A stretch of 64,000 bases of DNA from Pseudoxanthomonas dokdonensis. GTDB taxonomy: Bacteria > Pseudomonadota > Gammaproteobacteria > Xanthomonadales > Xanthomonadaceae. Positions 1 to 64,000 of this stretch are shown here, piece after piece (position 1 is the first letter of the stretch; each line of letters opens with the position of its first letter). A program made the position numbers and the translations under genes. The notes beneath the pieces were generated by a model. The model did no database searches, was not told the origin of the DNA, and saw only the letters and a program-made list of their open reading frames with translations. Location of the stretch: positions 372,001 through 436,000 of the forward strand of contig NZ_LDJL01000011.1 of the NCBI RefSeq assembly GCF_001431405.1, written 5' to 3'.

Positions 1-2
1 GC

Positions 3-1433
3 AGCAATGGTCACATCGCCTGGGGTTTCACCAACGCCTACGCCGATACCGCCGACTTCTACCGGGTGCGCCCATGTCCCGACGGGCAGCCGGCGGACAC
101 CTGCGAGCCGGTGCGGCGTCACCGCGAAATCCTCCGGATAAAGGACGCGCCGGCGCAGACGCTGGTGGTGGAAGACACCCGCTTCGGGCCGATTACCGCG
201 CATGCCGGCAACGGCGACGCGTTGGCGTTGCGCTGGGTCGCGCAGTTGCCCGGATCGCTGAATCTGGAGCTGGGCAGGTTCGACCGCGTCGCCGACCTGA
301 CGCAGGCCATCGAGATCGCCGATGGTACCGCCACGCCCGCGCAGAACCTGGTGCTGGGAGACGCCAGCGGCAGCATCGGCTGGCGCATCCTCGGTCCGCT
401 GCCACAGCGCGCCCCCGGTTGCGCGGGCGCTGACCACATCCAGGACATGCCACGCTACGCCGATGCATCGACCAGCCAGCCGTCGTGTCCGCCCTGGCCG
501 ATCCGCAGTGACAGTTCGCCGTGGTTCAGCGCTGATGCCAATCACCGTATCTGGACCGCCAATGCGCGCACCGTCGATGGCCAGACGCTGGCACGGATCG
601 GCGATGCCGGCTACGCACTGGGTGCGCGCGCCGCGCAGATTCGCGATGGCCTGTTTCGCCAGGACCAGTTCGACGAACAGAAAATGCTGGCGCTGCAACT
701 CGATGACCGGGCAGTTTTCCTGCAGCGCTGGTGGGCGCTGTTGAATGCTTCGGCAAAGGCGCCGGGTGCCGGGCCGGCCATCAAGCAACTGGCCGCGGCA
801 GCCGGCCACTGGGACGGGCGCGCCAGTACCGATTCGGTCAGCTACCGCATCGTGCGCGGCTGGCGGCTGGCGGTCCACCAGCGCATCGAAGCCGGCCTTG
901 TCGGGCCGGCGCGACGTGCATTGGGCGATGAACTGATCATGCCCAGGCTGCCGCAACTGGAAGCGATTGCCTGGCCGTTGCTGCAGCAGCGGCCGCTGCA
1001 TCTGCTGTCACCGGATTACGCCGACTGGGATGAGCTGCTGGAAAGCGCGGCCCGCGAGGTCGGCGATGAGCTGGTTGCGGCCGGGCCGCTCGCGCAACGC
1101 AGCTGGGGCGAACGCAATACCGCCAACATCTGTCATCCGTTGGCGCGTGCGCTGCCGGACGTCCTGCACCGGTATCTGTGCATGCCGGCCGAGCCACTGG
1201 CGGGCGACACCGACATGCCGCGGGTGCAGGGCCCGGCATTCGGGGCGTCAGAACGCATGGTGGTTTCGCCCGGCCATGAAGCCGACGGCATCATCCATAT
1301 GCCGGGCGGACAAAGCGGGCATCCATTGTCGCCATTCTGGGGCGCCGGCCACGACGACTGGGTCCATGGACGTGCCACGCCATTCCTTCCAGGCGAGCCG
1401 GTTTACCGCATGCAGTTGCAGCCCGGGCATTGA
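3..1433 (+). CDS. Penicillin acylase family protein, C-terminal part (5' end outside window)
   Basis: The reading frame is open from base 3 and continues upstream of the window, so only the last ~476 residues are present. The first residues contain NGHIAWGFTNAYADT, typical of the beta chain of Ntn-hydrolase penicillin/cephalosporin acylases. The C-terminal GGQSGHPLSPFWGAGHDDW block is also characteristic. These periplasmic enzymes hydrolyse amide bonds (beta-lactam side chains or acyl-homoserine lactones) after self-cleavage to expose an N-terminal Ser. That catalytic Ser, the signal peptide and the alpha chain lie upstream and cannot be checked. The substrate cannot be inferred. A GTG at base 66 is in frame but is internal and is not taken as the start. 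Confidence 0.88.
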   Translation, partial: SNGHIAWGFTNAYADTADFYRVRPCPDGQPADTCEPVRRHREILRIKDAPAQTLVVEDTRFGPITAHAGNGDALALRWVAQLPGSLNLELGRFDRVADLTQAIEIADGTATPAQNLVLGDASGSIGWRILGPLPQRAPGCAGADHIQDMPRYADASTSQPSCPPWPIRSDSSPWFSADANHRIWTANARTVDGQTLARIGDAGYALGARAAQIRDGLFRQDQFDEQKMLALQLDDRAVFLQRWWALLNASAKAPGAGPAIKQLAAAAGHWDGRASTDSVSYRIVRGWRLAVHQRIEAGLVGPARRALGDELIMPRLPQLEAIAWPLLQQRPLHLLSPDYADWDELLESAAREVGDELVAAGPLAQRSWGERNTANICHPLARALPDVLHRYLCMPAEPLAGDTDMPRVQGPAFGASERMVVSPGHEADGIIHMPGGQSGHPLSPFWGAGHDDWVHGRATPFLPGEPVYRMQLQPGH

Positions 1434-1625
1434 ATGCCTGCTGCAGCGCGTCTGCCCTTTCAAGACGGCATCGAAGCGATGTTCGTCTGATGTCCGCTTG
1501 ATTGTGAGACAACTCTTTATTAACTCGATTGTCCGGAAACAAAACCGCGCTGCGGTATCCTGACCCGGGCTGACAGCCTCGGCGCCTGCGCCGCGTGCTG
1601 CAGAAAACGCATACAGGGAGGCCGC

Positions 1626-2231
1626 ATGGCGACGCGTGGATTCAGTGGACGGGGGCGTAACAAAGAGCAACGGGAGCGATTGCCACCCGGCCAGTCATTG
1701 GTCAGCGGATTTCCCGTGCTCAGCGCCGGGCCGACGCCGGTCGTCGATCTCAACCACTGGAAGCTGGAACTCAAACATGGTCCGCGCCTGCTCGCCAGCT
1801 GGGACTGGCAGCAGTTCAATGCCTTGCCGCAGACCCGCCAGACGGTGGATATCCATTGCGTCACCACCTGGTCCAAGTTCGACACGGTCTGGCAGGGCGT
1901 ACTGATCGAGGACCTGCTGTCTGCCGCCGGCATTGAAGCTCCCAGCAAGCATCTGCTGGCGCATTGCTTCGATGATTACAGCACCAACGTGCGGCTGGCC
2001 GATCTGCAGACCGGCAAGGCGATGGTGGCCACACATTACGACGACCAACCGCTGACCGCCGAACACGGTGGCCCGGCGCGCCTGCTGGTCCCGCACCTGT
2101 ATTTCTGGAAGTCCGCCAAATGGCTCAACAAGCTGCAGTTCGTGCAGATCGAAACCGCCGGTTTCTGGGAGCTGCGCGGTTACCACCTGCGTGGTGATCC
2201 GTTCGAGGAACAGCGCTACGGCGGCCCCTGA
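1626..2231 (+). CDS. Sulfite oxidase-like molybdopterin oxidoreductase
   Basis: This 201-residue protein consists of a molybdopterin-binding (sulfite oxidase/YuiH-like) domain without a signal peptide or heme domain, so it is probably cytoplasmic. VDIHCVTTWSKFD around residues 78-90 contains the Cys expected to ligate molybdenum, and the C-terminal part has the family GFWELRGYH segment. The ATG follows a strong Shine-Dalgarno (AGGGAGG). It is the first gene of a tight set with a GreA/B-like gene and an FAD/NAD(P) reductase. The obvious inference is that the reductase at 2720-3484 passes electrons to or from this molybdoenzyme. The substrate is unknown. Confidence 0.85.
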   Translation: MATRGFSGRGRNKEQRERLPPGQSLVSGFPVLSAGPTPVVDLNHWKLELKHGPRLLASWDWQQFNALPQTRQTVDIHCVTTWSKFDTVWQGVLIEDLLSAAGIEAPSKHLLAHCFDDYSTNVRLADLQTGKAMVATHYDDQPLTAEHGGPARLLVPHLYFWKSAKWLNKLQFVQIETAGFWELRGYHLRGDPFEEQRYGGP

Positions 2232-2263
2232 TTTCCATTCCCCATCATCCAACAAGGTAATAC

Positions 2264-2716
2264 ATGAAGACTTTCGACAAGCACCAGATCCGCGCCCGCA
2301 TGCTTGAACTGGAACAGCTTTCCATTGATGAAGCAGAGAGCGAAACCGAAAAGCTGGTCAGCGGCGCGATGATTGATCGCAGCATGCCCCACGATGCGGA
2401 CGGGCGTGCGCAGTCGGTGATCAGCGCCAACCTGGCGCAGCAGATCATCGGCCAGGTGCACGCACACGAACAGCACCTGCAACTCCTGGAAAGCATCGAC
2501 TTTGCCGCCACCGACAGTGTCGACCGCGGTGCGCTGGTCAAGCTCAACGACCGCTGGCTGGTGGTGGCGGTGCCGACCCCGCGCTTCGAGGTCGATGGCG
2601 AATCCATGCTTGGCATCTCCTGCGAAGCACCGCTGGTCAAGGCGATGGTCGGCAAGCGTGCTGGCGAGAAGTTCTGCTTCAACGGCCGCGAGTTCAACAT
2701 CCAGCAGGTGCTGTGA
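2264..2716 (+). CDS. GreA/GreB C-terminal domain-like protein
   Basis: This 150-residue protein has an N-terminal helical region (about residues 1-80) rich in acidic residues and leucines. Its C-terminal part resembles the FKBP-like domain of transcript cleavage factors GreA/GreB: a GALVKLND strand, then ISCEAPLVKAMVGKRAGE, which corresponds to the SPLGRALIGK segment of Gre factors. The N-terminal coiled coil looks shortened, and I cannot identify the acidic tip pair that cleavage factors need, so it may be a Gre-like RNA polymerase-binding protein such as Rnk rather than a true cleavage factor. It lies 32 bp after the molybdoenzyme gene and 3 bp before the flavin reductase gene, so all three are probably co-transcribed. 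Confidence 0.6.
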   Translation: MKTFDKHQIRARMLELEQLSIDEAESETEKLVSGAMIDRSMPHDADGRAQSVISANLAQQIIGQVHAHEQHLQLLESIDFAATDSVDRGALVKLNDRWLVVAVPTPRFEVDGESMLGISCEAPLVKAMVGKRAGEKFCFNGREFNIQQVL

Positions 2717-2719
2717 GCC

Positions 2720-3484
2720 ATGGCGGTGTCGGCCGGCCAGACCGACCGCTGGCAATCGGCGCGCATCCTGCAGCTGCAGCCGCTGACCGGCAACATCCTG
2801 CGGGTGAGGCTGCAGTTGCAGCAGCCACGGCAGGCCCGAGCCGGCCAACACGTCGACATTCGCCTGACCGCCGACGACGGTTATCAGGCACAACGCAGTT
2901 ACTCGCTACTATCGCCACCTGGCGACGATGACGTGATCGAGCTGGGGGTGGAGCGGATCACCGATGGCGAAGTGTCCGGCTGGCTGCATGACATTGCCGA
3001 AGTCGGCGATGAAGTTGAATTGCTGGGTCCAATTGGTGGTCATTTTGTCTGGGATGCGCAACATCCGACTCCGGCCCTGCTGATCGGTGGCGGATCCGGA
3101 GTAGTGCCGCTGCTGTCTATCGCAGCGCATCACCACGCCCAACACGGCAACACCGCGATGACCCTGGTCGCTGCAAGTCGTCTGCGCAGCGAGGTCGTGC
3201 TGGCCCCATCGCTGCAGACCTGGGCCCAGGCCAACCCGCAATTCCGTTATCAACTGGCACTGTCACGGGAAACCGTGGTCAGCGAACCTCACCAGCAGGC
3301 CGGGCATATCGACCTTGCCTTGCTGGCCGGCGCGATCGAGGCCATGGCGGTGGCAAAAGATCAGCTCATTTGCTACCTCTGCGGCAGCAACCGCTTCGTC
3401 GAAGCGATGGTACCGCTGCTGCGACAACTGGGCATCAACGACAGCGCGATCCGCACCGAGCGTTTTGGCGATGCGGTGTCGTAG
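2720..3484 (+). CDS. FAD/NAD(P)-binding ferredoxin reductase-like oxidoreductase
   Basis: This is a 254-residue ferredoxin-NADP reductase family protein. Residues ~58-61 carry RSYS, the FAD-binding signature. LLIGGGSGVVPLLS around residues 115-128 is the nucleotide-binding loop, and YLCGSNRFVEAM near residue 215 is the conserved C-terminal NAD(P) motif. No 2Fe-2S ferredoxin domain is fused to it. The start is 3 bp after the Gre-like stop. With the molybdoenzyme at 1626-2231 it plausibly forms a two-component redox system, with this protein as the pyridine nucleotide-linked partner. That pairing is inferred from position only. Confidence 0.85.
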   Translation: MAVSAGQTDRWQSARILQLQPLTGNILRVRLQLQQPRQARAGQHVDIRLTADDGYQAQRSYSLLSPPGDDDVIELGVERITDGEVSGWLHDIAEVGDEVELLGPIGGHFVWDAQHPTPALLIGGGSGVVPLLSIAAHHHAQHGNTAMTLVAASRLRSEVVLAPSLQTWAQANPQFRYQLALSRETVVSEPHQQAGHIDLALLAGAIEAMAVAKDQLICYLCGSNRFVEAMVPLLRQLGINDSAIRTERFGDAVS

Positions 3485-3555
3485 CGCCGAGCTTGCCCGG
3501 CTGCGGTTGGTTTGAGGGCCGCTTGGCCAGGTATTGCTTGCACTTGGGTAAAAGC

Positions 3556-3577
3556 AGCGGAGCAAGCTCCGCTCTAC
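3556..3577 (-). repeat. GTAG-headed REP-like palindrome, copy 1
   Basis: The palindrome AGCGGAGC-AA-GCTCCGCT is followed by CTAC. Read on the minus strand it begins with GTAG and then an 8-bp stem. This is the layout of the GTAG-type REP elements (SMAG) known from Stenotrophomonas. It lies between the reductase stop and the asnB stop (convergent genes). The same 22-mer occurs near 62.6-62.8 kb in this window. Confidence 0.75.
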
Positions 3578-3587
3578 CAGTAGGAGC

Positions 3588-3609
3588 AGCGGAGCGAGCT
3601 CCGCTCTAT
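3588..3609 (-). repeat. GTAG-headed REP-like palindrome, copy 2 (degenerate head)
   Basis: A second copy lies 10 bp after copy 1 in the same orientation. The stem is AGCGGAGC-GA-GCTCCGCT, and the head reads CTAT in place of CTAC. The two together form a direct doublet. Confidence 0.7.
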
Positions 3610-3613
3610 GGGC

Positions 3614-3637
3614 AGCGGTTAGCGGTTAGCGGTTAGC
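3614..3637. repeat. Heptanucleotide tandem repeat (AGCGGTT)3
   Basis: Three perfect copies of AGCGGTT plus a partial AGC sit directly before the asnB stop codon. This is a simple tandem repeat, possibly prone to copy-number change. No function is suggested. Confidence 0.9.
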
Positions 3638-3639
3638 CG

Positions 3640-5334
3640 TCAGGATGGGCTGGTCTGGTAGGCGGTGTTATGGACGCCTGCAATAGCGCGGCCTGAAGGG
3701 TCGGCGGCAGCGGCGAAACTGGCATCCCAGGCAATCGCGACTGGTGACGAGCAGGCGATCGACTTGCCGCCCGGCACGGTTTCGGCCGCACCCGGGGTCG
3801 GGAAAAACTGCTCGAACAGGCTGCGGTAGTAATACGCTTCCTTGCTCTGTGGCGGATTGACCGGAAATCGCTTGGCTGCGGCCGCCAGTTCGCGATCACT
3901 GACGTGCTGGTCGGCGTGTGCCTTCAGCCCGTCAATCCAGCCATAGCCGACACCATCGCTGAACTGCTCTTTCTGCCGCCACAGGATCGATTCGGGCAGA
4001 TAACCGGCAAAAGCCTCGCGCAATACCGCTTTCTCGATGCGTCCGTTGGCCTTGTCGACCATCTTGGCCTGCGCATCCATCTTCATCGCCACGTCCATGA
4101 ATTCCACATCGAGGAAAGGCACCCGCGGCTCCACACCCCAGGCCATCATCGACTTGTTGGCACGCAGGCAATCATAGTTGTGCAGGGCATCCAGCTTGCG
4201 CACCAGTTCTTCATGGAATTCGCGTGGGTTCGGCGCCTTGTGGAAATACAGATAGCCACCGAATATCTCGTCGCTGCCCTCGCCCGACAGCACCATCTTC
4301 ACCCCCATCGCCTTGATCCGGCGGGCCAGCAGGTACATCGGCGTCGAGGCGCGGATGGTGGTGACGTCGTAAGTCTCGATATGGCGGATGACTTCGGGCA
4401 AGGCATCCAGGCCTTCCTCGAAGGTGTATTCGAATCCGTGATGGACGGTCCCCAGCGCTTCGGCGGCGATCGCGGCAGCGGCGAGATCCGGCGAACCTTT
4501 CAAGCCGATCGCGAATGAATGCAAGCGCGGCCACCAGGCTTCCACTTCGTCATTCTCTTCCACCCGCTTGCGCGCGAACCGGGCCGCGACCGCGGCGACC
4601 AGCGAGGAATCCAGTCCGCCCGACAGCAGCACGCCGTAGGGCACATCGGTCATCAATTGCCGGTGCACCGCCTGCTCGAACGCCTCGCGCAATTCGCTGG
4701 CACCGACCTGCACGCCTTCGACCGCGGCGTATTCGCGCCATGGCTTGTGGTAATACCGGCTGAGCTGGCTGGTCGAGCTGTCGTAATAATGACCCGGTGG
4801 AAACTGGGCGACGTCGGCACAGGTGTCGACCAGCGATTTCATTTCCGAGGCCACGCACAGACGACCTTCGCGGTCGTGGCCCCAGTACAGCGGACACACC
4901 CCCATCGGGTCACGCGCGATCAGCACCCGCTTGCGCCGCGCATCCCATAGCGCAAAGGCGAAAATACCGTTGAGCCGGTTCAAAAGTTCGTCGATGCCGA
5001 CTTCGGCATACAACGCGTTGATTACTTCGCAGTCGGAGCCGGTCTGGAATTCATACGGCTGGCTCAACGACTGCTTCAGTTCGCGGTGATTGTAGATTTC
5101 GCCGTTGACCGCCAGTGCCAGCCCGCCATCGGCCGAACGCAAGGGCTGCGAACCACCGGCCGGATCGACGATCGCCAGGCGCTCGTGCACCAGGATGGCG
5201 CCATCATCGACGTACACGCCGCTCCAGTCCGGGCCGCGGTGCCGCTGGCGCTGGGAAAGCTCGAGTGCCTGCCGGCGCAGCAGCGAAAGATCATCACCGG
5301 TCTGCAAGCCAAAAATGCCGAAAATGGAACACAT
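3640..5334 (-). CDS. asnB: Glutamine-hydrolysing asparagine synthase B
   Basis: AsnB makes asparagine from aspartate, ATP and glutamine in the cytoplasm. The chosen ATG gives MCSIFGIFG, placing the nucleophilic Cys at position 2 after Met removal, and it has AGGAG upstream. The glutaminase domain covers about residues 1-200 (RGPDWSG, NGEIYNH). The synthetase domain follows, with the ATP-binding LLSGGLDSSL near residue 235 and SGEGSDEIFGGY. The length (564 aa) is normal for the family. A 20-residue in-frame extension upstream is possible but would bury Cys2. The gene lies 251 bp downstream of dapE, and the gap holds an Asn-rich leader frame and a hairpin with a T-run, so expression is probably attenuated by charged tRNA-Asn. 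Confidence 0.97.
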   Translation of the reverse strand: MCSIFGIFGLQTGDDLSLLRRQALELSQRQRHRGPDWSGVYVDDGAILVHERLAIVDPAGGSQPLRSADGGLALAVNGEIYNHRELKQSLSQPYEFQTGSDCEVINALYAEVGIDELLNRLNGIFAFALWDARRKRVLIARDPMGVCPLYWGHDREGRLCVASEMKSLVDTCADVAQFPPGHYYDSSTSQLSRYYHKPWREYAAVEGVQVGASELREAFEQAVHRQLMTDVPYGVLLSGGLDSSLVAAVAARFARKRVEENDEVEAWWPRLHSFAIGLKGSPDLAAAAIAAEALGTVHHGFEYTFEEGLDALPEVIRHIETYDVTTIRASTPMYLLARRIKAMGVKMVLSGEGSDEIFGGYLYFHKAPNPREFHEELVRKLDALHNYDCLRANKSMMAWGVEPRVPFLDVEFMDVAMKMDAQAKMVDKANGRIEKAVLREAFAGYLPESILWRQKEQFSDGVGYGWIDGLKAHADQHVSDRELAAAAKRFPVNPPQSKEAYYYRSLFEQFFPTPGAAETVPGGKSIACSSPVAIAWDASFAAAADPSGRAIAGVHNTAYQTSPS

Positions 5335-5391
5335 GCGGAAAGCTCCTGGATGGGGTGCTGCAAATGAATCGGTGGGTGGACAGTCGGATAA

Positions 5392-5421
5392 CAAAAAACC
5401 CGCACCTTGCGATGCGGGTTT
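5392..5421 (-). terminator. Rho-independent terminator in the asnB leader (candidate attenuator)
   Basis: On the minus strand a perfect 9-bp stem, AAACCCGCA / TGCGGGTTT, with an 8-nt loop (TCGCAAGG) runs directly into a T-tract. It lies 28 nt after the stop of the Asn-rich leader frame and 57 nt before the asnB ATG. It is too far from the dapE stop (about 165 nt) to be a simple dapE terminator. The leader segment TGCGGG (5460-5465) can pair with the 5' arm CCCGCA (5413-5418), and the overlapping CTTGCG can pair with the loop CGCAAG. Either pairing is mutually exclusive with this terminator. Confidence 0.85.
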
Positions 5422-5448
5422 CTGGTTTTCGGCTGGTGTTGCTTTTGC

Positions 5449-5544
5449 CTAGTCGCAGTCCCGCAAGTGACGCGCACGATTATTGGCCCGGGTATTGATA
5501 CCCAGGTTGCGAATAATCACGGCGGCGGCGGAATGCGACGGCAT
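5449..5544 (-). CDS. Asparagine-rich leader peptide of asnB
   Basis: This 31-codon frame on the minus strand starts at ATG 5544 and ends at TAG 5449. Its core reads IIRNLGINTRANNRARH. Asn occupies codons 13, 17, 21 and 22 (AAC, AAT, AAT, AAT), i.e. four of the last 19 codons, with a tandem pair. A shorter form from the GTG at codon 9 is possible. No Shine-Dalgarno is visible, but TAGCTT ends 6 nt before the ATG, so the mRNA may be leaderless. A ribosome stalled at the Asn pair would leave TGCGGG, about 12 nt downstream, free to pair with the terminator arm. A ribosome reaching the stop would cover it. It lies immediately before the terminator hairpin and asnB. Confidence 0.75.
   Translation of the reverse strand: MPSHSAAAVIIRNLGINTRANNRARHLRDCD
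5490..5503. repeat. Inverted repeat inside the asnB leader frame
   Basis: GGGTAT-TG-ATACCC is a perfect 6-bp-arm palindrome lying within leader codons 15-19. It could form a small pause hairpin just upstream of the tandem Asn codons, or be a protein-binding site. Its role is inferred only from its location. Confidence 0.5.
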
Positions 5545-5550
5545 GCAGGG

Positions 5551-5580
5551 AAGCTAACCGGTTTTGGCCGGGGCTGGCAA
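5551..5580 (-). promoter_or_regulatory. Putative promoter of the asnB leader transcript
   Basis: On the minus strand TTGCCA (5575-5580) is followed after 18 bp by TAGCTT (5551-5556). The leader ATG begins 6 nt further on, so transcription would start at or next to the A of the ATG. The -35 is good (5 of 6) but the -10 is weak (3 of 6). Confidence 0.4.
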
Positions 5581-5585
5581 GGGGG

Positions 5586-6713
5586 TCAGGCCAGCAATTC
5601 GTGGATCAGCGCGTGATACAGGCCAGGCAGGCGTTCCAGATCCGCCAGCCGGATGTGCTCGTTGACCTGATGGATGCTGGCGTTGACCGGGCCTACTTCA
5701 ATGCACTGCGCTCCCAGCGGCGCGATGAAACGCGCATCCGAGGTGCCGCCACCGGTGCTTTCTTCCGGTGCCGCGCCCGCAAACTCGGCCAGCACCCGGC
5801 GGGCGGTGGTACGCAAATGGCCTTCCGGGGTGTAGAACGGTTCGCCACTGCGATGCCAGCGCAGTTCGTATTGCAGCCCGTGCCGGTCCAGCAGCGCACT
5901 GATCTCCGCTTCCAGTTGTGGCGCGCTCCAGCTCGGGTTGTAGCGCAGGTTGAACAGCACCTCCAGCGAGCCGGGGATGACGTTGCTGGCACCGGTACCG
6001 GCATGGATGTTGGAGATCTGCAGGCTGGTCGGCGGGAAGCTCTCGTAACCGTCGTCCCAGTGGCGCGCGCTCAACTCGTGCAGGGCCGCCATGGCCTGAT
6101 GGATGGGGTTGCGTGCCTTGTCCGGATAGGCGACGTGGCCTTGCACGCCGTGCACCTGCAAGGTGCCGGTCAGGCTGCCGCGCCGGCCGACCCGCAGCAG
6201 GTCGCCCAGCGCCGCGGTCGATGACGGTTCACCGGTGATGCACCAGTCGATTGCCTGCCCGCGTGCGCGCAGCAGCTCGGCGACGCGGCGCACGCCATGC
6301 AGGGCATCGCCCTCCTCGTCCGAGGTCAACAGCAACGCCAGCGTGCCTTGGTGGTGCGGATGCGCGGCGACATAGTGTTCCAACGCCAGCACGCAGGCGG
6401 CCACGCTGCATTTCATGTCCGCGCTGCCACGTCCGTACAGATTGCCGTCGCGGATGGCCGGTTCGAACGGATCGCTGTCCCATGCGTCGCGCGGCCCGGC
6501 CGGCACCACGTCGGTATGGCCGAGCAACAACAGCACCGGCGATCCGCTGCCATGGGTCGCCCACAGATTGTCGACGCCCTCGAAATGCAGGTGTTCGCAG
6601 GCGAAACCGGCGTGTTGCAGGCGCTCGGCCAGCAGCGCCTGGCAACCTGCGTCGTCCGGCGTCACCGATGCGCGGCGGATGAGTTCACTCGACAGCGCCA
6701 GGATCTCACTCAT
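5586..6713 (-). CDS. dapE: Succinyl-diaminopimelate desuccinylase
   Basis: DapE removes succinate from N-succinyl-LL-diaminopimelate in the lysine/peptidoglycan pathway. The 375-residue M20 zinc peptidase starts at [19 protein letters not shown], as in known DapE proteins. Metal-site motifs are visible: [12 protein letters not shown] (~residue 62), GRGSADMK (~residue 95) and TSDEEGDA (~residue 130). GGTSDARFI lies near the C terminus. The first four bases overlap the end of the upstream ArsC-like gene (ATGA), which fixes the start and indicates translational coupling. dapD, two genes upstream, supplies the preceding step. Confidence 0.97.
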
Positions 6714-7069
6714 CCGGCCACACCAAAGCGCTTCTTGAATCCGTTGTCGCTGAATCCCTGCGAGAAATCCCCGCGTTCGTCGATGACCAGCGGCCGCCGC
6801 ACCAGTTGCGGATGCTCGCGCAGCAACAGCTTCCATTCCGCATCCGAGCCCGGCGTCTTGCGGTTGTCAGGCAGTTGCCGCCAGGTTGTCGATGACTTGT
6901 TGACCAGGGAATCCCAGCCGCCAGCCAGCCCCGCCCATTCGACAAACGTATCCGGGCTCGGCAACTGTTCGCGGTAATCGATGAATTGATGTTCCAGCTC
7001 GAATCGATCCAGCCACTTGCGGGCTTTCCTGCAGGTGTCGCAGTTCTTCAATCCGTACAACGTGATCAT
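6710..7069 (-). CDS. ArsC/Spx-family reductase-like protein (YffB type)
   Basis: This 119-residue thioredoxin-fold protein has an N-terminal [19 protein letters not shown], giving a CDTC motif, and [10 protein letters not shown] in the conserved cis-Pro region. It matches the YffB branch of the ArsC family, which in Escherichia coli also sits directly upstream of dapE. Arsenate reduction is unlikely: there is no ars context, and YffB proteins are thought to be glutathione-dependent thiol reductases. A good AAGGAG precedes the ATG. It overlaps dapE by 4 bp. Confidence 0.85.
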
Positions 7070-7133
7070 GCTCGGTCAGGCTCCTTGTGCGCGCGATAAT
7101 GATGGTCCAGACGACGGACAGCCGCCATTGCCA

Positions 7134-7985
7134 TCAGTCCGCCAGGCCGCGCAGCAATTCGTTGACGCTGGTCTTGCTGCGGGTTTTTTCGTCGACCTGC
7201 TTGACGATGACCGCGCAGTAAAGCGAATAGCTGCCGTCGGCCGATGGCAGCGAACCGGACACCACCACGCTGCCCGGCGGCACGTAACCGTAGCTGATCT
7301 CGCCGGTGGCGCGGTTGTAGATGCGGGTCGACTGGCCGATGAACACACCCATGCCGATCACGCTGTGATGGCCGATGACCACGCCTTCGACCACTTCCGA
7401 ACGCGCACCGATGAAGCAATGGTCTTCGATGATCGTCGGCGATGCCTGCAGCGGTTCCAGCACGCCGCCGATGCCGGCGCCACCGGACAGATGGCAATGC
7501 TTGCCAATCTGCGCGCACGAGCCGACTGTGGCCCAGGTGTCGACCATGGTGCCTTCGCCGACGTGGGCACCGATGTTGGTGAAGCTGGGCATCAGCACCA
7601 CGTCACGGCCGAAGTGGCTGCCACGCCGGGCAATCGCGCCGGGCACCACTCGCACCCCGAGCGAGCGGAACGAAAATTCATCGAAGCCCTCGAAGCGCGC
7701 CGGGATCTTGTCCCAGAACGGCGCCGGGTCGGCCTCGACCACTTCCATCTCATTGACCCGGAAGTACAGCAGCACCGCCTTCTTCAGCCATTCGTTGACC
7801 TTCCAGCCACCATTGCCATCGGGCTCGGCCACGCGCAACTCGCCTGATTCCAGGCCCTCGATGACCTTCTCGACCACCGGCCGGGTCGAGCCTTCGACTT
7901 CGGTGGCGGTCAGTTCAGTGCGGCGTTCGAAGGCGCTTTCAATGGCGGACTTGAGTTCTTCCAGCGGTGAGGCAAGTGGCGTCAT
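7134..7985 (-). CDS. dapD: Tetrahydrodipicolinate N-succinyltransferase
   Basis: DapD transfers succinate from succinyl-CoA to tetrahydrodipicolinate, the step before the aminotransferase and DapE in lysine and cell-wall precursor synthesis. The 283-residue protein has the N-terminal helical domain (residues 1-100). Left-handed beta-helix hexapeptide repeats follow, for example [24 protein letters not shown] split over residues ~130-155, and [15 protein letters not shown]. The family active-site segment is intact. It sits between glnD (41 bp upstream) and the ArsC-like gene, all on the minus strand. The window shows no dapC between them. Confidence 0.97.
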
Positions 7986-8026
7986 GGGGGTGTGGATCCG
8001 GTTGCGGTTGTATTGGATGTTGCTGA

Positions 8027-10669
8027 TCAGATGTTTTTTTCGAAGCAGGCGCGCATCGCCTCTCGCAGCGATTGCTGGCTGGCTTCGGTCAACGGCTGGT
8101 CGCCTTCGTCACTGAGCTCGAACACGTCTTCGGCGCGTTCGCCGAACGTGGCGATGCGCGCGTCATGCACGCGCAGGTGCTGCCCGCGCAGCACCTGGGC
8201 CACGTCCGACAGCAGCCCGGGACGGTCCGGGGCGACGAAATTGAACAGCGTGTGGCGGCCGTCGGCACTGCATTCGAATTCCATGCGCGGGGCGAACTTG
8301 AAGTGCTTCAACTGGCGTGGCGTGGCCCGACGCGAAGTGCGTATCTGATCCAGCGGTTGCGCCAGCACTTCGCGCAGCTTGCGCTCGACCTCAAGTGGGT
8401 TGCGCGAGGCCCAGCTGTCAGTCGGCAGCAGTTCGAAAGTATCGAAGATGGTACCGCCCGGGCCATCCAGCACGCGTGCCTGGTGGATGCCGTAGCCCAT
8501 CCGGTCCAGGGTCGCGACGATGGCGGCGAACAGACCATCGCGATCCGGTGAATGCACGAATACCTCGAGCGCGTCGGCATCGTCGCTGATGAGCCGGGCG
8601 CGGACCCGGGTTTCGCCCGCGCCTGCGCCATCGATGGCTTCAATCTGCCAGGCCAGCTGTTCGGGACGGAACCGCAGGAAGCTGTCCTCCGGCATCGCCT
8701 CGCACAGTGCCTCGGCGGTCTGCGCATCGTAACCATGCAGATCCAGCAACAGCCGTACCGACTCGCGCGCCTCGGCCTGGCGCTCTTCGGCCAGCACCGG
8801 GTGCGACAAGCCTTCGCGCAGGACCCGGCGGGCGGCGAAGTAAAGATCGGCCAGCAGCCGGTCTTTCCAGGCATTCCACAGTTTCGGGCTGGTGCCGGCG
8901 ATGTCGGCACAGGTCAGCAGGTACAGATAATCCAGGTGCTCGCGGTCCTCGACCAGGGTGGCGAAGGCGTGGATGACTTCCGGGTCGGCGATGTCCTGTT
9001 TCTGCGCGGTCACCGACATCCGCAGGTGCTGCTCGACCAGCCAGGCCACCAGCCGGGTATCGGCATCGCTGAGCGCATGGGCGGCGCAGAATTCGCGTGC
9101 ATCGACCGCGCCGAGTTCGGAATGATCGCCACCGCGGCCCTTGGCGATGTCATGGAACAGGCCCGCCAGCAACAGCAGCTCCGGCTTGCGCAGCCGCGGC
9201 CAGACTTCGTGGGCGATGGAGAAGCGCTCGTCGGCACGTCCGGAGGCGAAGGCAGCGATATTGCGCAACACCATCAAGGTGTGTTGATCGACGGTATAGA
9301 CATGGAACAGATCGAACTGCATCCGCCCGGACACCCGCGCGAACGCCGGAATCCACTGTCCCAGCACCCCGAGCCGGGCCATCCGGGTCAGTGATTCGAC
9401 CGCGCGCGGACCGCGCAGCAGGGCCATGAAGGCGCCGCGTTGCTGTGGCGTCGACGCGTTGTAGGCAGGCAACGTGGCCAGCGCTTCGGCCAACGCCCGC
9501 GCAGTGCGCGAATGCAGGCCGCGGATCTGCGGGTTGCCAGCCCAGGTTTCGAACAGGGCGAATACCTGGCTGATGTCGCCATTGGGCCATTGGCGGTCGC
9601 GCGCGGCCAGATAACCGCGGCGCGAGGCAAACGCGTCGTTGAGCGGAGTCGGTAGCGCTTCGCCGTCGAACTGTTCCTCGAAGCGCTGCAGCAGCCTATC
9701 GCTGATCCGGCGTACCACCGCCGCGCTGCGGTAGAAGCCCTGCATCATTTTCTCGACCGCCAGGCTTTCGGCGTCGTCGACGAAACCCAGGCGCTGGGCC
9801 AGGGTCTTCTGGTAATCGAAACTCAGCCGTTCCTCGGGCCGGCCAGCGACCCGGTGCAGTCCATAGCGCAGGCGTCCCAGCGCCTTGCGTTCACGCGCCA
9901 GCGCGGCTGCCTCGTCCTGGCCCAGTTGTTCCATCCCGACCAGGGGTTCCAGATCGCGCACGCCAAAGGTACGCAGCGCCATCCAGCCGAGCGTGTGCAG
10001 GTCGCGCAGGCCGCCCGGACCGTCCTTGATGTTGGGTTCGAGATTGTCGGAGGTATCGCCGAAGCGGGCATGCCGGATTCGCAATTCTTCGCGCTTGGCA
10101 ACGAAGAAATCACGCGGCGGCCATACCCGGGCCGGTGAGATCGCATCGATCAGTACGGCTTCGTCATGCTCGTCGGCGACCAGCGGCCGTGCCTCGATCA
10201 AAGCGGTCAGCACGGTCTGTTCGGCGCTGGCGGCTTCGCTGCATTGGCGCGGCGAACGCACCGCGTGGCTGATCGGCAGGCCGACATCCCACAGCACCGC
10301 GAAGAATCGCGCCAACGCGTCATGGTGTTCACGCTGCTGCTCGATCTCGGCCATCACCAGCAGGTCGACGTCCGAGGCCGGGAACAGTTCGCCGCGTCCA
10401 TAGCCGCCAACCGCGAACAGCGCCATGTTGCTGGCCTCTGGCACGCAGCGCAGCCAGGCTTCCTTCAGCAACTGGTCCACGGCGCGGGCGCGCAGGGCCA
10501 GCACCCGGTCCATGTCGAAACCATGGTCGAAGCGCTTGTCCAGGCGCGCGTCGGTATGCGCCAGCAGGGTCCGCGCCGCCGCCGCCCAGGCGACATCATC
10601 AGCCGCCTCCGGGCCGATATCCGGCCACCGCGCAAGCGTCTCGTGGGCGGCGGTGGCGGCTTCACTCAC
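8027..10669 (-). CDS. glnD: PII uridylyltransferase / uridylyl-removing enzyme
   Basis: GlnD senses glutamine and adds or removes UMP on PII proteins to set nitrogen assimilation. All domains of the 880-residue protein are recognisable: nucleotidyltransferase ([13 protein letters not shown] and SDVDLL, residues ~85-105), GlnD helical region, HD hydrolase domain ([16 protein letters not shown] near residue 505) and two C-terminal ACT domains (residues ~690-875). It starts at GTG, 10 bp after the map stop, so map and glnD are co-transcribed. Proximity to asnB and dapDE groups nitrogen-related genes, but that order is also standard in Xanthomonas relatives. Confidence 0.97.
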
Positions 10670-10679
10670 GCGGGGTGGC

Positions 10680-11474
10680 TCACAGGTCGTTGTCGTCGCC
10701 GGGGACGCGGGTCAGGATTTCCACGCCGTCAGCGGTCACCGCGACCGTGTGCTCCCACTGCGCGGACAACTTGCGGTCCTTGGTCACCACGGTCCAAGCA
10801 TCGGGCAGCAGCCGGGTATGGCGGGTGCCTTCGTTGATCATCGGCTCGATGGTGAAGGTCATCCCTTCCTTCAGCACCAGGCCGTCGCCGGCGCGGCCGT
10901 AATGCAGCACCTGCGGCTCATCGTGATAGACCTTGCCGATGCCGTGGCCGCAGTATTCGCGGACCACCGAGAAGCGCTCGCCTTCGGCATACGACTGGAT
11001 GGCGTGGCCGATGTCGCCCAGGGTGGCGCCGGGCTTGACCGCGCGGATACCGCGGAACATCGCTTCGCGGGTGGTTTCCACCAGCCGCTTGGCCATCACC
11101 GAGGGCGTGCCGACGTAATACATGCGGCTGGTATCGCCATGCCAGCCATCCTTGATCACGGTGACATCGATATTGAGGATGTCGCCATCCTTCAGCACCT
11201 TGCCCTCGCTGGGCATGCCGTGGCAGATGACGTTGTTGACCGAGGTGCAGACAGTGAACGGGAACGGGATACGCCCGTGGCCGCCGCCATAGCCGACGTT
11301 GGCGGGAATGGCCTGCTGCACGTTGACGATATGATCGTGGCAGATGCGGTCCAGTTCAGCGGTGGTCACGCCGGGTTTGACGTACGGCGCCACCACTTGC
11401 AGCACCTCGGCCGCCAGCCGGCCGGCGACGCGCATCTTCTCCAGTTCTTGCGGGGTCTTGAGATTGATAGGCAT
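10680..11474 (-). CDS. map: Type I methionine aminopeptidase
   Basis: Map removes the initiator Met from nascent proteins at the ribosome. The 264-residue pita-bread fold enzyme has its metal ligands: the Asp pair in [18 protein letters not shown], His in EYCGHGIG, Glu in TFTIEPM and Glu in AQWEHTV. It starts at [15 protein letters not shown]. It is divergent from rpsB, as in most proteobacteria, with a 402-bp shared upstream region. Confidence 0.97.
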
Positions 11475-11876
11475 GCCGCATTATCGCTCATTCCGGGGCC
11501 GGCATCCCAGCACCGGCGGCGCCCGTGCCGGTGCGCCGGGTCCGGCCAGTGCTGCGCTGGCGGCGCCCGCCCCCGGCAACCCGCAGCCACTGGCAACTTG
11601 CCGGGGCCGGCCGAAACCGCTATGATCCGCGGGCTTTGTCGGGCCTTGGCCTGTCAAGCGCGCCCACGCCGGGCGACACCGGCGAATCCACACTCGCAGC
11701 ATCATCCCGTGCCGGGGTGCCCAGGAAAGGCCGCAATCGCGGCCGTTCACCGGGTTCGGTCACGGAAGCTGCGGGGAGGCCCAACCCCGGAACCTTGTCC
11801 ATTCGGCGGCTTACGCCGGCTGGCATCGCCTGCAACCTCAGACCGCGGCGACCGGTTCCCCATCAGGAGTTTTGCA
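11475..11876. other. Divergent map/rpsB intergenic region with long rpsB leader
   Basis: This 402-bp gene-free stretch holds the rpsB promoter (11598-11626) and a predicted 5' leader of about 245 nt. Within the leader is a small GGCCGC-AATC-GCGGCC hairpin, and an AGGAG Shine-Dalgarno lies just before rpsB. Long structured rpsB leaders that mediate autoregulation by S2 are known in gammaproteobacteria. The first ~120 bp (11475-11597) must contain the map promoter, but I do not recognise a clear one. Confidence 0.6.
11598..11626 (+). promoter_or_regulatory. rpsB promoter (sigma-70 type)
   Basis: TTGCCG and TATGAT are separated by exactly 17 bp, a near-consensus housekeeping promoter directed towards rpsB. 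Transcription would start near 11633 in a GC-rich stretch, as is common for stringently controlled ribosomal protein promoters. Confidence 0.75.
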
Positions 11877-12686
11877 ATGCCCCAAGTCACCATGCGTCAG
11901 ATGCTGGAAGCCGGCGTCCACTTCGGCCACCAGACCCGCTACTGGAACCCCAAGATGGGCCCGTACATCTTCGGCGCCCGCGGCAAGATCCACATCATCA
12001 ACCTGGAAAAGACCGTTCCGCTGTTCAACGACGCGATGAACTTCATTTCCGGTGTGGCCCAGAAGCGCGGCACCATCCTGTTCGTCGGCACCAAGCGCAG
12101 CGCGCGCGAGGCGATCAAGGAAGAAGCCATCCGTTGCGGCCAGCCGTACATGACCCAGCGCTGGCTGGGCGGCACCCTGACCAACTTCGCCACCGTGAAG
12201 AAGTCGGTTGCCCGCCTGAAGGAACTGGAAGCCGCTGAAACCGACGGCACCTTCGAAAAGCTGGTCAAGCACGAAGTGCTGGGCCTGCGCCGCGAACGCG
12301 ACAAGCTGGAAGCCAGCCTCGGCGGCATCAAGGACATGAACCGTCTGCCCGACGCCCTGTTCGTGATCGACATCGGCCACGAAGACATCGCCATCAAGGA
12401 AGCCAAGAAGCTCGGCATTCCGGTGATCGCGGTCGTCGACTCCAACTACGACCCGGCCCTGGTCGATTACGCCATCCCGGGTAACGACGACGCCATCCGC
12501 GCCGTGCAGCTGTATGCCCGCGCCGCCGCCGACGCCGTGCTGGAAGGCAAGGCTGCTTCGCCGAACGCCGCCACCGTGCGCGAGGAAGAGTTTGCCGACG
12601 CCGCTGGCGAAGACGACAAGCCGCGCCGCGCACCGGCCAAGAAGGCCGCTGCCAAGAAGACCGACGAAGCCGCTGCTGCCGAATAA
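11877..12686 (+). CDS. rpsB: 30S ribosomal protein S2
   Basis: S2 is a late-binding small-subunit protein. The 269-residue product starts [19 protein letters not shown], and AGGAG lies 9 nt before the [25 protein letters not shown] and [10 protein letters not shown] are family signatures. The C-terminal ~30 residues form an Ala/Lys-rich tail ([10 protein letters not shown]), longer than in Escherichia coli. The frame is open far upstream, but the S2 N-terminus and the ribosome-binding site fix the start. Confidence 0.98.
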
Positions 12687-12707
12687 GCACGCGTCATCGG
12701 CTTGCAA

Positions 12708-12735
12708 CACCGCCACGCCATGGTGCGTGGCGGTG
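12708..12735 (+). other. Strong hairpin between rpsB and tsf
   Basis: A perfect 10-bp stem CACCGCCACG / CGTGGCGGTG with an 8-nt loop occurs in the 136-bp rpsB-tsf gap. There is no T-run after it, so it is more likely a processing or pausing element, or an mRNA-stabilising stem, than a terminator. Confidence 0.7.
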
Positions 12736-12822
12736 CTTCAGCACCGCGTTGGCTGAAACCATCGGCGGTGTGTCATTGGTGGGCCGAAGCCCGCCGCAAA
12801 CGAATTCAACGAGGTATTTACC

Positions 12823-13701
12823 GTGGAAATTACTGCTTCCCTGGTCAAGGAACTGCGCGAGCGCACCGGCGCCGGCATGATGGAGTGCAAGAAGGCGCTC
12901 AGCGAAACCAACGGCGACATCGACGCGGCTGCTGAAGCGCTGCGCAAGTCGGGCCTGGCCAAGGCCGACAAGAAAGCCGACCGCGTTGCCGCCGAAGGCC
13001 GCATCGCCGTGGCCCAGGACGGCGGCAAGGCCGTGCTGGTCGAAATCAACTCCGAGACCGACTTCGTCGCCAAGGACGAGAACTTCCTGGCCTTCACCGA
13101 CGCCGTGGCCAAGGCTGCGCTGGCCTCCGGCGTGAGCGATGTCGAAGCCCTGAAGGCGGCCAAGCTGCCCAGCGGCCAGACCGTCGAGGAAGCCCGTGCC
13201 GCGGTCATCGCCAAAGTCGGTGAGAACGTGCAGGTCCGTCGCATGGTCGCCATCAACAGCGACAACAACGTGGCGGCCTACGTCCACGGTGGCCGCATTG
13301 GCGTGCTGGTCGAAGTCAAGGGTGGCGACAGCGACCTGGCCCGTGGCCTGGCCATGCACGTGGCAGCAATGAACCCGCCGCACATCAAGGCGTCCGACGT
13401 GCCGGCCGACTTCGTCGCCAAGGAAAAGGAAATCGAACTGGCCAAGATGTCCGACAAGGACAAGAACAAGCCGGCCGACATCCTCGAGAAGATCATCAGC
13501 GGCAAGATCGCCAAGATCGTCAACGAAGTCACCCTGTACGGCCAGCCGTACGTGCTGGACACCGACAAGAACGTCGAAGCGGTGCTCAAGGCCGCCGGCG
13601 CCGACGTCATCAGCAGCCAGCGTCTGGCCGTTGGCGAAGGCATCGAGAAGGTGGTCGAGGACTACGCCGCCGAAGTGATGAAGCAGGCCGGCCTGGCCTG
13701 A
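12823..13701 (+). CDS. tsf: Elongation factor Ts
   Basis: EF-Ts recycles EF-Tu-GDP. The 292-residue protein opens with [20 protein letters not shown], the diagnostic N-terminal motif, and contains [12 protein letters not shown]. The start is GTG with a GAGG ribosome-binding site 7 nt upstream. It ends just before a clear intrinsic terminator, so rpsB-tsf is a self-contained unit, and pyrH is driven separately. Confidence 0.98.
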
Positions 13702-13725
13702 TCCCCGCTTCAACCTGCGTCACTG

Positions 13726-13755
13726 GAAAGCCGCGCTTGTCGCGGCTTTCTTTTT
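13726..13755 (+). terminator. Intrinsic terminator of rpsB-tsf
   Basis: A perfect 10-bp stem GAAAGCCGCG / CGCGGCTTTC with a CTTGT loop is followed by TTTTT, 25 bp after the tsf stop. Confidence 0.95.
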
Positions 13756-13868
13756 GCCTGGCCGGCATCGGATGACGCCAGCAGCCATCCCCTGCGCACA
13801 TCAAACAACTGGACAATTGTGACGATAGGCTTAATTCTAGTTGGCTGACATTCATTTTCAGTCATTCG

Positions 13869-15353
13869 ATGCGCGCCGATATCCAAGCCCAGCTACAGCT
13901 TCCACGCAACCTGCCTTCACCACCGGGCGTGGCGCTGCGCATCCTGCAACTGGCCCAGGATCCGGACGTACAGATGGCCGCAGCGGCCGACGTCATCGCC
14001 ATGGACGCGGCCCTGAGCGCACGCATGCTGCGCATCGCCAACTCACCGCTTTACGCCAGCCGGCGGCGGGTCGACAACCTGAGCCAGGCGCTGACCCTGC
14101 TCGGCCTCAACGCCACCTTGACGCTGGCGCTGGGCTTTTCCATCGCCCAGGGCATGCGCGAGGACAGCGCGCAGCAGCAGCAACGGCTGTGGCGTGGCAA
14201 CGTCATCGCCGCGCTGGCCGCGCGCCTGCTCGGCGAGCACATGAAACTGCCACGGCTGGAAGAACTGATGCTGGCCGGCCTGCTGCAGGACATCGGCATG
14301 CTGTTGCTGCTGCGGCTGCTGCCCGAGGAATATCCGACGCTGCTGGCACAGGCACGTGATCAGGCCCACTTGCAGGCGCTGGAGCGCGAACAGCTGCAGT
14401 GCAGCCATGCCGAGCTCGGCGCGTGGCTGGCACGGGACTGGCAGTTGCCGGCGCTGCTGCAGTCGGCCATCGCCCACAGTGAGCCCGCCAGCGCCAGCAC
14501 TCCGTTCGAGGCCTGTGTCGCCACCGCCGCCTGTTTTGCCCCGTTGTGGCTGGACGACGACGGCCCACGGGCGCACGAACAGCTGCTTGAAGTCGCGCGC
14601 GATCTGCTGCAACTGGACAGCAGCGCGGTCGATGCGCTGATTACCCAGGTCGATGCGCTTCTGCCAGACATCAGCCAGATGTTCGACGTCAGCATCCCGC
14701 AGCCGCAGGCGATCGAGGCGATCATCGAACAGGCCCGCGAGCTGCTGGTGGTCCGCAACCTGATTGAAATCCAGGGCGCTGCCCGGGCCCGCCAGGATGC
14801 CGACGAGCTGGCGCTGAAAGCCCAGCAACTGGACGAGGCCGCGCGCCGGGATCCGTTGACCGGGGTATTCAATCGCAGCCAGCTGGACAAGGTGCTGTCG
14901 CAGGAGTTCGAGGCGGCGCAGCGGCATGGCCGCCCACTCAGTGTGGCGTTCGTCGATCTGGACGACTTCAAGCTGATCAACGACCGTTGGGGTCATCTGG
15001 TCGGCGATCAGGTGCTGCAGAACTTCGCCCAGCTGCTGCAGAAGAACCTACGCGGCAGCGACGTGGTCGCACGCTATGGTGGCGAGGAATTCCTGGTGGT
15101 CCTGCCCGGTACCGACGACCAGTTGGCACTCAAGGTATTGCAACGGGTCCTGCGCCAGATCGCAGGCGAACCGATGGTGAAGGTGCAGCAGCAGCCGATC
15201 CACGTGACCTTTTCGGCCGGCCTGGCGACGCAGGGCACGGTGGAGCGCTTCGCCGACGCGCAGGCGCTGCTGAAGGCGGCAGACGAAGCGTTGTACGGCG
15301 CAAAGCGCGAGGGCCGCAACCGAGTGCGCGCGGTCACCAGCGACGGACAATGA
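13869..15353 (+). CDS. HDOD-GGDEF protein (probable diguanylate cyclase)
   Basis: This is a 494-residue soluble two-domain protein. Residues ~10-210 form an HDOD domain (LPSPPGVALRILQLAQDP, SARMLRIANSPLY). Its HD-like position reads LLQDIG, so the His is lost, as usual for HDOD. A linker (~260-320) leads to a complete GGDEF domain (RRDPLTGVFNRSQL, VDLDDFKLINDRWGH, RYGGEEF). The GGEEF active site is intact. RGSD, five residues before it, is a good product-inhibition I-site, so c-di-GMP synthesis is likely. No transmembrane segment is visible. The gene stands between the tsf terminator and the pyrH promoter and is probably monocistronic. The signal sensed is unknown. Confidence 0.92.
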   Translation: MRADIQAQLQLPRNLPSPPGVALRILQLAQDPDVQMAAAADVIAMDAALSARMLRIANSPLYASRRRVDNLSQALTLLGLNATLTLALGFSIAQGMREDSAQQQQRLWRGNVIAALAARLLGEHMKLPRLEELMLAGLLQDIGMLLLLRLLPEEYPTLLAQARDQAHLQALEREQLQCSHAELGAWLARDWQLPALLQSAIAHSEPASASTPFEACVATAACFAPLWLDDDGPRAHEQLLEVARDLLQLDSSAVDALITQVDALLPDISQMFDVSIPQPQAIEAIIEQARELLVVRNLIEIQGAARARQDADELALKAQQLDEAARRDPLTGVFNRSQLDKVLSQEFEAAQRHGRPLSVAFVDLDDFKLINDRWGHLVGDQVLQNFAQLLQKNLRGSDVVARYGGEEFLVVLPGTDDQLALKVLQRVLRQIAGEPMVKVQQQPIHVTFSAGLATQGTVERFADAQALLKAADEALYGAKREGRNRVRAVTSDGQ

Positions 15354-15396
15354 CCACAGCGCAGCGCAGGTCGGCGCCACCCGCGCGCAGGCGGGA

Positions 15397-15426
15397 CTGA
15401 CGTCCATGGCGCCGCTCGGCTAGAAT
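15397..15426 (+). promoter_or_regulatory. Putative pyrH promoter
   Basis: CTGACG and TAGAAT are separated by 18 bp, 31 bp before the pyrH ATG. The -10 is good and the -35 moderate. Confidence 0.5.
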
Positions 15427-15456
15427 TGCGCCAGTCCAGCCGCCCAAGAGTCCCCC

Positions 15457-16185
15457 ATGACCGCTCCCCTCGCTTTCCGCCGCGTCCTGCTCAAACTGTC
15501 CGGCGAAGCGCTGATGGGGGACGAGGACTACGGCATCGACCCCAAGGTCATCAATCGGCTGGCCCATGAAGTCATCGAAGCCCAGCACGCCGGTGCCGAG
15601 GTGGCACTGGTGATCGGTGGCGGCAACATCTTCCGTGGCGCCGGGCTGGCCGCCGGCGGCATGGACCGGGTTACCGGCGACCAGATGGGCATGCTGGCCA
15701 CCGTCATCAATGCGCTGGCGATGCAGGATGCGCTGGAAAAACTCGGCGCCAAGGCGCGGGTGATGAGCGCCATCAAGATCAATGACGTCTGCGAGGACTA
15801 CATCCGTCGCCGCGCCATCCGCCATCTGGAAAAAGGCCGGCTGGTGATCTTCGCCGCCGGTGTCGGCAGTCCGTTCTTCACCACCGATTCGGGCGCTGCC
15901 CTGCGGGCGATCGAGATCGGCGCTGATCTGCTGTTGAAGGCGACCAAGGTCGACGGTGTCTACGACAAGGACCCGAAGAAGCACGACGACGCGGTCCGCT
16001 ACGAGAGCCTGAGCTACGACGAAGTCATCGCCCGCAACCTGCAGGTCATGGACACCGCGGCGTTTGCACTGGCCCGCGACAGCGAACTGCCGCTGCGCAT
16101 TTTCGACATGGACCAGCCGGGCATCCTGCTGCGCATCCTGCGTGGCGAGAAGATCGGCACCCTGGTGCAGGGCCGCGGCAACTGA
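15457..16185 (+). CDS. pyrH: UMP kinase
   Basis: PyrH phosphorylates UMP to UDP in pyrimidine nucleotide synthesis. The 242-residue amino acid kinase fold protein has [23 protein letters not shown] and the C-terminal GTLVQG. Its length is normal. An intrinsic terminator follows 25 bp downstream, so here pyrH is not co-transcribed with frr. A cation transporter gene lies between them. Confidence 0.98.
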
Positions 16186-16210
16186 CCGTCGGCGCCGGCG
16201 ACGCATTCGC

Positions 16211-16240
16211 AAAGGCGAATCCACGCGGTTCGCCTTTTTT
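16211..16240 (+). terminator. Intrinsic terminator of pyrH
   Basis: The stem AAAGGCGAA / TTCGCCTTT with a 9-nt loop is followed by TTT. Confidence 0.92.
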
Positions 16241-16318
16241 GTACGCCGTGTGCAGCCGGTGATCGGCTCGCGCCGGATGTAATTGTGTTCGCCAAGCGCT
16301 TCTTGCAAGCTGCCGCGC

Positions 16319-17236
16319 ATGGCCCATTCCCACGCTCATCCACCCACTGGCGCCGCCGCTTCGGCGACCCGCGTCTTCGCCATCACCACCCTGCTCAACC
16401 TGGCCTACACGGTGCTGGAGGCAGGCTACGGTTTCCATACCAATTCGCTGGCGCTGCTGTCCGATGCCCTGCACAACCTGGGTGACGTCCTCGGCCTGGG
16501 CCTGGCCTGGGGTGCGGCGGCGCTGGCACGCCGGCACCCGACCGGGCAGCACACCTATGGCTGGCGACGCGCCACCCTGCTTTCGCCACTGGCCAACGCG
16601 GTACTGCTGATGGTGTTTTCTGGCGCGCTGGGCTGGGAAGCCGTGCGCCGTTTCAGTGCCCCGCCCGGGATCCCGGCCGTACCGGTGATGGTGGTCGCGG
16701 CGATCGGCATCGCGGTCAATCTGTTCGGCGCCTGGCTGTGCCGCGACGGCCACTCGCACGATCTCAACAAGCGCGGTGCCTTCCTGCATCTGCTGGCCGA
16801 TGCGGCAGTCTCGCTGGCCGCGGTGCTGGCCGGGCTGGGCATGTGGGCATTCGGCTGGTCCTGGCTGGACCCGGCCACCGCGTTGCTGGTCGGGGTGGTG
16901 ATCGCGGTCGGCACTCTCGGCCTGCTGCGCGAGAGTTTCAACGCGGCCATGGATGCGGTCCCGGCCGGTATCGATCAGGCCGAAGTCAACGCTTTCCTGG
17001 CGGCGCTGCCAGGGGTACAGGCCGTGCATCACCTGCACGTCTGGTCACTGGGTGCCGGCGAGATTGCCCTGACCGCGCATCTGGTCCGGCCTCGCGAACA
17101 GAACGATGACGCCTTCCTCGACAGCACGGTCGAGGCGCTGGAACAGCGCTTCGGCATCAACCACCCGACCCTGCAGATCGAACGTGGCTCGGATTGCAGC
17201 CATGATCGCCACGATGCTGCGCCGCACCATGACTGA
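16319..17236 (+). CDS. Cation diffusion facilitator (heavy-metal efflux, CzcD/ZitB-like)
   Basis: This 305-residue inner-membrane transporter of the CDF family probably exports zinc, cobalt or cadmium by proton antiport. It starts MAHSHAHPPTG with a short His-rich head. About six transmembrane segments follow, including LLSDALHNLGDVLGLGLAWG (TM2) and FLHLLADAAVSLAAVLAG (TM5). TM2 supplies D-x3-N/D site residues, and TM5 carries the matching HxxxD. The C-terminal cytoplasmic domain ends in a His/Asp-rich tail (HDAAPHHD). An in-frame TTG 12 codons upstream is ignored because the ATG gives the normal family N-terminus. The metal specificity cannot be stated. Confidence 0.92.
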   Translation: MAHSHAHPPTGAAASATRVFAITTLLNLAYTVLEAGYGFHTNSLALLSDALHNLGDVLGLGLAWGAAALARRHPTGQHTYGWRRATLLSPLANAVLLMVFSGALGWEAVRRFSAPPGIPAVPVMVVAAIGIAVNLFGAWLCRDGHSHDLNKRGAFLHLLADAAVSLAAVLAGLGMWAFGWSWLDPATALLVGVVIAVGTLGLLRESFNAAMDAVPAGIDQAEVNAFLAALPGVQAVHHLHVWSLGAGEIALTAHLVRPREQNDDAFLDSTVEALEQRFGINHPTLQIERGSDCSHDRHDAAPHHD

Positions 17237-17475
17237 TCGCCATCTTCCTGTTGGCTGCAGGTAGCGCGCATACCGCCCTCCCTTCCGACGCAGGTCCCCC
17301 TGCCGACGTACTGGCTTACGGCGCTTTGTGGCCGGCCCCTTCAATGCTCGATAGCGCGTTGGAGCGCCGCCGCCGCGGCCCGCAAGGGCAAGCCGGTTGG
17401 TGCTGTCCGGCAGCGCAACCATCACCTGGCCGGCCGCAAACAGGCCTGAGCCGCTCAAGATCGCCCGCTTGCCCC

Positions 17476-17481
17476 TATAAT
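17476..17481 (+). promoter_or_regulatory. -10 element of the frr promoter
   Basis: A consensus TATAAT lies 31 bp before the frr start. No convincing -35 is seen at 16-18 bp spacing. The preceding ~235 bp (17237-17475) contain nothing else I recognise. Confidence 0.55.
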
Positions 17482-17512
17482 CGGGGATCTACGATTTGCC
17501 ATGGAACCCGTG

Positions 17513-18070
17513 ATGCTCAACGAGATCAAGAAAGACGCGCAGATGCGCATGAACAAGAGCATTGAGGCCTTGCGCCAGGACCTGACCAAGGTCCGCACCG
17601 GCCGCGCCAGCACTGCGCTGGTCGAACACCTGAAGGTCAATTACTACGGTTCGGACATGCCGTTGTCGCAGGTCGCCAGCGTGGTGGTCAGCGACGCCCG
17701 TTCGTTGACCATCACTCCCTGGGAAAAGCCGATGGTCGCCGCAGTGGAGAAGGCCATCATCTCCTCCGACCTGGGCCTGACCCCGAATACCGCCGGCACC
17801 ACCATCCGCATCAACATCCCCGCCCTGACCGAGGAACGTCGCAAGGAACTTTCCAAGCACGTCCATGGCGAAGGCGAGAATGCGAAGGTCGCGATCCGCA
17901 ACATCCGCCGCGACGCCAACCAGCAGGTCAAGGATCTGCTGAAGGAAAAGCAGATCACCGAAGACGACGAGCGCCAGGCGGCCGACGAGATCCAGAAGCT
18001 GACCGACAAGTCGATCAAGGACGTCGATGAAGTGGTCAAGGCCAAGGAACAGGAATTGATGGCGGTCTGA
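17513..18070 (+). CDS. frr: Ribosome recycling factor
   Basis: RRF splits post-termination ribosomes together with EF-G. The chosen ATG gives [20 protein letters not shown] and 185 residues, the same length as the Escherichia coli protein. An in-frame ATG 12 bp upstream would add four residues. KVRTGRAS and the C-terminal long helix are typical. uppS follows 8 bp downstream, starting the frr-uppS-cdsA-dxr unit. Confidence 0.97.
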
Positions 18071-18078
18071 GGACTGCC

Positions 18079-18837
18079 ATGTCCGCCGACACCACGCCTG
18101 CCGTTCCCCGCCACCTGGCCGTCATCATGGACGGCAATGGACGCTGGGCGCAGCGCCGCAAACGACCCCGCGCCATCGGCCACCGTGCCGGTGCACGGGC
18201 GGTCAACGTGTGCATCGACTTCTGCCTCGAAAAAGGCATTGGCGCGCTGACCTTGTTCGCCTTCTCCAGCGAGAACTGGGGACGGCCGCAGGACGAGGTC
18301 GGCGCGTTGATGAAGTTGTTCCTCAACGCACTGGACCGTGAAGTCGACGAACTGCACCGACGCGGCGTGCGGATCCGTTTCATCGGCCAGCGCGAGCGCT
18401 TTTCCGAAAGCCTGCGCGCACGCATGGCCCATGCCGAACAGCTCACCGCCGGCAACCGCAGGCTGCAACTGGTCATCGCGGCCAGCTACGGCGGCCGCCA
18501 GGACATCGCCGATGCCGCTCGTTCGCTGGCGACCGATGTCGCCAACGGCAAGCTGCAGCCGGAGGCCATCGACGAGCACGCGCTGGCGGCACGCATGTCG
18601 CTGGCCGACCTGCCGGCGCCGGATCTGTTCATCCGCACTGGCGGTGACCACCGCATCAGCAACTTCCTGCTGTGGCAACTGGCCTATACCGAACTCTGGT
18701 TCACCGAACTGCTATGGCCTGATCTGGACGTTGACGCGTTGCAGAAGGCCATTGACGATTACGCCGGGCGCGAACGCCGCTTCGGCCTGACCAGCGCCCA
18801 GGTCAATCCGGGCGCCGTGGAGAATTCACCCGCATGA
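18079..18837 (+). CDS. uppS: Undecaprenyl diphosphate synthase
   Basis: UppS condenses eight isopentenyl units onto farnesyl-PP to make the C55 lipid carrier for peptidoglycan and O-antigen. The 252-residue cis-prenyltransferase has VIMDGNGRWAQRR (catalytic Asp), TLFAFSSENWGRP and RTGGDHRISNFLLWQLAYTE. The stop overlaps cdsA by 4 bp (ATGA). Its substrate enzyme ispA is also in this window (40372-41253). Confidence 0.98.
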   Translation: MSADTTPAVPRHLAVIMDGNGRWAQRRKRPRAIGHRAGARAVNVCIDFCLEKGIGALTLFAFSSENWGRPQDEVGALMKLFLNALDREVDELHRRGVRIRFIGQRERFSESLRARMAHAEQLTAGNRRLQLVIAASYGGRQDIADAARSLATDVANGKLQPEAIDEHALAARMSLADLPAPDLFIRTGGDHRISNFLLWQLAYTELWFTELLWPDLDVDALQKAIDDYAGRERRFGLTSAQVNPGAVENSPA

Positions 18838-19673
18838 GCAAGCCAGGCGGCACCCAAGTCCGCGTCATCGCCGCACTGATCATGGCGCCGGCCGCCATTG
18901 CGGCCATCCTGTTGTTGCCGACCCCTTGGCTGGCGGCACTGGCCGCGGTCGTGTTCCTGACCGGGCTGTGGGAATGGCTGAAGCTGGCCGAAATCGACGA
19001 CACCCTGCCGCGCACCGTGTTGCTGACCAGCAACCTGTTGCTGATGGTCCTGCTGGTATGGGCATCGGCCGGATCGATGGTGCTGTTCCAGATCGTTACC
19101 CTGATCGGTGTCGTCTGGTGGCTGCTGGCGCTGCTGTGGCTGCGTTACTTCCATTTCGGCTCCGACCACCAGACCTACGCACGGGTCTTCAAGTTGATGG
19201 CCGGCACATTGGCCATCGTCCCGGCCTGGGCGGCGCTGTGCCTGATCCATGCCAGCCCCGACAACGGCCACCGCTGGCTGTTCGTCGCACTGGCGATCGT
19301 CTGGGCCGCCGACAGTGGCGCCTATTTCGCTGGCCGTACCTTCGGCCGCCATAAACTGGCGCCGCGGATCAGCCCCAACAAGACCATCGAAGGCCTGCTC
19401 GGTGGACTGCTGGCCGGTTTGCTGGTCGCGGTGGCAGGCACCTATTTCGCCGGCAGTGGAACGGCGCAGTTGCCCGGCGTATTGCTGGTCGCGGCGTTCA
19501 CCGTGCTGGCCTCGGTGGTCGGCGATCTGTTCGAAAGCCTGATCAAGCGGCATGTCGGCGCCAAGGATTCGGGCAACCTGATCCCCGGCCATGGCGGCAT
19601 CCTGGACCGCATCGACGGGGTCCTGGCGGCGCTGCCGATCTTTGCCCTGGGCAAGGAAATCTTCGGCTTCTGA
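18834..19673 (+). CDS. cdsA: Phosphatidate cytidylyltransferase
   Basis: CdsA makes CDP-diacylglycerol, the precursor of all membrane phospholipids. The 279-residue polytopic membrane protein has about seven or eight hydrophobic segments and the C-terminal signature [19 protein letters not shown]. The ATG overlaps the uppS stop, showing translational coupling. dxr starts 1 bp after its stop. Confidence 0.97.
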
Positions 19674-19674
19674 C

Positions 19675-20877
19675 ATGTCCGTTGTGCATCCCCATGAATC
19701 TCGACGGCAGGTGGCCGTGTTGGGCGCTACCGGCTCCATCGGTGCTTCGGCACTGGATGTCATCGCCCGCCACCGGCAACGGCTGCGCGCCAGCGTGCTG
19801 GCCGCCGGCAGTAATGTCGACGCGCTGATCGCGCTGTGCCGCACCCATCAGCCGGATCACGCGGTCATTGCCGACCCCGGCAGCCACGCGCGTCTGCGTG
19901 ACGGTCTGCACCAGGCCGGGCTGAAAACCCAGGCCCACGCCGGTGGCCATGCACTCGACGCACTGGTCGCCAGCGATGCCTGCGACACCGTGGTGGCCGC
20001 GATTGTCGGCGCCGCCGGGCTGCCATCGACGCTGGCAGCGGCCCGCGCCGGCAAGCGTTTGTTGCTGGCCAACAAGGAATCACTGGTGTTGGCCGGCGAC
20101 CTGCTGATGGCAGCGGCCAACCGGTCGAATGCGGAAATAATCCCTATCGACAGCGAACACAACGCCATCTTCCAGTGCCTGCGTTCACGCCAGACTCAGG
20201 GCGATGTCCGCCGCGTGCTGTTGACCGCCTCCGGCGGTCCGTTCCGTGGGCGCAGCCGCGCGCAACTGGCCGATGTCACCGTGCAGCAGGCGGTCGCCCA
20301 TCCCAAGTGGTCGATGGGCCCCAAGATTTCGGTCGACTCGGCGACCCTGATGAACAAGGGACTGGAGCTGATCGAAGCCCACCATCTGTTCGACCTGCCG
20401 CGTGCAAAGCTGGACGTGCTGGTGCATCCGCAGAGCCTGGTGCACTCGCTGGTCGAGTTCGTCGACGGCTCGACCCTGGCCCAGATGGGGTTGCCGGACA
20501 TGCGCACCTCGCTGGCGGTCGGCCTGGGCTGGCCACAGCGCATCGACTCCGGGGTTGCCGGGCTGGATCTGCTGCAACATGGCCGGCTTGAATTCGAGGC
20601 GCCGGATACCGATGCCTTCCCCTGCCTGCGGCTGGCATGGTCGGCGCTGGAGAGCGGCGGCACCGCGCCAGCAGTCCTCAACGCCGCCAACGAGATTGCC
20701 GTTTCAGCCTTTCTTCAGGGCAAAATCGGTTTCCTATCGATTCCTGCGCTGGTGGAAAGCACACTCTCCGCGCTGCCTGCCGCGCCTGCCGACTCACTGG
20801 AGGCGTTGCTGGAGGTGGATGCGCAGGCCCGTTCCCTCACCCGCAATGCCATCGCAGGCCACGCCATCCGTGCATGA
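19675..20877 (+). CDS. dxr: 1-deoxy-D-xylulose 5-phosphate reductoisomerase
   Basis: Dxr commits DXP to the MEP isoprenoid pathway with NADPH and a divalent metal. The 400-residue protein begins [20 protein letters not shown], carrying the NADPH-binding [37 protein letters not shown] and SGGPFRG are catalytic and substrate-loop motifs. It follows cdsA directly. An open extension upstream into cdsA is spurious. Confidence 0.98.
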
Positions 20878-20944
20878 ACGCTTTCACCGCCAATCACGCC
20901 ATTGACGCGCACGCCGGGCCCGGCCCGGCGATGGTGGCGCGCGC

Positions 20945-22306
20945 ATGACCGAGATACTCGGCTCCATCTGGTGGATGATCGTGGCGTTGGGCGTGCTGGT
21001 CACCTTCCACGAATTCGGTCATTTCTGGGTCGCACGCCGGTGCGGGGTCAAGGTACTGCGCTTCTCGGTCGGTTTCGGCAAGCCGCTATGGTCGCGTCGC
21101 GATCGCCACGGTACCGAGTTCGCGATAGCCGCGATTCCGCTGGGCGGCTACGTCAAGATGCTGGACGAGGCCGAGGGCAACGTGCCCGCTGGGCAGTTGG
21201 ATCAGGCGTTCAATCGCAAGTCCGTGCTCCAGCGCATCGCCATCGTCGCTGCCGGCCCGATTGCCAACCTGCTGCTGTGTGTCGCGCTGCTGTGGGCGAT
21301 GTTCGTGATTGGCCGGCCGGATTATTCGGCGACCCTGGGCCAGGTCAGCGGACTGGCCGCGCAGGCCGGCTTCCAGACCGGGGATCGCATCGACCGTATC
21401 GACGAACGTGAGATCCGGACCTGGATGGAAGCCATCCAGATGCTGACCACCGCGGCCATGGACGGTCATGACGCCAGCGTCGAGGTCAGCACCGCACGCG
21501 GCAGCCATGTCAGTCGAACCTTGCCATTGTCACAATTGCCCGCCGGCTTCAATCAGGAAAATGTCGGTGGCCAGGCCGGTCTGAGCTGGTTGCACCAGAT
21601 GCTGCCAGCCAAGGTCGGGGCGGTGCCGGCCGGTTCGGCGGCCGATGGCCAGATCCTGCCGGGCGATGTCATCACCGCAATCGACGGCAAGCCGGTGGCA
21701 TTTTTCAACGAAATTGGTCCCGAGGTGCAGGCGCTGGGCAAGCGCGGCGGCGCGGCCATGGTCGAGGTCGACCGCCAGGGCGCCCGCCTGGCGCTGGAAA
21801 TCACCCCGCGCCTGACACGGCCTCCGGCTGGCGGCGCGGCTTACTACGCACTCGGCGTCGCACCGCCCACGGAGATCAGCGCGGCGCCCTACGATGCGCT
21901 GCAGCGCTATGGTCCGGTGGCAGCGGTGCCGATGGCGTTGCGCGAGACCGCACGCATGACCGCCGATTCGCTGGGCATGATCCGGCGCATGTTCACCGGC
22001 CATGCCTCGGTCAAGAACGTCTCCGGCCCGATCACCATCGCCCAGGTCGCCAATGCCACCGCCAAGCGTGGCGTGGCCTGGTTCCTGTTTTTCCTCGCCC
22101 TGGTGTCGCTGAGCCTGGCGATCATCAACCTGCTGCCGATTCCCGTCTTGGACGGCGGACACTTGCTGTATTACCTTATAGAGTTGGTCAAAGGGAGTCC
22201 GCTGAGCGAACGCAGCATGGCCGCCGGGCAATACGTAGGCTTGGCGATGCTGGCGGGATTGATGGGATTGGCGTTTTACAACGACATCCTGCGCTTGGTG
22301 ACTTGA
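20945..22306 (+). CDS. rseP: Site-2 protease RseP (sigma-E activating)
   Basis: RseP cleaves the anti-sigma factor RseA within the membrane during envelope stress and clears remnant signal peptides. The 453-residue protein has the zinc motif HEFGH in the first transmembrane helix (about residue 21). PDZ domains occupy roughly residues 110-310, and NLLPIPVLDGGHLLYY near residue 395 holds the third zinc ligand. A sigma-E-type promoter lies directly after its stop, in front of bamA, linking the protease to a likely output of its own pathway. Confidence 0.97.
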   Translation: MTEILGSIWWMIVALGVLVTFHEFGHFWVARRCGVKVLRFSVGFGKPLWSRRDRHGTEFAIAAIPLGGYVKMLDEAEGNVPAGQLDQAFNRKSVLQRIAIVAAGPIANLLLCVALLWAMFVIGRPDYSATLGQVSGLAAQAGFQTGDRIDRIDEREIRTWMEAIQMLTTAAMDGHDASVEVSTARGSHVSRTLPLSQLPAGFNQENVGGQAGLSWLHQMLPAKVGAVPAGSAADGQILPGDVITAIDGKPVAFFNEIGPEVQALGKRGGAAMVEVDRQGARLALEITPRLTRPPAGGAAYYALGVAPPTEISAAPYDALQRYGPVAAVPMALRETARMTADSLGMIRRMFTGHASVKNVSGPITIAQVANATAKRGVAWFLFFLALVSLSLAIINLLPIPVLDGGHLLYYLIELVKGSPLSERSMAAGQYVGLAMLAGLMGLAFYNDILRLVT

Positions 22307-22313
22307 TGACCCT

Positions 22314-22340
22314 GAACTTTTTTTCGCTGGTCTGCTCAAA
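22314..22340 (+). promoter_or_regulatory. Sigma-E (RpoE)-type promoter for bamA
   Basis: GAACTT (22314-22319) and TCAAA (22336-22340) are separated by 16 bp, matching the RpoE consensus (GGAACTT / TCAAA, 16-bp spacer). It lies in the 107-bp rseP-bamA gap and would start transcripts near 22346. Escherichia coli bamA is likewise served by a sigma-E promoter in the rseP region. Confidence 0.65.
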
Positions 22341-22413
22341 GCCTGCCAGGTGCCCGACAGCCCCAACCCGGTCCCAGCCCCCAATCAGGGCAGGCCAACA
22401 ATCGGATGTAAAG

Positions 22414-24942
22414 ATGACGCGACTGCCCTCCCGCCGCCTGCTTGCCCTCGCCATGGCCTCGGCCCTTTCGGCCCCCGCCTGGTCGCAGACGACGGAGCCC
22501 GGGACCATCCCCGGCTTCAATGCACCCGCCCCGCAGAGCCCCGAGCGGGCCTCGACTCCGCTGAGCACCGACAGCTTTGTCGCCAGCGACATCCGTATCG
22601 ATGGCCTGCAGCGCATCTCGGTCGGTACCGTGCTGACCTACCTGCCGATCGAGCGCGGCGACACGGTCACTCATACCAACACCAGTGAAGCGCTGCGCGC
22701 CCTGTACAAGACCGGCTTCTTCCAGGACGTACGCCTGGATCGCCAGGGCGACATCCTGGTGGTGACGGTGGCCGAGCGACCGGCCATCAACAAGCTGACC
22801 GTGACCGGCAACAAGGACATCAAGAGCGAACAGCTGCTGCAGGGCCTGAAGGACATCGGCTTGTCCGAAGGCGAGACCTTCGACCGCCTCAGCCTCGACC
22901 GCGTCACCCAGGAGCTGACCCGCCAGTACAACAACCGCGGCAAGTACAACGTCGACATCAAGCCGACGGTCAGCCAGCTGGACCGCAACCGGGTCGACGT
23001 GACCATCGCGATCAAGGAAGGCAAGGCCGCCAAGATCCGCCACGTCAACCTGATTGGCGCGGAGAAGTTCGACAACGAAGACATCATGGCCGGCTGGGAA
23101 TCGCGCGAGCACAACTGGCTGTCCTGGTATCGCCGCGACGACCAGTACTCCAAGGAAAAGCTCTCCGGCGACATGGAAAAGCTCAACTCCTGGTACCTGG
23201 ACCGCGGTTACGTCGACTTCAACATGGACTCGACCCAGGTCGCGATCAGCGGTGACAAGCAGGACATGTTCATCACCGCCGGCATCAGCGAAGGCGAGCA
23301 GTACAAGATTTCCGACGTCAAGGTCAGCGGCGATACCGTGCTGCCGCTGGAAAACGTCGAGAAGCTGGTCATCGTCAAGCCGGACCAGATTTTCTCGCGT
23401 CGCCTGCTGGAGATTTCCTCGGACTCGATCACCGCTACCCTCAGCAACATCGGCTACGCATTCGCGCAGGTCAATCCGATCCCGACCATCGACCGCGAAA
23501 AGCGTACCGTCGGCATCAATTTCCAGGTGGTGCCGGGGCCGCGCGTCAACGTCCGCCGGATCATCTTCAAGGGCAATACCCGCACCTCCGACGAAGTGCT
23601 GCGCCGTGAAATGCGCCAGTTCGAAAGCGCCTGGTATTCGCAGGCGGCGATCGACCGTTCCAAGATCCGCCTGCAGCGCCTGGGCTACTTCGAAACCGTG
23701 GATGTCGAAACCCCGGCGGTACCCGGCAGCAGTGACCAGGTCGACGTGGTCTACAACGTCAAGGAAACCACCTCCGGCAGCTTCGTGTTCGGCCTGGGCT
23801 ATTCGCAGCTGTCGGGCCTGACCACCAGCGTGCAGCTGTCGCAGAACAACTTCCTCGGCGGCGGCAACCGGGTCTCGGTCGAAGCCCAGCGCAGCGATTA
23901 TCTGCAGCGCTATTCGTTCTCGTTCCTGAATCCGTTCTTCACCGACGAAGGCATGTCGCTGGGCTACAACCTGTGGTGGCGTGAATTCGATTATTCCGAC
24001 TTCAACACCGCGTCCTACTCCACCACCAACGCTGCGGCGCAGGCGGTACTGGGCCTGCCGATCAGCGAAACCGACAGCGTCTCGCTGCTGTTCGGCATCG
24101 ACTCCAACCAGATCCAGCCGTATCCAAGCACACCGCAGTCGATCATCGACTACCTCAACGCGGTCGGCTCATACACCTTCCATGCCTGGCGCACCGAACT
24201 GGGCTGGGCACGCGACACCCGCAACGATTACTTCATGCCGACCGCCGGTACCTACCAGCGCGTGTCGGCGGAACTGGCGCTGCCGGGTTCGACCGTCGAG
24301 TACTACAAGCTCAATTACGAATTCTCCAAGTACTGGCCGCTGAGCCCGTGGTTCGTGCTCAATACCCGTGCCGAGATCGGCTATGGTGACAGTTACGGCG
24401 ACGATGTCAGCCGCAACATCTGCTATACCGCGCCAACACTGGTCGATGATGACAACGATCCAAAAACGCCCGGCGTGATCGTACAGCCGGATCCGAGCAT
24501 GCCGTGCCTGGTCGACTCGCCCGATTACGACAAGACCGTTACCGCAAGTGGCCTGCCGTTCTTCGAGAACTTCTACGCCGGTGGTACCCGCTCGGTGCGT
24601 GGTTTCCGCGACAACACCCTCGGCCCGCGTTCGGACGACTTCGACTTCAACTATCGCGGCCAGCCGCTGGGTGGTTCGCTGAAGACCACCGGTTCGCTGG
24701 AAATGTATTTCCCGCGCCTGTTCGATTCCAATGCCGCGCGCATCTCGACCTTCGTCGACTTCGGCAACGTGTTCGACGGCATCGACAATTTCGAAACTTC
24801 CGAGCTGCGTGCCTCGGCCGGTGTCGCCCTGCTCTGGCGTGCCCCGGTGGGTCCGATTTCGATCAGCTATGCCCTGCCCCTGCGCAAGGAAGATGGCGAT
24901 GAAATCGAGCGTCTGCAGTTCACCTTCGGCGGTGCCTTCTAA
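22414..24942 (+). CDS. bamA: Outer membrane protein assembly factor BamA
   Basis: BamA is the Omp85 core of the machine that folds beta-barrels into the outer membrane. The 842-residue precursor starts MTRLPSRRLLALAMASALSAP, a signal peptide with cleavage after about residue 24. Five POTRA domains (~50-450) and a 16-strand barrel follow. The barrel has VRGF in loop 6 (about residues 728-731) and a terminal aromatic (FTFGGAF). An upstream in-frame ATG at 22303 is not a signal peptide start. The next gene is lpxD, with no skp/ompH gene between. Confidence 0.97.
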   Translation: MTRLPSRRLLALAMASALSAPAWSQTTEPGTIPGFNAPAPQSPERASTPLSTDSFVASDIRIDGLQRISVGTVLTYLPIERGDTVTHTNTSEALRALYKTGFFQDVRLDRQGDILVVTVAERPAINKLTVTGNKDIKSEQLLQGLKDIGLSEGETFDRLSLDRVTQELTRQYNNRGKYNVDIKPTVSQLDRNRVDVTIAIKEGKAAKIRHVNLIGAEKFDNEDIMAGWESREHNWLSWYRRDDQYSKEKLSGDMEKLNSWYLDRGYVDFNMDSTQVAISGDKQDMFITAGISEGEQYKISDVKVSGDTVLPLENVEKLVIVKPDQIFSRRLLEISSDSITATLSNIGYAFAQVNPIPTIDREKRTVGINFQVVPGPRVNVRRIIFKGNTRTSDEVLRREMRQFESAWYSQAAIDRSKIRLQRLGYFETVDVETPAVPGSSDQVDVVYNVKETTSGSFVFGLGYSQLSGLTTSVQLSQNNFLGGGNRVSVEAQRSDYLQRYSFSFLNPFFTDEGMSLGYNLWWREFDYSDFNTASYSTTNAAAQAVLGLPISETDSVSLLFGIDSNQIQPYPSTPQSIIDYLNAVGSYTFHAWRTELGWARDTRNDYFMPTAGTYQRVSAELALPGSTVEYYKLNYEFSKYWPLSPWFVLNTRAEIGYGDSYGDDVSRNICYTAPTLVDDDNDPKTPGVIVQPDPSMPCLVDSPDYDKTVTASGLPFFENFYAGGTRSVRGFRDNTLGPRSDDFDFNYRGQPLGGSLKTTGSLEMYFPRLFDSNAARISTFVDFGNVFDGIDNFETSELRASAGVALLWRAPVGPISISYALPLRKEDGDEIERLQFTFGGAF

Positions 24943-25069
24943 GCCGTATCCGTTACTGCGGAACAACCGCCGGCAGACCCGCCGAACCATAACCTGGCGT
25001 ATGGTTCGGCGTTCTGTTTGAAGCACGGGCCCGCCGCTGCCGGCGGGTCAGGATCACGCCATCTGGGGT

Positions 25070-25075
25070 TACACT
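25070..25075 (+). promoter_or_regulatory. -10-like element close to lpxD start
   Basis: TACACT ends 8 nt before the lpxD ATG and no Shine-Dalgarno is present. A transcript from here would be leaderless or nearly so. The -35 region is not recognisable. Confidence 0.35.
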
Positions 25076-25083
25076 TACGCCCC

Positions 25084-26103
25084 ATGACTTCCCCTTCGTT
25101 TACCGCTGCCACGCTGGCAGAACAGTTCGGCCTGTCCGTGCACGGTGATGCCGATGCCCGCGTCAGCGGCGTGGCCACGCTGGCACGCGCGGGCAGCGAG
25201 CAACTGGCATTCCTGGCCAACTCCCGCTACCGCAACCAGCTCGCCTCCAGTGGTGCCGGCATCGTGGTGCTGCGTGAGGAGGATGCCGATGCCGCGCCGG
25301 CCACGGCACTGATCGCCAAGGATCCCTACACCGCCTTCGCCAGGATTGCGGCATTGTTCGACCCCGCCGTACAGGCGAGCCCCGGCGTGCATCCCAGCGC
25401 GGTCATCGATCCGAGTGCACGCATTGCAACCTCGGCCAGCATCGGTCCATTCGTCAGCATCGGTGCCGGTTCCAGCATTGGCGAGGGCTGCGTGATCGGC
25501 CCCGGTTGCGTCATTGGCCAGGACTGCGAGGTTGGCGATGGCAGCGAGCTGATTGCGCGGGTCACCCTGGTCACCCGGGTCCGGCTTGGCAAGCGCGTGC
25601 GCATCCATCCGGGTGCGGTGCTGGGCGCGGACGGATTTGGCCTGGCGATGGATGCCGGCCGCTGGATCAAGGTCCCGCAACTGGGTGGCGTCAACATCGG
25701 CGACGACTGCGAAATCGGCGCCAACACCTGCATCGACCGTGGCGCCCTGGACGACACCGTGCTGGAAGAAGACGTGCGCCTGGACAACCAGATCCAGATT
25801 GGCCACAACGTGCATATCGGCGCGCATACCGCGATGGCAGGCTGCAGCGCCGCCGCCGGCAGCGCGCGGATTGGCCGCTACTGCCTGATTGGGGGCGCCG
25901 CCGGCGTACTTGGCCATCTGGAAATCTGCGACAAGGTGATGATCACCGCGATGTCACTGGTCACCAGCAGCATCCACGAGCCCGGCGAATACTCGTCGGG
26001 CACGCCGCTCACCGACAACAAGACCTGGCGCAAAAATGCCGCCCGGTTCAAGCAACTCGACGTACTCGCGCGCCGCATCAAGGCGGCCGACAAGGAATCA
26101 TGA
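25084..26103 (+). CDS. lpxD: UDP-3-O-acylglucosamine N-acyltransferase
   Basis: LpxD adds the N-linked hydroxyacyl chain in the third step of lipid A synthesis. The 339-residue protein has a uridine-binding N-terminal domain (residues 1-100), and a left-handed beta-helix of hexapeptide repeats from about residue 105. The catalytic His lies in QIGHNVHIGAHTAMAGC (~residue 240). The stop overlaps the fabZ start region, so lpxD-fabZ-lpxA-lpxB are translationally coupled. Confidence 0.97.
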   Translation: MTSPSFTAATLAEQFGLSVHGDADARVSGVATLARAGSEQLAFLANSRYRNQLASSGAGIVVLREEDADAAPATALIAKDPYTAFARIAALFDPAVQASPGVHPSAVIDPSARIATSASIGPFVSIGAGSSIGEGCVIGPGCVIGQDCEVGDGSELIARVTLVTRVRLGKRVRIHPGAVLGADGFGLAMDAGRWIKVPQLGGVNIGDDCEIGANTCIDRGALDDTVLEEDVRLDNQIQIGHNVHIGAHTAMAGCSAAAGSARIGRYCLIGGAAGVLGHLEICDKVMITAMSLVTSSIHEPGEYSSGTPLTDNKTWRKNAARFKQLDVLARRIKAADKES

Positions 26104-26567
26104 TGACCTGTGAAGTAAAACTGCCGTTGGAAATCGCTGAAATCCAGAAGCTGCTGCCACACCGCTATCCGTTCCTGCTGGTGGATCGGGTGGTCGAACT
26201 GGAACCGCACAAGCGCATCCTGGCCTACAAGAACGTCAGCATCAACGAACACTTCTTCCTCGGCCATTTCCCCGACAAGCCGGTGATGCCGGGCGTGCTG
26301 GTGGTCGAGGCGATGGCACAGGCCGGTGGCATCCTGACCCAGGTATCGCGCGGGCTGTGCGGTGGCGATCGCCTGTTCTATCTGGTCAAGGTCGACAACG
26401 TGCGCTTCTCGCGCATGGTCGTGCCCGGTGACCGGCTGGAACTGCATTCTGAAATCAAGCGGGTGATCCGCAACATGACCCTGTACGCCTGCCGCGCCAC
26501 GGTCGATGGCAAGGAAGTGGCCTCGGCCGACGTGCTGTGCGCCGAAACCGTCAAGGACACGCCGTGA
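26103..26567 (+). CDS. fabZ: 3-hydroxyacyl-ACP dehydratase FabZ
   Basis: FabZ dehydrates 3-hydroxyacyl-ACP in fatty acid elongation. It competes with LpxA and LpxD for the hydroxyacyl substrate, which explains its place in the lipid A cluster. The 154-residue hotdog protein has [13 protein letters not shown] and the active-site [20 protein letters not shown]. Two adjacent ATGs exist (26100 and 26103). The second has the better spacing to the AAGGA site. lpxA starts within its last codons (GTGA overlap). Confidence 0.97.
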
Positions 26568-27352
26568 ACAGCGCCGCGCTCGTTCATCCCAGCGCGGTCG
26601 TCGACCCTGGCGCAAAGCTGGCCGAGGGTGTGCAGGTAGGTCCGTTCGTGGTCATCGGCGCCGATGTGGAAATCGGCGCGCGCACGATTGTCGGCGCCCA
26701 TTGCAGCATCACCGGGCCGACCCGCATTGGCGAGGACAACCACTTCATCGGCCACGTCGCGGTCGGTGGCGACCCGCAGGACAAGAAGTTCAAGGGCGAG
26801 CGCACCGAGCTGATCATCGGCGATCGCAACGTGTTCCGTGAGTTCGTCACCCTCAACCGTGGCACCGGTGACGGCGGCGGCGTGACCCGGATCGGCAACG
26901 ACAACCTGATGCTGGCCTATACCCACGTCGCTCATGACTGCATCGTTGGCAATCACTGCGTGTTTTCCAACAACACCACCCTGGCCGGCCACGTGCTGGT
27001 CGATGACTGGGTGATCATCAGCGGCTTTGCCGGTTCCCACCAGTTCTGCCGGATCGGTGCGCATGCCTTCATCGGCATGGGCGCATTGTGCGGTGGCGAC
27101 GTGCCGCCCTACACCATGGTCGGCGGCAACTCGCAGGGGCGTCCGCGTGGCATCAACAGCGAAGGCCTCAAGCGGCGTGGTTTTGATGCCGACCGCATCG
27201 CCGCGATCAAACGTGCCTACCGCACCCTGTACGTGGCCGGCCTGCCGCTGGAAGAAGCCAAGCAGCAACTGGCCGAACAGGCGCAATCCAGCGATGACGT
27301 GCGCGCCCTGCTGGACTTCCTCGAAGGCGGACAGCGGCCGTTGCTGCGATGA
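26564..27352 (+). CDS. lpxA: UDP-N-acetylglucosamine O-acyltransferase
   Basis: LpxA performs the first step of lipid A synthesis. The 262-residue beta-helix protein begins at a GTG overlapping the fabZ stop (GTGA). Hexapeptide repeats cover residues 5-185, and the catalytic His is in [14 protein letters not shown] (~residue 126). [14 protein letters not shown] and GFAGSHQF are also conserved. The acyl chain preference cannot be judged from this view. Confidence 0.97.
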
Positions 27353-28572
27353 CCACTGCGCTGGCGTCCGGCGCGGTCAGCCAGCGCCTCGATAGCGAAG
27401 CCACGCATGTGCTGGCACCGCGTATCGCGCTGGTGGCCGGTGAAGCATCCGGCGATGCGTTGGGTGCCGGCCTGATCGAACAACTGCGGACGCTGTTCCC
27501 CGCTGCCGAATTCGCCGGTATCGGCGGTCCGTCGATGCGCGCGGCCGGCTTCGACGCCTGGTTCGACAGCAGCGAACTGGCGGTCATGGGCCTGACCGAG
27601 GTACTGCGCCACCTGCCGCGATTGCTCAAGCTGCGCAAGGCGTTCCGCCAGCAGGTGCTGGACTGGAAACCGGATGTATTCGTCGGCATCGATGCCCCTG
27701 ACTTCAACCTGGGGGTCGAACGCTGGCTGAAGCAGCGCGACGTGCGCACCGTGCATTACGTCAGTCCGTCGGTCTGGGCCTGGCGCGAGAAACGTGCGGA
27801 AAAAATCGGTGCCAGCGCCGATTGCGTGTTGTGCCTGTTCCCGATGGAGCCGGCGATCTATGCGCGGCACGGTGTCGATGCGCGATTCGTCGGCCATCCG
27901 ATGGCCGATGCGATGCCGATGCAGGTTGACCGCGCTGCCGCGCGGACCGCGTTGCGACTGCCGGCCGATGCGCCGGTGCTGGCGGTGCTGCCCGGTTCAC
28001 GGATGGGTGAGGTATCGCGGCTGGCCGAGCCGTTCCTGCAGGCAGCCGCCCAGGTTGCGGATAGAATCCCGGCGCTGCAGGTGGTGATCCCGGCGGCCAA
28101 TCCGGCATGTCACGAGGCATTGCAAGCGCTGCTGTCCAGCGGGCGTTTTCCGATCCGTCATTGCCATTTGCTGCATGGCCAGGCACGCGAGGCACTCAAT
28201 GCCAGCGACGTGGTACTGCTCGCCTCCGGCACCGCCACCCTGGAGACCGCATTGGCCAAGCGACCGATGGTGGTTGGCTATCGGGTGGCGCCATTGACCT
28301 ACCGCATCGTCAAGGCACTGGGATTGCTCAAGGTCGACCGTTACGCCCTGCCCAACGTGCTGGCTGGCGAAGATCTGGCCCCGGAGCTGATGCAGGACGA
28401 CTGCAGCGCCGACAACCTGGCCGCCGAGATCCTGCGCTGGCTGCAGCACCCTGAAGCGGTACAGGCGCTGCAGCCCAAGTACCTGCAGATGCACGAAAGC
28501 CTGCGCAAGGATGCCTCGGCCAGCGCCGCCCGGGTCATCGCCAGTCTGGTCGACCCGGCCAGGTTCCGCTGA
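27349..28572 (+). CDS. lpxB: Lipid A disaccharide synthase
   Basis: LpxB joins UDP-diacylglucosamine and lipid X. This GT-B glycosyltransferase of 407 residues has [13 protein letters not shown] (~residue 32), [14 protein letters not shown] and [13 protein letters not shown]. The N-terminal ~25 residues before [11 protein letters not shown] are longer than usual. The ATG overlaps the lpxA stop by 4 bp, which supports this start. rnhB begins 1 bp after its stop. Confidence 0.97.
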
Positions 28573-28573
28573 C

Positions 28574-29179
28574 ATGCTCGACGGATTGTTCCCGCCCCCG
28601 CGTTATTCGCGCATCGCCGGCGTTGATGAAGCCGGCCGTGGACCATTGGCCGGGCCGGTATCGGTGGCCGCGGTGATCCTGGACCCGGCACGGCCGATCG
28701 ATGGCCTGGACGATTCCAAGAAGCTGACCGAGAAAAAGCGCGAAGCGCTGTTCCCGCTGATCATCGAACGGGCGATTGCCTGGCATGTCGAGTTCGTCGA
28801 CGTCGACGAGATTGATCGGCTCAACATCCTGCACGCGACGATGGAGGGCATGCGGCGGGCGGTCCTGGCCCTGCGGCCGCTGGCGGACCTGGCCCGCATC
28901 GACGGCAACCGCATACCACCGCGGATGCCGTGCTCGGCGGAGGCGCTGATCGGCGGCGACGCATTGGAGCCGGCGATCATGGCGGCCTCGATCCTGGCCA
29001 AGGTCTCGCGCGACCGTGCCATGGTACGCCTGCATGAAACATTTCCGCATTACGGCTTTGCCGTGCACAAGGGCTATGCCACCGCCGCGCATATCGATGC
29101 GCTGCGCCAGCATGGCCCGTGCCTGCATCACCGGCGCAGTTTCGCACCGGTGCGCGAGGCCATGCTGGCGCCGCTTTGA
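28574..29179 (+). CDS. rnhB: Ribonuclease HII
   Basis: RNase HII removes RNA from RNA-DNA hybrids, including single ribonucleotides. The 201-residue protein has [16 protein letters not shown] (two catalytic acidic residues), [13 protein letters not shown], and the later catalytic Asp in KVSRDRAM. In relatives rnhB directly precedes dnaE. Here a 4.2-kb block intervenes. Confidence 0.97.
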
Positions 29180-29188
29180 GCAACCGCG

Positions 29189-29671
29189 TCACTCATCGTC
29201 GAGCGACATCCGCGGTGGCTTGACGATGATGATGGCCTGCGACGTGCCACCACCTGGCGGCAAGGGATCCTCGCCCTTTGGCCATACCCCGCGCATCATG
29301 TAGGTCTGGTTCGTCTGCGCCATCTCCAGGCCGAGTTGCAGGATCGCAGTCTGCCGCGGACGCGACAACATCGGTGCCGCCGCCGAGGTGGCATCTGCCA
29401 TCGAAGAACGTTCCCTGCCGAGCACGTTCTTCGTCGCCGGGTCGGCGGCCCCGGCATCGTCGAGCAACTGGATGCTGAATTCTTCATTGCAGTCTGGATC
29501 AGTGAACCAGACGATGGTGTCACCGGCATGGACGATGGCGACGCGTGGATGGGCATGCGGTACACCATCGACGAATTCGATATGAATCAACGAGGCTACC
29601 GGTGGCGCCTGCGCGGAGTCCGGATCATCGCTGGTTGGGGTCGGGTCGGGGGTGTCGGGCGAGTCATTCAT
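29189..29671 (-). CDS. Uncharacterised acidic protein with cupredoxin-like beta segment
   Basis: This 160-residue protein is of unknown function. Residues 1-30 are Asp/Pro/Thr-rich and look disordered, and there is no signal peptide. A beta-rich segment follows (HIEFVDGVPHAHPRVAIVHA, then GDTIVWFTDPDCNEEFSIQL). Its HAGDTIVWF strand recalls cupredoxin or immunoglobulin-like folds, but conserved copper ligands cannot be assigned. An AGGAG site precedes the ATG. Only one base separates it from the stop of the upstream winged-helix/TPR regulator gene, so the two are almost certainly one operon. It ends 9 bp from the convergent rnhB stop. Confidence 0.7.
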   Translation of the reverse strand: MNDSPDTPDPTPTSDDPDSAQAPPVASLIHIEFVDGVPHAHPRVAIVHAGDTIVWFTDPDCNEEFSIQLLDDAGAADPATKNVLGRERSSMADATSAAAPMLSRPRQTAILQLGLEMAQTNQTYMMRGVWPKGEDPLPPGGGTSQAIIIVKPPRMSLDDE

Positions 29672-29672
29672 G

Positions 29673-31898
29673 TCATAGCTCCTGATGGGTGCTCGTTCCG
29701 TTGAGCCAGGGGTCCTGGGCATTGCCGCCGGCGACGCCGGCAAAACGATAGGGCGTGCGCACATCGAGCAACGGATTGGCGCGCAGGCGTTTGCCGCTCA
29801 GGCCCGCACGTTGCGCATCGGCGATGCGCTGCCTGGCCGCCTGGACCTGGCCCAGGGCCAGATAGGCCTGGGCGTTGAACACCGCGACATCGACGTTGGC
29901 CTGGCCGGTCCGGGCCGAGCGTCGGGTCAGCTCCAGCGCCAACCGCTGATCACCCAGCATGGCCCGATACCAGCCAAGTGCCGCTTGCGCGATCACGTCG
30001 GCGTCATCCTTCTGCAGATAGGCGGCGGCTCGCCGCGAGGCTTCGGCGTAGGCAAGCAGGGCGGCGTCGCGCTGCGCAGGCTGCACCAGCAAGGCATCGG
30101 CCAGGTTGCCCCAGACCAGGAAATCACCGCTCTCCAGCTGGATCGCCTGCTGGTACAACTGCACCGCGCCGGGATAGTTACCGGCATCGAACTCCATCAC
30201 CCCCAGATTGGTCAGCACGGTGAAAGTGGGCTTGATCTTCAACGACTGGCCGTAGGCATTCATCGCCAGGGTGTCGTCGCCATTCTGCTGGTACATGCCG
30301 CCGAGGTTGGCCCAGCTGTCGGCGTCGCCGGCGTCCAGCCGTATCGACTTGCGCTGCGCGTCTATCGCGCCATCCAGATCGCCGAGCATGTATTTCATGT
30401 AACTGACATGGGCATAGATCCGGGCATCGCCCGGACGCAGTTCCAGTGCCTGTTCGAAGTAGTCCAACGCCTGCGTGTTGCGCTCCTGCTTCAGCGCCAC
30501 CAACGCCTGGCCAATCAAGGCATCCGCGCGCCGCGCAGGGTCGCGGGCGGCCTTGCGATAGGAGGCGATGGCGCGCTGCCAGGATTGGTTGATGCGATGC
30601 AGGTCGCCCATCGCCAGTTCGATATCAGCCCGCCCCGGTGCCATCCGCCCGGCCTGCTGGCATGCCTGTTGTGCACGGTCGTGGGCCGCCGCTTCGCGCA
30701 GGCGATCGAAGCGTGAAATCTCCGAGCGGCAGATGCCCAGCTGTGCCAGTACGAAGCCCTTGTCGCTGGCCAGCGCCTGGTTGAAGAAACTGATTGCCAG
30801 TTCCGGATGCGCCTGGCCGGCCAGGGGATCCAGTTGCTGCACGCCCCTCAGGTAGGCGTCGTAGGCCCGCACGTCGCGCGTCGGCGTCAACCGCTGGTGC
30901 AGGCCGGCACCCGCGTCGGGCAACACCCCCATCAGCTGCGTGGCCACGTCGCTGGCGATCCGCGACTGGGTCGCGAAGACGTCGGCCATCGACTGGTCAT
31001 ATGCCTGGTTCCAGACCGTATAACCGGTCCGGCTGTTGATCAGCCGCGCATTGATGCGGATGCGGGAGCCGTCACGACGGACCGTGGCTTCCAGCACGTT
31101 GGCCACCCCCAGGGTCTGGCCCAATGTGCGCGCATCCAGATCATGCAGGCCCGCATCGCCGGCGGTCATCCGCGCCGCGACCTTCAGCCCTTCGACACTG
31201 GCCAGTGCGTCATGCATCTCGACCGCAAGCCCCTCGGCAAAATAGTTGTCGTCGGCATTGCTGCTCAGGTTGACGAACGGCATGACCGCAATCGAAGCGC
31301 CCGCCGGCGGCTGACGCCATGGCGCGCGTGTCCAGATCAGCAGCCCCAGCGCCAGCAGCATGGCGACGGCAGCACCCGCCAGCACGCGGCGCCAGCGGCG
31401 CTTTCCGCTCGCCGCCGGGGCCACGGCAACATCGCCCGCTGCCGCCGCGCTACCAATGCTGGTCGTTGCCGTCACCACGGCCGGAAGCGCGGCCGGCGGC
31501 GGCACTGCGACGGCGTCGACAAGCCCGGGCGGTGGTTGCAACTGGCCGATGAAGCGATAACCCAGGCCGTGCTGGGTCTGGATATAGCGCGGCTGGTGCG
31601 AATCGTCGTCCAGGGCCGCCCGCAGTTGCGCGATGGCCCTGGTCAGCACTCCGGGGGTGACATGCCGGTGTCCCCAGACGCGATCCAGCAGATCATCGCG
31701 CTCCAGCAACTCCCCCGGATGCTGCAGCAGGGCCAGCAACACCGCGAACGCCTTGGGCTCCAGGGCCACGGCCTGGCCGTCACGAACCAGGGTATGCGCC
31801 ACCGCGTCCACCTCCACCCGGTCGAAGTGGAAATGCCGCCGCATCGCGGCCGCCGGGGCCGGCGGGGAGCTGCTGCGGTCGCTGTCGGTGGGCTGCAT
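29673..31898 (-). CDS. CadC-like winged-helix regulator with membrane anchor and TPR repeats
   Basis: The protein has 741 residues in three parts. Residues ~22-120 are an OmpR/CadC-type winged-helix DNA-binding domain (LEPKAFAVLLALLQHPGELL, TPGVLTRAIAQLRAAL, GLGYRFIG). One transmembrane helix lies at ~170-190 (VLAGAAVAMLLALGLLIW). The rest is probably periplasmic: a TolB-N/FlgO-like segment (ASIAVMPFVNLSSNADDNYF) followed by many TPR repeats from ~340. This is a membrane-bound one-component regulator architecture common in Xanthomonadaceae. The ATG at 31898 has AGGGA upstream, and a TTG two codons earlier is less likely. It is divergent from the two unknown genes at 32044-33306 and coupled to the small gene downstream. 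The signal is unknown. Confidence 0.85.
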   Translation of the reverse strand: MQPTDSDRSSSPPAPAAAMRRHFHFDRVEVDAVAHTLVRDGQAVALEPKAFAVLLALLQHPGELLERDDLLDRVWGHRHVTPGVLTRAIAQLRAALDDDSHQPRYIQTQHGLGYRFIGQLQPPPGLVDAVAVPPPAALPAVVTATTSIGSAAAAGDVAVAPAASGKRRWRRVLAGAAVAMLLALGLLIWTRAPWRQPPAGASIAVMPFVNLSSNADDNYFAEGLAVEMHDALASVEGLKVAARMTAGDAGLHDLDARTLGQTLGVANVLEATVRRDGSRIRINARLINSRTGYTVWNQAYDQSMADVFATQSRIASDVATQLMGVLPDAGAGLHQRLTPTRDVRAYDAYLRGVQQLDPLAGQAHPELAISFFNQALASDKGFVLAQLGICRSEISRFDRLREAAAHDRAQQACQQAGRMAPGRADIELAMGDLHRINQSWQRAIASYRKAARDPARRADALIGQALVALKQERNTQALDYFEQALELRPGDARIYAHVSYMKYMLGDLDGAIDAQRKSIRLDAGDADSWANLGGMYQQNGDDTLAMNAYGQSLKIKPTFTVLTNLGVMEFDAGNYPGAVQLYQQAIQLESGDFLVWGNLADALLVQPAQRDAALLAYAEASRRAAAYLQKDDADVIAQAALGWYRAMLGDQRLALELTRRSARTGQANVDVAVFNAQAYLALGQVQAARQRIADAQRAGLSGKRLRANPLLDVRTPYRFAGVAGGNAQDPWLNGTSTHQEL

Positions 31899-31929
31899 CG
31901 GCAATCCCTCATGAAAACATCACAAACCG

Positions 31930-31952
31930 CCGCGTTTGGTCGGCAAACGCGG
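31930..31952. repeat. Inverted repeat in the divergent regulator promoter region
   Basis: A perfect 9-bp inverted repeat CCGCGTTTG / CAAACGCGG with a 5-bp spacer sits in the 145-bp gap between the regulator gene (minus) and the unknown gene at 32044 (plus). It could be an operator for the winged-helix regulator or a transcribed hairpin. It has no T-run. Confidence 0.6.
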
Positions 31953-32043
31953 TGCGGCTCCTCATGACCGGCAGTTGGCCTGAAGTCAATCTGTCGCTGC
32001 GCCGACCCCCTTGTCCGGCGCTCCCATTCCCTGGAGGCCCGTC

Positions 32044-32691
32044 ATGTATGCACTCAACCCATCGCAATCGCCGTTGCCCGGCATCCTGCAGCAGATGCCC
32101 GTCGATGGCTTCCACCGCCGCCGCCGCATCGGCCCGTACCTGTTGGCCAATGCGCGGATGGATCATTTCAACGATCTGCTGGCCCGCCTCGGCCGCACCC
32201 AGGCCCCGCTGGACTGCGACCAGCTGGTCACCGCCGCCCGTCAGTTGCTGGACGCCACCGACAGCAATGAGACACCCGCCTGCATCGTGCAACGTATTCG
32301 CCAGGTGGAAACGGTCGCCCGAATGATCAATGACGACGAATGGCAACCCGAGCCGGCCGCGGTCCCGGTGGCCAGCCAGCTGCTGGAGTACCTGCGCAGC
32401 CGCGAACAGCTGCTGCCGGCCTGGTTGCCGCAGGTAGGCCGGCTGGACGATGCCATCGCCATCGACACCGCCTGGTCGTTGCTGGGACGGGAGGCGGAAA
32501 GCTACCGCGACTACCTGCGCCTGCGGCGCCAGCAGGCCCTTAGCCGGGGCTGTGACGAGCACGCGTTGCATTTCGACCGCCACGACTGGCTGGCGGCCCG
32601 CCGGATCGAGGCCGAATGGCTGGCACGACAGCGGCAGGTCCGCGATTCAAGCTACGCACCGGCCAGTGCCGCGATGTTCCGCGTCCATTGA
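32044..32691 (+). CDS. Uncharacterised protein with DUF1232/YkvA-like segment and FRVH tail
   Basis: This 215-residue soluble protein is of unknown function, with a strong GGAGG ribosome-binding site. Residues ~118-145 (LLPAWLPQVGRLDDAIAIDT) recall the D/P-x-IP-x-LG-x-LDDA core of DUF1232/YkvA proteins. That is a short match and not proof of homology. From about residue 155 to the end (YRDYLRLR, FDRHDWLAARRIEAEWL, VRDSSY, FRVH) it aligns with the C-terminal half of the next gene product. It is divergent from the CadC/TPR regulator, which may control it. No membrane segment is visible. Confidence 0.7.
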   Translation: MYALNPSQSPLPGILQQMPVDGFHRRRRIGPYLLANARMDHFNDLLARLGRTQAPLDCDQLVTAARQLLDATDSNETPACIVQRIRQVETVARMINDDEWQPEPAAVPVASQLLEYLRSREQLLPAWLPQVGRLDDAIAIDTAWSLLGREAESYRDYLRLRRQQALSRGCDEHALHFDRHDWLAARRIEAEWLARQRQVRDSSYAPASAAMFRVH

Positions 32692-32850
32692 TCCGGTGGC
32701 TGGCTGGCCCAACCGCTGGTCGGATGAACAGACCCCCTGTCCAAGGTCATGGCGACTTCAGGCAGGCGAACCGCATCCCACCCTGGGTGAGGATGCTCAT
32801 ACAAGCAATGGCGGGCGCGCCAGCGCCTGCTTCCCCCGGAGAGGTGTGTC

Positions 32851-33306
32851 ATGGCAAGCAATGCATCAAGACATCATTCGACTCAAACCACAGCGGTCGC
32901 GCCGCCGCCATCACTGGATGCCAACCCGGCTCCGGTCTCGTCCATCAATGCCGATCGCCGGCAATGGCTGCAGATGATGGCCGCTGACGAGCAATGGCAA
33001 TGCAACGAGCAGGTAGGCCAATGCGTGCAGGCATTGCTGCGCGGGGCATCGGCCGGCGGTAGCCAGCGCGGGATACAGGCCGAAACACTGGCCGCGGTGG
33101 CGCACGAACTGGACTGCTATCGCGATTTCCGCCGCCTGCGTGCGCTGGAAGCCGGCCTGCGCCACTGCAGCGAACAGGATTTCCCCTTCGACCGCCAGCA
33201 CTGGCAGCGCGCGCGCCAGGCCGAGCAGGCGCTGCGGGAGTACCACCGGCATGTCCGCGACGAAAGCTTCGTGCTGGCGCCGCCGGATCAGTTCCGGATC
33301 CACTGA
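32851..33306 (+). CDS. Uncharacterised paralogue of the preceding gene product, FRIH tail
   Basis: This 151-residue protein has a low-complexity head (residues 1-35). Its last ~70 residues align with the C-terminus of the upstream protein: YRDFRRLR, then FDRQHWQRARQAEQAL, then VRDESF and the final FRIH. The central DUF1232-like segment of its neighbour is missing. GGAGAGG lies before the ATG. It is followed by an intrinsic terminator at 33360, so the pair probably forms one two-gene transcript, although 159 bp separate them. The function is unknown. Confidence 0.7.
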   Translation: MASNASRHHSTQTTAVAPPPSLDANPAPVSSINADRRQWLQMMAADEQWQCNEQVGQCVQALLRGASAGGSQRGIQAETLAAVAHELDCYRDFRRLRALEAGLRHCSEQDFPFDRQHWQRARQAEQALREYHRHVRDESFVLAPPDQFRIH

Positions 33307-33359
33307 CCCGCATAACTCCAAGGACCGGTCGATGTCACCGGGCTGCCAACACCCTCTCT

Positions 33360-33386
33360 CGCCGCCTGCCAGGGCGGCGTATTTTT
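33360..33386 (+). terminator. Intrinsic terminator after the unknown gene pair
   Basis: A 7-bp stem CGCCGCC / GGCGGCG with a 6-nt loop is followed by TATTTTTA. It separates the accessory block from dnaE. Confidence 0.85.
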
Positions 33387-33423
33387 ATCTGCCGCGGCGG
33401 CCCATCCGCGGCGCTGTCAAGCC

Positions 33424-33452
33424 TTGTCCGGCCCCGGCCTGGCCGGTACTCT
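33424..33452 (+). promoter_or_regulatory. Putative dnaE promoter
   Basis: TTGTCC and TACTCT are separated by 17 bp, with the -10 ending 24 bp before the dnaE ATG. Confidence 0.5.
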
Positions 33453-33476
33453 GGCGGGGATTATTTCCGGATTGGC

Positions 33477-37037
<3,561 letters not shown>

Positions 37038-37125
37038 GCGGCCACCACCACCGGCGCTTCCATCGGGCTCGGTATGGTGGAGCCTGCTAAGTTAAACTGG
37101 TTCCTTTCCGGCCCACAGCCCACTG

Positions 37126-38085
37126 ATGAATCCGAACTACCTCGATTTCGAACAGCCCATCGCTGATCTGGAAGCCAAGATCCAGGAACTGCGCACTGCC
37201 AGCACCGGCCCGGCGGTCAACGTGGACGCCGAAGTGCACGCCCTGCGCGACAAGCTGCGCATCCGCACCGCGCAGATTTTCCGTGACCTCAGCCCTTGGC
37301 AGGTCTCGCAGCTGGCCCGCCATCCGGCGCGGCCGTACACGCTGGACTACATCCGCGTGTTCTGCGACGAGTTCCAGGAACTGGCCGGCGACCGCGCCTA
37401 TGCCGATGACAAGGCCATCGTCGGCGGCCTCGGCCGCATCGCCGGGCGCAGCGTGGTCATCATCGGCCATCAGAAAGGCCGCGACACCAAGAGCAAGATT
37501 GCCCGCAACTTCGGCATGCCGCGCCCGGAGGGTTACCGCAAGGCGCTGCGGCTGATGAAACTGGCCGAGCGCTTCAAGCTGCCGCTGCTGACTTTCATCG
37601 ACACCCCCGGTGCCTACCCCGGTATCGGCGCCGAAGAACGCGGCCAGTCCGAAGCCATCGCCCGCAACCTGCTGGAAATGGCCGAGCTGAAGATCCCGGT
37701 GATCTGCACGGTGATCGGTGAAGGTGGCTCCGGCGGCGCCCTGGCAATCGGGGTCGGCGACCGCACCCTGATGCTGGAATACGGCACCTACTCGGTGATT
37801 TCACCGGAAGGCTGCGCCTCGATCCTGTGGAAAGACGCCGGCAAGGCCAAGGAAGCCGCAGAGCAGCTGGGCCTGACCGCCAAGCGCCTGCATGGCCTGG
37901 GACTGGTCGACAAGGTCGTGCGCGAACCCACCGGCGGCGCCCATCGCAATCCACGGCAGATGGCGACCCGGCTCAAGGCGGTGCTGCTCAATGAGCTGGA
38001 TGCGCTGGACAAACTGCCGATCGACCAGCTGTTGGCCAAGCGCTACGAGCGCCTGCGTGGCTACGGCGCGTACGAGGCGGCGTAA
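37126..38085 (+). CDS. accA: Acetyl-CoA carboxylase carboxyltransferase subunit alpha
   Basis: AccA with AccD transfers the carboxyl group from biotin to acetyl-CoA, the first committed step of fatty acid synthesis. The 319-residue protein starts [19 protein letters not shown]. It has [19 protein letters not shown] and [15 protein letters not shown], oxyanion-hole and CoA-binding motifs. It ends before a large symmetrical hairpin shared with the convergent S26-like gene. Confidence 0.98.
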
Positions 38086-38095
38086 ACCGAGGGAA

Positions 38096-38127
38096 GCAAT
38101 CCATCCTCGTCATCGAGGATGGATTGC
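38096..38127. terminator. Long symmetrical hairpin between convergent accA and S26-like genes
   Basis: A perfect 14-bp stem GCAATCCATCCTCG / CGAGGATGGATTGC with a TCAT loop lies in the 49-bp gap between two convergent stops. It lacks a T-run on either strand, so it may act as a Rho-independent stop only weakly, or protect 3' ends. Confidence 0.7.
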
Positions 38128-38134
38128 CCGGCGT

Positions 38135-38698
38135 TTACTCCGCGCCGTGCGGTTCCAGTTTGAAAATGACCTTGGCGATCATTGCCTGCTGCGGAACGGC
38201 GCCGAATATACGACTGTCTTCGCTGCGATCACGGTTGTCTCCCAGCAGGAAGTAGCTCCCATCGGCGACAACATGGCGGGCGAATTCTGTTGAATAGTCT
38301 GTCTGCGTGTTCGCCGGCAGCAAGTATGGCTCGGCGACCCTTGTGCCATCGATCAACAGTTGTCCCTGATGGATTTCCAGTTGCTCTCCCGGTAATCCCA
38401 CCACACGCTTTATCCAGGCGTAGCCGGACCGTGATTCACGAAAGACCACAATATCGCCGCGTTGCGGCCCATGCCTGTCGTTGTAGGCAGTACGCACCAC
38501 CACGACCTGGTTGGCAACAAATTCCGGCATCATGTCACCTGCAGGTATCCGGTAAACGCTGATACCAAGGATGCGAAGACGCGGATCCAGACTTGGAACA
38601 TTGCGCGGATTGATCAGATAAATCGCAATCAACCCAACCGGGATCGCCATCAAACCGAGCAGCGCGGCCCGACTCAAGCGTTGTTTCCATTGCTGCAT
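38135..38698 (-). CDS. Signal peptidase I-like protein lacking the catalytic Ser (S26 pseudoenzyme candidate)
   Basis: This 187-residue protein has one N-terminal membrane helix (residues ~10-30). All the conserved boxes of type I signal peptidase are present in order: IPAGDMMPEF (box B, ~51-60), RGDIVVF (box C), WIKRVVGLPGE with the general-base Lys at ~97 (box D), and GDNRDRSEDSRIFG (box E, ~153-166). In box B the nucleophilic Ser of P-S-x-S-M-x-P is Asp55 (codon GAC, 38534-38536), so classical Ser/Lys peptidase activity is not expected. It sits on the opposite strand between accA and tilS, which are usually adjacent. A functional lepB must exist elsewhere. Inactive S26 homologues are known in some bacteria (SpsA of Staphylococcus). 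Confidence 0.85.
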   Translation of the reverse strand: MQQWKQRLSRAALLGLMAIPVGLIAIYLINPRNVPSLDPRLRILGISVYRIPAGDMMPEFVANQVVVVRTAYNDRHGPQRGDIVVFRESRSGYAWIKRVVGLPGEQLEIHQGQLLIDGTRVAEPYLLPANTQTDYSTEFARHVVADGSYFLLGDNRDRSEDSRIFGAVPQQAMIAKVIFKLEPHGAE

Positions 38699-38764
38699 GC
38701 AGTCTTCCCCTGCCGTCAACAAAAAGACTAGCCCGGCAAGCGCGGCGAAACCAGCAACATTGGC

Positions 38765-38770
38765 TACACT
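38765..38770 (+). promoter_or_regulatory. -10-like element adjoining tilS start
   Basis: TACACT ends 6 nt before the tilS ATG with no Shine-Dalgarno between, consistent with a leaderless mRNA. The -35 is not recognisable. Confidence 0.35.
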
Positions 38771-38776
38771 GCCCGG

Positions 38777-40090
38777 ATGTTCACCCTGCCTCCCCTCCCC
38801 TTGACGTCGGTCACCGACGCGAGCATCTGGCTGGGCTTCAGCGGCGGTCTGGATTCCAGCGTGCTGCTGCATCTGCTGGCCGCCGATCCGCGCTACCGCG
38901 CAAGGCTGCGTGCGATCCATGTCCATCACGGCCTCAACCCGGCGGCCGACGACTGGGCGCGGCATTGCCAGGACGCTTGCGCCGCACTCGGTATTCCCCT
39001 GGTCACCTGCACCGTGAGCGTGCGCAGAGATGCCGGCCAGGGCCTGGAAGCGGCCGCCCGCCAGGCACGCTATGACGCCTTCAGCGCGTCCATGCGCGCT
39101 GGCGACGTGCTGGTGACCGCGCATCATCTGGACGATCAGGCCGAGACCTTCCTGCTGCGCGCATTGCGTGCTTCCGGACCGGATGGCCTGGCCGCCATGC
39201 GCGACTGGCGCCCGTGGCAGGCCGGTTGGCACTGGCGACCGCTGCTGGCCGTGGCCCGCGCCGAGCTGCTGGCATATGCCGGTCAGCAGCGACTGCAATG
39301 GATCGAAGATGCCAGCAACCTCGACCAGCACCACGACCGCAACTTCCTCCGTCGCCAGGTCATGCCGCTGCTGCAGCAACGCTGGCCGCATGCGCCCGAG
39401 GCGTTCGCCCGCGCGGCGCAGCTGACGGCGCAGTCGGTGGAACTGCTGGCGGAGGCGGACAGCCAGGCCGCCGCAAGTGCCGCGACCAGCGACCCACGGC
39501 AGCTGCAAGTGCCCGCCCTGCTGGCCTGGCCGGCGGCACGACGGGCGCGGGTGCTGCGGCAGTGGATTGAACGGCTGGGCCTGCCAGCGTTGCCGGCGCA
39601 CGGCGTCACCCAGGTCGAACGCGATCTGCTTGGCGATTCGCATGACACCCAGGCCTGCTTCCGCTGGCAGGATGCCAGCCTGCACCGCTGGCGTGACCGG
39701 CTGTGGGCCGGTCGCGAGCCATCGCCACTGCCACCCGACTGGCAGGCCGACTGGGACGGCGCGTCACCACTGCCGTTGCCGGGTGGCGGGGTCTTGCAAC
39801 TGCTCGGTGCAGCGGCGCTGCCGTGGGTCGCGCGGGTCAGCGGACGTCGCGGCGGCGAGCGTATCCAGCGGGCTGGCCACCGCCATCGGCATGCGCTGAA
39901 GAAGTTGCTGCAGCAGTCGGCGATCCCGCCGTGGCAGCGGGCGACACTGCCTTTGCTGTACGCGCCTGATGGCGCCTTGATGGCCGTCGCCGACCACTGG
40001 CTGGCGGACAGCCTGGAAAAGTGGCTGCTGGCTACCGGCGCACGCCTGCAATGGCGACCGCCGTCTGAATCCGCCTCGCCCGCGCGTTGA
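38777..40090 (+). CDS. tilS: tRNA(Ile)-lysidine synthetase
   Basis: TilS converts C34 of tRNA-Ile(CAU) to lysidine so that it reads AUA. The 437-residue protein has the PP-loop [14 protein letters not shown] (~residue 19), IHVHHGLNP and [19 protein letters not shown]-terminal substrate-binding domains follow. It is an essential gene in most bacteria. xseB starts 31 bp later. Confidence 0.96.
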
Positions 40091-40121
40091 CCTGACGGGC
40101 GCAGCTGCCCACACTTGTCAC

Positions 40122-40382
40122 ATGGCCAAGAACACTCCCCCCGCACCCTCGCCGGTCGCGCATTTCGAAACCTCGCTGGATGAACTTGAAGCGCTGGTCG
40201 AGAAAATGGAACACGGCGACATGAGCCTGGAAGAATCGCTCGCCGCCTACGAACGCGGCGTCGGTCTGTACCGCAGCTGCCAGATCGCGCTGGAACAGGC
40301 CGAGCTGCGCGTGCGCCTGCTCAGCGATCCCGAACAACCGGAAAAATCGCAGCCCTTCGCCGCGCTCGGCGATGACGACTGA
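40122..40382 (+). CDS. xseB: Exodeoxyribonuclease VII small subunit
   Basis: XseB is the helical accessory subunit of the ssDNA exonuclease ExoVII. The 86-residue protein has [20 protein letters not shown] and [20 protein letters not shown], the family core. Its last 11 bases overlap ispA, the common xseB-ispA arrangement. dxs, often next in this operon, is not present here. Confidence 0.95.
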
Positions 40383-41253
40383 GGCGCTGTTTGCCGCGTG
40401 GGCGGCACGTACCGAACACAGCCTGCAGCAGGCATTGCCAAGCGCCGATCAAGCGCCGCGACGCCTGCACGCGGCGATGCGCCACGCGGTACTGGGCGGC
40501 GGCAAGCGCATGCGCCCGCTGCTGGTCTACGCCAGTGGCCACCTGTTGGGAGTGGAAGAATCAGGCGTGGATGCCGCCGCCGCCGCGGTGGAACTGATCC
40601 ACGCCTATTCGCTGGTCCATGACGATTTGCCGGCGATGGACGACGACGATATGCGTCGTGGCCGTCCGACCGTGCACGTGGCCTTCGACGAGGCCACCGC
40701 CATTCTCGCCGGTGACGCTTTGCAGACACGGGCGTTCGAGCTGATCGCGCAGGCCGGGGCCAGCGCCGAACTGCGCCTGCAGTGGTTGCAGCAGCTCGCC
40801 AGCGCCAGCGGCGTCGCCGGTATGTGTGGTGGGCAGGCACTGGACATCGATGCCACCGGACAACGGCAAACCCTGGCGCAGTTGCAGCACATGCATGCGC
40901 TGAAGACCGGCGCCTTGATCCTGGCGGCGGTACGCATGGGTGTGGCCGCCGGAGCAGCTGATGATGCCCTGCGCGCGAAGCTGGATGAATTCGCCCGCGC
41001 ACTGGGTCTGGCGTTCCAGATCCGCGACGACATCCTCGATGTCGAGGCCAGTTCCGAGCAGTTGGGCAAGACCGCGGGCAAGGATGTGGCCCAGGCCAAG
41101 TCGACCTACCCGGCGCTGCTGGGCATGGACGGGGCCAAGGCGCGCCTGCTCGAACTCGGCCAGCAGATGCAGGATTGCCTCGGCGAGTTCGATGGCGGGC
41201 GCAGGCAACCGCTGGCCGAGCTGGCACGGCTGACCGTCAACCGCGGCTCCTGA
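40372..41253 (+). CDS. ispA: Farnesyl diphosphate synthase (polyprenyl synthetase)
   Basis: IspA builds farnesyl-PP from DMAPP and IPP, the primer for UppS and quinone side-chain synthesis. The 293-residue all-helical enzyme has [10 protein letters not shown], the first Asp-rich motif [17 protein letters not shown] and the second [11 protein letters not shown]. Chain length is inferred from family and context. It ends before a bidirectional terminator. Confidence 0.95.
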
Positions 41254-41285
41254 TCACGCTCGCAGTCGTCATTCGCCGCCCGCAA

Positions 41286-41316
41286 AAAAAATCCCGGCGA
41301 CATGCCGGGATTTTTT
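41286..41316. terminator. Bidirectional intrinsic terminator between ispA and the DUF4870 gene
   Basis: A perfect 13-bp stem AAAAAATCCCGGC / GCCGGGATTTTTT with a GACAT loop has T-runs on both strands. It serves ispA (plus) and the convergent minus-strand gene. Confidence 0.95.
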
Positions 41317-41337
41317 CGTGCTCGTGGCCGATGCCTG

Positions 41338-41718
41338 CTATTTGATCAGACGCAGCGCGAACGGGTAACGATAGGCCACGCCGTCGTTGGCCTTGACCGC
41401 GGCAATGATCGACAGCACCAGGCATGCCAGCCAGGCCAGCATGTTGATCAGCGCACCGATCAGGATGACCGACAGGATGATGCCGATGACGTAGATGATC
41501 AGCAGCGTGATCTGGAAGTTCAACGCCTCCTTTGCCTGATCAGTGGCGAAGCTGCTGTTCGGCTTGTCCTTGCTGATCAGCCAGATGATCAGCGGGCCGA
41601 GAAAGGACGTGGCGATGCCCAGCAGGTGCGCGACCAGTGCCAGGGTACGGTCTTCCTGCGGCGGATTGCCGCTGGCCGGCGGCGGCGGTGGTGCGGTGAC
41701 GTTGTCGAATTCGCTCAT
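41338..41718 (-). CDS. DUF4870 family small membrane protein
   Basis: This 126-residue protein has a Pro-rich soluble head (APPPPPASGNPP). A hydrophobic domain typical of DUF4870/Tic20-like proteins follows: about three or four membrane segments with LALVAHLLGIATSFLGPLII, SFATDQAKEALNFQI and GALINMLAWLACLVLSIIAAVKANDG. AAGGGGAA before the ATG supports the start. The function is unknown. It is monocistronic between two terminators or gaps. Confidence 0.88.
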   Translation of the reverse strand: MSEFDNVTAPPPPPASGNPPQEDRTLALVAHLLGIATSFLGPLIIWLISKDKPNSSFATDQAKEALNFQITLLIIYVIGIILSVILIGALINMLAWLACLVLSIIAAVKANDGVAYRYPFALRLIK

Positions 41719-41802
41719 GTGTTTCCCCTTTTGCAAGCCGATGATTGGATAACCCGCAGAAGCGAACACTGTCGTGATGTATTGCCCCTGTCAAGGACGC
41801 AG

Positions 41803-43161
41803 TCACTCGGCGCCGGCCACCGTCATCCTGCCAACCAGGATCGAGCCGGTGCGTACGTGTGACCGCGGGTCGACATCGCTGCCCACGGCCTGGATGTCGG
41901 TGAAGACATTCTTCAGGTTGCCGGCGACGGTGATGCCGTCGACCGGATAGGCGATCTCGCCGTTCTCGATCCAGAAACCACCGGCACCACGCGAATAGTC
42001 GCCGGTCACGCCGTTGACGCCCTGGCCCATCAGCTCGGTAACCAGCAGGCCACGGCCCATGCCTGACAGCAGCGAGTCGAGATCGCCGGCATTGGCCTTC
42101 ACCTGCAGGTTGTGCACGCCACCGGCATTGGCGGTGGTCTGCAGGCCCAGCTTGCGCGCTGAGTAACTGCCCAGCAGATAGCGTTGCAGGACGCCGTTTT
42201 CGACCAGGCTGGACCGCCGCGTCGCCACCCCTTCGGCATCGAATGCCGCCGAGCGCAGGCCGCGGCGCAGGTGTGGGAGTTCTTCAATCGAAAACCAGTC
42301 CGGAAAAATCTGCTTGCCGGCCTGATCGAGCAGGAAGCTGGCGCGCCGGTACAGCGCCCCGCCGGACACCGCGCCCAGCAGGTGGCCGATCAGCGAGCGC
42401 GCCATCTCGGCGGAAAACAGCACCGGATATTCGCCGGTGGCGACGTTGCGCGGCTGCAGGCGGGCAATCGTCCGCTCGGCGCCACGACGGCCTACCGCGG
42501 CGGGGTCCTCCAGCTCATCGCGGGACAGGCCTATGGTGTACCAGCCGTCGCGCTGCATGCCATCGCCCTGGCCGGCGATGAAGGCACAGCCCAGTGAGTG
42601 CTGGGTTTCGCGCTCGCGGCCGATGAAGCCGTGCGAATTGGCATACACCGAGAGGCTTTCACCACTGCCGACCGAAGCACCGTCGGAATTGGCGATGCGC
42701 GCGTCGGCGCGGCCGGCGGCTTCACAGGCCATCGCCATGTCGATCGCTTCGTCGGCCTCCAGCGGCCACGGGTGCCAGGTGTCCAGATCCGGGAACTCGG
42801 TCGCCATCAGCCCGGCATCGGCCAAGCCGGAGGCGTCATCGTCCTCGGTATAGCGGGCAATCGCGCAGGCCTGGGCGACGGTCGCCTCCAGGCTTTCCTC
42901 GCGCAGGTCGGCGGTGCTGGCGCTGCCTTTGCGCTTGCCGAAGTAGACGGTGACGCCGATTCCGCGATCACGGGTGGATTCAACCGTCTCCACCTCGCCC
43001 ATGCGGACGTTGACGTTGAGGCCGGTTTCCTCGCTGCAGCTGACCTCGGCCTGGCTGGCGCCCTGCGCCCTGGCCTTGGCCAACAGGTGCCGGGAAAGCT
43101 CGGCCAACTTCTCCAGGCGGGCCTGGCTGTCGTCGATACGGGGGGCGGTGATGGCGTTCAA
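41803..43161 (-). CDS. pmbA: Metalloprotease-associated protein PmbA (TldE)
   Basis: PmbA is the non-zinc partner of TldD in a heterodimeric protease that matures peptides such as microcin B17 and CcdA. The 452-residue protein begins at TTG (MNAITAPRIDD) and has the characteristic GVNGVTGDYSRGAGGFWIENGE and the C-terminal SILVGRMTVAG. No HExxH is present, as expected. TAGGAT lies 6 nt before the TTG, so the start could be leaderless. It is divergent from yjgA, as in Escherichia coli, and its partner tldD lies just beyond yjgA. Confidence 0.95.
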   Translation of the reverse strand: MNAITAPRIDDSQARLEKLAELSRHLLAKARAQGASQAEVSCSEETGLNVNVRMGEVETVESTRDRGIGVTVYFGKRKGSASTADLREESLEATVAQACAIARYTEDDDASGLADAGLMATEFPDLDTWHPWPLEADEAIDMAMACEAAGRADARIANSDGASVGSGESLSVYANSHGFIGRERETQHSLGCAFIAGQGDGMQRDGWYTIGLSRDELEDPAAVGRRGAERTIARLQPRNVATGEYPVLFSAEMARSLIGHLLGAVSGGALYRRASFLLDQAGKQIFPDWFSIEELPHLRRGLRSAAFDAEGVATRRSSLVENGVLQRYLLGSYSARKLGLQTTANAGGVHNLQVKANAGDLDSLLSGMGRGLLVTELMGQGVNGVTGDYSRGAGGFWIENGEIAYPVDGITVAGNLKNVFTDIQAVGSDVDPRSHVRTGSILVGRMTVAGAE

Positions 43162-43263
43162 TGGCTTATCCTAGTGTCCTGTATGCGAATCCCTTCGCCG
43201 GTTTCCCGCCAATCGTGGCCGGATTTCCTGAAGTTGCGATGGTGAAAGCGAGAGTGGAAGTCA

Positions 43264-43824
43264 ATGCGCGGACGCGACCCCGAAACCGATGAATTCCTTG
43301 GCCCCAGCCGCACCCAGCAACGCCGGGAGGCGCTGGAAGTGCGCAGTCTTGCCGAACAGCTGGTGGCGCTGACGCCGACCCAGCTGGCCAAGTTGCCGAT
43401 TCCGGAGGATCTGCTGGCGCACGTGCATGACACCCGCCGGATCACCTCGCACATCGCGCATAAACGGCAGTTGCAGTTCCTGGCCAAGCAGATGCGTCGC
43501 GAGGACGACCAGACGCTGGAAGCCATCCGCGACGCGATGGACGACAGTGGCGAGGCCGCGCGCCGCGAAACCGCGTTGCAGCACCGCGTCGAGCAATGGC
43601 GCGAGCGCCTGCTGGAAAACGGTGATGCCGCGCTGGCCGAACTGCTGGAGGAATTCCCATCCGCCGAGCGCCAGCGTCTGCGCCAGCTGTTGCGCAACGT
43701 CGAACAGGAACGTGCGCGCAACAAGCCGCCGCATGCGTTCCGCGAGTTGTTCCGCGAACTGCGTGAGCTGATGGCCAACGCCAGCGACGAACACGCTGAT
43801 CAGGTCGACGACGAGGCCGATTGA
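43264..43824 (+). CDS. darP: Ribosome biogenesis factor YjgA/DarP (DUF615)
   Basis: This 186-residue protein is mostly helical and charged. It matches the YjgA family bound to late 50S precursors ([53 protein letters not shown]). GGAAG precedes the ATG. It lies divergent from pmbA, the conserved arrangement. Confidence 0.93.
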
Positions 43825-43886
43825 CGCCTGCGCGGCACGCGGCCTGCGCAGGTGACGGAGCGATCCCGGCGAGTGCACGCCTGCCG

Positions 43887-45335
43887 TCATCCGGCCTGGG
43901 TTCCACCCACGGTCAGACCGTCGATCAACAATGACGGCTGGCCAACCCCGACCGGCACGCTCTGGCCATCCTTGCCGCAGACGCCAACGCCCTGATCCAG
44001 GGCCAGATCGTGACCGACCATGCGCACCTTCTGCATGGTTTCCGGGCCATTGCCAATCAGGGTCGCGCCCTTCACCGGCGCGGTCACCCTGCCGTCTTCG
44101 ATCAGGTATGCCTCGGTCGCCGAAAACACGTATTTGCCACTGGTGATATCGACCTGGCCGCCGCCGAAATTGACCGCGTACAGGCCCTTCTTGATCGAAC
44201 GGATCATCTCTTCCGGATCATGCTGGCCGGCCAGCATGTAGGTATTGGTCATCCGCGGCATCGGCAGGTGGGCGAACGATTCGCGGCGACCGTTGCCGGT
44301 CGGCGCCATGCCCATCAGGCGCGCATTCAGGCTGTCCTGCATGTACCCGACCAGCACCCCATCCTCGATCAGCGTGGTGCAATGGGTGGGCGTGCCTTCG
44401 TCATCGATATTGAGCGAACCGCGCCGACCCGGCAGGGTACCGTCATCGACAATTGTCACCCCCGGCGAGGCCACCCGCTGGCCGATACGACCGGCATAGA
44501 CGCTGGTGCCCTTGCGGTTGAAGTCGCCTTCCAGACCGTGGCCCACTGCTTCGTGCAGCAGGACCCCGGGCCAGCCCGGTCCCAGCACCACCGGCATGAC
44601 CCCGGCCGGCGCATCGATGGCCTCGAGATTGACCAGGGCCTGGCGCAGCGATTCACGGGCCAGTTCTTCCGGCTTGCCGTCGGCAAACAGTTCGGCATAG
44701 CTGTAGCGGCCACCCATCCCTGCATAGCCGGATTCACGGCGACCATTCTGTTCCACGATGACCTGTACGTTCAGGCGCACCAGCGGGCGCACGTCGGCAG
44801 CCAGCACACCGTCGCTGCGCGCAACCATGATCGTGTCCAGTGCGCCGGACAAGGTCACCGTCACCTGCTGCACGCGCGGGTCGGCGGCGCGGATGAAGCG
44901 GTCGACCGCGCGCAGCGCGGCGACCTTGGCGTCGTTGTCCATCGCATCAATCGGATCATCGCCGCGGTACAGCGCGTGGCCGTTGCCGCGGACCAGCGCC
45001 CGCGGCGTGTGCGCGGCGCCGTCGCGGGCAATCGCCCGCGCCGAGCCGGCGGCACTCAGCAACGCAGCACTGTTGATGTCGTCGGAGTAAGCGAATCCGG
45101 TTTTCTCGCCGGAAATGGCCCGCACGCCGACGCCCTGTTCAATCGAGTGGGCGCCATCCTTGACGATGCCGTCCTCCACGGTCCAGCTCTCTCGGCGGGC
45201 ATGCTGGAAATACAGATCGCCAAAATCGATACCCGGGCCCAGCAGCGTGGCAAAGGTACGGTCCAGGCCGTGCTGGTCCAGGCCAGCGGGCAACAGCAGG
45301 CGGGTTTCGGCGACGGTCAGTGATGTGGAGGTCAT
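43887..45335 (-). CDS. tldD: Metalloprotease TldD
   Basis: TldD is the zinc-bearing half of the TldD/PmbA protease. The 482-residue protein has [20 protein letters not shown] with the HExxxH zinc motif (~residue 255) and the later GxCGKDGQ C-terminal motif. The start [20 protein letters not shown] has GAAGGTG upstream, and a longer open extension is unlikely. It lies downstream of yhdP in the maf-rng-yhdP-tldD order. Confidence 0.96.
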
Positions 45336-45425
45336 GGCACCTTCAGTGGGGGCTTGGCGCGCCTTATACAAGGCGCAGGGGACTGGCGGAACGCCGGCGG
45401 ACGGGAAAAACCGCGGCGCTCAAGC

Positions 45426-48400
45426 TCATCGTGCCGGCACGATGCCCGGCTGGGCAATGGTCGAGGATGGCGACGACGCCGATGGCGGTTCCTGCTTCGA
45501 GCGCTCGCGACCCATCGTCTCGACCTGCGGATTCTTCCACGGACCGGTGACCCGATAGGTCTTGGCGCCGATTTCGCTCAATGGCTTGCGCAGCACCGCA
45601 TTGGCCACCGCGCCAACCGCCGCCCCGATCGGGCCGGCGGCGACCGCTCCGACCGCGGTCAGCACGTTGCCGGACTTGGGCAGCACCTCGATGGTCTGAT
45701 CAAAGCGTTCATTGCGCAGGTCGGTGACCCCGCCAATGCGGATCTCGGCAGCCGGGCCATCGACCACCAGATGATCGCTGCGCGCATTGCCATCGCCCAG
45801 CTGCACGCTGCCATCGACCTTGTTGAAGGCAAACCCCTTGGAGAAGAAATCACTGAAATCCAGGGTCAGCCGGCGCCGCACTTCAGCCACGCTCAACAGC
45901 CCGAGCACGCGCCCCGCGCCAGGCTCCAGCTCCAGCAGATGACCGTCACGCAGGGCGATGTTGGCCGTGCCATCCAGCGCCGCAAGCTGGAACGCGGCCG
46001 GTGAGCCGGGCCAGTGCAGGTCGAGCTTCACGATGCCTTCGCCGCCGCCCAGCTGGCCGGGATAACCGATGCCGGCAAACAGCGCGCCATAGTCGCGGCT
46101 GTCGATATGCGCCTGCAGCCGGGTATCGGCATTGGCACCGATGCCGCGCCAACTGCCGCTCAGATCGATGTCCTGCCCTGGCGCACGCATCTGCAGTTGT
46201 TCCAGCTGCATGCCGTCGGCCAGCGCACGCGAACGCAGATGGGTCTGACCCAGCGCCAGATCGTTGAATTTCAACTCCTGGATATCCAACGCCAACGGCG
46301 GGACGTCGGCCGGGTTGAACGGCGTGGCGTCTGTGTCTGCGTCTGCATCAGCAACGGTTTCGCCATCCGCGCTGCTGCCGGTGGCGGCCTTGCGCCAATG
46401 CACCCGCGCCAGCCGGCCACTGATGGCCTCGCCCGATGCCTTGGGAATCAACAGTCCGCCAGCCAGCGCCGGTCCCTCCAGGCTGACCGCCAGCGCCGCT
46501 GGCGCCGGTGCCAGTTGCAGGCGTGTCTGCGGAAACGCCGAGCCCAGCAAGAGCAGGCGGTCCGCGAGCACGTCGATATGCTGCAGCGCCAGGCTGCCCT
46601 GACCGCCGCCCCGGGTCAGCGCCACCCACTCCATCGCGTCCAGATCGCCGGTATGGCCGGTCACCACCAGGCCTTCCGGCGGCGGCAACTCCTGCACGCT
46701 GGCGCTGCCCAGTTCCACCCGTACGCCGGTCTTGCCCGCCTGGCTGCGCGCGCGCAATGCCAGGCGCTCACCAAAAGCAACCTCGGTCACCCCCTGCCCC
46801 AGCGGCAGCGCGCTGCTGACCCGGGTCGCCAGCGCCACGGCCTGCGGTTTGTCCAGCGGCGCAGGCAAGGTCAACGCGGTGCCGCGCAGATCCGACTGCA
46901 GGGTCAGTTGCACCGGCACCGCGGCGGCTTGGCCGACAACGGCCTCCCGGCCCACTGCAACGGCGACATCCCAGCGCGAGGTGCCATGCGCGTAAGGCCG
47001 CAGCCAGGCCATCTCCGGCGCGTGATCCAGCAGTCTGTCGACCGCCACCGGTGCCTGCAACTGGGCTTCGAACGCATGCCGCTGATCATGGGTGTCGTCG
47101 CCGGCGCGTAGCGACAACGTACCCGGCAAGCCATCGTGGCTGACTTTCAGTCCCTCGGCATGGAAGCCGTGATCGGAGTACTCGGCATGGCCGCTGACGC
47201 CGCTGAAATCCAGGTCCCAGCGTTTTTCACTCAGTCGCGCAGCGCTCAGGTCAAGGTCGCCATACAGCTTTCTGGCGGCCGCCTCATCGGCATGCATTGG
47301 CTGCAGCAGGTGGAAACTGGCGCGCACATTGCCGCGCGCCTGCAGGTTGTCCAGCGTGTCGGCGTAGCTTTTCCGCAACGGGCTGTGCTGCAGCAGCGCC
47401 AGCAGCGGTGCCGCATCCGAGCGGGTATCGGCATCCACCCGCAGGTGCGCCTGCGAGAACCGCTCGATGCCGGCCTGCAGATGATCGACGTTGACCGCCG
47501 CCAGCTTGCCGCTGCCTTCGACGTCGAAACCGGCGCCGATGAAGCGCAACCTGGCATTGAGTTGCTCCATCGCCGGCCAGTCCGGCTGGAACTTGACCTT
47601 GCCGCCGTCAATCCGCGCGGTAGCCTCGAAACGGCCGTTGCCGGCAACGAACGGCCAGTCATCCAGATCGCCGCTGACCAGGGCGCGGCCATCACGCACC
47701 TGGCCACCCTGCAGCGCGGCATTGAGCCAGTCGACCGCGGCCTTGGGCATGCTGTGGTGGATCCAGAACCCTTTGGCCGCGACCACCGGCGCGTCGTCGA
47801 CGCGGGCCGCCAGATCCAGCCATGGCCGGCTGCCGTCGCCCTGGAACCACAGGCTGCCACGCGCCTGCAGGCCAACGTCTTCACCCTTGGCCTGCAATTG
47901 CGAAGTCGCAATCTGCCAACCCTGCTCGCGGCGCCAACCATTCAGGCGTCCCTGCAAGGCGAACTCGTGGCTCACGCCGAAACCGCTCGGCCAATCAATC
48001 CGCACTTTCGATTGCGGATCCAGCTGCAGCTGAAACCCTTCCGAATCACCCTCGAAAGCGCCGGCCAAGCCACTCACACCCGGCGCGTGGCCTACTGGCT
48101 GGAAATCCAGTTGCTGCAGGCGACCGCTGCCGCGCATCGCCCCGCCACGCTCGGCGGCCAGGCTCAGGCCGCTCAGGCGCAGACCGGGCCTGGCCTGCAG
48201 CAGCCAGCCGCGCAGGCCCGGCGTGAGCCGATCACTCAGGCCCAGCACCGCCAGCAGCGGCGCCGCATCCAACTGCTGCGCGTACAGCGCGTTATGCTGG
48301 CCCATCGCCAACAGCAGGCCGTCGAGCTTCTGTGCGCGTTGGCTGTCCTCGACCCGCAGGTACGGTGCATCCAGGCGCCAGCCGCCAGCGATCAAATGCC

Positions 48401-49298
48401 AGCGCGCACGCGCGGATAACTGCTTGAACTGCACGGTCGGGGTGAAGCTGCGCCCGGCCAACGCCAGCGGCGCGCCGCGCAGGTTGAGATCACGCAGTTG
48501 CACGTCGCTGGTCAGCATCACCACCCGATGGCGGTACAAGCGCGCCCAGCCACGCAGGCGGCCACCACCGCGGTCGACCTCGACGCCCCCAAAGCGCAGC
48601 AGCGGCGCCCATGCGCCGACATCATCGGCGTCCAGCTCGGCATAGGCGCGACCACCGCCCTGCTGGCGATCAAAATCGACATTGACCCGCAGCGGTGGCG
48701 CATCCTTGCGAATCCGGGCCAGGGTCGCCGCACGTACCCGTTGACCATCGACCCGCAGGCGCAGATCGATATCGGGCAGTTGCAGCTTCCAGTCCAGACT
48801 CGGGGCCAGGATCGACAGGCTGCCGTCGATCACCTGCAACTCGCCCAGTCCTTCCAGGGTGCGCAACGGATCGCCTCCACGCTGGCCCGGCAGACCCTGC
48901 ACCGACCAGCTGCCGTCGGCGGCGCGGACCAGGGTCAGCGCCAGCTGCCGCAGGCGCAACTCGGTGAACGAACGTCGCGGCAGCAGACCGCCATACATCG
49001 ATACCAGCATCTCCGCCTGGCCGATGCGTACCGCCTGCGCACCGCTGCCGATGCGCAGCCCCTGCATCTGCAGCAGCGGACCCCGACGCGTCCATTCGGT
49101 GGTCAGGGAATCAAATGCAATCGGCCGCCCGGCACGCTGGCTCAACCAAGCGGCCACCTGCTCCGGATGGCGTTCAACCGCTGGCAGCAGCTGGCTGGCG
49201 ATGCCCAGCACCAACGCCATGCAGACCAGGGTCAGGGCCACGCCGTAGGCAATGCCACGACGAGCCAAACGCAAGCGTCGGCGCAACGGGGTCGGCAT
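45426..49298 (-). CDS. yhdP: YhdP-family AsmA-like envelope protein
   Basis: This 1290-residue inner-membrane-anchored protein has a signal anchor at residues ~14-40 (GIAYGVALTLVCMALVLGIA). A very long periplasmic region rich in beta strands follows, ending with DUF3971/AsmA-like C-terminal segments (GRVLGLLSVAEVRRRLTLDFSD, GPIGAAVGAVANAVLRKPL). YhdP proteins belong with TamB and YdbH to the bridge-like proteins that carry phospholipids to the outer membrane. Its length and its place between rng and tldD match the family. The extreme C-terminus is Ser/Pro-rich. Confidence 0.93.
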   Translation of the reverse strand: MPTPLRRRLRLARRGIAYGVALTLVCMALVLGIASQLLPAVERHPEQVAAWLSQRAGRPIAFDSLTTEWTRRGPLLQMQGLRIGSGAQAVRIGQAEMLVSMYGGLLPRRSFTELRLRQLALTLVRAADGSWSVQGLPGQRGGDPLRTLEGLGELQVIDGSLSILAPSLDWKLQLPDIDLRLRVDGQRVRAATLARIRKDAPPLRVNVDFDRQQGGGRAYAELDADDVGAWAPLLRFGGVEVDRGGGRLRGWARLYRHRVVMLTSDVQLRDLNLRGAPLALAGRSFTPTVQFKQLSARARWHLIAGGWRLDAPYLRVEDSQRAQKLDGLLLAMGQHNALYAQQLDAAPLLAVLGLSDRLTPGLRGWLLQARPGLRLSGLSLAAERGGAMRGSGRLQQLDFQPVGHAPGVSGLAGAFEGDSEGFQLQLDPQSKVRIDWPSGFGVSHEFALQGRLNGWRREQGWQIATSQLQAKGEDVGLQARGSLWFQGDGSRPWLDLAARVDDAPVVAAKGFWIHHSMPKAAVDWLNAALQGGQVRDGRALVSGDLDDWPFVAGNGRFEATARIDGGKVKFQPDWPAMEQLNARLRFIGAGFDVEGSGKLAAVNVDHLQAGIERFSQAHLRVDADTRSDAAPLLALLQHSPLRKSYADTLDNLQARGNVRASFHLLQPMHADEAAARKLYGDLDLSAARLSEKRWDLDFSGVSGHAEYSDHGFHAEGLKVSHDGLPGTLSLRAGDDTHDQRHAFEAQLQAPVAVDRLLDHAPEMAWLRPYAHGTSRWDVAVAVGREAVVGQAAAVPVQLTLQSDLRGTALTLPAPLDKPQAVALATRVSSALPLGQGVTEVAFGERLALRARSQAGKTGVRVELGSASVQELPPPEGLVVTGHTGDLDAMEWVALTRGGGQGSLALQHIDVLADRLLLLGSAFPQTRLQLAPAPAALAVSLEGPALAGGLLIPKASGEAISGRLARVHWRKAATGSSADGETVADADADTDATPFNPADVPPLALDIQELKFNDLALGQTHLRSRALADGMQLEQLQMRAPGQDIDLSGSWRGIGANADTRLQAHIDSRDYGALFAGIGYPGQLGGGEGIVKLDLHWPGSPAAFQLAALDGTANIALRDGHLLELEPGAGRVLGLLSVAEVRRRLTLDFSDFFSKGFAFNKVDGSVQLGDGNARSDHLVVDGPAAEIRIGGVTDLRNERFDQTIEVLPKSGNVLTAVGAVAAGPIGAAVGAVANAVLRKPLSEIGAKTYRVTGPWKNPQVETMGRERSKQEPPSASSPSSTIAQPGIVPAR

Positions 49299-49385
49299 CA
49301 GCGGCGAGCGCGGAACTGGACGGACAGGCCGGCCGGACCGTAGCGGTCGTCCAGCTCTGCAGTATCCGCAGGCAGTGCGCGCGGG

Positions 49386-50882
49386 TTACAGCAGGACCAC
49401 ATCAAACTGCTCCTGCAGGTATTGCTCGTCGGCTTGGAACCGAATCGATTTGCCGAGGAACTCTTCCAGCTCGGCCACCGCCGCGGACTCCTCGTCAGTG
49501 ATCCGCGTCACCACCTGCGGCGATGCGATCACCAGCAGCCGTGCGGCCTCGAACTGGCGCACCGCGCGGGTGATTTCGCGGAAGATTTCGTAGGTTACGG
49601 TTTCGGCGGTCTTGATGGTGCCGCGGCCGCTGCATTCCGGGCACGGCTCGGACAGCTGCCGTTCCAGACTCTCGACGGTGCGCTTGCGGGTCATCTCGAC
49701 CAGTCCCAGCGGCGAGAAATCATAGACCGTGGTCTTGGCGTGATCCCGGGCCAGGGCTTTTTCCAGCGTCCGCAGCACCTGTCGCTTGTGCTCGGTATCG
49801 GTCATGTCGATGAAGTCGATGATGATGATGCCGCCGAGATTGCGCAGCCGCAGCTGCCTGGCCACCGCCTGCGCGGCTTCCAGGTTGGTGCGGTAAACGG
49901 TTTCTTCGAGGTTGCGCTGGCCGAGGAACGAGCCGGTATTGACGTCGATGGTGGTCATCGCCTCGGTCTGGTCGATGACCAGATAACCGCCCGACTTCAG
50001 CGGCACGTCCTTGACCAGCGCACGGCCGATTTCATCCTCGACCCCGTACAGATCGAAGATCGGCCGCTCACCGGAATAGTGCTCGATGCGCTCGGCCAGC
50101 ACCGGCATGTACTTGGCCGCGAATGCCTGCAGGCGCTCGCTGGTTTCGCGCGAATCGACCTTGACCTTCTCGACGTCGCGGCGCATCAGGTCGCGCACCG
50201 CACGCAGCGGCAAGGTCAGGTCTTCATAGATGCAGGCACCGACGGCGGACTCGCGGCTGCGTTGTTCGATCAAGGCCCAGACCCGGGCCAGATAGGCGAC
50301 ATCCTCGGCCAGTGCTTCGGCCGGTTGGCCTTCGGCATTGGTGCGGATGATGTAGCCATGGCCGCCATGCTGGGTCGACAGCTCGGTGACCAGCGACTTC
50401 AGCCGCTGGCGTTCGCCCTCGTCCTCGATCCGGGCCGACACTCCGACCACCCTGGACTGCGGCAGCAGCACCAGATAGCGCGAAGGAATACTGATCTGGG
50501 TGGTCAGCCGCGCGCCCTTGCTGCCAATCGGATCCTTGACCACCTGGACCACGACATCCTGGCCGTCGCGCAGCAGATCCATGATCGGCACCGACGGCGG
50601 TGATGGTGCCGGCAACAGCGGTGCCTCTTCGCTTTCGCCACTGACCACCGGGGTCGGCCGGACAATGTCGTTGGCGTGCAGGAAGGCGGCGCGATCCAGG
50701 CCGACTTCGATGAAAGCCGCCTGCATCCCCGGCATCACCCGCTGCACCTTGCCCTTGTAGATGTTGCCGACCACGCCGCGACGCCAGCCGCGTTCGATGT
50801 GCAGTTCCTGCAGCATCCCGTTTTCGATCACCGCCACCCGGGTTTCGCGCGGGGTCACGTTGACCAGGATTTCCTCGGACAT
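49386..50882 (-). CDS. rng: Ribonuclease G
   Basis: RNase G cleaves single-stranded RNA and trims the 5' end of 16S rRNA. The 498-residue protein has an N-terminal S1 domain (GNIYKGKVQRVMPGMQAAFI), the catalytic Asp residues in TIDVNTGSF and IIIDFIDM, and the zinc-link PCPECSGRG. It lacks the long RNase E C-terminal scaffold. Its ATG overlaps the maf stop by one base (TGATG), so maf-rng are coupled. Confidence 0.96.
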   Translation of the reverse strand: MSEEILVNVTPRETRVAVIENGMLQELHIERGWRRGVVGNIYKGKVQRVMPGMQAAFIEVGLDRAAFLHANDIVRPTPVVSGESEEAPLLPAPSPPSVPIMDLLRDGQDVVVQVVKDPIGSKGARLTTQISIPSRYLVLLPQSRVVGVSARIEDEGERQRLKSLVTELSTQHGGHGYIIRTNAEGQPAEALAEDVAYLARVWALIEQRSRESAVGACIYEDLTLPLRAVRDLMRRDVEKVKVDSRETSERLQAFAAKYMPVLAERIEHYSGERPIFDLYGVEDEIGRALVKDVPLKSGGYLVIDQTEAMTTIDVNTGSFLGQRNLEETVYRTNLEAAQAVARQLRLRNLGGIIIIDFIDMTDTEHKRQVLRTLEKALARDHAKTTVYDFSPLGLVEMTRKRTVESLERQLSEPCPECSGRGTIKTAETVTYEIFREITRAVRQFEAARLLVIASPQVVTRITDEESAAVAELEEFLGKSIRFQADEQYLQEQFDVVLL

Positions 50883-51448
50883 CAATGCACCCCGAACTGC
50901 CGCAGCAGCTGCATGGTCTGGTAGAGAGGCAGGCCCATCACCCCGGAATAACTGCCGGACAGATGCACGACAAAACGTTCCGCACCGCCCTGGATCGCGT
51001 AGCCGCCAGCCTTGCCCATCGGCTCGCCGCTGGCCACGTATTCGTCGATGTCAGCCGCGTCGATCTCGGCAAAGCGCACTTCCGACATCGATACCGCCTG
51101 CGCTTCGCGACCGGCATCGACCAGCGACACCGCCGAGATGACCCGGTGGGTGCGCCCGGACAGGCGTCGCAGCATCGCCGCCGCATCGGCCTGATCGACC
51201 GGCTTGCCGAACACTTCGTCGTCCAGCACCACCTCGGTATCGGCCCCAAGCACGCAGGCGCTGGCATTGCCCTGCACCGCCAACAGCCCGGCCCCGGCTT
51301 TTTCGCGCGCGACCCGGCGCACGTAATCCTCCGGCGCTTCGCCGGGCTGGCGCACTTCCGGGATGTCGATGTCCAGCAAGCCGAACGGCTGGCCGAGGCG
51401 GGTCAGCAGTTCAGCGCGGCGGGGGGATTTGGAAGCCAGATAAATCAT
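50882..51448 (-). CDS. maf: Maf-family nucleotide pyrophosphatase
   Basis: Maf proteins hydrolyse non-canonical or modified nucleoside triphosphates (dTTP/UTP-type here by family). The 188-residue protein has [18 protein letters not shown] and [16 protein letters not shown], with conserved metal-binding acidic residues. On the minus strand TATTCT ends 7 nt before the ATG and there is no Shine-Dalgarno, so the mRNA may be leaderless. It heads the maf-rng-yhdP-tldD cluster. Confidence 0.95.
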
Positions 51449-51455
51449 CTGTTAA

Positions 51456-51461
51456 AGAATA
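51456..51461 (-). promoter_or_regulatory. -10-like element adjoining maf start
   Basis: Minus-strand TATTCT is 7 nt from the maf ATG with no ribosome-binding site between, suggesting a leaderless transcript. The -35 is unclear. Confidence 0.4.
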
Positions 51462-51606
51462 ACCCGCCACGCCTGACTGAATGCTTCTTGAGCCGGCACT
51501 TTGCCCCGGCAACCCCGCCCGGCCTCACAGCGCGTTCATCGTTTACTGAACAGGCTGGGCCATCATCGCCCGGCTTGAACGCCCCTACCGGCCACAAGGA
51601 GCCACC

Positions 51607-52338
51607 ATGCATTCCACGTTGCGTCCCATCCTGCTCGCCCTGTCCCTTGCTCTAGGAGTCGCCCACATGCCTGCCCAGGCCCAGACCATGCCCAGCTACG
51701 CGGTATCCGCCGACGGCACGCTGTTGAATGTATCGGCGCAGGCCGAAGCCTCACGGGTGCCGGATGTGGCCACGCTGTCGGCCGGCGTGGTCACCCAGGC
51801 CGCCGACGGCAACGCCGCGATGCGCCAGAACGCCGAACAGATGAGCCAGGTCACCGCCGCCATCAAGAAGGCCGGCATCCCCGACCGCGACGTGCAGACC
51901 AGTGGCGTCAACCTCAACCCGCAATACCGCTACGCCGACAACGAGGCACCGAAAATCACCGGCTACCAGGCCAGCAATACGGTCAACCTGAAAGTCCGCG
52001 ACGTGACCAGGCTGGGCGAAGTACTGGATGCACTGGCGGCGGTCGGCGCCAACCAGATCAACGGCCCCAGCTTTGAAATCGACAAGCCGGAGCCGGTCTA
52101 TGACGAAGCGCGGCTGGCCGCGCTGGAGAAAGCACAGGCACGCGCGCAGACCTATGCCAGGGCGCTTGGCCTGCGGGTGCGCCGCATCGTCAGCATTTCC
52201 GAAGGTGGCGGCGGTGGCTTCCAGCCGCGTCCGATGATGATGGCCAAGGCCATGGACCGCGCCGAATCGACGCCGGTGGCGCCGGGCGAAACCACCTTGT
52301 CGGTCAACCTCGACGTGGTTTTCGAACTGGGCAAGTAA
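51607..52338 (+). CDS. SIMPL-domain (DUF541) periplasmic protein
   Basis: This 243-residue protein has a signal peptide (HSTLRPILLALSLALGVAHM, likely cleaved after AQA). The rest is a SIMPL/DUF541 domain: LLNVSAQAEASRVPDVATLS, GIPDRDVQTSGVNLNPQY and ISEGGGGGFQP. Such periplasmic or outer-membrane-associated proteins form oligomers and are linked to oxidative stress resistance (YggE), but the biochemical role is unsettled. AAGGAG lies shortly before the ATG. Confidence 0.9.
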   Translation: MHSTLRPILLALSLALGVAHMPAQAQTMPSYAVSADGTLLNVSAQAEASRVPDVATLSAGVVTQAADGNAAMRQNAEQMSQVTAAIKKAGIPDRDVQTSGVNLNPQYRYADNEAPKITGYQASNTVNLKVRDVTRLGEVLDALAAVGANQINGPSFEIDKPEPVYDEARLAALEKAQARAQTYARALGLRVRRIVSISEGGGGGFQPRPMMMAKAMDRAESTPVAPGETTLSVNLDVVFELGK

Positions 52339-52362
52339 GCCGGTCCTGCGTGTTTCACTTCA

Positions 52363-52388
52363 CAACGGCACCTGCGGGTGCCGTTGTT
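52363..52388 (+). terminator. Probable terminator after the SIMPL gene
   Basis: A perfect 10-bp stem CAACGGCACC / GGTGCCGTTG with a TGCG loop is followed by TTGTCT, only weakly T-rich, 25 bp after the stop. The remaining ~165 bp before the TonB-like gene show no clear promoter. Confidence 0.65.
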
Positions 52389-52553
52389 GTCTATGCTGTC
52401 GGCCGGGCCGCTACCAGCGGTCTGACTTGTACAGGCGCCGGCACAGGCGCAATCTGGGCTGGCGGCGGCTGCGCCCAACCCCATTGGTCGCACTGGCGCG
52501 TTGGCAAGACCATGAGCGTGATGCGCACGCTCTATCTACAACGGAGGTGGACC

Positions 52554-53225
52554 ATGGTTCGTGCATTGCCTTTCGATTCCGAGACCCGCGTCAATCCCGG
52601 CCGCGTAATGGCCATCTTCACCGCCATCGCGGTGCATGTCGCCGCACTGCTGATGTTGCTGGTGCCGCTGGCATCGGTGCCGCCGGACATTACGCCGCGA
52701 CCTGACAAACCAACCATTCGTTTCTACACCCGCCCGCTGCCACCACCGGTGGTCCCGGTGGCGCCGGCGACACCCAGACCAGTGCAGCCGGTCACCGTCG
52801 AACGCACGCAGGCCGCCACGCCGAAGCCGCCGGCGATAACGGTCAACCCAGCGGTTTCACCTGTTTTCGATGCCCGCGCGATTGATCTGCCGGCGCAGGA
52901 CCCGGTCGCCGATGCCGGCCCCGAAGCGCCGGTAAGCAGTGGGCCGATAGCCGCGGGCCAACTGCAATACGTCAGCGCACCGGCGCCGGGCTATCCCCGC
53001 GATGCCCTCCGCGATCACGCGCAGGGCACGGTGATGCTGAGGGTGCTGGTGGACAGTGACGGCACGCCGCTGGAAGTCAGCATCGAAACCAGCAGTGGCA
53101 ACCGCTCACTGGATCGCAAGGCACAGCAGCAGGTGCTGAAGCACTGGCGGTTCAAGCCAGCCTTCAGCAATGGACAGGCCGTGCAGTCCTACGGACTGGT
53201 GCCGATCCAGTTCAGCCTGCAATAG
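52554..53225 (+). CDS. TonB-like energy transducer
   Basis: The protein has 223 residues. A single membrane anchor lies near residues 18-42 (VMAIFTAIAVHVAALLMLLV). A Pro-rich spacer (~45-110) follows, then a TonB C-terminal domain (APGYPRDALRDHAQGTVMLR, VSIETSSGNRSLDRKAQQQV). TonB couples the proton-motive force to outer-membrane receptors. Xanthomonads have many paralogues, and no exbB/exbD lies nearby, so the partner is unknown. The start ATG has ACGGAGG upstream. In-frame upstream ATGs lack a good site. Confidence 0.9.
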   Translation: MVRALPFDSETRVNPGRVMAIFTAIAVHVAALLMLLVPLASVPPDITPRPDKPTIRFYTRPLPPPVVPVAPATPRPVQPVTVERTQAATPKPPAITVNPAVSPVFDARAIDLPAQDPVADAGPEAPVSSGPIAAGQLQYVSAPAPGYPRDALRDHAQGTVMLRVLVDSDGTPLEVSIETSSGNRSLDRKAQQQVLKHWRFKPAFSNGQAVQSYGLVPIQFSLQ

Positions 53226-53246
53226 CCGCAATGACTGCAGGAAAAA

Positions 53247-53273
53247 ACAAAACCCGCCGCTGGCGGGTTTTGT
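53247..53273. terminator. Bidirectional terminator between the TonB-like gene and rlmH
   Basis: A 12-bp stem ACAAAACCCGCC / GGCGGGTTTTGT with a GCT loop lies between convergent genes. On the minus strand it is followed by a clear TTTTTT, so it best serves the leuS-rlmH cluster. Confidence 0.9.
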
Positions 53274-53314
53274 CCTGTATGGCTGGTAGCGAAGACACGC
53301 GCCGCGGGTGCGGG

Positions 53315-53785
53315 CTACGCGCGATGGTAGGGGTGGTTGGCCAGCATCGCCGCGGCCCGGTAGACCTGCTCCACTACCACCAGCCGCGCCAGCATGTGCG
53401 GCAACGTCAACGGCCCCAGCGACCAGGTTTCATGCGCGCTGGCGAGCACATCCGTGGCATGGCCTTCTGGCCCGCCAATCAGGAACGCCAGGTCACTGCC
53501 CAGACTGCGCCAGTGTTCGAGACGCTGCGAGAGTTGTTCGGACGAGTGTTGCTTGCCGGTGACTTCCAAAGCGATGACGTGTGCGTTCTTGGGCAATGCC
53601 GCCAGCACCCGCTTGCCTTCCTCATCGATGGCGCGCTGGCCATCGCGGCCTTTGCCACGCAAGCCGGGCTGCACTTCCACCAGCTCGAACGGCAACCAGT
53701 GCGAGAGGCGCTTCTGGTAGTCGGCAAATCCCTGAGCGACCCAGGCCGGGGCGCGTTCGCCAGTGGCAATCAGGCGCGCTTTCAT
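53315..53785 (-). CDS. rlmH: 23S rRNA pseudouridine-1915 N3-methyltransferase
   Basis: RlmH is a SPOUT methyltransferase acting on helix 69 of 70S ribosomes. The 156-residue protein has ALEVTGKQHSSEQLSQRL, FLIGGPEGH (SAM-binding knot) and LGPLTLPHMLARLVVVEQVYRA. It is downstream of rsfS, as in most proteobacteria. Confidence 0.97.
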   Translation of the reverse strand: MKARLIATGERAPAWVAQGFADYQKRLSHWLPFELVEVQPGLRGKGRDGQRAIDEEGKRVLAALPKNAHVIALEVTGKQHSSEQLSQRLEHWRSLGSDLAFLIGGPEGHATDVLASAHETWSLGPLTLPHMLARLVVVEQVYRAAAMLANHPYHRA

Positions 53786-53811
53786 CGTCGGCCTGCGTTC
53801 ACCCCGGCGAC

Positions 53812-54228
53812 TTACAACCGGGATTCGTCGGCGGTTTCCAGATCGTCCGGATCCTGATCACCGACCGTCCACAGACGCTCCAGCGCGTAGAACTCGCGCA
53901 CCCGTGGCAGCATGATGTGGACCAGCACGTCGCCCAGATCGACCAGTACCCATTCGGCTTCGCGTTCACCTTCCACGCCCAGCGGCATGACGTCCAGCTT
54001 CTTGGCGAACTTGACCACCTCGTTGGCAATCGACTTGACGTGGCGGGTCGAGGTACCGGAGGCAATCACCATGTAATCGGCGACGCTGGACTTGCCGCGC
54101 ACATCGATTTCAATCACGTCCTTGGCCTTGAGCTCGTTGACGGCGGCATGCACCGTGGCCAGCAGTTCGGGCAGCGCTGGCGGAGGACTGGGAAGACGGG
54201 TCTTGATGACGTGGGCTTGGCTGGACAA
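53812..54228 (-). CDS. rsfS: Ribosomal silencing factor RsfS
   Basis: RsfS binds L14 and blocks subunit joining in starvation. The 138-residue protein has LKAKDVIEIDVRGKSSVADY and SIANEVVKFAKKLDVMPLGVEGE. The apparent start is TTG (MSSQAHVIKTRLPSPPP). The N-terminal ~20 residues extend beyond the Escherichia coli protein, but the reading frame remains open and a TATAAT lies 30 bp upstream. nadD precedes it, the conserved order. Confidence 0.93.
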   Translation of the reverse strand: MSSQAHVIKTRLPSPPPALPELLATVHAAVNELKAKDVIEIDVRGKSSVADYMVIASGTSTRHVKSIANEVVKFAKKLDVMPLGVEGEREAEWVLVDLGDVLVHIMLPRVREFYALERLWTVGDQDPDDLETADESRL

Positions 54229-54257
54229 AGGCTTATCGGCTCTGGGAATGCGCGTCG

Positions 54258-54263
54258 ATTATA
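54258..54263 (-). promoter_or_regulatory. -10 element upstream of rsfS
   Basis: A minus-strand consensus TATAAT lies in the 40-bp nadD-rsfS gap, 30 nt before the rsfS start. No clear -35 is seen. It suggests an internal promoter for rsfS-rlmH. Confidence 0.45.
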
Positions 54264-54268
54264 ACGGA

Positions 54269-54949
54269 CTAGGATTGCGCCGACGTGAGGTAGAGCCGGT
54301 GCTGGCGGATGTAGGCGGCCACCGCTGCCGGCAGCAGCTGCTCCCAGCCTTGCCCGGCGGCGATCCGCCGGCGCACCTCGCTGGCCGATTCCGGCTGCAG
54401 CGGCTGGTGCAGGCGGTACACCCCGCCGGCCGCGGATGCCAGCAGCGCCGTCGGCGAGCCAAGCCATCTACCGTCCAGCTGCTGTTGCAGCGGCGGCCGC
54501 AGCTCACCGTCCAGCGGCGAGCCCGGCCGTGGCGCGACCACGAAATGGGTCAGGTCGAACAAGGCCCGCCACTCACGCCAGTCGGGCAGGCCGATCAGGC
54601 TGTCGGCGCCAATCAACAGTGCAATCGGTACCCGCGGTCCGACTTCGTGGCGAATCTGCCGCAGCGTGTCGATGCTGTACGAAGGCATCTGCGGCTGCGC
54701 ATCGGCGCGTTGCAGCTCGCGTCGATCCAGCACCAGCCCATCGATGCCCGCGATCGCCAGCGCCACCATTTCGGCGCGCTGGCCGGCGTCGGCGCCCGGC
54801 GCTGGACGATGCGGCGGATCGGCGGCCGGCATCAGCCGGATATCGGCGCCCAGCTCGTCGCGGGCGGCGCAGGCAATCGCCAGGTGACCGTCATGGATCG
54901 GATCAAAGGTACCGCCGTAGAAGATCTGCAACGGCGATGGCCCGCGCAT
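54269..54949 (-). CDS. nadD: Nicotinate-nucleotide adenylyltransferase
   Basis: NadD makes deamido-NAD from nicotinate mononucleotide and ATP. The 226-residue protein has IFYGGTFDPIHDGHLAIA (GxFxPxHxGH nucleotidyltransferase motif), PSYSIDTLRQI and a C-terminal SASEVRRRI in place of the common ISSTxIR. It starts 3 bp after holA ends. Confidence 0.95.
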   Translation of the reverse strand: MRGPSPLQIFYGGTFDPIHDGHLAIACAARDELGADIRLMPAADPPHRPAPGADAGQRAEMVALAIAGIDGLVLDRRELQRADAQPQMPSYSIDTLRQIRHEVGPRVPIALLIGADSLIGLPDWREWRALFDLTHFVVAPRPGSPLDGELRPPLQQQLDGRWLGSPTALLASAAGGVYRLHQPLQPESASEVRRRIAAGQGWEQLLPAAVAAYIRQHRLYLTSAQS

Positions 54950-54952
54950 CGC

Positions 54953-55987
54953 TCAGGCCACCAGCAGGCGCAGGGCCTTGGCATCGGCCACCGCCAGCAG
55001 CAGCCGCTCCATCGCCACCCAGGGGTCTCCTGCGGCGCGGCCCTTGGCCATCCGATCCACCCGCGAGGCCTCGGCGACGAAGCGGTCCCAGCGCAGCGGG
55101 TTGGCATGTCGTTGCAGCGCGCGCTTGAACGGTGCCTGGCGGCTTTCCCAGATGCCCTGCGCCTTCATTTCCGCGCCGAGATTGCCACCGCTGGCCTGGC
55201 AGCGCGCCAGGGCGGCGGTGCGCAGCAATTCCTTGCTGATCATCGGCATCAGGCCGGCGACCATGTCGCCTTCGGCACGCAGGCCCTGGATGATGCGTGA
55301 CACCTGGCCGCCCTGCCCGGCCAGCATCGCGTCGGTCAACCGGAACACGTCGTAGCGCGCGGCATCGGCGACCAGCGATTGCATCGCCTCGGCATCCAGG
55401 GTCTGTTCGCCGGCCAGCAGCGCCAGCTTGTCGATTTCCTGGGCAGCGGCCAGCAGGTTGCCTTCGACCCGTTCGGTCAGCACCAGCGCCGCCTCACGGT
55501 CGGCACGCACGCCGCGGCTGCGCAACCGGCTCTCGACCCAACCCTGCAATTCGTGTGGTTTGATCGCCCATGCCACTGCAATCACGCCGATGCGGGCGAT
55601 GGCGTCGGCCCATTTGCCGTGATGGGCCTTGCTCCATTCGCCGGCGGTAATCAGCAGGATCACATCGGGTGGCGGATTGGCGCAGAAACGGCTGATGACA
55701 TCGGCACCGTCCTTGCCCGGCTTGCCGGTCGGCAGGCGGATTTCGACCAGCCGCTGGCTGCTGAAAAGACTCGGTGCGTTGAAGGCCTGGTCGAGCTGGT
55801 TCCAGTCGAAATCGCGTCCCGAGGCGTCAAACACCTCGCGCTCGCTGATGCCCTGGGCACGCGCCAGGTTGCGCACGCCGTCGGCGGCTTCCAGCACCCG
55901 CAAGGTCTCCGGGCCTGCGATCAGGTAGACCGGATGCAGTGCTTCGGTTGCCGCGCGAGCTGCCAGTTGCTCGGGTTTGAGTTCCAC
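54953..55987 (-). CDS. holA: DNA polymerase III delta subunit
   Basis: HolA is the clamp-opening subunit of the clamp loader. The 344-residue protein begins at GTG (MELKPEQLAARAATEALHPV), directly abutting the lptE stop (TGAGTG). VYLIAGPETLRVLEAAD, GDFDWNQ-type residues and the long helical C-terminal collar domain fit the family. Confidence 0.95.
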   Translation of the reverse strand: MELKPEQLAARAATEALHPVYLIAGPETLRVLEAADGVRNLARAQGISEREVFDASGRDFDWNQLDQAFNAPSLFSSQRLVEIRLPTGKPGKDGADVISRFCANPPPDVILLITAGEWSKAHHGKWADAIARIGVIAVAWAIKPHELQGWVESRLRSRGVRADREAALVLTERVEGNLLAAAQEIDKLALLAGEQTLDAEAMQSLVADAARYDVFRLTDAMLAGQGGQVSRIIQGLRAEGDMVAGLMPMISKELLRTAALARCQASGGNLGAEMKAQGIWESRQAPFKRALQRHANPLRWDRFVAEASRVDRMAKGRAAGDPWVAMERLLLAVADAKALRLLVA

Positions 55988-56695
55988 TCAGGTCGGGTCG
56001 TCGCTGTGGGCCGGTTCAACCGCGGGGCTGGCTTCCACCGGCGCCGGCATGGCCTCGCTGGCCGCCGGCGGCTGCGCTTCCAGCTGCAGTGAGGCCGGGG
56101 CGTCGCCATCCTGCGCCGGTGCCGGCATCGTCATCTCTTCGCTGTCGCTGGTGCTGGTGCTGGTGGGAGCCGCCGGATCCTGGACCGGATTCTGCAGGCG
56201 CGCACGCACCACGCTGTCGACCCGGCGCAGGATAGAGGCGGCCATTTCGCGGCGCAGCTCTTCGGCCAGGATTTCGCGCTCGGTATCGGTACCGGTCGCG
56301 TTCTGCGGCGGCGACACGTAGTCACGCGACAGTTCAATCACCTGCTGTGGCACCAGCACGCTGCCATCGGCACGGGTCAGCATGAAGATGGCGGCGAAGC
56401 GCAGACTGTATTCCTGGGCACGGCCATTGGCGTCGATGGCAATCGCGCGATTGCCCCAGCGTTCGGAAATGATGCTCAGCGCGGCCACGTCGGTGGCGTC
56501 TTCCGGGGCGATGCTGGCACCGGAGGCGCGCAGGCCGTTGGCGACCTGTTCGGCCAGGGTGCTGTATGACGTGCGCGAGGTCACCTGCACCGGGCCGACG
56601 TCGGCCGGCAACATGATGCGGCTGCGCAGATGGAAGCCGCAACCGCTGACGATGGCGATCAGCGCGGCGAGCAGGGAAATTCGGAATAGGGTCAT
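55988..56695 (-). CDS. lptE: LPS assembly lipoprotein LptE
   Basis: LptE plugs and assembles the LptD outer-membrane pore. The 235-residue precursor starts MTLFRISLLAALIAIVSGCG with a lipobox around Ser-Gly-Cys (Cys at residue 19). An LptE fold follows (GFHLRSRIMLPADVGPVQV, QEYSLRFAAIFMLTRADGS). The last ~60 residues are a Pro/Ala/Glu-rich tail not found in Escherichia coli LptE. The open extension upstream of the signal peptide is not used. It lies 131 bp downstream of leuS. Confidence 0.94.
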   Translation of the reverse strand: MTLFRISLLAALIAIVSGCGFHLRSRIMLPADVGPVQVTSRTSYSTLAEQVANGLRASGASIAPEDATDVAALSIISERWGNRAIAIDANGRAQEYSLRFAAIFMLTRADGSVLVPQQVIELSRDYVSPPQNATGTDTEREILAEELRREMAASILRRVDSVVRARLQNPVQDPAAPTSTSTSDSEEMTMPAPAQDGDAPASLQLEAQPPAASEAMPAPVEASPAVEPAHSDDPT

Positions 56696-56826
56696 GGGCG
56701 AAGTCTGGACGAGCCCGGCGTGGGCGGCAAGGGCGGGAGATGTGACGGCACTGCCAGCCTGCCCGAAAGTGCGTGAACGTGGCTTGAGAGTCGCGTTCCG
56801 CACCGTCTGGCCGCCCGGCATCATGC

Positions 56827-59571
<2,745 letters not shown>

Positions 59572-59587
59572 TCAATCGGGGAATCGC

Positions 59588-60910
<1,323 letters not shown>

Positions 60911-60950
60911 GCCGCCAGTCGCCATGCCGCGACGGCTTCGTGTGTCGGTG

Positions 60951-61613
60951 TCAACGCGCCGCCCGCGCTGCCACGCAAAGCCATAGCAGCCATAGCCCGT
61001 AGGCCAGCCGTTGGGCGATGCCACCGGGCAGGAACGAAACCCCGAACAGCACCATCACCAGTACGCCCAGCGCGGCAACCCGGCTGATCGCCGCCAGCAA
61101 GGTCCATTGCGGTTGCCCGCGCAGGCCCCAGGCCAGCAATCCAGCGCCGGCGACGAACGCGACCCACCACAACATCCAGGCGGTGGCATGCAGGCGGCTG
61201 GCGTGGTTGTTGAGATCTTCGATGTCCAGCGGCAACAGGCCCAGGGCAATGAAGCCCAGCGCCGACAGGAACAGCAGCTGCGCGCCAATCTTCACCGTCC
61301 ACGGCGCCGTGTGTGGCAGGCGCCGGCGCAGATCCATCGCCACCACCCCGGCCAGCACGCCCGGCAGCACCAGTCCCAGCAGGTTGAATGCCAAGCCGTG
61401 CGGCAGGCCGATGCCACCAAGCAGATCAACCGGGTGCAGGACGTGCGAGTAGCCCTTCAACGCGGCGCCGAAGCCCACCGCGCTGGCAATGAACACCACG
61501 GTGGCGGCCAGGCCGAGATGTTTGAGTGCGTGATTGATCCTTGGGTCCACCGTGTCCGCCGTTGCCTGGATGAAGAGAGTTGCGTCGCCTTGCGGCGATT
61601 CGCCAGCCGCCAT
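60951..61613 (-). CDS. DUF998-like integral membrane protein
   Basis: This 220-residue protein has about six hydrophobic segments, for example LGLAATVVFIASAVGFGAAL, NLLGLVLPGVLAGVVAMDL, ARSVAALGVLVMVLFGVSFL-type and a last helix near the C-terminus. PVDLLGGIGLPHGLAFN and LPLDIEDLNNHASRLHATAW suggest DUF998. The function is unknown. The first ~30 residues are soluble, and the true start could be at a later codon. It is convergent with the amidohydrolase and divergent from cnoX. Confidence 0.75.
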   Translation of the reverse strand: MAAGESPQGDATLFIQATADTVDPRINHALKHLGLAATVVFIASAVGFGAALKGYSHVLHPVDLLGGIGLPHGLAFNLLGLVLPGVLAGVVAMDLRRRLPHTAPWTVKIGAQLLFLSALGFIALGLLPLDIEDLNNHASRLHATAWMLWWVAFVAGAGLLAWGLRGQPQWTLLAAISRVAALGVLVMVLFGVSFLPGGIAQRLAYGLWLLWLCVAARAAR

Positions 61614-61749
61614 GATAGTGGCTGCGCGGCGTCCGCCGCTGAGCGATCAACACCCGGCGGAGGCGGAGCGATGCCCGCGGGCCACCGGCAACTTGACTCT
61701 GGCCCCTGCCGCCACCATGTATGCCGGCAACCACCGACAGGTAAATTCC

Positions 61750-62610
61750 ATGAGCGAACTTCCCCACGTTTTCGACGCCACCACCGAAACCTTTGAGGCC
61801 GACGTCCTGCAGAAGTCGTTGCAGGTGCCGGTGCTGGTGGATTTCTGGGCTACCTGGTGCGGGCCGTGCAAGACGCTGGGGCCGATCCTGGAAAAACTGG
61901 CGGGTGAATACCACGGTGCGTTCGAGCTGGCCAAGGTCGACGTCGACAAGGAGCAGCAGATCGCCGCCGCGTTCCAGATCCGCTCGGTGCCGACCGTGTT
62001 CCTGGTCAAGGATGGACAGATCGTCGACGGCTTCCCCGGCGCCCTGCCGGAAGGCCAGCTGCGCGAATTCCTGTCCAAGCACGGCGTGCTGCCAGCCGCC
62101 GCAGCCAATGACGAGGCGCCGGTCGAAGCGGCACCGCTGGACCCGCATGCCGAAGTCCTGCGGCTGCGCGCGGCGGTCGAGGCCGAGCCGGACAAGGACG
62201 ACCTGAAACTGGATCTGGCGCTGGCGCTGCTGAAGACCGGCGCCATCAGCGAGGCCGACAAACTGCTGCAGGCCCTGCCAGCCAACCTGGCCACCGACGA
62301 ACGCGCGGTACGCGCCCATGCCCGGCTGGCGTTTGCCAACGCGGTCAAGGATGCGCCGCCGGTGGAAGTGCTGGAAGCGGCCATCGCCGCCGATCCGAAA
62401 GATCTGCGCGCGCGCCATCTGCTTGGCGTACAGCACCTGGTTGCCGGCCGTTCGCAGGCCGCACTGGATCAGTTCCTGGAGATGCTGCGGCTGGATCGCG
62501 GCTTCGAGGAAGGCTTGCCGCGCAAGGCACTGGTCGATGCGTTCCTGGTCATCGAAGACGACGCACTGGTCAGCAACTACCGGCGCAAGATGTCCTCGCT
62601 ACTGTTCTAA
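61750..62610 (+). CDS. cnoX: CnoX/YbbN-type thioredoxin with TPR tail
   Basis: This 286-residue protein has a thioredoxin domain with an intact WCGPC active site (residues ~36-40, VPVLVDFWATWCGPCKTLG). From about residue 120 a TPR-like helical region follows (DPHAEVLRLRAAVEAEPDKD, RARHLLGVQHLVAGRSQAAL). This is the YbbN/CnoX architecture, a chaperedoxin that shields and hands proteins to GroEL. In Escherichia coli the motif is SxHC and redox-inactive, whereas here both cysteines are present. An upstream in-frame extension overlapping the divergent gene is not used. Confidence 0.92.
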   Translation: MSELPHVFDATTETFEADVLQKSLQVPVLVDFWATWCGPCKTLGPILEKLAGEYHGAFELAKVDVDKEQQIAAAFQIRSVPTVFLVKDGQIVDGFPGALPEGQLREFLSKHGVLPAAAANDEAPVEAAPLDPHAEVLRLRAAVEAEPDKDDLKLDLALALLKTGAISEADKLLQALPANLATDERAVRAHARLAFANAVKDAPPVEVLEAAIAADPKDLRARHLLGVQHLVAGRSQAALDQFLEMLRLDRGFEEGLPRKALVDAFLVIEDDALVSNYRRKMSSLLF

Positions 62611-62611
62611 G

Positions 62612-62633
62612 GTAGAGCGGAGCTTGCTCCGCT
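62612..62633 (+). repeat. GTAG-headed REP-like palindrome, copy 3
   Basis: GTAG is followed by an 8-bp palindrome AGCGGAGC-TT-GCTCCGCT right after the cnoX stop. It is the exact reverse complement of the elements at 3556 and 62749, so it forms an inverted pair with the latter. Confidence 0.75.
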
Positions 62634-62748
62634 GCCTCCTACGCTCCGCTGTCCGCACGCTCCGCTATCCGCTGGAGGCTCCGCTGCCTCTCCGCTGACT
62701 CCGTTGTTTGCGACGACATCCGCGTCCTTACCGCATGACCGATGCGCC
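62634..62748. repeat. Degenerate run of GCTCCGCT fragments between two REP copies
   Basis: GCTCCGCT recurs three times (near 62643, 62658 and 62679), with shorter CCGCT/CTCCG fragments, between the two inverted REP copies. It looks like decayed or expanded REP half-sites. No reading frame or promoter is seen. Confidence 0.55.
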
Positions 62749-62770
62749 AGCGGAGCAAGCTCCGCTCTAC
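62749..62770 (-). repeat. GTAG-headed REP-like palindrome, copy 4
   Basis: AGCGGAGC-AA-GCTCCGCT ends in CTAC, the inverted partner of copy 3. It is identical to copy 1 at 3556-3577, 59 kb away. Confidence 0.75.
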
Positions 62771-62837
62771 GGGAGGGGAGCCACATACGGGTGCGTAGGG
62801 TATCCTGCGCATCCGCTTCATCCCTCCGCCGCCAGCC

Positions 62838-63305
62838 ATGAAACCCTCCCGCCTGCGCCATCTGTTCAATTTCTGGCCACCGTTCCTGTTCACCGGCATC
62901 CATGTCACCGAACTGGCCGACGACTGGCGCCAGGCGCGGGTCGAGCTGCGGATACGGCCGTGGAACCGGAACTATGTCGGCACCCATTTCGGCGGCAGTC
63001 TGTTCGCGATGACCGACCCGTTCTGGATGATCATGGTCAAGGAGTGCCTGGGCCGGGACTATTACGTCTGGGACAAGGCCGCCGAGATTGAATTCGTCAG
63101 CCCCGGCCGCGGCACCCTGCATGCGCAGTTCCGCGTCGACGCCGAACTGCTCGAATCCTTGTGTGATGCCGCTGCCGCCGGCGACAAGGTCCTGCGCTGG
63201 TTGCCGGTCGACGTGCTCAACGAGCGCAGTGAAATCGTCGCCCGCATCCGCAAGCAGATCTATGTGCGGCTGAAACCGGAAAAACGTCCCTCGCCCAGCG
63301 CTTGA
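62838..63305 (+). CDS. DUF4442 hotdog-fold protein
   Basis: This 155-residue protein has NFWPPFLFTGIHVTELADDW, then the diagnostic RPWNRNYVGTHFGGSLFAM. The latter corresponds to the PxxRN-xxG-xxFGG core of DUF4442, a thioesterase-like hotdog family. No catalytic assignment is possible and the substrate is unknown. TATCCT near 62799 may be its -10. Confidence 0.88.
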   Translation: MKPSRLRHLFNFWPPFLFTGIHVTELADDWRQARVELRIRPWNRNYVGTHFGGSLFAMTDPFWMIMVKECLGRDYYVWDKAAEIEFVSPGRGTLHAQFRVDAELLESLCDAAAAGDKVLRWLPVDVLNERSEIVARIRKQIYVRLKPEKRPSPSA

Positions 63306-63333
63306 GGCAGCGTTGGACAAGTCCGGCAAGCCT

Positions 63334-63339
63334 TACAAT
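63334..63339 (+). promoter_or_regulatory. -10-like element adjoining the DUF502 gene start
   Basis: TACAAT ends 6 nt before the ATG with no Shine-Dalgarno, consistent with a leaderless mRNA. A TTGGAC lies 15 bp upstream, slightly short for a -35. Confidence 0.4.
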
Positions 63340-63345
63340 GGCGGC

Positions 63346-64000
63346 ATGTCCAATCCCTCCCCCGCCCCCCGTACGTCCCTGCAGAAGCTGTTCCTGACAG
63401 GCCTGTTGACCCTGCTGCCCATCTGGCTGACCTGGGTCGTGGTCAAGTTCGTGTTCGTGCTGCTGTCCGATGCCAGCAAGCCCATCGTCGGTCCGCTGTC
63501 ACAGGAAATCGCCGCCTCGTTCCCACAGTCGCTGGGCTGGATCAGCGCGTTGTGGGTGCAGAACACCATCGCGATGGTGGCCACGGTCGGGGTGATCCTG
63601 CTGGTCGGCTTCCTCGCCCGCCGGGTCATCGGCCAGCGCATCCTCGGCTGGTTCGAACTGCTGATCTTGCGGGTGCCGCTGGCCAGCACCATCTACACCA
63701 GCGCGCGCAAACTGCTGGACATCCTGCAGACCAAGCCGGGCAGCACCCAGCGCGTGGTGCTGGTCGACTTTCCGCATCGCGAAATGAAGTCGGTGGGCCT
63801 GGTCACCCGGGTCATGCGCGAGGAAGGCAGCGGTCGCGAGTTGGCCGCAGTCTATGTGCCGACCACGCCCAACCCGACCTCCGGCTACCTGGAAATCGTG
63901 CCGGTGGAACTGCTGACGCCGACCGACTGGAGCGTCGACCAGGCGATGAGTTTCATCATCTCCGGTGGCGCGGTGGCGCCGGAAAGCATGCCATTCACCC
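63346..64000 (+). CDS. DUF502 membrane protein, N-terminal part (runs off window)
   Basis: At least 218 residues from MSNPSPAPRTSLQKLFLTGL are present, and no stop is reached before the window ends. Two transmembrane segments are visible (LLTLLPIWLTWVVVKFVFVL and IAMVATVGVILLVGFLARRV). They are followed by PLASTIYTSARKLLDILQ and the soluble YVPTTPNPTSGYLEIVP, all diagnostic of DUF502. The function is unknown. In relatives this gene precedes aspS. Confidence 0.92.
   Translation, partial: MSNPSPAPRTSLQKLFLTGLLTLLPIWLTWVVVKFVFVLLSDASKPIVGPLSQEIAASFPQSLGWISALWVQNTIAMVATVGVILLVGFLARRVIGQRILGWFELLILRVPLASTIYTSARKLLDILQTKPGSTQRVVLVDFPHREMKSVGLVTRVMREEGSGRELAAVYVPTTPNPTSGYLEIVPVELLTPTDWSVDQAMSFIISGGAVAPESMPFT

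Follow-up and report, generated by a model that had tools for sequence, protein, structure and literature searches.

The minus-strand region which separates a peptidase M20 gene, read as dapE (end at 5586), from asnB in Pseudoxanthomonas dokdonensis contains a short, asparagine-rich open reading frame followed by a terminator-like hairpin, an arrangement which raises the question of whether transcription of the downstream asparagine synthase gene is adjusted to the supply of charged asparagine tRNA. Based on comparison with related loci, we consider it very probable that this region represents a ribosome-mediated transcription attenuator which senses asparaginyl-tRNA upstream of asnB. Charging of this tRNA can report asparagine here, since AsnRS scores above the cut-off in this genome (as in 190 of the 198 family genomes overall) and AsnA has no match in it. 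The asnB homologues of this genome comprise one at E 1e-100 and six weaker ones at E 0.001, a second asparagine synthase being unlikely.

The asnB leader of Pseudoxanthomonas dokdonensis

The features of the locus are given below in the coordinates of the window, i.e., the whole stretch of 64,000 nucleotides that was analyzed.

5575..5580, minus strand: putative -35 element (TTGCCA) of the leader promoter, from the sequence and the clustering of TTGC at -37 to -35 across leaders
5551..5556, minus strand: putative -10 element (TAGCTT), ending 6 nt 5′ of the leader ATG, from [TC]A...T clustering
5449..5544, minus strand: leader ORF of 31 codons with Asn at codons 13, 17, 21, and 22, from the sequence and conservation in relatives
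5479..5484, minus strand: control codons, tandem Asn (AAT AAT), from the sequence and alignment A2 (described below)
5468..5474, minus strand: segment 1 (protector arm), imperfect in the window, placed by alignment A2
5460..5465, minus strand: segment 2 (TGCGGG), 5′ arm of the antiterminator, from pairing and covariation in relatives
5411..5420, minus strand: segment 3, 5′ arm of the terminator and 3′ arm of the antiterminator, from pairing and covariation in relatives
5397..5406, minus strand: segment 4, 3′ arm of the terminator, from pairing and covariation in relatives
5393..5398, minus strand: T-run of the intrinsic terminator, from the sequence
5346-5342, minus strand: Shine-Dalgarno sequence (AGGAG) of asnB, from the sequence
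3640..5334, minus strand: asnB, glutamine-hydrolysing asparagine synthase, the proposed regulated gene, from its domains and sequence

The frame described in the first-pass annotation, with its four Asn codons, is present at 5544-5449, where it translates as MPSHSAAAVIIRNLGINTRANNRARHLRDCD and ends at the stop codon TAG (5451-5449). The hairpin indeed begins 28 nt beyond this stop (gap, 5448-5421) and carries a T-run; its stem, formerly described as a perfect 9 bp, in fact comprises 10 bp including one U.G (5420-5411 with 5406-5397, loop GCAA). Likewise, TGCGGG is found after the tandem Asn codons, 13 nt past the last of them (5465-5460), and can pair, as proposed, with CCCGCA at 5418-5413 in the 5′ arm of the terminator. 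A second proposed pairing, CTTGCG with CGCAAG, can form in the window but was rejected as a general feature, as the bases which precede TGCGGG differ in relatives (alignment A2). The product of asnB harbors Asn_synthase and GATase_7 domains and is assigned to asparagine synthase B by NCBIfam. On the 3′ side of asnB, at window positions 3548-3608, two REP-like 29-nt direct copies (90% alike) were observed, each including a short palindrome, AGCGGAGC..GCTCCGCT.

Among 547 short ORFs (12 to 60 codons) in the window, the leader is the sole one with at least four Asn including a tandem pair (NN). A binomial estimate for at least four Asn in 31 codons nevertheless amounts to 0.007 to 0.034, so that the window taken by itself provides weak evidence, the case resting on relatives. 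The window copy is, moreover, a weak member of the leader set: its antiterminator (helix 2:3) comprises 6 bp, the stem in relatives reaching as many as 10 bp.

Conservation and distribution of the Asn-rich frame

A search for asnB across 198 family genomes (186 with a match at E 0.001) and contigs of named genomes yielded 230 upstream regions, of which 222 were distinct (8 duplicates dropped); 37 of these (L074-L110) belong to a more distant asnB set, while the remaining 185 include the window's own. By a fixed score, 170 of the 185 regions carry an Asn-rich short leader frame; relaxing the score or extending the sequence adds 9 of the other 15, giving a total of 179. The leader was absent or undecided in L026 (contig end) and in L043, L054, and L072 (none in 700 nt), and none was recognised within 420 nt in L190 and L205. 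The same score was reached by 0/185 reverse strands, by Lys in 0/185 regions, and by 6 of 920 Markov resamples; on the coding strand it was also reached by Gln (43/185) and His (11/185), which may stem from these AAY repeats being read in other frames. Named genomes with the leader include Xanthomonas, Stenotrophomonas, Pseudoxanthomonas, Luteimonas, Lysobacter, Thermomonas, Dyella, Rhodanobacter, and Arenimonas. The alignment of relatives, set beforehand as a test of the earlier proposal, upheld it: conservation extends to the frame, its Asn codons, and the alternative pairing, and the pairing co-varies.

The 163 leaders with a placed ATG have a median of 31 codons and a median of 6 Asn (range 4 to 10). 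Asn is their commonest residue (19.3%), as is to be expected of leaders chosen for Asn, followed by Arg and Ala. Given that choice, the scarcity of Lys codons is the fair and telling part: the 163 leaders hold 1017 Asn and 13 Lys codons, compared with 993 and 1881, respectively, in asnB. Changes of Asn codons between 97 nearest-neighbour pairs were synonymous in 82 cases and otherwise in 65, and in a wider set of 147 leader pairs they were synonymous in 123 and otherwise in 214. Differences at codon positions 1, 2, and 3 in the 97 pairs numbered 374, 431, and 369, with no third-position bias. AAT is strongly over-used in the leaders (475/1017 Asn codons versus 138/993 in asnB), and leader function might therefore respond to the efficiency with which tRNA-Asn reads AAU, queuosine modification of this tRNA being one guess as to how.

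Within the order, the 12 loci whose AsnB identity is at least 74% (L271 and L273-L283, including 5 in genomes counted above) all have the leader, while it is absent in 15/15 loci at 68% or less (L284-L298); two further family codes of the order hold it, and the frame occurs in three families. In the class, this asnB type was found in 3 of 104 genomes (E 1e-100), two of which belong to this family; the Asn-rich frame is absent from the third (L272). When 185 class genomes were scanned with a covariance model built from the leader, 24 gave matches at E 0.01; three of these, with E < 1e-14, are from this family, and the others are weak. Four of the weak matches (L318-L321) were read, and none resembles an Asn leader. 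Within the genus, 36 of 37 genomes match at E 4e-13 or better, including this one; nine of the 36 were placed before asnB by coordinates, and most of the nine were in the model.

In the distant set (Shewanella, Vibrio, Colwellia, and others), 7 of 37 loci reach the Asn score upstream of asnB (L077, L079, L080, L081, L086, L095, and L100). These upstream regions are mostly AT-rich, and an Asn leader is unlikely there, the score probably arising from composition. A metagenome-assembled genome labelled Rubrivirga (L088, asnB 64% identical) carries a 4-Asn frame with NLTNANRNP and a terminator-like hairpin approximately 100 to 200 nt before asnB, which may reflect either a misbinned contig or a wider spread.

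Alternative helices and the proposed mechanism

Helices were compared across 169 aligned leaders, one of the 170 having been dropped by an NN/length rule. Alignment A1 contains 53 of the 56 Lysobacter-type leaders (L210, L215, and L219, whose register differs, were left out), and alignment A2 contains 51 of the 57 Xanthomonas-type leaders (4 identical or too long and the extended L068 and L174 left out); 56 of the 169 belong to neither. Segment 2 is complementary to the 5′ arm of the terminator across leaders and co-varies with it, natural variants of this pairing being CAGG/CCTGC and CGGG/CCCGC. Compensatory changes are seen in the protector (1:2), antiterminator (2:3), and terminator (3:4) helices, amounting in A1 to 7/424, 17/371, and 39/424 cells, respectively, each of which was reached by 0/500 shuffles that keep relatedness in. 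By two other measures, helix 2:3 in A1 displays no clear excess (pairs with a change on both sides, reached by 120/500 shuffles; further pair types, reached by 500/500).

The 2:3 pair at A1 columns 35-90 is GC in 37 rows, AU in 16, and broken in none of the 53. Where U is present at this site, the corresponding terminator pair is U.G in 14 of 16 rows and U-A in 2, which indicates that the change mainly serves 2:3. A tree of asnB, built by a quick method from the 95 of 169 rows with asnB at hand (G with C, 78; A with T, 17), implies at least 8 changes on each side of this pair, and the independent, well-supported pairs change together in 4/4 cases (p 0.125 by a sign test). At the base next to it, 3.3 pairs are in agreement, none is opposed, and 4.7 show no difference.

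In A2, helix 2:3 is 93.7% paired and nearly invariant, its single compensatory cell in 506 being reached by 87/500 shuffles. Helix 1:2, a hairpin located directly 3′ of the last Asn codons in relatives, displays paired changes in both alignments; its 5 compensatory cells in A2 are equalled by a control slid by +1, while its pairing (92.2%) compares with 30.5% in that control. Helix 3:4 is paired in 100% and 99.3% of cells in the two alignments. Without a score threshold, each of the 169 aligned leaders has a candidate hairpin whose 5′ arm includes CC[CT]GC, and a stricter terminator finder was weak or failed in 21/170.

Of 164 leaders, 71 have segment 2 at 17 nt and 69 at 20 nt, counted from where the last Asn pair begins; in these 140, a stalled ribosome, whose footprint is taken to extend 15 nt beyond the first base of its P-site codon, would free segment 2, and one at the stop codon would cover it. 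When leaders were folded with a ribosome stalled at the last NN and segment 4 as yet unmade, all five tested 2:3 pairs were predicted in 151/169, four in 9, two or three in 6, and none in 3. With the ribosome at the stop codon, the terminator is predicted in 169/169. The window's stalled fold before segment 4 is predicted at -16.4 kcal/mol; once segment 4 is made, the terminator wins the minimum-energy fold even with a stalled ribosome, and the model therefore needs the usual kinetic head start. Helix 1:2 is usually less stable than 2:3, and in ribosome-free folds, extending from the last NN to just before segment 4, 137/164 leaders prefer 2:3 to 1:2, segment 2 being held in 1:2 (by two or more bases) in 12/164. 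As modelled, a strict rule by which a lack of translation leads to termination fits poorly, and the outcome in the untranslated state is uncertain.

We infer from this arrangement that transcription would begin at or next to the leader ATG, the leader thus being translated from its extreme 5′ end. When Asn-tRNA runs short, a ribosome would stall at the Asn codons and cover segment 1, leaving segment 2 free just past its leading edge; segment 2 would then pair with segment 3 once the latter is made, blocking the terminator and permitting transcription of asnB. If Asn-tRNA is ample, a ribosome positioned at the stop codon would cover segment 2, segments 3 and 4 would form the terminator, and transcription would end before asnB.

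That the hairpin merely terminates dapE or a short RNA, beside an Asn-rich frame which is coincidental, might be suggested by the stable terminator and promoter-like sequence in the dapE-asnB gap and by the only moderately unusual Asn count of the window itself, but we regard this as highly improbable. The recurrence of the frame in nearly all upstream regions and on none of the reverse strands argues against coincidence, and the covariation of segment 2 with the terminator arm contradicts a simple terminator function. Furthermore, the leader is kept at loci where dapE was not found upstream (35 of 66 with enough flank), indicating that the element is not tied to dapE, and a role as terminator of dapE only was rejected accordingly. 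Equally hard to credit is the view that the frame encodes a functional small protein, with any regulation exerted by the peptide sequence (through arrest or as free peptide) instead of by Asn-tRNA supply. While its occurrence in three families of the order might favour such a role, the peptide drifts outside the Asn codons and RNA arms (in the 147 pairs, first, second, and third codon positions differ 720, 693, and 659 times, respectively), and this drift led to its rejection. The residue encoded by segment 2 also follows RNA pairing, Arg giving way to Gln where CGG becomes CAG, and leader peptides had no Pfam match (0/3 tested) and no NCBIfam match (0/2 tested).

A translation-coupled attenuator of a non-specific kind, in which any slowing of the leader ribosome leads to read-through and the Asn codons merely tune the response, appears very unlikely, if marginally less so. 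It would accord with the predicted antiterminator in most ribosome-free folds, from which ribosome loss or slowing could raise asnB; against it, the frame strongly favours Asn, and not Lys, Ile, Phe, Tyr, or His, beside a gene for asparagine synthase in genomes which possess AsnRS. An attenuator that responds to asparaginyl-tRNA remains the preferred reading.

A probable leaderless start and relation to known attenuators

Promoter elements were counted in 125 of the 170 leaders (7 without a usable ATG, 34 without 45 nt upstream, and 4 identical ones were excluded); an internal ATG was taken in some rows (e.g., L045, L046, L144, L166, and L175), which dilutes these counts. In the 125 distinct leaders, 102 occurrences of TTGC begin at -37 to -35 relative to the ATG and 100 of [TC]A...T begin at -13 or -12, a spacing which would place the start site on or beside the ATG. 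Tetramers resembling a Shine-Dalgarno sequence precede 28/125 leaders compared to 115/125 asnB starts, and in 26 of these 28 leaders CAGG sits at the place of the -10 element. The transcript probably starts on or next to the leader ATG, which would make the leader leaderless.

The weaker, second match of the covariance model precedes an ilvC-like frame in 10/10 genus genomes read, including this one (L309, about 1345-1522; G000:C4, about 17845-18021) and nine others (L310-L316, L322, and L323). In this genome, the peptide MLQRHTPLTHDLTTAHPAAAAIIVLVLITSPTGAGRTGV is followed by a terminator and, 68 nt further, by the gene for ketol-acid reductoisomerase, whose product harbors KARI_N and KARI_C. 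The layout is the same as that of the asnB leader, with a similar terminator and like promoter spacing, while the peptide is rich in Ile, Leu, and Val before its stop instead of Asn and the target is ilvC and not asnB. TTGAC lies 35 to 37 nt before the ATG in 10/10 loci read, by which the ilvC leader also looks leaderless; it is a useful internal control. We lean towards the view that the attenuators of this lineage have been rebuilt in leaderless form, with the asnB and ilvC leader ORFs at or near nucleotide 1, such that the race between ribosome and polymerase would be set by ribosomes entering at the free 5′ end instead of at a Shine-Dalgarno sequence.

The ilv, leu, thr, his, and trp leaders of Proteobacteria comprise a short frame enriched in codons of the amino acid that the downstream gene serves to make, and alternative antiterminator and terminator hairpins, the position of the ribosome acting as the switch. 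The asnB leader likewise combines an amino acid-rich frame with alternative hairpins, differing in its asparagine signal, its asnB target, and the probable lack of a 5′ untranslated region; by the sequence criteria applied, it would belong with the trp/his/ilv-type attenuators and be ordinary in its principle of action. The T-box riboswitches of Firmicutes also sense tRNA charging and control premature termination, binding uncharged tRNA directly. Neither the window nor the loci of 10 relatives contained a T-box or any other Rfam family at threshold, the best sub-threshold match being Thr_leader at 19.6 bits (threshold, 55); a known Rfam element (Thr_leader, Leu_leader, or others) was rejected, as the gathering score was not reached. 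Canestrari in 2020 reportedly described leaderless polycysteine leader ORFs of mycobacteria. Such mycobacterial leaders are likewise short frames, leaderless or located upstream, that are rich in a single amino acid and precede the genes for it; they come from Actinobacteria and concern cysteine, the comparison here extending to the layout of the frame. Mycobacterial leaderless and upstream short frames are treated in parts of Shell 2015 (PMC4633059), and the class of leader-peptide attenuators is discussed in sections of PMC2965389.

Searches of the open-access PMC literature listed no leader-peptide attenuator for asnB or asparagine. Within that scope, the asparagine specificity of the proposed attenuator is, to our knowledge, new. 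If the proposed mechanism is true, asparagine would join the amino acids controlled by leader-peptide attenuation, in a group that covers Xanthomonas, Stenotrophomonas, Lysobacter, Dyella, and Rhodanobacter. Well over 100 natural leader variants are available for testing each step, and the leaderless start, if true, would offer a simple system in which to study attenuation with ribosome loading at the 5′ end.
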